Made by a program: the position numbers and the translations under genes | Shown: one piece after another, positions 1-34,025 of the stretch | Position numbering within the stretch: position 1 is the first letter of the stretch | How the letters are laid out: each line of letters starts with the position of its first letter | From: Bacillota bacterium | GTDB lineage: Bacteria; Bacillota; DTU065 | Direction: 5' to 3' | Assembly: GCA_018435125.1 (NCBI GenBank) | Contig: JAHDNZ010000087.1 | Location: forward strand, 1 to 34,025 | Length of the DNA: 34,025 nt | Notes under the pieces: generated by a model | Databases searched by the model: none | What the model was told of the DNA's origin: nothing | The model's input: the letters and a program-made list of their open reading frames with translations, nothing else

Positions 1-117
1 AATTCGATAGGGCAAATCCTCTTCAAAAGAGGCAATATCCGTGATATATTCAATCAACCTGCGTTCTCTGTTAATGTTCCGGAGGGAGAGCTGGTTGGGC
101 AACTTAATTTATGGTAA
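1..117 (+). CDS. C-terminal end of an unidentified protein (partial)
   Basis: Frame 1 is open from the first base to a TAA at 115-117 and encodes about 38 residues ending GELVGQLNLW. The codon pattern looks protein-like, but the fragment is too short to assign a family. The gene would start outside the window. It could also be a chance open frame, so the call is tentative. Confidence 0.35.
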   Translation, partial: NSIGQILFKRGNIRDIFNQPAFSVNVPEGELVGQLNLW

Positions 118-225
118 AATTTCTCCGGACAGCAATGAAACCTTTTATTAAATCATAGACTTGATTCTCTAATTTAGTCCCTTTTGATGTTGAGGATTCC
201 AATTATTTGTTTATTAGTCTAGTAA

Positions 226-375
226 GTGTTCTTTATTTTACTATTGCCACCAACGGTTGGCGGTATGAAAAGTTGCCGATTGCGGGCGATTTCCTGTCAA
301 ATTACACGAAAGTTAAAGCGGGCTATAACCCTTGAATTTAATTCTATTACGGCAATTATTTTATACATTGTTATG
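226..375 (-). repeat. attC-like structured repeat A, 3' of the membrane protein gene
   Basis: This segment overlaps the end of the 361-1014 gene and contains a core at 272-298 (GTTGCCGATTGCGGGCG followed by a pyrimidine-rich stretch). The core aligns with similar segments at about 1093-1111 and 30082-30109. All three lie directly 3' of a minus-strand gene, as attC sites do in integron cassettes. CATAAC (369-374 on the minus strand) and a GTTGG box near 255 could be its ends, but they do not match the attC R-box consensus exactly. Confidence 0.35.
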
Positions 376-1014
376 ATCTTTATTTTCTTTTCCTTTTTTA
401 TTCATCAATATTTTATTAGTATATCCCCAAACAAGACCACAAATCAACCATAGAGGAATTCCAATCAAAATGCTTTTCGATGTAATTTCGCTTCCTTTAA
501 TCAATGGATAAATAATTACCACACTTACAAACATGAAAATCCCAAAGAAGAGTCCTGATTTAAGCCAGTTTTTTGTTGAATTCTTCTTTTCCGGAATTTC
601 AAGATTTATGTTTTTGTATCTATCAGGTTGCTTGTCTAACCAATTTTGTTTTAAGATCTTTCTAAACCAACCCCAAATAGGAAAAGTCACAGTCAATATT
701 ATTAAAGCTGTCAAATTTCTCTGGACAGGAATAATCTCTTTGCAATTATCACAATAGTAACCAAACCAATTTTTAAATGCTGTTTTATTTTTCATTGACC
801 ATTTAAGTCCGCTGTGCATTGTTCCACAATGAGGGCAAGGTATCAATGAACGTTGATAAAAAGGCTTTTTTCCTTCCCTTTCGATTAACATCACTTTCGG
901 GATTGTCTGTCCGAAAATCAACTCATTAATTACAAGACCAGGATTGATAATCCAATGTAATATCACAGGATTTTTCCAGTTCCAAATCTTGTATTTTTCT
1001 TTGTCGTATTTCAT
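361..1014 (-). CDS. Zinc-ribbon membrane protein of unknown function
   Basis: A 217-aa protein starting at an ATG (1012-1014). The first half contains a CPHCG motif and, about 35 residues later, CDNCK, which together form a plausible zinc ribbon. A hydrophobic stretch follows immediately (about residues 102-118, ALIILTVTFPIWGW), and two more lie in the last third (about 153-172 and 182-200). The protein ends in a lysine-rich tail. I see a membrane protein with a cytosolic zinc-binding domain and no enzymatic motif. It sits alone, with cassette-like repeats on both sides and no operon partner. The region is AT-rich. The function is unknown. Confidence 0.7.
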   Translation of the reverse strand: MKYDKEKYKIWNWKNPVILHWIINPGLVINELIFGQTIPKVMLIEREGKKPFYQRSLIPCPHCGTMHSGLKWSMKNKTAFKNWFGYYCDNCKEIIPVQRNLTALIILTVTFPIWGWFRKILKQNWLDKQPDRYKNINLEIPEKKNSTKNWLKSGLFFGIFMFVSVVIIYPLIKGSEITSKSILIGIPLWLICGLVWGYTNKILMNKKGKENKDHNNV

Positions 1015-1024
1015 TTTATTATGC

Positions 1025-1205
1025 TTTTAAGCTTGGGTTGCTCGGGTCAATATTTCCCATAACGATAGCTCTATCGTTCAGGAGTGTGAAAAGTTGCTGA
1101 TTGCGTGCTTTAAACTTATCAAACTGTGAAAATTTTAAAGCGTGCCACAGTCCTTGAATTTACTACTATTCAGCCCATTTTGTATATTCAGTGTTGGCGG
1201 TATGA
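1025..1205 (-). repeat. attC-like structured repeat B between two single-gene units
   Basis: The spacer between the 1209-2183 and 361-1014 genes aligns along about 110 bp with repeat A. Shared landmarks in order are GTGAAAAGTTGC, GATTGCG, TTAAAGCG and CCTTGAATTTA. It is bounded by TTGGCGGTATG near 1193-1204 and CCCATAAC near 1055. The TTGGCGGTA(A)TG motif also occurs at 255-266 and, on the minus strand, at about 2205-2217. Confidence 0.35.
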
Positions 1206-1208
1206 GCT

Positions 1209-2183
1209 TTATTTTCTCCTATCTTTAATTTCAAAATATTCATAAGTCTTATCCAAGTTATAGTAGTAAACATTTTCAAATGGTGTTCCTTTATATTTAA
1301 ACCTGCAAAACAAATGAGGGCATACATAATATTCATCTCCATCAATATCATAGTCAACAATATCCGCAAAATTTATTTGTCCAACTTTTGCAACTTTAAT
1401 TAAATCACCGGTAGGTTTATTTCCAGATTTTACCAAATCCCATGTGTAATCCTCAAAGAGTTGAATTTCTTCAATTCCTATTATAAACTCCATTCCTTTG
1501 TGATAAAGAGATTTTATTTCTGCTCCAAACCATGAGTATTCTCCAAATTCATCAGGTTCATTTTCATGTGGATACTGAGTGCCATCAAACGCTCTTAATA
1601 TCATTCTGGAACGTTTTTTTCTATTTTCTGGAGCATAGTTTACCCAGTCTCCAAAATCTTTTGCAATTTGCTTTTTTAAATCAAGGTTTCTTTTAAATAG
1701 AGTTTCTTTAGAATCAGTATTTATTACAAAATTGGGCCAATACTTATTAAGTAACTCCTTTTGGCCAAGATATTTCGATTCAAGGGTATCCCAACCCCAG
1801 TAAATAATTTCAAATTCCGTTTTCAAATCTTCCTTTAAAATCTCGCAATATTCATCAATTTCAGGGTGATCTTTATAGGTTGAAACAAATAATATTTTGT
1901 CAATTTTAATTTTCAATTTATCATTAATGACTTTTTTTACATCTTTTTCAATGTCATCAAGTAGTTCCTTTTTTATAATTAAATCCTTTCTGCTTAGGTC
2001 TTTCTTTTTGCACTGAATTGCACAATTCTTCTCAGATGAAAAAATATCTATCCCTTTTTGATTATGTCCGTTTTTTCCGAATCGCTTAAAGGTGTATGTA
2101 GACTCTAAATGATTAAATAAGTCACAGATAGAATCTTCAAAAGTGTCATTATTATTTATCGTTGTTAATTGATGTGTTCCCAT
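1209..2183 (-). CDS. Mrr-like restriction endonuclease domain protein
   Basis: A 324-aa protein with an ATG start at 2181-2183. The N-terminal 60 residues carry a PD-(D/E)XK pattern of the Mrr type: an acidic helix (FEDSICDLFNHL), then GIDIF and QCKKKD, giving the expected D...QxK arrangement. Residues to about 150 continue as an alpha/beta fold ending in YWGWDTLESKY, a layout seen in N-terminal nuclease domains of defence effectors. The C-terminal half, with EFGEYSWFGAE and a DYDIDGDEYYVCPH stretch, I do not recognise; it may sense a trigger or act as a second domain. It stands alone between cassette-like repeats, so a stand-alone defence role is inferred, not shown. Confidence 0.6.
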   Translation of the reverse strand: MGTHQLTTINNNDTFEDSICDLFNHLESTYTFKRFGKNGHNQKGIDIFSSEKNCAIQCKKKDLSRKDLIIKKELLDDIEKDVKKVINDKLKIKIDKILFVSTYKDHPEIDEYCEILKEDLKTEFEIIYWGWDTLESKYLGQKELLNKYWPNFVINTDSKETLFKRNLDLKKQIAKDFGDWVNYAPENRKKRSRMILRAFDGTQYPHENEPDEFGEYSWFGAEIKSLYHKGMEFIIGIEEIQLFEDYTWDLVKSGNKPTGDLIKVAKVGQINFADIVDYDIDGDEYYVCPHLFCRFKYKGTPFENVYYYNLDKTYEYFEIKDRRK

Positions 2184-2640
2184 TGCTTGTTCTATCGTCT
2201 TTTTACATTACCGCCAACCTTGCTTTTTGATTCAATAAATATGTTTCTATACCCTCAAATTTGGGGGTATAGATGCTTATAAATGGTAAGCTAAATACGT
2301 CAAGATACCGGCACCACACTGCCTTGTCTTGCTTTGGTATAAGGCAAGGTGAAAAAGTAAATTCTTTGATTGACAAATGTCAAAAAAATTGACGTTTTGT
2401 ACGGGCATTTGGAAATTGTAACTATTTCTGGGACAGAATAGTGTAAAGATAGAACTTATTCAACTAATTCCAAATCATTTCTTAAAAAAAGAAAATCCAA
2501 TAGGATGAGAAGCTTCATTTGCTTTTCTGGAATTACTGTAGCATTGTGCCCATCTTGTGCGGGAGCGTTCATTGAATTCCATTGCACTCCATGCCACTTA
2601 CCAGCAAACACTTCGATTCTACACTTGTGAAAACAGACAT

Positions 2641-2931
2641 GTTCCGTTTCGTATCCCAACGGTTAATGCTCCAGCCACTGCGTGACTTCCACAACCTCCG
2701 GGATACTCTGCTCCACATATCTGCTGTGTTCCTGATCACCTCTGGCATATTAAGGCCTCCACAGTGTCGGCAAGCCGCCCCAGAGGAGAGAGCGGCATTG
2801 TGTTCACGCTGCTCCGCAGCGGACACACCCGGCACCGTCCTTGGAACGGAAATGTTCCGTCTCGCATCCCTCCGGTGAACGCTCCGGCCACTGCGTTGCC
2901 TGCACGACCTCCGGTCTGCTCCGCTCCACAC
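2641..2931. repeat. Two 78-bp GC-rich repeat units
   Basis: Units at 2641-2718 and 2854-2931 both begin GTTCCGT and share CGxATCCC, GCTCC(A/G)GCCACTGCGT and ACCTCCGG, ending at CTCCACA. Two more units of the same length lie at 32380-32457 and 32905-32982. Confidence 0.6.
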
Positions 2932-3125
2932 TTCCCCCTGGCTCCACTCACTGGCAGGGCGGAAACCAGAGCGAGCGTGCTCCTTCCGCTTCGCTGCCAT
3001 CGCACCCTCGCGATTCAGGTTTCAAAAAAAATCCAGACCAGATCAATCACAAAAAATCAAAAAGACCGCAAAGGTAGCCCCCAGTCCATGCCTTGTAAAG
3101 GTCCTTCGGCCCTTCGGGTTCGCCT

Positions 3126-3201
3126 GGTAAAAATCTCCACCGCCGGGACAGACGAGCCTGCGGCTCGTCCTCTTCTGGATGCCGGCGGTAGTATTTTTAC
3201 C
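3126..3201 (+). ncRNA. Nested 76-nt hairpin, candidate structured RNA (left copy)
   Basis: Three stems are nested: GGTAAAAAT (3126-3134) with ATTTTTACC (3193-3201), ACCGCCGG (3139-3146) with CCGGCGGT (3182-3189), and GACGAGCC (3151-3158) with GGCTCGTC (3162-3169). A copy of the same length lies at 33196-33271; its outer stem is identical and its apical stem is altered. The flanking 70 bp upstream are also conserved. It may be a leader RNA, a small RNA or a DNA cruciform; I know no family that matches. Confidence 0.45.
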
Positions 3202-3364
3202 GGCAAAACCTTGACAAGTCACAGACTGAGGTCAGAGAAAGCAATCCTTTTTTCTTTTTCTTTCTTTTTTTTCTGTTTTTTCTTTCCCTTTCCTTTTTCC
3301 AAAAATGTTTTACAGGAAAGCAAGCCAACTGTTTCACGGATTATCCTTTACGCCTCCGATTTCG

Positions 3365-3372
3365 TACCTTTG
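3365..3372 (+). promoter_or_regulatory. Bacteroidetes-type -7 element (TACCTTTG)
   Basis: It matches TAnnTTTG and lies about 60 bp before the first cassette gene. The right-hand copy of this leader has TAACTTTG at the equivalent place, so the element is conserved despite nearby divergence. Confidence 0.55.
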
Positions 3373-3388
3373 CACTGATACATAAGCT

Positions 3389-3421
3389 AACCTTGTGTTT
3401 AAGACTTGTAACTTGTAACCC
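3389..3421 (+). repeat. 33-bp leader identical in both copies
   Basis: The sequence 3389-3421 is identical to 33459-33491. It lies between the promoter and the start codon of the two paralogous genes and includes a tandem ACTTGTA duplication. Perfect identity in a 5' leader between diverged copies suggests a function in transcription or translation, or recent conversion. Confidence 0.6.
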
Positions 3422-3432
3422 CGCCGGTGCCC

Positions 3433-4155
3433 ATGCCCCTCTATCACCCCAACATCAGATTCTCCGACTGCTGGTCGTCAGTGGGAAACATCACGTTCTA
3501 TCACCGGAACGGGAAATGTTATTGGCGTAAAAAGCCGGCACCCATCTTCCCCGGGACCCTGTGGCAGCAGGAACACCAGGCGGTGCATTTTCGCGCCCTG
3601 GAAGCCTGGCGATCACTGGAGCATCCGGTGCAACGGCAATGGTCGGCGTATGCAAGGGATGTCACAGCCCACCGGCCCCCGTTCCTGAAGGAGAACCATA
3701 TCAGCGGATACAACCTGTTTGTGTCGGCTTATCACGGATTTGCCACCCTGGGGCATGAGCATGTGCCGGCACCGGCCAGGTTCGAGGAGTTTCCGCCCTT
3801 TGATGCCGTCTTTGTTTCCGCACAAGTTGCCGGGAATGCCGATTTAGTGTTGCGGTTTTCTCTTTTTGTGGGGGATGCCGGCCACCCGTTGCGGTACCGG
3901 GCCCTGGGGAAGATCCAGCTGGTTGAGGAGGGCAGGGGATGCCATCCCGGGAAGCTGCGCAATTTTCTGTCGGTTGAGGTTTTTCCGGATCCGCAAAATC
4001 CCAGGAACATTTTGTTCATCATCCCGGACTACCGGTCCCTCTGGAACCTGGACCTGCCGGCGTACACCCTGCACATGCGTTACCTGCTCCTTGATACCGT
4101 GACCGGTTACAGGAATTTGCACAAAAAGCTTTCCTGCTCATTTTCTTTGCAGTAA
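3433..4155 (+). CDS. DUF6266-like cassette protein, paralog 1
   Basis: About 240 aa. The ATG at 3433 is preferred; an in-frame GTG at 3427 is possible. The N-terminal half follows a pattern shared with the proteins at 4239 and 6151 and with the partial one at 33498: a glycine-aromatic start (SSVGNITFYHRNGKCYWRKK), a Q/R helix, 'AWRSL...W..YA', then SGYNLFVSAYHGFATLG. The second half is a beta-rich domain without recognised motifs. There is no signal peptide or membrane segment. The pattern resembles DUF6266-type Bacteroidetes proteins, whose function is unknown; a virion or particle component is one possibility given the lysis-like genes downstream. GC content is higher than in the flanking cassettes. 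Confidence 0.65.
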   Translation: MPLYHPNIRFSDCWSSVGNITFYHRNGKCYWRKKPAPIFPGTLWQQEHQAVHFRALEAWRSLEHPVQRQWSAYARDVTAHRPPFLKENHISGYNLFVSAYHGFATLGHEHVPAPARFEEFPPFDAVFVSAQVAGNADLVLRFSLFVGDAGHPLRYRALGKIQLVEEGRGCHPGKLRNFLSVEVFPDPQNPRNILFIIPDYRSLWNLDLPAYTLHMRYLLLDTVTGYRNLHKKLSCSFSLQ

Positions 4156-4191
4156 TTCTTTTACTTAAACCAATACTTCATATAAACTTAT

Positions 4192-4199
4192 TATATTTG
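4192..4199 (+). promoter_or_regulatory. -7 element TATATTTG before the 4239 gene
   Basis: It is an exact TAnnTTTG match 39 bp before the ATG at 4239, in an AT-rich gap between two cassette genes. This suggests that the 4239-6041 pair has its own transcript. Confidence 0.55.
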
Positions 4200-4238
4200 C
4201 AGTAGACTAATCAGTTATAAAATTACTATTGCAATATA

Positions 4239-5312
4239 ATGAAGATACTTCCCTCCATTGGATTCAACGACTTTTCCGGCTCGGCCGGCAATGTCACCGC
4301 CCGAAAGGTAGGCGATAAAACATACCTTTCTTCACGAACAAAACATGCCAGGACAAAGACCCCAAGCCAGGCTGCCACGCGCTGCCGCTTTACCGATGCT
4401 ACCCGGGGTTATGCCAACATTACCGAAGAACAGCGTCAAGGCTGGATATCCCTGGCCTTTAGACTCGGCAGGTATTTCACTTCCTCAGGCTATGTTACCA
4501 TGACAGGGCATAACCTTTTTGTTGCCATCAACAGCTATCGCCAGCTTTGCGGAAAACCGTTAATTGCTGACGCTCCTCCGGAAATCAAACCGTCACGCTA
4601 CATCCGTTGGCGCGATCTTTGGATTACCCCTGAGCATATCGTATTTACACACGTGGGAATAAGAGAGAGTCCCAGTGAAGTGCTCCTGATAGAAACATAT
4701 CCCTCGCCCAGTCCCGGGATCAAGAATGGCTGGAGCAGGACAGTCATTCTGACGGTATGTCCTGAAACTGATTGGGGTGATGTCGATATTACGGAAGCTT
4801 TCATTCAAAAATACGGGGCACCATTGACTATCGGGCAAACGCTTTATATGAAGGTGTCCTGGCTGGATTCAGAATGTGGTTACCTCTCCGCGTTTACACA
4901 CATTGCTTTTCCCGCTTGTGAAAATACTCCCTACGGAAGTGATCTGGAATATACGCCCCGCGCCAGGATAACCATGAAAGACATAGTTCCGGAAACCGAA
5001 TTCTCCGTGTGTGAGGCTATGGATTACGAATTGTCTCCCGGTTCCAAAATCACTTCCAATAGCATAACCATACGACACCGGGAAGGATCAACGAAGATTA
5101 ACTGCACTTTTCTTCACCACGGACTGCCGGAAGCATTCATTGTTGAGCGCTCCTATCAGTATGCAAGAGGAACGGCAGAAAATAACTATTTTATTCAATG
5201 TGTGAATGTGATTGTTTTGAACAACTCCTCAAAGAATATTAGCATTGGCAGGTGTGCCGGTATCTTCACCAGCCATTTTGAAACATTCGGGACCTATTAT
5301 ACCACAACATAA
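4239..5312 (+). CDS. DUF6266-like cassette protein, paralog 2 (long form)
   Basis: A 357-aa protein starting at the ATG at 4239. The first 110 residues repeat the family pattern: FNDFSGSAGNVTARKVGDKTY, a Q-x-A-x-R helix (residues about 43-60), 'ITEEQRQGWISLA', then TGHNLFVAINSY and a proline-rich linker. The remaining 240 residues form a longer beta-rich extension, unlike the shorter paralogs. It contains several cysteines but no catalytic motif. There is no export signal. The next gene begins after only 12 bp, so the two are probably co-transcribed. The domain plan suggests a common N-terminal module attached to variable C-terminal domains, as in structural or receptor-binding proteins; this is an inference. 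Confidence 0.65.
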   Translation: MKILPSIGFNDFSGSAGNVTARKVGDKTYLSSRTKHARTKTPSQAATRCRFTDATRGYANITEEQRQGWISLAFRLGRYFTSSGYVTMTGHNLFVAINSYRQLCGKPLIADAPPEIKPSRYIRWRDLWITPEHIVFTHVGIRESPSEVLLIETYPSPSPGIKNGWSRTVILTVCPETDWGDVDITEAFIQKYGAPLTIGQTLYMKVSWLDSECGYLSAFTHIAFPACENTPYGSDLEYTPRARITMKDIVPETEFSVCEAMDYELSPGSKITSNSITIRHREGSTKINCTFLHHGLPEAFIVERSYQYARGTAENNYFIQCVNVIVLNNSSKNISIGRCAGIFTSHFETFGTYYTTT

Positions 5313-5324
5313 AGGTTGAATGCC

Positions 5325-6041
5325 ATGATAACATTAAATATCAATAATTTCGGCGCAGGAAGCGTAACCCTCAAGGATTACCAGAGAAGCAGCCTCTGCA
5401 TCCTGAACGGAAAAATAACCGTTGATCCAACCCACCTGGATTATATGGCAGCGACAAGACTGGAACTTGACCTGCCCTCGGATTTTGCCATGCCACGAAG
5501 CGCGATGTCCGCCGCCATTCTTGTCTCCAATGAGCCACTTTACCGTTTTGGGACCGTTTTGCACTGTTGGATAGAGGATAACAAGCTTTGCATAGAAAAG
5601 CTTACGGTATGGGATTCTTATGGTACATATGAGATCCATATCAATGCGGCCTTTGTCACCAGGGGCTACCGGGGAGCATTCTCTCAGACTTCAAAGAAAA
5701 ATCTGACGATTATTGATGGCGGCGTTCTGTTCCGTTTTAAAGAATACCGTTATGTAGAAACGGACTCTTATGTTTATTTTGTTGCTTTATTCAAATCCTT
5801 TCCCTATTATTCTGGTTACGGACAAGGTCCTTTTACCATGCAGTTGTCGGGTTTTGCCACCGATGTACTTGTTGAGATCCCATTAATCGTAAACGGGATG
5901 ACACTCGTCCCGGATCAAAAAGGCTCCATGCTTACCGTCGGATCTTTTGAAAACGGCAACCTGACTTTCAGTTATCCGGAAAATGCTCAAGAGATCGGTG
6001 GTTATTATTCTTTCTTCAATTTTTTTGCAGTACGCGGGTAG
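5325..6041 (+). CDS. Hypothetical beta-rich cassette protein
   Basis: About 238 aa. I chose the ATG at 5325 because AAAGG (5311-5315) lies at a suitable distance upstream; an upstream TTG at 5316 is possible. The protein lacks the paralog N-terminal pattern. It is rich in beta-forming and aromatic residues (for example YFVALFKSFPYYSGYGQG) and ends in FFNFFAVRG. No signal peptide, transmembrane segment or catalytic motif is visible. It follows the 4239 gene by 12 bp and probably shares its transcript. A function linked to the long paralog, such as a partner or fibre-like protein, is conceivable, but I do not recognise it. Confidence 0.6.
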   Translation: MITLNINNFGAGSVTLKDYQRSSLCILNGKITVDPTHLDYMAATRLELDLPSDFAMPRSAMSAAILVSNEPLYRFGTVLHCWIEDNKLCIEKLTVWDSYGTYEIHINAAFVTRGYRGAFSQTSKKNLTIIDGGVLFRFKEYRYVETDSYVYFVALFKSFPYYSGYGQGPFTMQLSGFATDVLVEIPLIVNGMTLVPDQKGSMLTVGSFENGNLTFSYPENAQEIGGYYSFFNFFAVRG

Positions 6042-6112
6042 TTTTTTAATTAAAGTAATACTTTATATAACATTAATTAAACACTTAATAACTTGCATAT
6101 TAAAATAATTAT

Positions 6113-6120
6113 TATATTTG
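6113..6120 (+). promoter_or_regulatory. -7 element TATATTTG with upstream TTG before the 6151 gene
   Basis: It is an exact TAnnTTTG match 30 bp before the ATG at 6151. A TTG at 6093-6095 lies 17 bp upstream, near the usual position of the Bacteroidetes -33 element. The surrounding sequence is nearly all A and T. Confidence 0.6.
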
Positions 6121-6150
6121 TAGCAACCCAATCTTTTAATACAACCCGCT

Positions 6151-6837
6151 ATGAAGTACACCCCTTCAATCGCCTTCGATGAATTTGCAGGATCTGCAAA
6201 AGGCGTGACCGCTGCCAAGAGCCGTGGTCGTAAATACATCCGCAACAAAGGCTATGGCAACACATCCAGTACGGCTTCCCAAAGTGATGTCAAAGCCATT
6301 TTCAGCCAATTGGCCAAAAGTTTCAAAACCCTCACCTCCTCACAGATTGCTGCCTGGAATGCCCTGGCCCAGACACAGGAAGGCCGTTCCACCCTGGGAA
6401 CAAGATCCAAGATATCCGGCCTGAACCTTTACCTGAGGCTGAACCACTGGGTTGTCGCCTGTGGCGGCACTGCCCTGGCAACACCTCCCACGCTGGCCGG
6501 AGTGGAATCACCCGCTTCAGCCACACTGTCCCTGAGCGCCAGTGCTTTCAACATCACCCTTGACAGCATCCCCGCCGATGTGACCGACCTCAAACTGGTT
6601 GTCAGGGCATCAGCTCCCCAGACAAACGGTATCAGTGACGCCTACGCAAAAGCTGCCGTCGTCGGAGATCCTCTCACCCCCGTGGTTACCGCAATAGAAC
6701 TTAAAACCGATTACGATGCCAAGTATGAAGCGCCGTCTGCCGCCGCTCCGAAAGTATTCGTGAAATGGTTTTATGTCAATACGACTACCGGAGAAAAATC
6801 CGGAGAGATGATGGGGCTGGCCACGCTGTCCGCATAA
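6151..6837 (+). CDS. DUF6266-like cassette protein, paralog 3
   Basis: A 228-aa protein starting at ATG 6151. It has the compact form of the family: FDEFAGSAKGVTAAKSRG, a basic 'RKYIRNKGYG' segment, a helix with Q-S-D-V, 'LTSSQIAAWNALA', then SGLNLYLRLNHWVVACGG at about residue 90-107. The second half is a single beta-sandwich-like domain with alanine/threonine-rich linkers. It has its own promoter and a good intrinsic terminator directly after it, so it may be expressed independently and more strongly than its neighbours. That would fit a major structural protein, but the role is not demonstrated. There is no secretion signal. Confidence 0.65.
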   Translation: MKYTPSIAFDEFAGSAKGVTAAKSRGRKYIRNKGYGNTSSTASQSDVKAIFSQLAKSFKTLTSSQIAAWNALAQTQEGRSTLGTRSKISGLNLYLRLNHWVVACGGTALATPPTLAGVESPASATLSLSASAFNITLDSIPADVTDLKLVVRASAPQTNGISDAYAKAAVVGDPLTPVVTAIELKTDYDAKYEAPSAAAPKVFVKWFYVNTTTGEKSGEMMGLATLSA

Positions 6838-6884
6838 AATGAAGTTATCACTCCCAACCGGTCCTGTTCCTTTTCTTGTCCGCT

Positions 6885-6921
6885 CCCTGCGTTGTTGGTG
6901 ATACGGCGCAGGGCTTTTTTT
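6885..6921 (+). terminator. Intrinsic terminator after paralog 3
   Basis: CCCTGCG (6885-6891) pairs with CGCAGGG (6907-6913) and is followed by C and seven T residues (6915-6921). It separates the structural-like genes from the lysis-like genes. Confidence 0.75.
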
Positions 6922-6934
6922 AAGCCTGAATCTC

Positions 6935-7315
6935 ATGACACTGGAATTGATAATACAACTGATCTCGGCATTGCTAGGCACCGGGGGAATCGTTGCCCTG
7001 TTTCTGATCATCGAGAAGAAAGCGGCAGCCCAACTGGCCAACACCGAAAAAGTAAATGAGCAATGGCAGCTTATCGTTGCCCAGAAAGAGCGCGACTTTC
7101 TGGCGCTGAGCCAGAAGTATGAAGCGGTTACCGAGAAGTTTGAAAAGCTCTATGACATAAACACAGACTTGCGGACACAGCTAAACACGGCCAATACGAA
7201 CTTTGCCGTTTCCCATCTGATGCGCTGCTATGTCACAAAATGCATCAGGCGCGTGCCCCCGTTCGGCAGCACGGAAGAAGTCAAACAATTCATCGACAAA
7301 AAGGAGGTAGCATGA
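6935..7315 (+). CDS. One-TM coiled-coil protein, holin-like candidate
   Basis: A 126-aa protein. Residues about 5-27 form one hydrophobic segment (IIQLISALLGTGGIVALFLII), followed by a long charged helix to about residue 90 with coiled-coil character, then a short basic C-terminus. The arrangement is seen in small phage membrane proteins located just before endolysins. The gene overlaps the M15 peptidase gene by ATGA, and its end carries the AAGGAGG that serves the next gene. A holin or membrane-anchor role is inferred mainly from position. It could equally be a generic anchor for the following gene products. Confidence 0.5.
   Translation: MTLELIIQLISALLGTGGIVALFLIIEKKAAAQLANTEKVNEQWQLIVAQKERDFLALSQKYEAVTEKFEKLYDINTDLRTQLNTANTNFAVSHLMRCYVTKCIRRVPPFGSTEEVKQFIDKKEVA
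7302..7308 (+). promoter_or_regulatory. Strong Shine-Dalgarno AAGGAGG for the M15 peptidase
   Basis: AAGGAGG lies just before the ATG at 7312. Canonical sites are uncommon in Bacteroidetes genes, and this one decides the start over an upstream in-frame ATG at 7240. Confidence 0.7.
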
Positions 7316-7749
7316 GAACACCCATATCCAGACATTTCTGTTACGAGGAATTTGAGCAAAGCTGGACGGCAAACCAACTCGGCATAAACAACCGGATCCC
7401 GTCCGAGAAGATCCGTTATGCCATCCGGCTCCTGGTGTTGAACCTGCTGCAGCCGTTGAGGGATAAGCTCCAGCGCCCCCTCATCATTACCAGCGGGTAC
7501 AGAACACCGGCATTGAACCAGGAAGTGGGAGGGTCAAAGCACTCCCGGCACATGAAAGGAGAAGCCGCCGATATTTATTGCCAGGACGCCGCCGGTGTGT
7601 TGCTGGTTGCCCAGACCGTACTCAGGAACAGCCTTCCTTTCGACCAGATGGTCCTTTACAAATCGACACTGCATCTTTCATTCAAGGCTTACGGGCAACA
7701 ACGCCACCAGATCCTGTATGACCCATCTTACAAGGAGGCGCTACCATGA
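7312..7749 (+). CDS. Peptidase M15 family D-Ala-D-Ala carboxypeptidase-like protein (endolysin candidate)
   Basis: About 145 aa from ATG 7312. The M15 signature is clear: SGYR at 61-64, H80 and D87 in the HxxxGxxxD-type motif (HMKGEAAD), and a second zinc-binding histidine, H121, in LHLSF. These are the three zinc ligands and the substrate-side SxYR of the family. The expected activity is hydrolysis of peptidoglycan peptide cross-links. The protein is a single catalytic domain without a signal peptide, as in many phage endolysins. It overlaps both neighbours by ATGA and has a strong Shine-Dalgarno site, so the trio is translationally coupled. A cell-lysis role is likely but unproven. Confidence 0.85.
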   Translation: MRTPISRHFCYEEFEQSWTANQLGINNRIPSEKIRYAIRLLVLNLLQPLRDKLQRPLIITSGYRTPALNQEVGGSKHSRHMKGEAADIYCQDAAGVLLVAQTVLRNSLPFDQMVLYKSTLHLSFKAYGQQRHQILYDPSYKEALP

Positions 7750-8270
7750 CTTCCGGCGACCTGGTAAAACTGTATGCCAAAATCGCCGGCGTGGTAATTG
7801 TGTTCATGCTGGCTATTGCCGGGATTTACAGCATTGGCCGCTGCAGCAGGAATCAAGTTCCTGACGCTAAAATCATTGTCCAGGTGGACACCTTGTACCT
7901 TCACGATACCATCTGCATTGAAAAGCCGGTCCCGGTAATCACCAGGACCATCGACACGTTCCTGGTAGCGGTAACAGACACCTTCTGGATAAAAGACACC
8001 GTCTACCTCAACCTTCCCCGGGAACAGAAAATCTACCGGGAAAAAAACTTCCGGGCGTGGATCTCCGGCTACCGTCCCGCCCTGGACAGCATCCACATAT
8101 TCCGGAACACCCATCAGATCATCACCTCAACCACCATCCATCAAAAACAAAAGCCCCGCCGCTGGGGCATCGGCATTCAGGCCGGCTACGGCCTCACCTA
8201 CGACCAAAAAACATTCAAGCCGGCCCCATACATTGGGATCGGCTTGAGCTATCATTTGCTGACGTTTTAG
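7746..8270 (+). CDS. DUF6808-like membrane-anchored protein
   Basis: A 174-aa protein starting at the ATG at 7746, four bases inside the preceding gene and preceded by AAGGAGG. Residues about 10-28 form one N-terminal membrane anchor (IAGVVIVFMLAIAGIYSIG). A repetitive segment of alternating charged and hydrophobic residues follows (DTLYLHDTICIEKPVPV, DTFLVAVTDTFWIKDTVYL). The C-terminus is beta-barrel-like and ends in an aromatic F (IGIGLSYHLLTF). This resembles DUF6808-type proteins of Bacteroidetes phages and mobile elements, whose function is unknown. An anchor linking inner membrane to cell wall or outer membrane, functionally like a spanin, is possible. Confidence 0.6.
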   Translation: MTSGDLVKLYAKIAGVVIVFMLAIAGIYSIGRCSRNQVPDAKIIVQVDTLYLHDTICIEKPVPVITRTIDTFLVAVTDTFWIKDTVYLNLPREQKIYREKNFRAWISGYRPALDSIHIFRNTHQIITSTTIHQKQKPRRWGIGIQAGYGLTYDQKTFKPAPYIGIGLSYHLLTF

Positions 8271-8338
8271 GGTATGGAATAATTGCTTACATTTGTTACC
8301 TCCGTTGACGTGAGTCTGACGGTATTTTTTAAGCAATG

Positions 8339-8372
8339 AAAGCGTTGGATTTTTACATTCAACGCTTTTTTT
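8339..8372 (+). terminator. Intrinsic terminator after the lysis-like genes
   Basis: AAAGCGTTG (8339-8347) pairs with CAACGCTTT (8360-8368), with a T run extending to 8372. It closes the 6935-8270 transcript. Confidence 0.75.
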
Positions 8373-8639
8373 ATTTCAACTTGTGCAGTTTATTCCCCAT
8401 CTATTTCAAAAGAAGGGGACGCTGGGGGGACGCGAAGTGAAAACAAAAAATCCAAATTACTGTTTTACAATAACTTGGACTTTATCAAAGTGCCCAGGAC
8501 AAGACTCGCCAATGTGTTTTTTTTCATTTTACATACAATTCTTATTTGTTGCTTATGATATCATAAATAAAAGGAAAAGAATAAGTTACAATAATATCTA
8601 TAGTGTTAGTTAATATTAATCAATTTCATCTATTTTAAA

Positions 8640-8661
8640 TTTGCGGACATTTTGCGGACAT
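8640..8661. repeat. Tandem 11-bp repeat upstream of the integrase
   Basis: TTTGCGGACAT occurs twice in exact tandem (8640-8650 and 8651-8661), about 70 bp before the integrase start. It may be an arm-type integrase binding site or part of an attachment site. I did not see another copy in the window. Confidence 0.45.
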
Positions 8662-8702
8662 TTTTATACTAGATAATTGTGTGAAATGTGGTCTTCATTT
8701 CC

Positions 8703-8710
8703 TATATTTG
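8703..8710 (+). promoter_or_regulatory. -7 element TATATTTG of the integrase gene
   Basis: It is an exact TAnnTTTG match 22 bp before the ATG at 8732. A TTG at 8677-8679 may be the -33 element. Confidence 0.6.
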
Positions 8711-8731
8711 TAATGCTTAGAAATTGTCATC

Positions 8732-10240
8732 ATGTCTACTATCTTAAAAATTTTGTCGCTGAAGGTAAGTCCCGTTACCGGAAAATCAGAAGTTCTATTG
8801 AAGTTACGCTACGGACGTAATTTTGTAATCAGAGCAAAAACGCATTTATTTATTTCTCCTAAATACTTTGTCAGAAAACGTGTAGCTGTGGATGTGCCTG
8901 GTGAAATAGTAATAAAATCAAGATATCCTACACCTGAAGTTGTCCAGGCGAAAGAGGTGAGGAACAAGATTGAACAAATGTGCCGCTTGTTCGAAGATCG
9001 TATTGCAGGAGAAAACCCGGAAAACATCACTCTTGACTGGCTGCAGAAACAGGTCGATCAATACATTTATGGTGACTCTAGTTTACCGGTAGTTGAAGTC
9101 AGTAAGCCAAAATCATTCTTTGATCATTTTGATGATTACCTGGCTGTTTCCCAATTCTCGGAAAGCAGAAGAAAACATTTCCTGGTCCTGTACCGTGCCT
9201 TAAAACGTTATGCGTTATACAGGCATTATGAAATTTCTTTTGATACATTCAATCCCGCCATCATTGCCGATTTTGAACGGTTTCTTCGCAATGAACATAC
9301 ATTCTTCGTTGAGGATAAGAAGGCTTCCGGAAAAAACACGAAGCAGGGTGGGTCCAACAGGATCCCGGTAAAAAAATACAGAGCCGTCTTCGATAAATTT
9401 CCTGAATGCAGGATACCCAAGCAAAGAGGGGATAACTATATAAAAGGACTGCTTATCATTCTAAGGACATTCTTTCTTTGGGCAAACAAGACAGGCAAGA
9501 CAAATTGCAATCCATTCAGGGAGCGTCAGATTAAAGATAGTGTGTACGGTACTCCTGTCTTCATAACGGATGACGAACGCCGTAAGATCTATACAGCGGA
9601 TCTTTCGTATGAAAAACGTCTGGAACAGCAAAGGGATATTTTCATATTTCAATGTTTGATCGGGTGCAGGATCAGCGACCTTTATGCGCTTCGCCGGTCC
9701 AATATCATCACAGAGCGGACATCAAAAGGCGATCGCAAATGCATCAGTTACATTCCCCGGAAGACCAAAGACGGGCATCCCGTAACGGTCTATGTTCCCC
9801 TGAATGCCACGGCGCTTGAAATTCTGAAGAAGTATGACTATATGAAGGATGAAGCACTGGTCGATAATCGCTATTCCATGGAAAAACAAGCCCAGGCAAT
9901 CAGGGAAAAAATGCAGGATTCCACTTCCGATGCGCCCCTGTTCCCGCTCATTGCCCAACAGCGTTACAATGAGTACATCAAAGAGGTTTTCCGAGCTTGC
10001 GGCATCACCAGGGAAGTCTCTGTCATCAATCCTACAACCGGAGAAGTGGAACAGAAAAGTATTGCCGATGTTGCCTCTTCCCATTTGGCGAGAAGGACTT
10101 TTATCGGGAACCTATACAACAAGGTGCAGGATCCCAACCTGGTCGGCAGCCTCAGCGGGCACAAAGAGGGGAGCAGGGCGTTCGCCCGGTACCGGACCAT
10201 AAACATCGACATTAAGGCTGACTTAATAGACAAGTTGTAA
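8732..10240 (+). CDS. Tyrosine recombinase/integrase
   Basis: A 502-aa protein of usual length for Bacteroidetes element integrases. The N-terminal 100 residues fit an arm-DNA-binding domain. A SAM-like core-binding domain follows (about 120-280), then the catalytic domain. Catalytic residues are all visible: R313 in GCRISDL, a lysine in the PRKTKDG beta-hairpin, H451 and R454 in HLARR, H477 in SGHKEG, and Y487 in FARYR. It is therefore likely active. It has its own promoter and is convergent with the BACON lipoprotein gene only 12 bp away. It is the best candidate for moving the surrounding element, though no attachment-site pair could be proven. Confidence 0.92.
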   Translation: MSTILKILSLKVSPVTGKSEVLLKLRYGRNFVIRAKTHLFISPKYFVRKRVAVDVPGEIVIKSRYPTPEVVQAKEVRNKIEQMCRLFEDRIAGENPENITLDWLQKQVDQYIYGDSSLPVVEVSKPKSFFDHFDDYLAVSQFSESRRKHFLVLYRALKRYALYRHYEISFDTFNPAIIADFERFLRNEHTFFVEDKKASGKNTKQGGSNRIPVKKYRAVFDKFPECRIPKQRGDNYIKGLLIILRTFFLWANKTGKTNCNPFRERQIKDSVYGTPVFITDDERRKIYTADLSYEKRLEQQRDIFIFQCLIGCRISDLYALRRSNIITERTSKGDRKCISYIPRKTKDGHPVTVYVPLNATALEILKKYDYMKDEALVDNRYSMEKQAQAIREKMQDSTSDAPLFPLIAQQRYNEYIKEVFRACGITREVSVINPTTGEVEQKSIADVASSHLARRTFIGNLYNKVQDPNLVGSLSGHKEGSRAFARYRTINIDIKADLIDKL

Positions 10241-10252
10241 AAATTGAATAAT

Positions 10253-11683
10253 TCATTTTTTAGAATAGTAAAGCTTATTTGCATATAATTGAAAAAGTTG
10301 CTCGTCATTAGGTCTTCGGTCTATGATTAAAGTGCTATCACTAATATCATGAATTTTATATATTCGATAATCGCCTGCCACTTTTATTCTGTTACCGAGT
10401 AAGTACCACCTACTATATAATGTATTATTTTCAGACTCTTCTATCATAGAATCTTTTGTAAAGTACAGATTTTGTTGACTATAGTTAATAACTCGATTAA
10501 AATCCTTGTATGGATGTCCTGCTACAAATAGAGAATCTAATCGCCAACCATCTTTGATTGTTAACATTTCATAAAATACTGAAGTTGTATCATTTTCCCA
10601 TATATATTCTGTTTTATCATGATGTTCATATTTCCAAATGGTTGGAAATTCACCACTTCCACCACCACTACCGGTACTTGCCCAAATCCAAAAATGTTTT
10701 GGGTCATACAAAACCAGCGAATCTTCAGTTAGTTGTTGGATCTCAATCCACATTGTGCGTTTTCCAAGTTCATCAAATCGCATAAAGCAACTGTCATTTC
10801 TTGTCCCAATATTATATTTTTGAGGAGGTTCCCCAAGAAAGAAAATACTATCAAAATGATAATATAAAAGACTATTATAAGTTTCATCAGTAGTAAAAAG
10901 GAAATATTCATTGAACCATCCATACTTTGGTACGGGGTTATAATAAGACCATACATCTGGGTTATTATATATTCCTTTAATTCTTTGTTCTGTGTATTGC
11001 CATATCCCATTGCATAACATGTCAATATAGAAAAGTCTTTGAGGTTTTGGATTTTGAACAACCTGAACAGTGTCACAGAACACTTTATCCTTGGACATAA
11101 AGACAATGCGACTAAACCTTTTTTCTCTGATTGTATTTTCCGGTATTGAAAACGATTCTGTTTTTTTATCCAACAATTTTGTTTCAATATGTGTTATCCA
11201 ATCGGATTGAATTTCAAAATTGTAGTCAACGTTATGATCCACATCTATAGTAAGGACTTGTTCATAATATTCAATTACCACTGAAGTCTTTGATAGGATC
11301 ATCCCTAATCTTTGATTTTGCGTGATTTTTATTCTCTTAACTATCGAGGCTGTTTTTATATTAATGGTAGCAGATCTTTCATCATATTCAAAATTCTCAA
11401 TGACTTGAAGATTAATCGTAATATCTCCTGCATCACCAGATGTTTTACTAATAATCAACCAATCCTTTACCATTCCAATAGAAGTATTGCTATAATCTAT
11501 TGTGATTGACCAGGGTACATTTATACTGAACTCAAGGGTAGCAACTCCACCCTTAGGGTCTGACAGGAGTTCATTTAATTCAGATTCTGCTGTTTTAACG
11601 GTTATTATTGGTGTTACCTCTTCCTCATCGCAACCGTAAAGAAGTACACAAATTATTATAAATAAAAATGAGAATCTATTCAT
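10253..11683 (-). CDS. BACON-domain lipoprotein
   Basis: A 476-aa protein with a type II signal peptide ending at LLYGC (cysteine at residue 18), followed by DEEE, typical of exported Bacteroidetes lipoproteins. Two BACON-like domains follow (about residues 30-125 and 125-215); both show the 'W(L/I)' core and a terminal IKITQNQ / VQVVQNPK motif. The C-terminal 250 residues are an unfamiliar aromatic-rich region with a GSGGGSGEF loop. BACON domains are usually linked to carbohydrate or mucin binding, so surface display is likely; substrate and partner are unknown. The gene is AT-rich relative to the integrase and ends 12 bp from it, consistent with cargo. Confidence 0.8.
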   Translation of the reverse strand: MNRFSFLFIIICVLLYGCDEEEVTPIITVKTAESELNELLSDPKGGVATLEFSINVPWSITIDYSNTSIGMVKDWLIISKTSGDAGDITINLQVIENFEYDERSATINIKTASIVKRIKITQNQRLGMILSKTSVVIEYYEQVLTIDVDHNVDYNFEIQSDWITHIETKLLDKKTESFSIPENTIREKRFSRIVFMSKDKVFCDTVQVVQNPKPQRLFYIDMLCNGIWQYTEQRIKGIYNNPDVWSYYNPVPKYGWFNEYFLFTTDETYNSLLYYHFDSIFFLGEPPQKYNIGTRNDSCFMRFDELGKRTMWIEIQQLTEDSLVLYDPKHFWIWASTGSGGGSGEFPTIWKYEHHDKTEYIWENDTTSVFYEMLTIKDGWRLDSLFVAGHPYKDFNRVINYSQQNLYFTKDSMIEESENNTLYSRWYLLGNRIKVAGDYRIYKIHDISDSTLIIDRRPNDEQLFQLYANKLYYSKK

Positions 11684-12127
11684 TTTCGTTGACTTAATGT
11701 TATTTCAAAACATGTATATGTAGGACTCTTTGGATACTTTTGTAGTATTAACCTGACAGATAATAATGCTGTTCTAAATTGCTCTATAACAAATATATGA
11801 AAAAATGTAATATGTCATGTTATCTTAGGGTAAGTAAGCTTTCCGCCCTCTTGTCCCATCCCCCTGGACGGGACAGACGGGACACCTGGGACACCAGGGA
11901 CACTGCAGCAAGTTATTAGTGTATTCCATTATTAGATTTTTGGACCGCTCCACCTCTTTTTTTATAACTACATTTTTCTTGTTTTAACCGAATTCAAACT
12001 CAAACCGTCCGGTTAAAAGGTCAAACCTTCCGTATAAAAAATTATAGTTTATGATTGATTTTTTTTTACTATTTTACAAAAACTTGATATACAAATAAAT
12101 AATATGAATACTATAAAACCATCAATA
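11684..12127. other. Intergenic region with iteron cluster 1
   Basis: This gap between two divergent lipoprotein genes contains no gene I can support. It holds the GGGACA iterons at 11852-11902 and an AACCGAATTCAAACTCAAAC segment (11986-12007) resembling one at 27699-27720. Confidence 0.5.
11852..11902. repeat. Iteron cluster 1 (GGGACA phased at 9 bp)
   Basis: GGGACA starts at 11870, 11879, 11888 and 11897, an exact 9-bp phase. One inverted TGTCCC lies at 11852. It is the mirror image of cluster 3. Confidence 0.65.
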
Positions 12128-13249
12128 ATGAAAAAGATTTTCTTATTACTGGCTATGGGATTTATGTTGAATTCCTGTGGCCCACAGGAAAATCCTGATC
12201 CACCAACAACAAAGCCAACAGTAACAACAGGCCAGATAATTGGTATTACGGCCACAACAGCCACCTGTTCAGAAAATAATGTTACAACAGATGGAGGATC
12301 TGCTGTTACAGCACGAGGCGTCTGCTGGAGCACATCGCAGAATCCTACCACTTCAAACTCAAAGACAACAAATGGTACTGGTCTGGGAACTTATACCAGC
12401 AATATCACCGGCCTTTCTCCGAACACGACCTATTATGTCAGGGCATATGCTACGAACTCCGAGGGAACAGCCTATGGGAAGGATCAAAGGAGCTTTAAAA
12501 CACAACAGGAACAAGACCCGGGCGATGGGAGTTTTACCGATTCCCGAGATGGCAAAGTTTATAACACAGTAACCATTGGAGAGCAAGTATGGATGGCAGA
12601 AAACCTGGCATATCTTCCCATCGTTGTTGGCCCGGAAGCATGCTCATTAGAACCTGGTCATGAAGCAGATAAATATTATTACGTTAATGGTTACAACGGT
12701 ACAGACGTAGCTGCAGCTAAAGCCACAACCAACTATCAAACCTACGGTGTACTCTATAACTGGCCGGCTGCCATGAATGGGGCTACAAGCAGCGATGCAA
12801 ATCCCAGTGGTGTACAAGGCATTTGTCCGGACGGATGGCATTTACCTAGTGATGCAGAGTGGATGCAACTGGAATCTTTTTTAGCCAAAAATGGCTATAA
12901 CTTTGATGGCTCTATAAGTAGTGAGTGGGATGACCCTAGACTTAAAATTGCTATATCTTTGGCAAGTGCGACGGGATGGGCTGCTTCATATTTTTTAGGA
13001 GTAATTGGCAATACCAATACCGCTTATGACATATACAGAAACAAGTCTGGTTTCTCAGCCCTTCCGGGTGGCTACCGTGTCAGCGGTGGAAGGTTCAGCC
13101 GTATTGGGATTGAAGGCGGCTGGTGGAGTTCTACGCAGATCGATACAATTTTCGCCTGGGACCGCAAACTGACCTACACTGAAAGCCGCGTCGACAGGCT
13201 CAACGGCGTTAAGGGAAACGGGTTATCTGTTCGTTGTGTGCGGGATTAA
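12128..13249 (+). CDS. FISUMP-domain lipoprotein with an Ig/fibronectin-like repeat
   Basis: About 373 aa. I chose the ATG at 12128 because a standard signal peptide (MKKIFLLLAMGF) follows, ending in a LNSC lipobox; an in-frame ATG at 12104 adds eight residues. A fibronectin-III-like repeat (GVCWSTSQNPT ... SPNTTYYVRAYATNSEGTAYG, about residues 35-125) precedes the C-terminal 'Fibrobacter succinogenes major paralogous domain' (about 140-373). That domain shows VWMAENLAY, GICPDGWHLPSDAEW, GFSALPGGYR, WWSST and the terminal VRCVRD. The domain has a C-type-lectin-related fold and is common on Bacteroidetes cell surfaces. A surface adhesion or binding role is likely; the ligand is unknown. Confidence 0.85.
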   Translation: MKKIFLLLAMGFMLNSCGPQENPDPPTTKPTVTTGQIIGITATTATCSENNVTTDGGSAVTARGVCWSTSQNPTTSNSKTTNGTGLGTYTSNITGLSPNTTYYVRAYATNSEGTAYGKDQRSFKTQQEQDPGDGSFTDSRDGKVYNTVTIGEQVWMAENLAYLPIVVGPEACSLEPGHEADKYYYVNGYNGTDVAAAKATTNYQTYGVLYNWPAAMNGATSSDANPSGVQGICPDGWHLPSDAEWMQLESFLAKNGYNFDGSISSEWDDPRLKIAISLASATGWAASYFLGVIGNTNTAYDIYRNKSGFSALPGGYRVSGGRFSRIGIEGGWWSSTQIDTIFAWDRKLTYTESRVDRLNGVKGNGLSVRCVRD

Positions 13250-13386
13250 TTTGTTTGACTATTAGACTATTTATCTATTTTTTTACTACAATATCAAAAT
13301 ATTCTTAATAGAAAAGATGTGATTGTCTTGTCAAGGCACTTTCTAAATCTGTGTGTTAAGGACAACAGTTTTTGATTTGGTCTCCC

Positions 13387-13449
13387 TGTCCCACCTGTCC
13401 CGCTTCCTCATACTGGGACAAGCGGGACAGCTGGGACAGCCCCGGGACA
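13387..13449. repeat. Iteron cluster 2 (inverted TGTCCC/GGGACA)
   Basis: TGTCCC at 13387 and 13396 faces GGGACA at 13415, 13424, 13433 and 13444. The spacing is 9 bp, with 11 bp for the last. The cluster lies directly downstream of the primase gene and may be part of a replication origin. Confidence 0.65.
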
Positions 13450-14634
13450 CTATCCCCTCTGCCACCCAACCACCTCCAGATCCAACCCGGCCACCAGGAG
13501 CGCAACCTCCTCCATATTGCCCACCCCAAGCAGCTTCTTCAGCTTCAAAAAAGTAGGGTGCGTCAGGGAATCCGCAGGCTCCCCAAAATTCCCACACTTC
13601 CCAGGCTCCTCAAAACCCCCGGTCTCCCCAAAACCCCCAACCACCCCAAACTCCCCAGCCACCTCAACTTCAACACGTTCTTCCCGCTGCTGCTTGATCA
13701 GCAAATCCGCAATGTCCACGTGATTGGCCCGGTCCTCAAAAGTCGCCTCTTTCTCCAGCACATCCGACACCGCAATATCCAGCCCCCTGACCCAGGATAA
13801 CTTCTCCTTCCATTCCAGATACCCGTCCACATCCGGAAACGCCACGACCTTACGGCCCCGCAATACCTGCAGCCGGTCGTTGAGTTGAGACTTTCCCCCG
13901 GTGGCCAGCCAAATGTACTCCGGCCAGAAAGCACTGCAGATCACCGCTGTTTTTTCACTTTCCACCAGCGCCACCGGCTTGAAGGGATGTTTTTTCAACA
14001 GATGCTCCCCGAACAAACACTGGGTCAACTCCCAGCCATCGGGAAGGCGCAACAAAGGATCCTGCGAAAGCCTCAAGATAGCATGCACCCAGGTGATCTT
14101 TCCACCGACTTTTTCATCCTTGACCCGATGCCCGGTCTGTCGGTCATACTTCATGATCTTCCCAGTCCTGCAGCGTCCCTCCGTATCCAACTGGTAGAAG
14201 ATCACGTCCCTGTTTTTTGTTACGCCTATATGGTACTCTTTTACGATTTTGGCTGTATTCTTCCTCCCGATCAAACCGGTCAGAAACGCGGTGAAATCGC
14301 TGTCTATGGCCGGATTTACCGTGCTTTTTACTATGTCTGCCCCGATGGTCCATAATTGTTTTTTTACTGTTCTTTTTATTGTTTGTTGAGGAATCCGGAA
14401 AAAGTTCTCCTTCCAGTCGGGCCGGGCAGAAGGGTGGTCCTCAAAGAATTGCCTGGGCTTGTAATGGTACCCGCAACGGCTCTCGTGGTTGCACCGTCCC
14501 ACCGCCTCATCCAACCAATCCCCGTTCTCATCCACATAGCGCGTGAAACAACGCTTTCCCCCGCAAGCGGGGCACGTGAACCGGCTTCCGGGCCCTTCAT
14601 ACGGTTGCAGGGAATACGTGTGTCCCGCTCTCAT
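13450..14634 (-). CDS. DUF6371-like Toprim/primase protein
   Basis: About 394 aa. The ATG at 14632-14634 is chosen because it shares one base with the stop of the upstream ATPase gene (TGATG coupling); an upstream TTG would add three residues. The N-terminus has a zinc-binding motif (FTCPACGGKRCF ... GRCNHESRCGYH). A Toprim-like core follows: VALVESEKTA with its glutamate, then VVAFPDVDG. This is the arrangement of DUF6371-type proteins of Bacteroidetes mobile elements, related to primase-like proteins. A repetitive Gly/Glu-rich segment (about residues 325-355) corresponds to a C-rich DNA repeat. It probably makes primers for the element's own replication. Confidence 0.75.
   Translation of the reverse strand: MRAGHTYSLQPYEGPGSRFTCPACGGKRCFTRYVDENGDWLDEAVGRCNHESRCGYHYKPRQFFEDHPSARPDWKENFFRIPQQTIKRTVKKQLWTIGADIVKSTVNPAIDSDFTAFLTGLIGRKNTAKIVKEYHIGVTKNRDVIFYQLDTEGRCRTGKIMKYDRQTGHRVKDEKVGGKITWVHAILRLSQDPLLRLPDGWELTQCLFGEHLLKKHPFKPVALVESEKTAVICSAFWPEYIWLATGGKSQLNDRLQVLRGRKVVAFPDVDGYLEWKEKLSWVRGLDIAVSDVLEKEATFEDRANHVDIADLLIKQQREERVEVEVAGEFGVVGGFGETGGFEEPGKCGNFGEPADSLTHPTFLKLKKLLGVGNMEEVALLVAGLDLEVVGWQRG
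13600..13665. repeat. C-rich low-complexity tract inside the primase gene
   Basis: Repeated CCCC-A/CTCCCC units encode a glycine/phenylalanine/glutamate-rich linker (VVGGFGETGGFEEPG). The tract could vary in length by slippage. Confidence 0.5.
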
Positions 14635-15788
14635 CAGAAACAATGGTTCTCATCCATTTCAAACACAAAATCATCCCGGATCCCCGATTTCCCATGAACC
14701 TGCACCGGCTCGGACTGTCCCAACTGTCCCAGGTGTCCCACCTGTCCCACATCCCCGGGTGGGACACCTTCCGCAACTGAAATTTCCTCCTTTTGCTTCT
14801 CCCGGGCAATGATCCGGTGCACCGAGGTTTTGCTCCGGTCCACCAGGTCCGCGATTTCCCGCACCGATTTTCCCTCCCTGTGACACGTCAGAATGTAGGA
14901 ACGCACCTGGCTTTCATCCTCCTCGCTCTTGTCCCTCAAATGTTCCGATTCCTTCCCGTAGCCCTTGTGCAGGAACCGCACGTACCCGTCCTCGCTGGTG
15001 ATCTCGTACACGATGACATTGTCCGAGTCGTACATATATTCGCTGGCCCGGACTTTCACCTGCTTGACAAACTTGATCCGCTTGTCCTGGGCTGACTGGC
15101 CGATGGCAAACACGTTGTCAAAGAAATTGTACAGCTTTTTGGATCCGGCCAGGTCGTTTTGCGTGATCGGGTTGCTCAAATTCCGCTTGGGCGTGTGGGA
15201 GATGATCAACAGGGTCAGGGCGTGCTTCTTCTTCAGGGCCATCAGCTTCATCATGAACAACCCGGCCACGTCCCCCTTTTCCGAACTGTTGCACAAATAG
15301 GTCAAATTGTCGATGATCACGATCCGGGCACCGGTCTGGACGGCCGCGAACTCGATGTCCTGGATGATGGCTTCCTCATAATGTTGTACGCCGATACGCT
15401 CCGGATCGATCTCCGCCCGGTAGAAATTGTCGGAAAACACATGCCGGTATCCCATCTCCTTATTGGTGTACCTCAACTGGAACTGCTTCTCCGACAACTC
15501 GCAATCCACGTACAGCACCTTCCGGTACCGGGAAATGGAATCCCCCATCTGCACCGCGAAAATGGACTTGCCTGCATTGGAATCCGCAAACAGGCAAGCC
15601 ACTTCCCCTTCGTTCAGGAGCCCGTGGTACAGGTCCACCGGATCCGGCATCTTCAACGCATCCTCCACCGACCGGTTGGCCGTCTTGACCGAGAGCATGC
15701 CCACGTGCCGGCACTCCGGGTCGGCCGTAGCGTTTTTCTCCAGTTCAAAAGAAATCTTGTCTTTAAAACTACCGTCCGGCTCCATCAT
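14634..15788 (-). CDS. RecA/RepA-like AAA ATPase with C-terminal HTH
   Basis: A 384-aa protein. Residues about 50-250 form a RecA-type core: Walker A DSNAGKS at 69-75, Walker B IVIID at 156-160 followed by an N, and a sensor-like IISHTPKR. This layout matches hexameric replicative helicases of the RepA/DnaB group. A helix-turn-helix follows at about 305-335 (SVREIADLVDRSKTSVHRII). The C-terminal 45 residues are unusual: they are encoded by iteron cluster 3 and read GQVGHLGQLGQS. The gene lies 9 bp after the HTH gene and overlaps the primase gene by one base. Helicase loading or unwinding at the element's origin is the likely role. Confidence 0.78.
   Translation of the reverse strand: MMEPDGSFKDKISFELEKNATADPECRHVGMLSVKTANRSVEDALKMPDPVDLYHGLLNEGEVACLFADSNAGKSIFAVQMGDSISRYRKVLYVDCELSEKQFQLRYTNKEMGYRHVFSDNFYRAEIDPERIGVQHYEEAIIQDIEFAAVQTGARIVIIDNLTYLCNSSEKGDVAGLFMMKLMALKKKHALTLLIISHTPKRNLSNPITQNDLAGSKKLYNFFDNVFAIGQSAQDKRIKFVKQVKVRASEYMYDSDNVIVYEITSEDGYVRFLHKGYGKESEHLRDKSEEDESQVRSYILTCHREGKSVREIADLVDRSKTSVHRIIAREKQKEEISVAEGVPPGDVGQVGHLGQLGQSEPVQVHGKSGIRDDFVFEMDENHCF
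14716..14766. repeat. Iteron cluster 3 inside the ATPase gene
   Basis: TGTCCC starts at 14716, 14725, 14734 and 14743, exactly 9 bp apart. An inverted GGGACA lies at 14761, and another single TGTCCC at 14621. The period of three codons fits a coding sequence, but the motif matches the non-coding clusters 1 and 2. Confidence 0.65.
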
Positions 15789-15797
15789 ACCCGCTCC

Positions 15798-16187
15798 TTA
15801 CGCGTCTTGTTGTTTTGCCGAGGCCCGGACCGGCTTCCCGTAATAATCTGTAACGTTCCCTTCCATGATGGCCTCAATGTCCTTCCACCTCCAGCGGCGT
15901 TCCCCGCCGATCATCACCGGATGCAGGTAATCGTACTTGGTATGCCACCTCCACAACGTGGTTTCACCCACTCCCAGCAACTTCATCACCTCTCTTTTGG
16001 TCAGAAGGGTTTTCGGATTGTACGGTCCTGTGGTTTCTTTTGTCGGTTTTCTTCCTCTTGTTTCGCGTTCCGGTTCCGGTTCCAGGTCTTCCATGAAGAC
16101 ACGAGCCGCCTCAACCAAATCGCTTGCCTTTACCTGGATGATTGTATCGGGATAATCCAGGGCCAGCGTATAGATATCAATTCCCAT
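15798..16187 (-). CDS. Helix-turn-helix (MerR/excisionase-like) protein
   Basis: About 129 aa from the ATG at 16185-16187; the longer open frame upstream has no protein-like features and is rejected. A basic, proline-rich stretch (RETRGRKPTKETTGPYNPK) is followed by a winged HTH: LLTKREVMKLLGVGETTLWRWH, then the wing GGERRWRWKDIEAIM. This is the arrangement of excisionase/MerR-type regulators found in Bacteroidetes integrative elements. It is the first gene of the HTH-ATPase-primase set, 9 bp before the ATPase. It may regulate the operon through the 18-bp palindrome upstream, act as an excisionase, or do both. Confidence 0.75.
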   Translation of the reverse strand: MGIDIYTLALDYPDTIIQVKASDLVEAARVFMEDLEPEPERETRGRKPTKETTGPYNPKTLLTKREVMKLLGVGETTLWRWHTKYDYLHPVMIGGERRWRWKDIEAIMEGNVTDYYGKPVRASAKQQDA

Positions 16188-16334
16188 GATGCTGATTTTT
16201 TTAGGAATTGCACCCCTCCCCACGCACCTCCAAGCAGTGGTTTTGTTCGGTGTTCGGGGCCTGAATGACAACTTGGATTTTATCACCTGACCCGAAACAA
16301 AATTCCATAAAAAAGAATGGAAGAACGAATTTTT

Positions 16335-16428
16335 TGTGTTTACGTAAACACACTTTCTTGTGGTAACAAAAGAATTTTCACGCAATCAGCACCTTACGCC
16401 AAACAGCCAATGGCAGTGGTAACAAAAG
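16335..16428. promoter_or_regulatory. Candidate operator region of the HTH operon
   Basis: It contains the perfect 18-bp palindrome TGTGTTTACGTAAACACA (16335-16352) and two copies of GTGGTAACAAAAG (16360-16372 and 16416-16428). It lies 150-240 bp upstream of the HTH gene. A dimeric regulator is a plausible binder. Confidence 0.5.
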
Positions 16429-16469
16429 CGGTAATCATTGTCGCATAGCAACACAAAATGATGAAAACG

Positions 16470-17378
16470 TCAGGAATCGGAGAGGGAGTTTTCTATGCAT
16501 TGAAAGAAATGCATGGCCTCTACCCGCGCCGTAGGAAGGGTCCCTTTGTAATTGGGTTTCCGGAGCCTGGCCGGTTTGTAGTTTGCCGTTTTATCGGTAA
16601 TCCCGAAATGATTGAACACCGCCTTCAGGGTATTGTTGTACGTTTTGCACAACAGGTCGTTCTCCCAGGCAATGGCAATCATGGAAGCCATCTTTGCAAT
16701 ATGTAACGCACCTTTCTGCTCGTTGAGGGATTGAAGGAATTGGTATATCCGGGCAATGCGCCTTTTATCGTAGTTCTTCCTGAAGAAATCGGCCAGTTCG
16801 AACCCCTTATCACCGGCCATAGGGTAGTGGCCCGCTTCTTCCTGCAAGCATATCTGGCAATGATTCGCCTCACACAACAAAGAGTAGGTCATGCACGGCC
16901 TTTTGGCCATCTCTTGTTCCATGGAAGAATGGATCCGCAGTGCGTACACGACTGCCCATTTGTAGACCTCCGCCCGGAAATCCCGCAACGTAACCACAAA
17001 GTCCATACTGCAAAACGATTTTTCCAGGTGTGTTTCCACCTTCTTCATCGTCTTGATCACAAAATTCAAATGGAGTTTCGGCTGGACGAAATCCAGGGCC
17101 AGTTCAAAATCGTTCCGCTCTATGATGAATTCATGCAGCTTCTCAAAGGTCCGGCCGGACAGTTCAATACCAACGTCCTCTCCGTATCCGTACCGCTGCG
17201 GTTCCCGGAAATAACCGGCAATCTTCCGGTCCTTTTCCACCCACGTCTCCGGTGTCAGCACGTTCTTCTGGACATACTGGGTGCACAGCACATAGCAATT
17301 CGCTATCACCTTATACAACCTGAAAATCACATTTTCCAGATGCCATGCATCAAGTCTTGACAACCCTCCATCCTCCAT
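16470..17378 (-). CDS. Hypothetical helical protein of the replication operon
   Basis: About 302 aa. The ATG at 17376-17378 is preferred to a TTG at 17408. The protein is alpha-helical, with many aromatic residues and a possible metal-binding cluster in the middle (LLCEANHCQICLQEEAGHYP, four to five Cys/His). The following FADFFRKNYDKRRIARIYQFL-like segment is basic and helical. It resembles helical proteins accompanying primase/ATPase modules in Bacteroidetes elements, but I cannot assign a family. It precedes the HTH-ATPase-primase genes on the same strand. There is no signal peptide or membrane segment. Confidence 0.6.
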   Translation of the reverse strand: MEDGGLSRLDAWHLENVIFRLYKVIANCYVLCTQYVQKNVLTPETWVEKDRKIAGYFREPQRYGYGEDVGIELSGRTFEKLHEFIIERNDFELALDFVQPKLHLNFVIKTMKKVETHLEKSFCSMDFVVTLRDFRAEVYKWAVVYALRIHSSMEQEMAKRPCMTYSLLCEANHCQICLQEEAGHYPMAGDKGFELADFFRKNYDKRRIARIYQFLQSLNEQKGALHIAKMASMIAIAWENDLLCKTYNNTLKAVFNHFGITDKTANYKPARLRKPNYKGTLPTARVEAMHFFQCIENSLSDS

Positions 17379-17515
17379 GAAAGAACAGTATATATTGATC
17401 ACCCCCAAAAAGTCGCATTCCTCAACCCATGACGGAACTTGACTCTTGGTAAGCCGGTTAAATCAGTATATAGAAAACTTGGTACAGGGAACAATAGAAT
17501 ACCCGGGAACCAGTT

Positions 17516-17782
17516 TTACGGTACAAAATTCATTGCATCCCACACATCCACGATGTTCTGTTTTGCCAATGTCTCGTACATAACCTCATGCCCTTCGCCC
17601 CAGTACACGGCAACCATGTATTGCAGGAGAAATTGTTTTTCCGGAGAAAGCCTTTTGTACTCCCTCTCAACCACTGAAACCGGATTATTCACCCCCTCTT
17701 TTGAAATAACATCACAGATAGAAGTAACAATCGTGTCAACCAGCTCTTCAGCCCAAACCATTAAATGAGTGTCTTCAATCAT
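17516..17782 (-). CDS. Small acidic hypothetical protein
   Basis: An 88-aa helical, acidic protein starting at the ATG at 17780-17782. It contains LSPEKQFLLQYMVAVYWGEGHEVMYETL and ends in DAMNFVP. No motif or membrane segment is recognised. It is the most upstream gene of the minus-strand replication-type set, about 140 bp before the next gene. Such small proteins often accompany element replication genes, but nothing more specific can be said. Confidence 0.5.
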   Translation of the reverse strand: MIEDTHLMVWAEELVDTIVTSICDVISKEGVNNPVSVVEREYKRLSPEKQFLLQYMVAVYWGEGHEVMYETLAKQNIVDVWDAMNFVP

Positions 17783-18193
17783 AACCTGAATAATTTAGTG
17801 TTCACCCAAAATTAAAACACTCTCCCCACCCAAACAAACAAATCGGGAAGAAACAACTCCTTGATTATTAAAGTTTTTACGAATTGTCTTTTTTTGCCAC
17901 AACCCACATCCCCAAGAGAAAATCAGATAATTTTTTGGACAAAAATGAGGGGGGGGGGTTATAAGAAAATTGAATTATTTGGGAGTATAGTTTCGTTATA
18001 CAGGTAGTTCTAGGCTAACTCAAAAAAGCTTTGCTTGTTAACAAAAATTAGTCAAAATATATAATAATTGTATTTTTATTACTTCTAAGGATGATTATTC
18101 ATTCAAATACATTTTATGTATCAATATTTGTGATGTTAGGCATGTTTTTAAGTTCTTTGAGATTCTTATTTATTAATAAAACACAAAGAACCA
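17783..18193. other. AT-rich intergenic region with a G10 tract
   Basis: This 410-bp divergent spacer separates the replication operon from the serine recombinase gene. No gene is seen. A run of ten G residues lies at 17949-17958. No TAnnTTTG match is clear upstream of the recombinase. Confidence 0.5.
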
Positions 18194-18793
18194 ATGATTT
18201 ATGGTTACATAAGAGTCAGCAGTGATCAACAGACTGTTGAGAACCAGAGGTTTGAAATAAATAACTTCTGTGCAAAAGAAAGAATGAGTATAGATGGTTG
18301 GATTGAAGAAACAATCAGTGGAACAAAAAATTACAACTCGAGACAACTTGGTAAATTATTGAAAATGACCACTAAGGGAGATTTAATAATTTGTGCTGAA
18401 TTATCCAGGTTGGGTAGAAGTCTTTTTATGATTATGGAAATCCTAAATATCTGTATGAATAAAGAATGTAGGGTGTGGACCATTAAAGACAATTATCGTC
18501 TTGGTGATGACATTCAAAGTAAAGTACTTGCTTTTGCTTTTGGTTTATCGGCTGAAATTGAGAGGAATCTTATTAGCCAAAGAACAAAAGAGGCACTTGC
18601 AAGGAAAAAAGCGGAAGGTGTAATCTTAGGAAGACCTAAAGGTATTAAGAGTCGGCCAGAAAAATATAAACTTTTTGGCAAACAAAAACTAATTACTGAA
18701 CTTTTATTAGCTGATGTTTCAAAGCGAAAGATTGCTGAAATTTGCAAAGTAGATAGAAATACTCTCGCCCGGTTTTTAAAGAATGTTATGTAA
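18194..18793 (+). CDS. Serine recombinase (Pin-like DNA invertase)
   Basis: A 199-aa protein, the normal length of a small serine invertase. It has the YIRVSSDQQ start with the catalytic serine at residue 9, then AELSRLGRS, the E-helix segment LSAEIERNLISQRTKEAL, GVILGRPKG and a C-terminal HTH (SKRKIAEICKVDRNTLARFL). All hallmarks of an active resolvase/invertase are present. The gene ends 10 bp before a 27-bp inverted repeat whose other copy lies inside the methyltransferase gene. It therefore stays outside the invertible segment and is best placed to catalyse its inversion. The gene is AT-rich like the defence genes. Confidence 0.9.
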   Translation: MIYGYIRVSSDQQTVENQRFEINNFCAKERMSIDGWIEETISGTKNYNSRQLGKLLKMTTKGDLIICAELSRLGRSLFMIMEILNICMNKECRVWTIKDNYRLGDDIQSKVLAFAFGLSAEIERNLISQRTKEALARKKAEGVILGRPKGIKSRPEKYKLFGKQKLITELLLADVSKRKIAEICKVDRNTLARFLKNVM

Positions 18794-18804
18794 GTGTAGA
18801 AAAG

Positions 18805-19689
18805 AGCGATTTTGTTCAGCAAGAGCATACGCTGGTACATTTTAATGGGTCGAGTAGTTGGATCATTCTTTCACCCATTGAGCAAAATATAAAAAGCAAG
18901 ATTGAGGCAGTGGGCACTCCTCTCAAAGACTGGGACATCAAAATCAATTATGGAATTAAGACAGGATTGAATGAAGCATTCATAATATCAGGGGCAAAAC
19001 GCAATGAGATATTGGCTAACTGTAAATCAGAAGATGAGAAGCAAAGAACAGATGAACTAATACGACCGATTTTAAGGGGCCGGGACATTAAGCGGTTTGG
19101 GTATGACTGGAAGAATTTGTGGCTCATTAATACCCATAATGGTGTAAAGGGTAAATTTCCCAGGATTGATATTAATGACTATCCAGCTGTTAAAGCTCAT
19201 TTAGATAAATATTGGGCACAACTCTCAAACAGAGAAGATCAAGGTGACACACCTTACAATCTTCGGAACTGCGCTTATTTGGAGGATTTTAGTAAGCCAA
19301 AAGTTATGTGGAAAATCATAGGGTGTAATATTAATTTTTCATTTGATGAAAATGCAATGTTTTGCAATAATGCAGTAAATATTATGACTGGTGAAAGAAG
19401 TCAACTTCTCCAATTTGTGGGACTGATGAACAGTAAATTATTTGATTGGTACTTGAAACTCACAACAGAAGCTGAAGTACAGGGTGGTGGCATTCAATTA
19501 TATGTGACCACATTGGAAAAGACTCTTCTCAAGCTTGATTTTCCCGAAACATTATGTTCAATAGTAGATAACCGTATCAATGACAATCAATCTGACGATA
19601 TAGTAAATGATGCCATTATGGATGCGTATAGTCTTAATAATGAAGAGAAAAAATATATTTTCATGGCATCACAACAAGAAAAGCTGTGA
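18805..19689 (+). CDS. Silent alternative TRD cassette of the methyltransferase
   Basis: The frame is open from within the 27-bp repeat to a TGA at 19687-19689 (294 codons) without a convincing start; the GTG at 18910 lies inside a conserved motif and is unlikely to initiate. The first 95 residues align closely with the expressed methyltransferase (SSWIILSPIEQ, VGTPLKDWDIK, LIRPILRGRDIKR). The next part diverges strongly in sequence and length but keeps landmarks such as KPK(V/I)xWK, as expected for TRDs of different specificity (TaqI-C-like). It is probably not translated in this orientation. After inversion it would replace residues beyond about 833 of the methyltransferase. Confidence 0.8.
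   Translation, partial: SDFVQQEHTLVHFNGSSSWIILSPIEQNIKSKIEAVGTPLKDWDIKINYGIKTGLNEAFIISGAKRNEILANCKSEDEKQRTDELIRPILRGRDIKRFGYDWKNLWLINTHNGVKGKFPRIDINDYPAVKAHLDKYWAQLSNREDQGDTPYNLRNCAYLEDFSKPKVMWKIIGCNINFSFDENAMFCNNAVNIMTGERSQLLQFVGLMNSKLFDWYLKLTTEAEVQGGGIQLYVTTLEKTLLKLDFPETLCSIVDNRINDNQSDDIVNDAIMDAYSLNNEEKKYIFMASQQEKL
19058..19092. repeat. Second inverted repeat, 35 bp (partner 20404-20438)
   Basis: The sequence encoding LIRPILRGRDIK is identical over 35 bp in the two TRD arms, while flanking sequence is clearly diverged. It could be a secondary crossover site or a trace of gene conversion. Confidence 0.65.
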
Positions 19690-19731
19690 ATATTAGTTAT
19701 TAATAGCCTGTGTTGTAGTTGTACAACTGCA

Positions 19732-22700
19732 TCATATATTGTTCTCTATATAAGAGATTTCTTCATTTGAAAAAGCATAGGATGAATAAACAAATTTATC
19801 AATCATTTCTTTAGATATACCAGAAACTAAATTTGTATGTAGTGGGAACGGTACTGGAAATTTGACGAGTGATTGAATATTAAGCATAATATCTCCTGCA
19901 CCAGTGGTATCACTATTCTTGTAGATGAAGTAAGTTCCAACTTTACTGCATAAATAAGAAAGAATAATGTTATTATATTTACCTGCTGAGATAAAACATG
20001 CTGGTGCAGTTAAAAATATTCCTGAATCGACAATAGAAAAAGCCAAATTACGCCCAACTGCTTTCCAACATATTTTTGGCTTAAAAAATAAGTCCCAATA
20101 GCTAATACTATCTTGTGTCTCAAACCATTTATTACTTGTTTTTTTTCTACTTTTTTCCTTATTGCCATTACAGTCCAGAATGTGTTTTCCATTAATAATG
20201 ATTTCTATTCCTTTTTGTTCAAGCTTTTTTTGACAAAATTCTGATAAATAATGATTTGCGACCCATTTATATCCATTAACAATGAGATAACCGTATGCAA
20301 AAGAAAGTAAATAATTCTTTACTGCTGGGAACAATTCTATGTCGTACTTTTTTGATGGGAAGGTTGCAATTAGCCATAGATTAGCCCAGTTATAACCATA
20401 TCTCTTAATGTCCCGGCCCCTTAAAATCGGTCGTATTAAATCCGCCGTTCTTATTCGCTCTTCTTCGGATATACAATTATTCAAAATTTCATTCCGTTTT
20501 TCTCCGGAAATAATGAAAGCATCATTAAGACCAGTTAGTATGCCGCGATAAATTTTAATATCCCAGTCTTTAAGTGGTGTCCCAACGGATTCAATCTTTC
20601 TCTTAATACTCTGTTCTATTGGAGAAAGTACTATCCAACTAGTACTATCTTGAAAACTACATGAAGTATGCTCTTGCTGAACAAAATCGCTCAATTTTTT
20701 TATACATTTTTTATCATTTTTTGTGACAGCACAAATGGTTTTTCCTGCATTATTTTCTTTTGCAAACAGAATAATATTCGTATCCACTGTGGCAGATTCA
20801 AATAACTTAAGGCCTGCAAAATCTACTAACAATTTTGGATTTGTTTTAGTTGCAAGAAATCTTCTTGTTTTTTCACCATATCCGGCACGCATCCATTTAT
20901 TTGACGTAATAAAGCATAGGTGACCTCTGTCCTTTAATAATTGGTATCCTCTTTCATAAAAGAGGCAGTATATATCTCCCGTTCTAGTAAAGGTATCAAA
21001 ACTGAAATTTTCATATAAAGAAGCCAGTTTACCCCCATTATTTTGAAGCTGTACGTACGGTGGATTACCTATCACGATATCAAATTTTTCCGTAACACCA
21101 AACATCCAATATGGATCAAAGAATGATGAGGTTTTATTTTGATCATATGGATTCCATTCAGCTATTTGTTTCGCATCCTGCGGCGCATAAATATTGACTG
21201 AAAGTAATTTTGATAATTTCTGACGTGCTTCTTTATCGTCTTTCCTTAATTGAATCTTCAAAAATGAAGAGTGTGCAGAAAAGTGTTTTTTCCTTATATT
21301 AAGAAGTTCTCTTTTTGTGCTTTCAATTTCTCCGGTCGGATCAGTATATAATCCGCCATATCCTTCTTTCTGTTTGATACTTATCAATGAATTTGCTGCT
21401 ACAAATTTTGTTTCCAGATTTGGGAGAATTGGAATTCCATAGTTATTCGTTTTGTCATGATCGTTCCTTTCGAAATGGCAAATTAATGAAATAAAGAAGC
21501 GCAACTTACTTATTTGTACAGCAATAGTCTGTATATCAGAACCATATATACAATTTTCAATCAATTGTAATTTTATGTCTCCAATATCTCTTTCTTTTTT
21601 ATAGTCCAACTTTTCTAGGAGTTCTACCATTTTATTTAACATCCCCATAGGAAATGCCCCAGAGCCACATGCAGGGTCAAGTATCTTCGCTGTTGAAAGT
21701 TTTCGTGAAATACGGTTGCATTCTTCAGGGTCATTTTGTAATTCTATGGGTAGTTCATCTTGAGTAAACAATAGATTGGTGTACTCTTTATTTCCAAGAT
21801 ATGCCTTTAATGATTCATCAACCATAAATTCAACAATCTCTTTTGGTGTATAGAATGAACCACTTTGATTTCTTGCAGTTTCACGTGTTTCAGGATTATA
21901 TGCTCCTAGTAAGTTCTCGAATACTTTCCCTAAAAGTTCAGGATCTAGTGCTACTTGTACTTCCTTTGGTGAATTCTCCTCAATGGTAAAGTTATAACGT
22001 GACAATATTGGGAGTAACCCTTCTTCAGGTTCAAAAAATAAAATATTAGGAATAAATGCCCTATTTGAAGGTTCCCGGCTAAATCCATCTATATAGTTTT
22101 GAGTAACATTGGAATTATCCTCAATTTCATCGAGACATTCAAACAATCCTCCATTAAGGAAGGGAATTGTAGAAAAGTAATCAATAACTTCTTGATGCGA
22201 TATTTTGAATAAAGATTTTTTAGGGACTTTATTGTCTCTATAGAAAGACTTTATACCGTAATGTGGATTGTTCTCCTCTGGGTTTTCGTTTTTGAATTGC
22301 CTTTTACATCCTTGCTCGTCAATGACAGCCCTATTCAATGTTGCAAAAAATAGGTTCTGAAGAATTGCATTGTAGTAACTACTTGATTCTGAACTCATAG
22401 GTTCAAAATCGTTTATTATGTTGAATAAATCTCTCTTGTCGAATATTTTATCCGGGACAAGATTCTTCTGTTTAATAAACCAAACAAATATTATTCTGGT
22501 AATCAATCTGATAATATTTTGTTCGTTATTTTCTTGGTTAAGTGTAACGTCTTCTGCTGGTCCTTTTGGAAAGAATGAAATTTTGATTGCCCATTCGTAC
22601 CATTTAAAAAGTTCGTTATAAAATTGCTTCGTAAGAGCCTCAACAGAGAAACGACTTAATAAATCATCAAAGGAGTTAAGCAATTTGTTTCCTTCTTGTC

Positions 22701-23166
22701 TTTCCCTTATAGCCCCACGTTCTATTAAAAATTGTGTGGGGGTTTTGATGTGTGCATCTGTTCCTAAAAGGAAAGAGAAACGTCTAGGGTTGGAGTATTG
22801 TCTGACCAAACGATCATTTTCATCAATTGATGCATCAATTTGTAAAAGTGAAAAACGGTAGTTGTTTCTTGAACTATCTGGGACAAAAACCACTAGTGCT
22901 CTATTACATAAACTATTATTGTAAAGAATTTTAAAAGCATCCTTAGAAACACCTATGCGGGCGTCATTATGTGATGAATGTATCATCTCAAACACATCCA
23001 GTTTAAGACTTTTGCAGGTTCCTATTCTGGTAACTCTACTAATATAGCCAGCTGAAAATTCAAATGGTATAGGCGTTTCTTCTGTTTCGAAATCATCAGG
23101 CAGGAAGTCAATTAAGAAGTCATTCAAAAATGAATCTCTGTAATAGGGTTTATTGAATATATTCAT
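19732..23166 (-). CDS. Adenine DNA methyltransferase with C-terminal TRD (Type IIG/ISP/PglX-like)
   Basis: A 1144-aa protein. An N-terminal helical region (1-430) leads to GSFYTPKEIVEFMVDESL, then motif I ILDPACGSGAF (about 493-503) and catalytic motif IV GNPPY (about 699-703), the gamma-class N6-adenine arrangement of Eco57I-type enzymes. Residues from about 850 onward match a TaqI-like specificity domain (SSWIVLSPIEQ, GRDIKRYGYNW, then a variable part with KPKICWKAVG). I see no clear nuclease motif at the N-terminus. Start is 21 bp after the helicase gene. The 27-bp repeat at about residues 825-834 marks the join between fixed and exchangeable parts. It modifies host DNA and probably sets target choice for the operon. 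Confidence 0.85.
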   Translation of the reverse strand: MNIFNKPYYRDSFLNDFLIDFLPDDFETEETPIPFEFSAGYISRVTRIGTCKSLKLDVFEMIHSSHNDARIGVSKDAFKILYNNSLCNRALVVFVPDSSRNNYRFSLLQIDASIDENDRLVRQYSNPRRFSFLLGTDAHIKTPTQFLIERGAIRERQEGNKLLNSFDDLLSRFSVEALTKQFYNELFKWYEWAIKISFFPKGPAEDVTLNQENNEQNIIRLITRIIFVWFIKQKNLVPDKIFDKRDLFNIINDFEPMSSESSSYYNAILQNLFFATLNRAVIDEQGCKRQFKNENPEENNPHYGIKSFYRDNKVPKKSLFKISHQEVIDYFSTIPFLNGGLFECLDEIEDNSNVTQNYIDGFSREPSNRAFIPNILFFEPEEGLLPILSRYNFTIEENSPKEVQVALDPELLGKVFENLLGAYNPETRETARNQSGSFYTPKEIVEFMVDESLKAYLGNKEYTNLLFTQDELPIELQNDPEECNRISRKLSTAKILDPACGSGAFPMGMLNKMVELLEKLDYKKERDIGDIKLQLIENCIYGSDIQTIAVQISKLRFFISLICHFERNDHDKTNNYGIPILPNLETKFVAANSLISIKQKEGYGGLYTDPTGEIESTKRELLNIRKKHFSAHSSFLKIQLRKDDKEARQKLSKLLSVNIYAPQDAKQIAEWNPYDQNKTSSFFDPYWMFGVTEKFDIVIGNPPYVQLQNNGGKLASLYENFSFDTFTRTGDIYCLFYERGYQLLKDRGHLCFITSNKWMRAGYGEKTRRFLATKTNPKLLVDFAGLKLFESATVDTNIILFAKENNAGKTICAVTKNDKKCIKKLSDFVQQEHTSCSFQDSTSWIVLSPIEQSIKRKIESVGTPLKDWDIKIYRGILTGLNDAFIISGEKRNEILNNCISEEERIRTADLIRPILRGRDIKRYGYNWANLWLIATFPSKKYDIELFPAVKNYLLSFAYGYLIVNGYKWVANHYLSEFCQKKLEQKGIEIIINGKHILDCNGNKEKSRKKTSNKWFETQDSISYWDLFFKPKICWKAVGRNLAFSIVDSGIFLTAPACFISAGKYNNIILSYLCSKVGTYFIYKNSDTTGAGDIMLNIQSLVKFPVPFPLHTNLVSGISKEMIDKFVYSSYAFSNEEISYIENNI

Positions 23167-23187
23167 AATGGTCCATTTTGTCTAATA

Positions 23188-26100
23188 CTATAAGGATAAT
23201 TGTGTTTGTCCTTGTTCATCAATAAGAGTATCTTTTGCCACATCTGATTCAATCTCTTCAGACAAAATTAGCAACTCTTTCCCGTAAGAAATATAATCAG
23301 ATCGGTTTAGTATTTTTGTTAGATATTCCGGGTGGATAATGGATTGTAAGGTGTGAAACTCTTCTCTTTTTAATTTGTTTATTTTTCTAAGAGAATAGCC
23401 TGGTAGGCTATCGAGCTCAATAACTTTTATTAAATCATCCAAATAACCTTCGTCACATGCTTTTTCTTCCTTAATTACATTTATCCGGGCAAGTGCCTCC
23501 GTTCTCGATCTCCTTATTTCTACCTCTAATAATTGTTTGAAAAGATCTTCTTCAAGATATTCATATATTGAATAGAAATTACTTGATATATTGTATGCTT
23601 TTTCATCTTCTGTTTCAGGTTCCAATAGATAAAAAGCTTTCTCTGGTGTAAGGGCTTCAATAATTGTTTGGGTGTGACCTAATTTAAAGACGTAGTCGTT
23701 TCCTTTTTTCCCAAATACCAAAATACCTTTTTCATCTTTTTTTGTTATGCGACGTACTTTTGTTCTAAGAGGGATTCTTAATGCCTCTTTCATTTCTGTA
23801 CTATCTCTCATTTGTTGGAGATAGGTCTCATATTTTGTATTCCATGATTCTTGTTCATTTTCTTTAATGATTTTCCTGTATTGCTCGTTAAAGAAACTCT
23901 GTAATTGTTCTTCACTTGTAAGGACGCGTGTGTCTTCTCCCATAATTGATTGAATCATGGCCATTTTCAATGTTGATATCTCACGGCTTCGTGTTTCGGC
24001 TTCTCCAATTGCCGTTGGGAAGTAATTGTAGATATATATATTATTGAAAACCTTCATATTAATTCGATTAATACGTCCTATTCTCTGGATAACTCTTGTG
24101 GGGTTGTATGGTATATCAAAATTAAAAATTGTACCAGCTCTATGAAGGCTATAACCTTCAGAAATGGCATCTGTAGCAATCAAGATTTGGTATTCGTTTT
24201 TTTGCTTGTCTGGCGCATATCCTGCATCGAAGTTAGATCTAATCTTTTCCTTATTCACAGTCGTCGCATCAGATGATGAGTACTTAAATAGAGGTAATTT
24301 TTTCGAATGAAGTTTCTTATACAGGTAGTTAGCTGTATCTGCAAATTCTGTAAAAATAACAATTTTCCTTTTGGGTTCTTTTTTTAGTTGTTCGAAAAGG
24401 ATGGTAATAATTTGCTCAATTTTTGGGTCATACGTGATGAGCTTCCAATCTGCTTCAATCTTTTTTAGAACCTCAATATCGTTCATTAGGTCTCCTAAAA
24501 AGTCTTCATTTAAATACTCCGCATCAATTTCAAACAATCCCCTTTCTTCATAAGCTTTCAGCTCGTCATTCATCCATTCTTCTGGAAACAATTTATCATT
24601 TGATGAACTATTCAAATCATCAATATTTGGCAGATTACCTTTTTTAAAAATGGGAACTGATTGCCTAATTCTCACCCAATTATAAATATTTTCACAATTC
24701 TTACGCATATTCATTACTGAGATACGGAATGCTTCCTGTGAACTCTCAAATCTTCTTACCAGTAAACGGCGCATGAAATCGGATAGGTTAGATTGTGATT
24801 CAGAGAATAGATTATACTCAAAACCTGCCTCTTCAATGTCTGCTCTTAGCTTTTCTTTACATTCTTCTTTTACATAAAGAATTGGTTTGTAACGTGTTCC
24901 TTTAAAATAATAAACTGGTTCCGTTTCTAATAAATCTTCTGTGGCTTTTGGAGAGATTAGATTTAGTGTAGACGTATAAATGTCAGTCAACTTTCCTAAA
25001 GGATACTCCAATAATACAGGATCATTAACATGCGGGAATTCTATTTTCTGTCTTTTCAGATCCTTTTTATAATCAGGGATCTTATCCAGATCAAGGCGTG
25101 ACCGTCTGATAACCAATGGCTGAATTATGTTTCTAATCTGTTTTGATATAATACTTATCTTATTCTTAGCTGTCTCTTCATCAATACTTTTCTCTTTTTG
25201 GGCTTTTCTAAGTGCCTTATATTCATTAATTAGTTGTCCGAATGCCGCATTTAAATTTTCTACAGTTTTTAAAGTGGATTTTGTTGGAATTTGGAATAGT
25301 TTCAGCATAGAGAAAATATCTTCCGGCTTATTGTTAAACGGGGTAGCCGTCAGAAGCATTACTTTATTGTTTTGACATAATTCATGCAAAAGGGCATAAT
25401 CTTGTGTGTATTCGTTCCGGTAGTTGTGAGCCTCATCTACAATAATCAACCATTTTTCACCTTTGTGGGAAATTAGATTATGGTGTTCAAGTGCTTTATC
25501 TATTTTACCACTACTAAAGACCGTCGCATTGAAATTAAACTCTACCCGGTATTCATCCCATTGGTTTGTCAAGTGTGGGGGTGCAATAATTATTGTTCTA
25601 ATATTCAGATTGTTGGCTACAGTCGCACTGATAATACTTTTACCCAGTCCTACCACATCAGATATAATTACACCGCTGTGCCTGTCAATTGTTTGAATGG
25701 CCATTCGTACAGCGTCCTCTTGATACTTAAGGTTGAAGAATCTTCCATTGGTAATATCGTGTGGTGTACGAATTCTATATGAGGTGTCTAATGTAAAAAA
25801 TTCGTGCAGTACTCTCAGATAGATAAGTTTAGGTGATACTATCCGGTCAATCCAAATCTTTTGAATCACGTTGTTTTCAAATTCTCCAATATGATCTTGA
25901 TCTGCAATTATTACTGCTCTATCCCACATAGTATTGAAAATGGACAACCCTTCTTCAACTTCAGGCGTGCTATCGAAACGAACATTTATTTCGTTCTGTC
26001 CAGTTAATCCATTGTGTGTGAGATTACTTGAGCCTGTTATTAAGGTCCCCAATTGAGTTCCACCTTCATTCAACTCATCTTTCAATGAGAATATGTACAT

Positions 26101-26514
26101 TTTTGCATGACAAGGTTCCTTTGTTTTTCTGACTTCCAGGGTTCCGTCAACAATTTTTTGGTAATAAATTGAAAAAGCCCTCTTATGTTCCTCTGTATCA
26201 AAATAATTTGTAGTGTTGCATAAATTTACTAATGAATCAAAAAAATCTCGTTTCAAAATCTGTTTTGATGTTCTTCTCCTCTTGTCCCATTCATTAATTT
26301 CAGTAGTCTTGTTTAATAATTCTCTTTCCATCTCAAGACCAACAAGTATTCTGACATGGATATCGGAAATATTATTATAAATTTCTGCTAATCCACTAAA
26401 ATAGAAGTAGCCTACTATCGCGTCAAAAGCTTTTGTTTTGGTAGGTAGTATCCGGTTTATTACTGAAGCAAGGGATCCTTCCCCTTTTTGATTTACGATA
26501 AAATGTTGACTCAT
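23188..26514 (-). CDS. PLD-nuclease/SNF2-type helicase fusion
   Basis: A 1108-aa protein. The N-terminal domain (1-200) is phospholipase-D-like with one HxK motif (H136, K138 in CHAKMY) and GSSNLT at 161-166, as in PLD nucleases such as those of Type II/III enzymes. The SF2 motor follows: GLGKS at 289-293, DEAH at 360-363, TATP at 389-392, and motif VI RVIQRIGRINR at about 808-818. Active-site residues look intact. The C-terminal 290 residues are helical. Its place directly before the methyltransferase gene (21-bp gap) suggests a restriction subunit that translocates on DNA and cleaves. It differs from DISARM DrmD in carrying its own PLD domain. Confidence 0.88.
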   Translation of the reverse strand: MSQHFIVNQKGEGSLASVINRILPTKTKAFDAIVGYFYFSGLAEIYNNISDIHVRILVGLEMERELLNKTTEINEWDKRRRTSKQILKRDFFDSLVNLCNTTNYFDTEEHKRAFSIYYQKIVDGTLEVRKTKEPCHAKMYIFSLKDELNEGGTQLGTLITGSSNLTHNGLTGQNEINVRFDSTPEVEEGLSIFNTMWDRAVIIADQDHIGEFENNVIQKIWIDRIVSPKLIYLRVLHEFFTLDTSYRIRTPHDITNGRFFNLKYQEDAVRMAIQTIDRHSGVIISDVVGLGKSIISATVANNLNIRTIIIAPPHLTNQWDEYRVEFNFNATVFSSGKIDKALEHHNLISHKGEKWLIIVDEAHNYRNEYTQDYALLHELCQNNKVMLLTATPFNNKPEDIFSMLKLFQIPTKSTLKTVENLNAAFGQLINEYKALRKAQKEKSIDEETAKNKISIISKQIRNIIQPLVIRRSRLDLDKIPDYKKDLKRQKIEFPHVNDPVLLEYPLGKLTDIYTSTLNLISPKATEDLLETEPVYYFKGTRYKPILYVKEECKEKLRADIEEAGFEYNLFSESQSNLSDFMRRLLVRRFESSQEAFRISVMNMRKNCENIYNWVRIRQSVPIFKKGNLPNIDDLNSSSNDKLFPEEWMNDELKAYEERGLFEIDAEYLNEDFLGDLMNDIEVLKKIEADWKLITYDPKIEQIITILFEQLKKEPKRKIVIFTEFADTANYLYKKLHSKKLPLFKYSSSDATTVNKEKIRSNFDAGYAPDKQKNEYQILIATDAISEGYSLHRAGTIFNFDIPYNPTRVIQRIGRINRINMKVFNNIYIYNYFPTAIGEAETRSREISTLKMAMIQSIMGEDTRVLTSEEQLQSFFNEQYRKIIKENEQESWNTKYETYLQQMRDSTEMKEALRIPLRTKVRRITKKDEKGILVFGKKGNDYVFKLGHTQTIIEALTPEKAFYLLEPETEDEKAYNISSNFYSIYEYLEEDLFKQLLEVEIRRSRTEALARINVIKEEKACDEGYLDDLIKVIELDSLPGYSLRKINKLKREEFHTLQSIIHPEYLTKILNRSDYISYGKELLILSEEIESDVAKDTLIDEQGQTQLSL

Positions 26515-26569
26515 TATTGCTGAATAAGGGTTTTTGTATTAAATCACATATTTTCCATGGAGCTTCATC

Positions 26570-27478
26570 CTACTCCTCCCCAAAATAATCGTTGTCTATC
26601 TTCTTTATCTCATAGACATTGGACGTTGAAACCCCAATGTTGTGATCGATCATCAATTGAGCGAGCCTTTCCCCGTCAATCAGCACAATCTTGGTTTCGT
26701 TTTTTGGTGAATAGTCTCTGGCTTCCTTCGTGAACGTGGAGCTGGTTATGAAAATCCCCTTTTTGGCACCCTGACCGGCCAGTGCGCCAACAAACTTCTG
26801 AATCTCAGGCCTTCCCACAGAATTGCCGATCTGCCAACGTTTCGCCTGGATGTAAATGATGTCCAGGCCGAGTTTATCTTCCTTGATGGTTCCGTCAATT
26901 CCCTCGTCTCCACTTTTGCCGATCGCTCTTCCCGCGTCTTTTATGGAACCTCCGTAGCCCATTTTCACCAACAACTCCACCACCAGCCTCTCAAAAAAAG
27001 AAGGTGGCAAGCCGATTACTTTATTCAGCAAGTCCTGGGCAAGCGATTTTCTTAAACGTTGGTAAGCACCCTCCAGGCTTTCTTCCGGAGTTTCCTTGGT
27101 GATCTCTTCCACCTGAACGTCCGTATTGTCTTCCGGTTTCAGGTTGATGAACTCTAAGAAGGAGGTATATTGCTTCAGGAAGGCAATATTTATAAACTTG
27201 GGGTTTTGTTTAAGCACGCCGAGGCCCTCTTCGGTAATGACACTGATGCCCCGTTTTGGAGACTCGATTAACCCGGCCTTCTTCAAATACGTCCGAGCCC
27301 AAGCCACCCGGTTATCAAAGATCCGCTGCGTGCCACTAGGCAACAACTCTTTGCGTTCATCTTCACTCACCTTAAAATCTTCCGCCAATTCTTCCACCAA
27401 ATCCCTAAAAACATGTTCTCTTTTGTCCGCTAACTTTTCAAGCAACGGAAGCATCAATGATTGATAATCAGGTATCAT
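26570..27478 (-). CDS. mrr: Mrr-type restriction endonuclease
   Basis: A 302-aa protein of full family length. Residues 1-90 form the Mrr N-terminal winged helix (SGTQRIFDNRVAWARTYLKKAGL). Residues 155-285 form the Mrr catalytic domain: FFERLVVELLVKMGYG, then D-containing GDEGIDG (about 190-196) and YIQAKRW (about 208-214), giving the D...QxK site. It then has FVGALAGQGAKKGIFITSS. Mrr proteins cut modified or foreign DNA. It precedes the helicase by 55 bp on the same strand. Its base composition is visibly richer in G and C than that of the helicase and methyltransferase, so it may have joined the operon separately. Confidence 0.88.
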   Translation of the reverse strand: MIPDYQSLMLPLLEKLADKREHVFRDLVEELAEDFKVSEDERKELLPSGTQRIFDNRVAWARTYLKKAGLIESPKRGISVITEEGLGVLKQNPKFINIAFLKQYTSFLEFINLKPEDNTDVQVEEITKETPEESLEGAYQRLRKSLAQDLLNKVIGLPPSFFERLVVELLVKMGYGGSIKDAGRAIGKSGDEGIDGTIKEDKLGLDIIYIQAKRWQIGNSVGRPEIQKFVGALAGQGAKKGIFITSSTFTKEARDYSPKNETKIVLIDGERLAQLMIDHNIGVSTSNVYEIKKIDNDYFGEE

Positions 27479-27805
27479 AATCGTTTGTTTACTGTTGATC
27501 GTAGCTGTAGCCTAATCATTAGAGACATTATGGTATGTGGTGCATAAATAGCGTAATACAATCGAACTCATAGATTAAACAGGGTGGTGGGATCACTGCA
27601 TCTTGGGCAGCAATCTGTAAAGTTAAAAGATTCGATGATTATTTTCAAGTATTTTCAATCTAATCCAGCAAGTTACAGCAAACTGAAACACCACTCACAA
27701 CCGAAATCAAACCCAAACCGACCGAAATCAAGGTTATAATGACTGAATCACTTGCTGTTTATCTGCGAAACCCAATATAAATTTTCTGCACCAGAGTAAA
27801 AACAA
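27479..27805. other. Intergenic region upstream of mrr
   Basis: No gene is seen. The stretch contains two ACCGAAATCAA copies in 27700-27732. The promoter of the mrr operon should lie at its left end, but no TAnnTTTG match is clear. Confidence 0.4.
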
Positions 27806-27830
27806 AAAGGGTGCTATATTCAGCACCCTT
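27806..27830 (-). terminator. Intrinsic terminator of the 27850 lipoprotein gene
   Basis: AAGGGTGCT (27807-27815) pairs with AGCACCCTT (27822-27830). On the minus strand it is followed by a T run (the A tract at 27804-27808). Confidence 0.75.
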
Positions 27831-27849
27831 TATCATTCGCTGTTAGATT

Positions 27850-28296
27850 CTAGATTTTGCTAAAGGTTAACCAATCTTCATCTCCATACTCTCGTAATCT
27901 GAATGATGTGTCCGTAAGAACTTCAATATATAAAACAGTATTCTCTGGTGAATCTCCAATTGTAAACAATGTAACGTTATTACCATCCTGTGAAATATAA
28001 AAATATAAATCAAAATATGCTTCGTACGGTAATTCACTTTCTTCGGAACTCAATCTGATTTTACCATGTATTTTTACAGTAGCTATTTCAGCTATTAAAA
28101 TTTCTCTTGGTGGATTGTATTTTTCCAAAATTATTAACTGCTCACCCGCATTCCCGTCTAAAATAAATGTACCATTCAATACTTGTAGTACATTAATCTG
28201 TTCCTGGGTAAAATGCGTTAAATCCATAGCATCCTGCGGTTCGCAAGAAGTCAACAACAAGGCAAGTCCGGTAAAAATCACAAATAGCTTTTTCAT
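27850..28296 (-). CDS. Small lipoprotein of unknown function
   Basis: A 148-aa protein with a clear lipoprotein signal: MKKLFVIFTGLALLLTSC, cysteine at residue 18, then EPQD. The mature part is a small beta-rich domain (for example NGTFILDGNAGEQLIIL and FRLREYGDEDWLTFSKI), like many lipocalin-type or short Bacteroidetes surface lipoproteins. It is monocistronic with its own terminator. The function is unknown. Confidence 0.7.
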   Translation of the reverse strand: MKKLFVIFTGLALLLTSCEPQDAMDLTHFTQEQINVLQVLNGTFILDGNAGEQLIILEKYNPPREILIAEIATVKIHGKIRLSSEESELPYEAYFDLYFYISQDGNNVTLFTIGDSPENTVLYIEVLTDTSFRLREYGDEDWLTFSKI

Positions 28297-29220
28297 TATG
28301 TTATAATTTTAGTTTTGGTTAATATTTTTAAAATTGATTTTTGCCGAATATATGACAGACGTGTTCAAACATAACAGAAGGGGAATTATATTTAATTGAA
28401 TGTCTGCTATATAGACAATGATGAAAACTCAATTGTCATTTCACAAATTTCTGTACAATGCCTTTCTGTATTTATTTAATTTCCATTATGGCCCAAAATA
28501 GATACCCAGAACGTCAAAACATGACGTAGTAGAAAAAAATTGTTAAAAAAGGTATAAATGAAAATCGGAGACTTGTAGAATACTAATTAAGGGAAACAAA
28601 AAGTAAACAACTCTTTAAAAATGAATCATCCCTAAAGTAAAGCCGTGGTTTAAGCCAAGGTATCAGTCATTCTCTTTCCGCTCCGCCAGCTCCGCTCCAT
28701 TCGAATCACTGATCTTATCCTCACTTCCGCTCAGAGATTGTCATCCTCCATTCCGCCTCGCGCCATTCCGGACCACAAACTCTTGACGCTCCAGGCTTAA
28801 TCGGTATTCGCTCCGCTCATGATCCTTAACCCCACCCAGCGAACTTCGTTCGCCTCCCACCCTGGAAACAGCGGTGTTCGCTTCGCTCACACCTACATAA
28901 ATGAACTATCGACTGGGCTAGCTCAACATCCATCAATAAAATAAATCCTTTCCCCACAAATTCCTTCCCCGCACATTTCTTTTTCCTTGGGCGTGCGCCC
29001 GTTTACACCCGGCTCCTTTTCCTGTTCGGGCACCGCTCGCTCTGCACTCATCAGTGGCTTACTCAATTAATAGTAATGGTGGCTTTATGAAACGTTGGGG
29101 ATTTCGTTACCACGAACCTATCAACCGTTAAGAACCATGCAAGCAAGCATGGCACTTGGCATACCACGTAAATCCGGTAGTGTTTTATAGAAGCGTGTTA
29201 GGCAAATTTTATTTTTATAT
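28297..29220. repeat. Non-coding repeat region (first copy)
   Basis: It contains ACGTCA-N5-TGACGT (28511-28527), a GC-rich block from about 28670 to 28900 nearly identical in places to 31668-31975 (best match about 28715-28756), the hairpin GCGAACTTCGTTCGC (28839-28853), and a structured stretch near 29085-29215. No gene is supported. Confidence 0.6.
29085..29215 (-). repeat. attC-like structured repeat D, 3' of the PD-(D/E)XK gene
   Basis: On the minus strand it begins near the stop of the 29221 gene with GCCTAAC, an exact match to the attC R'' pattern RYYYAAC. It contains nested complementary segments GGATTT/AAATCC and an inner hairpin CCATGC/GCATGG. A matching GTTRRRY box at the far end is not clear. 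Confidence 0.4.
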
Positions 29221-30024
29221 CTATAAACATCTGTGATTCTTAATATAAGAATCCAAATTTTTATCTTGGATTTTTAAATCCTGCCAAAAAACGTTTTTTA
29301 AGTCAATCTTCTCTTGATTGACCTGGTTTTTGAATTTTTCCCAAATACTGCTAGGTGTGTAATCTCTTTTTTTCTTATCCCACCAAGATTTATTTGTTAA
29401 AGATACAAATAGAGCCTTTTTATTAAGTTTATTGGCAATTTCATTTGCATAAAAGACCATCCTAAATAATTGATATGAATCACTATCATATCCTGAACTA
29501 CCAGTAAACAATTGATCCTTAAAATAGTCTTTTTCTCTAGTCTTTGGCCCGTTTGAATTCGTAGCACTTTCCCATAAATGATTGGGAAATTTATTGGTTT
29601 CTCCTAATTTACATTCGATAACAATGAAATGACTATCAGATTCAATAACAATGTCAGGTTCAGTAATCTGGCCTTTGTGTTTCCCATCAATTTCTCGAAT
29701 CGTTGAACCTACAATATATTGTAATTCATTTGATTCTTCATCGAAAGACAGTGTCCATAACAAAATTTTTGGATTCGGAAGTTTTAAACCTAGCAAATCT
29801 TCTAGTGAAGAGAAATCTTTAGATAAACTTAAACTCCTTATCAAATTCCATGTTATTGCATCTTCTGAGTTAATACTACCAAGATGTGCTAAACCAGCAT
29901 AAATATCTTGCTTACCGTTCTTAAAATATCTATCACGGTTCGCTTTAAAAGCTAAAACAGGATTATCCTTATCAATAAGAATATTATCCCTATAATCCTT
30001 GTAAACATTATTATTAATCATCAT
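29221..30024 (-). CDS. PD-(D/E)XK nuclease-like protein
   Basis: A 267-aa protein starting at the ATG at 30022-30024. The nuclease core is readable: a helix with a conserved E54 (NSEDAITWNLIRSL), the PD of EPDIVIES at 123-124, then E137 and K139 in IECKLGE. This is a textbook PD-(D/E)XK site. After the core come FPNHLWESAT, a tyrosine/aspartate-rich segment (SSGYDSDSYQLFRMVFYANEI) and KALFVSLTNKSWW. The family is related to small stand-alone restriction-like proteins often found in defence loci. It stands alone between attC-like repeats. Target and trigger are unknown. Confidence 0.7.
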   Translation of the reverse strand: MMINNNVYKDYRDNILIDKDNPVLAFKANRDRYFKNGKQDIYAGLAHLGSINSEDAITWNLIRSLSLSKDFSSLEDLLGLKLPNPKILLWTLSFDEESNELQYIVGSTIREIDGKHKGQITEPDIVIESDSHFIVIECKLGETNKFPNHLWESATNSNGPKTREKDYFKDQLFTGSSGYDSDSYQLFRMVFYANEIANKLNKKALFVSLTNKSWWDKKKRDYTPSSIWEKFKNQVNQEKIDLKNVFWQDLKIQDKNLDSYIKNHRCL

Positions 30025-30049
30025 ATTTCATTATGTTAGTGTCGTTATT

Positions 30050-30195
30050 TTGCATTTGCCGAACGGACAGAACTATATGCAGTTGCCGGCTGCGGGCGGT
30101 TTTCCAGTCGTGCTGTACCGCCGTTGTTGCGTGCTACGCAGCTTGTCGTCAGCACGGAAACGGCAATTGACATATAGTTTTTGTTATGGGCTGGT
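30050..30195 (-). repeat. attC-like structured repeat C, 3' of the 30203 gene
   Basis: It has the core GTTGCCGGCTGCGGGCGG (start 30082) shared with repeat A. Nested dyads are ACTATATG...CATATAGT, TTGCCG...CGGCAA and CGTGCTG...CAGCACG. It ends at GTTATGGGC near 30183. Length and folding resemble attC sites. Confidence 0.45.
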
Positions 30196-30202
30196 TTTCT
30201 TC

Positions 30203-30673
30203 TCATTCTAATTCTTGTTTCCACAATTCCAATGTCCCTTTTGCTATTTTTAGAGTAGATTTTTCAGTTCCTTCTAATTGTCGTCCTATTGCATCAAGTA
30301 ATTCACATTTATCTCGATGGTATCTTGATTTGTCTGAAAGAATCAAGTCCTTTATTAAGAAAAAGATTCTAACCACGTTGCGTTCCTCGTGAATTTGACT
30401 TTGCGTGTCAGATTGAAGCAATAAATAGACAAATTGGTTTGTTAATAATGGAATAACAACATCATAATACTTGCGATTTGCTTTAATCATGCCCTCAATT
30501 AAAGAAATCCCAATACTTCGTTTTTGTGTCCCCCCGACAAAATACTCTGTCGCTTTAAGCAAGATGTCGTCTTTATGCTTTTTTTGTCTCTCAAGAAAAC
30601 CGAATACAGCTTGAATTATTACGACAATCCATCCACCAGCAGCAATAATTAATGTCAAAATTTTAGTTTCCAT
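30203..30673 (-). CDS. Membrane-anchored hypothetical protein
   Basis: About 156 aa. The ATG at 30671-30673 (METKILTL) is preferred to an upstream TTG at 30703. Residues about 5-25 form one hydrophobic anchor (LIIAAGGWIVVIIQAVFGF), followed by a charged, helical cytosolic part with RSIGISLIEGMIKANRKYYDVVIPLL. No catalytic motif is recognised. It lies in a single-gene unit flanked by attC-like repeat C. Its function is unknown. Confidence 0.6.
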   Translation of the reverse strand: METKILTLIIAAGGWIVVIIQAVFGFLERQKKHKDDILLKATEYFVGGTQKRSIGISLIEGMIKANRKYYDVVIPLLTNQFVYLLLQSDTQSQIHEERNVVRIFFLIKDLILSDKSRYHRDKCELLDAIGRQLEGTEKSTLKIAKGTLELWKQELE

Positions 30674-30732
30674 GTCAACTATCTGTTTTAAACTTGCCCA
30701 CAACTATTTATAGGTTTATTACAAGTCAAATT

Positions 30733-31350
30733 TTAAAAAGGAGCCCATTTTTCATCTGGTATCCGCTCTTTTTTTAATACGCTAACTTTCCCTCTTTCAA
30801 AGATCGTAATCATTTGTTTTGCTATATCTATACCGGCCCTCTTAAAACCGTCACCCATCAGATTAATTATTGTACCAAAGGTCCCGCCATTCCCTATTAT
30901 TGTGAGTTCACACAACGTTGCTTCCTGATCGCGGTTGTTTATAAAACCGCTCATGAGTACAGAACCATTTTCAGAAATACTGCTAACGATCAACTTGATT
31001 TGATATTGTGACTGCTCAAAACTTCCAAACCTAACCCTATACCCAACATCGAACATATAGGTATTGAAAGCTTCCAAAAAAACTCGAAAAAGCCCAGGTT
31101 TATATTCGTTTTCCCATAAAGTGATCCAATCTTCCTCTGAGCTAACATCCTCGATATACACAAAATCAGCTTCACTTTTCCCGTGAATAACGGCTTGCGA
31201 AAATATTATTGAAACATCAATCTCCTTTTCATTCCGCAAAGATTTTAGTATTTCTCTGAGCTCTTTCTTTGATGTCTGCGCATGTAAAGAATCTACAGGT
31301 ATGCTCAGTCCCAATACTATTGTAAATGAAAGGAAGAGTAACTTTCTCAT
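30733..31350 (-). CDS. Secreted hypothetical protein
   Basis: A 205-aa protein with a Sec signal peptide (MRKLLFLSFTIVLGLSIPVDSLHAQ, likely cleaved after HAQ). The mature part is mixed alpha/beta with SEEDWITLWENEYKPGLFRVFLEAFN and a glycine-rich loop IGNGGTFGTIINLMGDG near the end. I do not recognise the family. The protein is probably periplasmic. It lies 60 bp upstream of the 30203 gene on the same strand, and they may or may not be co-transcribed. Confidence 0.6.
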   Translation of the reverse strand: MRKLLFLSFTIVLGLSIPVDSLHAQTSKKELREILKSLRNEKEIDVSIIFSQAVIHGKSEADFVYIEDVSSEEDWITLWENEYKPGLFRVFLEAFNTYMFDVGYRVRFGSFEQSQYQIKLIVSSISENGSVLMSGFINNRDQEATLCELTIIGNGGTFGTIINLMGDGFKRAGIDIAKQMITIFERGKVSVLKKERIPDEKWAPF

Positions 31351-32158
31351 GATATGTTTCGTAACGATGGAATGAATAGAAAAAGGATACTAGTATTTCA
31401 TACCTGTCCTTTATGTAACCATAAATGTAATTATTTATTTATAGACCAGAAAATCAACATATTGAAAATTAAGTCAATATATTTGACAAAGTGTCAAGCA
31501 TAACACACAGTAATTACTACTGTCACAAATCTGTATTTATAGAATTTCCAGCCGGGGTCAAAATAACTGCTCATTACGTCAAAATATGACGTAGTGGACA
31601 AAAATTGCTTCCAAAAAGGATCTTACTTAAAGCCGAGATGTAAGCCGAGATGTAAGCCGAGCCGAGGCATCAGTCATTCTCATTCCTCTCCGCCAAGCTC
31701 TGTTCCAATCGAATCACTGATCTTTATCCTCACTTCCGCTCAGAGATTGTCATCCTCCATTCCGCTGACGCTCCATTCCGGACCACAAACTCTTGTCGCT
31801 CCAGAACAGAGCGGTATTCGCTCCGCTCATGTTTCTTATCATGACACCCTGCTTGCAAAGCAGGTGGTCGTTCGTTCAGAATTTCCTCCGCTCATGATCC
31901 TTATCCCCGCCCAGCGAACTTCGTTCGCCTCCCACCCAAACCCAGCGGTGTTCGCTCCGCTCACTCGCCGTCGCAAATGAGCCCCCGCCCGGGACCGGCA
32001 CATCCTCCATCAAAAAATGAACCCATATCTGACAAATCCCTTCTCTGAACCTTCCCCGAACCTCCACCTCCCCCCGGGCGCGCCCCATTCCCGGCCGTCT
32101 CCTTTTCCTTTTCGGGCTCCGCTTCGCTCTACCCTCAATAGAGGCCGCCCCTGATTTA

Positions 32159-32226
32159 ACATAATCTGAGCTTAGTTATGTTCCTCGCTCCGCAGGCTTC
32201 GCTGCGAAACATAACCCAGATTATGT
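32159..32226. repeat. 68-bp imperfect hairpin
   Basis: ACATAATCTG (32159-32168) pairs with CAGATTATGT (32217-32226). The inner TTATGTT (32176-32182) pairs with AACATAA (32208-32214), and a CGC/GCG pair closes the loop. Confidence 0.55.
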
Positions 32227-32379
32227 GCAAATAGGGCCGTCCCCCTTTTGTCTCAAGCGAATAAAATACGCAGCCCTCCGGCCTGCTCCCCATTTTCTCC
32301 GCTTTCCCCAAAAGAGAGCGGAATCATCCCCACGCTGCTTCGCAGCGACCCGTTGAACAACCACAAAGGAAACGGACAG

Positions 32380-32982
32380 GTTCCGCTCCGTATCCCAACG
32401 GTTCCCGCTTCAGCCACTCCGTGGCTTCCACAACCTCCGGAACACTCCGCTGCACCTCTCCGCCTGCCTCCACTCACCCAAACTGCAATTACACCTTCCC
32501 TGATCCGACTCCGCCGTCCCAGCGAAGAGAGCGGATGGCTTTGCCGGGTTTGTCATTCCACTGCATCCCGGGGTGCGTTCCATTCCAAACCCCGCATACG
32601 CCAAGTTTGCCGGCGGGAGAGCTCCTTTCGTTCCGTTCAGTACCTGAATTGCGGCGTCACTTCACTCGCTCCCCCGCAAACGCCCTGATCCGGAATCTTC
32701 GATGCGGAAATGCTCTATGAAGCCAGGGCGACTTCGCACCCTCAGCGCCTTGGCTTCATGACGCATATCCGCCTTTTTCCAATCACATTTCGCAAAACAA
32801 GAGCACCTTCCCTGTGCCGGCTCCGCCTTCACAAGGAAGAGAGCGGTATCGTCTTCACGCTGCTTCGCAGCGGGAACGCCGGGCCACTTCAGCGGAACGG
32901 AACTGTTCCGCATCGCATCCCTCCGGTGAACGCTCCGGCCACTGCGTTGCCTGCGCGACCTCCGGTCTGCTCCGCTCCACAC
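32380..32982. repeat. Two further 78-bp GC-rich repeat units
   Basis: Units at 32380-32457 and 32905-32982 match those at 2641-2718 and 2854-2931. The first pairs best with 2641-2718 and the second with 2854-2931. Confidence 0.6.
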
Positions 32983-33195
32983 TTCCTCAATGCTCCGCTC
33001 ACCAGCAGCACAAACAAAGGCGAGGGTGCGGAGGGAGCGAAGCGGAAGGAGCACGCTCGCCCACATCAATCCATTGATGGCATCCCGTATCATTCAAAAA
33101 TTCCTGTTCAGATCAGTCACAACAAATAAAAAAGATTGCAAAGGTAGCCCCCGGTCCGTTCCTTGTAAAGGTCCTTCGGCCCGACGGGTTCGCCC

Positions 33196-33271
33196 GGTAA
33201 AAATCTCCACCGCCGGGAAAGATGAGCCTTCGACGCATCTTCCCCAAGAAGGGGGCGGTTGTATTTTTACC
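33196..33271 (+). ncRNA. Nested 76-nt hairpin, candidate structured RNA (right copy)
   Basis: It is the same length as the left copy. The outer stem GGTAAAAAT/ATTTTTACC is identical and the ACCGCC/GGCGGT stem is kept. The apical stem GATGAGCC/GACGCATC has one compensatory pair change (C-G to T-A) and two mismatches relative to 3151-3169. Confidence 0.45.
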
Positions 33272-33434
33272 GACTCAACTTTGACAAGCCCCGTCCCGGG
33301 GGCATGTAAAGCAGTCCTTTTTTATTTTTCTTTCTTTTTTCGGGTTTTTCTTTCTGTTTCTTTTTTCCGGAAACAATCATAAAAGGGGAGCGGTGCGCTG
33401 GTTCGACGCATTCCCGTTTGCCATCCTGATTTTG

Positions 33435-33442
33435 TAACTTTG
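33435..33442 (+). promoter_or_regulatory. -7 element TAACTTTG (right copy)
   Basis: It is an exact TAnnTTTG match at the position equivalent to 3365-3372, upstream of the 33-bp conserved leader. A TTTG at 33417-33420 lies 14 bp upstream. Confidence 0.55.
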
Positions 33443-33497
33443 TAGCTACACACAAACAAACCTTGTGTTTAAGACTTGTAACTTGTAACCCGTGCCC

Positions 33498-34025
33498 ATG
33501 CCCATCTATCCACCCAATATCAGATTCTCCGACTGCTGGTCATCAGTGGGAGGGATCACGTTCTACCACAGGAATGGGAAGTGCTACTGGCGGAGCAAGC
33601 CGGCCCCGGTGTTTCCCGGGACCCTGGAGCAGCTGGATCACCAGTCGGTGCACCTTCGCGCCCTGGCTGCCTGGCGGACACTGGACCACCAAGTGCAATT
33701 GCAATGGGCGGGGTATGCCGGGGAGGTGGCGGCACACCGGCCGCCGTTCCTGCATGAGAACCACATCAGCGGGTACAACCTGTTCGTGTCGGCATACCAC
33801 GGGTTCGCGACCCTGGGGCAGGAGCATGTACCGGATCCGGCACGGTTCGAGGCGTTTCCTCCGTTTTATGCGGCATTCGTTTCCGCACAGGTTTCCGGGA
33901 ATGCCGATATGGTGCTCCGGTTTTCGCTTTTCGTGGGTGGCACCGAAGATCCGTTGAGGTACCGGACCTTGGGAAAGATCCAGCTGGTTGCCCCCGGAAG
34001 GGGCTGCCATCCCGGGAAGTTGCGG
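33498..34025 (+). CDS. DUF6266-like cassette protein, paralog 4 (runs off the window)
   Basis: The frame is open from the ATG at 33498 to the window end (176 codons); an in-frame GTG at 33492 is possible. The protein closely matches the one at 3433 (FSDCWSSVGGITFYHRNGK, HRPPFLHENHISGYNLFVSAYHG, PLRYRTLGKIQLV). Differences are mostly conservative, so both copies are probably under selection and not simple duplicates. It has the same promoter and 33-bp leader, which implies that another cassette of the same type begins here. The downstream genes are not visible. Confidence 0.7.
   Translation, partial: MPIYPPNIRFSDCWSSVGGITFYHRNGKCYWRSKPAPVFPGTLEQLDHQSVHLRALAAWRTLDHQVQLQWAGYAGEVAAHRPPFLHENHISGYNLFVSAYHGFATLGQEHVPDPARFEAFPPFYAAFVSAQVSGNADMVLRFSLFVGGTEDPLRYRTLGKIQLVAPGRGCHPGKLR

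What the first reader, a model, noticed from the sequence alone, without database searches (positions are those of the whole stretch)
18804..20692. Serine-recombinase-linked inversion that swaps the target recognition domain of a defence methyltransferase
Seen in the sequence: a 27-bp repeat at 18804-18830 recurs exactly, in reverse complement, at 20666-20692 inside the methyltransferase gene. A Pin-like recombinase ends 10 bp before the first copy. A start-less cassette runs in frame out of that copy and encodes a different TRD. Both copies are read in the same frame (SDFVQQEH), so inversion yields a full-length enzyme with a new C-terminus. Known: Type I HsdS and BREX/DISARM-type methyltransferases can switch specificity by inversion. 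Inferred: this locus makes two epigenetic states, each with a different recognition sequence, in one population.
Basis: partly seen in the sequence, partly recalled or inferred. Interest (0 to 1): 0.88.

Follow-up and report, generated by a model that had tools for sequence, protein, structure and literature searches.

The report
Multi-site shuffler of DNA methyltransferase specificity
A DNA-flipping enzyme sits beside a phage-defence methyltransferase and appears able to swap parts of its DNA-reading domain with a spare copy at more than one cut point, so that a clone could carry up to four differently targeted versions; the same machine recurs in loci labelled as about ten bacterial phyla.

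Summary
A 27-bp exact inverted repeat joins the methyltransferase gene to a start-less, intact second C-terminus, and in-silico inversion gives a full-length enzyme. The finding understates the locus. Inversion at either or both pairs yields four full-length isoforms. A third, decayed site lies further downstream. The recombinase is Mpi-family, not Pin-like.

About 40 related loci carry the same helicase - methyltransferase - inverted silent cassette - Mpi recombinase module. Their three sites (A, C, B) share a DNA motif, roughly GATTTTnnnnRGC, in different codon contexts; relatives without recombinase lack this signature at C and B. Expressed and silent copies match at synonymous sites around A, C and B, but between sites are reciprocally different (32 of 32 loci), with alleles in all phase combinations. 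Two loci 98.5% identical over 7.4 kb differ by an exact exchange of the A-C segment.

Recombination is well supported in relatives. Switching in the window's own population, and altered specificity, are inferred. It works like an HsdS shufflon, but in a single-chain Type IIG/PglX-like methyltransferase with a serine invertase: a new variant of a known kind.

The parts
18194..18793 (+). Mpi-family serine recombinase (199 aa)
   Evidence: NF009949 335 bits vs cut-off 272; PF00239 Resolvase; aligns to solved DNA invertases/resolvases; only Mpi-type copy in the assembly
18804..18830 (+). Site A, silent copy (27 bp exact inverted repeat)
20666..20692 (-). Site A, expressed copy, inside the methyltransferase gene
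18802..19689 (+). Silent, start-less cassette: alternative C-terminal recognition domain (295 codons, TaqI_C)
   Evidence: PF12950; in frame with the gene after inversion; model matches the C-terminal part of M.BseCI/CamA
19058..19092 (+). Site C, silent copy (35 bp exact inverted repeat)
   Evidence: shared motif
20404..20438 (-). Site C, expressed copy
   Evidence: shared motif
19280..19300 (+). Site B, silent copy (motif intact: TGGAGGATTTTAGTAAGCCAA)
20076..20096 (-). Site B, expressed copy (decayed: GGGACTTATTTTTTAAGCCAA)
   Evidence: identity to nearest relative L006 ends here
19732..23166 (-). Adenine methyltransferase with C-terminal recognition domain (1144 aa; Eco57I + TaqI_C)
23188..26514 (-). 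PLD-SNF2 helicase, probable restriction partner (function inferred)
   Evidence: PLDc_2, SNF2, Helicase_C; DrmD and HKD+Snf2 profiles below curated cut-offs or without one; a helicase of this kind precedes the methyltransferase in most relatives
26570..27478 (-). Mrr-like restriction endonuclease, probably accessory
   Evidence: Mrr_cat, Mrr_N; homologue near only one relative, L025

Best explanation
The locus is a recombinase-driven specificity shuffler. The Mpi-family serine invertase recognises a motif of about 20 bp (core GATTTTnnnnRGC) embedded in codons of the methyltransferase's recognition domain and of an inverted, start-less second copy. Recombination between paired A sites swaps the whole C-terminus. 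Recombination between paired C sites swaps only the distal part. In many relatives a third pair, B, swaps only the last ~110 aa. In the window A and C are intact pairs and B has decayed on one side, so four full-length isoforms are possible (1144 or 1119 aa). The PLD-SNF2 helicase is probably the restriction partner that takes its target from the methyltransferase, so a switch would change the methylated and the restricted sequence together. Shown by sequence: sites, frames, motif, conservation and exchange between close relatives. Inferred: that this recombinase acts on these sites, that switching goes on in this population, and that isoforms recognise different DNA.
For: Two exact inverted repeats, 27 and 35 bp, in frame. 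Adjacent Mpi-family recombinase. Same module in about 40 relatives. Synonymous identity between copies peaks at A, C and B. Common motif in three codon contexts. Motif signature absent where the recombinase is absent (0/19 vs 38/44 for CGA at C). Different alleles in the two copies of a locus (29/34 and 32/32) and all four phases expressed. L023/L026: exact A-C exchange on a 98.5% identical background. L014/L086: opposite orientation. In-silico isoforms all full length.
Against: No reads show both orientations for the window. The recombinase has not been shown to act on these sites. The sequence right of A is homogenised over more than 100 bp in several loci, more than a site-specific crossover needs. 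Segment 3 has turned over beyond what pairwise swapping explains. Loci compared are related, so counts are not fully independent.
Confidence: 0.85

Rival explanations
1. Homologous recombination or gene conversion between the two inverted copies, without site-specific recombination, produces the exchange; the recombinase gene is a bystander.
For: Inverted identity extends 100-315 bp in several loci (L012, L022, L028, L030, L071, L088) and decays gradually right of A.
Against: The three sites share a DNA motif in different codon contexts; the C and B signatures are absent from recombinase-less relatives; in the window identity is confined to 27 and 35 bp around the motif; 37 of 79 loci have both recombinase and cassette.
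Confidence: 0.1
2. The locus is locked: a decayed former switch whose silent cassette is a relic, so only one form exists in this organism.
For: Expressed site B is decayed. A few relatives have a truncated expressed copy that inversion would restore (L021, L022, L028, L056).
Against: Silent frame open for 295 codons; A and C exact over 27 and 35 bp while the sequence between them has diverged; recombinase frame intact.
Confidence: 0.1
3. The inversion works but switches something other than target sequence, for example on/off activity or escape from an anti-restriction protein.
For: Truncated expressed copies in four relatives behave as off states. Segment-1 alleles differ at only three fixed residues of one motif.
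Against: Segment 2 comes in four unrelated types within the TaqI_C specificity domain, and all window isoforms are full length.
Confidence: 0.15

Closest known systems
HsdS shufflon of Type I systems in Bacteroides fragilis (PMC3090145)
   Same: Several inverted-repeat sets within recognition domains; combinatorial target specificity (eight combinations) from one expressed and silent copies
   Different: Separate HsdS subunit and tyrosine integrase there; here a single-chain methyltransferase, a serine (Mpi-family) invertase and a PLD-SNF2 helicase
Gene-altering programmed inversions (Milman et al. 2023, doi 10.1093/nar/gkac1166; contents from memory, paper not held)
   Same: Gene plus inverted start-less partial copy; from memory, Type II restriction-modification listed among new targets
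   Different: Whether multi-site sub-domain assortment or this family is described there could not be checked
Mpi/FinA master invertase of B. fragilis (PMC5903667, PMC3090145)
   Same: Same recombinase family
   Different: Mpi acts on many dispersed regions including polysaccharide promoters; here the recombinase sits beside its presumed coding-sequence sites and the motif is confined to one locus
Type IIG phase variation in Campylobacter jejuni (PMC4889913)
   Same: Phase-variable single-chain Type IIG enzyme
   Different: Switches expression on or off (by a homopolymeric tract, from memory) rather than swapping specificity
CamA and M.BseCI adenine methyltransferases; BrxX/PglX
   Same: Closest solved relatives by sequence and fold
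   Different: No invertible cassette in those records was examined; 15-17% identity in the fold alignments

Membership tests
Mpi-family serine invertase (NF009949) | Score above the curated equivalog cut-off (272 bits) | tested here: met
   335.3 bits
Mpi-family serine invertase (NF009949) | Catalyses inversion at its sites | not testable with these tools
   Needs a reporter assay
Gene-altering programmed inversion | Inverted repeats join a gene to a start-less partial copy, in frame after inversion | tested here: met
Gene-altering programmed inversion | Both orientations occur within a species or population | tested here: inconclusive
   Shown between close relatives (L023/L026, L014/L086), not within the window's population
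Type IIG restriction-modification | Methyltransferase and recognition domain in one chain | tested here: met
   Eco57I + TaqI_C; PADLOC Type IIG profiles
Type IIG restriction-modification | Endonuclease domain in the same chain | tested here: inconclusive
   No nuclease domain found by Pfam; N-terminal ~430 aa unassigned
BREX (PglX) | PglX score above the curated cut-off | tested here: not met
   112 bits against 500
DISARM | DrmD score above the curated cut-off | tested here: not met
   160 bits against 610
Type I HsdS shufflon | Separate HsdS specificity subunit | tested here: not met
   Recognition domain is fused to the methyltransferase
Phasevarion | Methylation motif and transcriptome change with the switch | not testable with these tools
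   Needs methylomes and RNA-seq of locked variants

The most novel reading that the evidence does not exclude
The module is a modular specificity generator. Three crossover sites with a common serine-invertase motif but pair-specific central bases divide the recognition domain into three sub-domains that assort independently, giving up to eight specificities from two copies and more where several silent cassettes exist. The DNA site is strong enough to have shaped the protein (K to R at site C). It spreads with its PLD-SNF2 helicase partner between phyla and keeps two different alleles per locus.
Probability: 0.5. Interest if true: 0.82.

Novelty: new variant of a known kind. Interest (0 to 1): 0.7.

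Why it matters
It would extend combinatorial specificity switching from multi-subunit Type I systems to single-chain adenine methyltransferases. The crossover points are DNA motifs hidden in codons at sub-domain borders, which gives a natural map of exchangeable units in the recognition domains of CamA/BseCI/PglX-like enzymes and a direct way to ask which unit reads which base. The module is found in loci labelled as about ten phyla and in cultured species (Prevotella denticola, P. multiformis, Rikenella microfusus), so it can be tested.

Tried and rejected
Searches of 5 family/order genomes and 398 phylum genomes found no other copy at the strict cut-offs used. Phage records held no match covering most of the protein; plasmid hits are all under 60% identity, and the two opened (Parabacteroides distasonis, Bacteroides finegoldii) show no annotated invertase next to the methyltransferase (the B. 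finegoldii record has two site-specific integrases nearby, not examined). The single extra motif hit in the assembly (C6:31825) lies in rpsL: chance. BREX and DISARM membership rejected on cut-offs. 'Pin-like' replaced by Mpi-family. Literature searches for an existing description gave HsdS and on/off cases only; the closest paper (Milman 2023) is not held. The nearest relatives L006 and L007 end 364 and 391 bp past the gene with no cassette seen, so the window's own orientation could not be compared. A first segment comparison failed on an indexing error and was rerun.

Full report
1. Observation. The 27-bp repeat at 18804-18830 recurs exactly, inverted, at 20666-20692 and nowhere else in the 2.55-Mb assembly even at three mismatches. 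Inverting 18804-20692 in silico changes the methyltransferase from 1144 to 1119 aa with an unbroken frame. The recombinase ORF 18194-18793 ends 10 bp before the first copy. It is an Mpi-family invertase by curated cut-off (NF009949, 335 against 272 bits) and aligns to DNA-invertase and resolvase structures.

2. A second exact inverted repeat, 35 bp, lies inside the swapped segment: 19058-19092 and 20404-20438. Between the two sites the copies have diverged. GATTTTnnnnRGC occurs five times in the whole window, at both A copies, both C copies and the silent B copy. GASCGATTTTNNNNRGC occurs five times in the assembly; four are the A and C copies and the fifth is in rpsL. Inversion at A, at C, or at both gives three further arrangements, four isoforms in all, every one full length: IYRG+ATFPS (reference, 1144 aa), INYG+NTHNG (A, 1119), IYRG+NTHNG (C, 1119), INYG+ATFPS (both, 1144).

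3. Genes around it. On the minus strand lie an Mrr-like endonuclease, a PLD-SNF2 helicase and the methyltransferase. The methyltransferase has Eco57I and TaqI_C domains and its nearest solved relatives are CamA, M.BseCI and BrxX. The modelled silent cassette (mean pLDDT 77, first ~30 residues low) matches M.BseCI and CamA, with low TM-scores; the sequence profile agrees. In the model of the expressed protein (mean pLDDT 79) site A lies in helix 825-832, C at the edge of a low-confidence loop (914-927) and B at helix 1024-1028. PglX and DrmD scores are far below their cut-offs, so I do not file it under BREX or DISARM. No nuclease domain was found in the methyltransferase chain; the PLD-SNF2 helicase is the more likely restriction partner (inference).

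4. Relatives. One scan of 84,980 species genomes gave 80 loci and one viral scan five more. Of 79 loci analysed (window included), 44 have the recombinase or a silent cassette and 37 both. The usual order is helicase, methyltransferase, inverted silent cassette, recombinase. Record titles span Bacteroidota, Akkermansia, Planctomycetes, Myxococcales, Chloroflexi, Spirochaetes, Fibrobacter, Bacillota, Alphaproteobacteria and Gastranaerophilales; many are MAGs, so single assignments may be wrong.

5. DNA-level signature. In 38 loci with both copies (39 sequence pairs), synonymous codon identity between expressed and silent copies peaks at A (~0.95), falls to 0.3-0.4, peaks again at C (~0.9) and is high at B. 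Between loci it is mostly 0.2-0.6, yet single codons at the sites are nearly fixed across loci (S826 0.97, D827 1.00, R912 0.92, Y1023 1.00). The three sites align without gaps as TGAGCGnTTTtgTncagCA (A), CGACCgATTtTncGnGGCa (C) and gGGAcGATTTTtntAAGCc (B). Site C is read in a different frame relative to the motif. A weight matrix from one site finds one of the other two as its best match in 60-66 of 76 sequences. As a control, loci with more than 1.5 kb of downstream sequence and neither recombinase nor cassette never have CGA at C (0/19 against 38/44) nor GATTTT at B (0/19 against 30/44); they encode IKP or LKP instead of IRP. Shared ancestry makes the Fisher p-values optimistic, and the protein motif itself differs at B in the control loci.

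6. Shuffling. Segment 1 (A to C) has two alleles, IYRGxLTG and INYGIKTG, fixed differently at three residues of that motif. Segment 2 (C to B) has four types. The two copies of a locus carry different segment-1 alleles in 29 of 34 loci (permutation mean 17, p about 1e-4) and different segment-2 types in 32 of 32 (mean 20.8, maximum 29 in 20,000). In loci with both pairs of alleles the expressed copy shows all four combinations (7, 5, 5, 2). L023 and L026 are 98.5% identical over 7.4 kb; segment 1 is exchanged between expressed and silent positions at 99% identity, segment 2 is not (99-100%), and segment 3 is unrelated. L014 (P. multiformis) and L086 carry the region between the sites in opposite orientation, 88.8-91.9% identical. 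The window's nearest relative, L006, is about 81% identical in the methyltransferase body and about 21% in segment 3, the DNA alignment ending at site B.

7. Mechanism. The best reading is site-specific inversion by the adjacent Mpi-family enzyme at matched site pairs, with some homologous recombination or conversion smoothing the sequence next to A. Serine recombinases need matching central bases, and these differ between A, C and B, so unlike sites should not recombine (established knowledge plus inference). Steps shown: sites, frames, motif, linkage to the recombinase, and exchange between relatives. Steps inferred: that this enzyme performs the exchange, that it is active in this organism, and that isoforms differ in DNA target.

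8. Novelty. Multi-site shuffling is known for HsdS (PMC3090145 describes four repeat sets, eight combinations and a tyrosine integrase). From memory, Milman et al. 2023 list Type II systems among programmed inversions; the paper is not held and could contain this family. I therefore rate it a new variant of a known kind.

9. Caveats. No reads or methylomes. The window's contig may be misbinned: its genes look Bacteroidota-like (BACON and Fib_succ_major domains; all ten plasmid records with a related integrase are Bacteroides, Parabacteroides or Phocaeicola), while another contig of the bin has the gene order rpoC - small L7Ae-like protein - rpsL, which from general knowledge is typical of Bacillota. 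The genome-wide uniqueness counts hold for the assembly as given.

Noticed in passing
window 17949-17958: G10 homopolymer in the intergenic region about 236 bp upstream of the recombinase start: a possible slippage tract.
   Followed up: no
window as a whole; G000 contig C6 (L095): The contig's genes look Bacteroidota-like while another contig of the bin has a Bacillota-like ribosomal gene order: possible misbinning.
   Followed up: partly
window 3427-4155 and 33492-34025: Two similar ORFs (MPMPLYHPNIRFSDCWSSVG / MPMPIYPPNIRFSDCWSSVG) near the two ends of the contig, no Pfam match for the first.
   Followed up: no
L021, L022, L028, L056: Expressed methyltransferase truncated at about 890-940 aa; in-silico inversion restores about 1100 aa, so these may be off states.
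   Followed up: no
L030, L067, L021: More than one silent partner copy or site per locus: larger repertoires possible.
   Followed up: no
L010, L015, L016, L017, L053, L072, L080: Contigs end within or just after the methyltransferase and carry the site-C CGA signature, as expected if assemblies break at invertible repeats.
   Followed up: partly
window 26570-27478: Mrr-like endonuclease upstream of the helicase; homologue near only one of the relatives, L025.
   Followed up: partly
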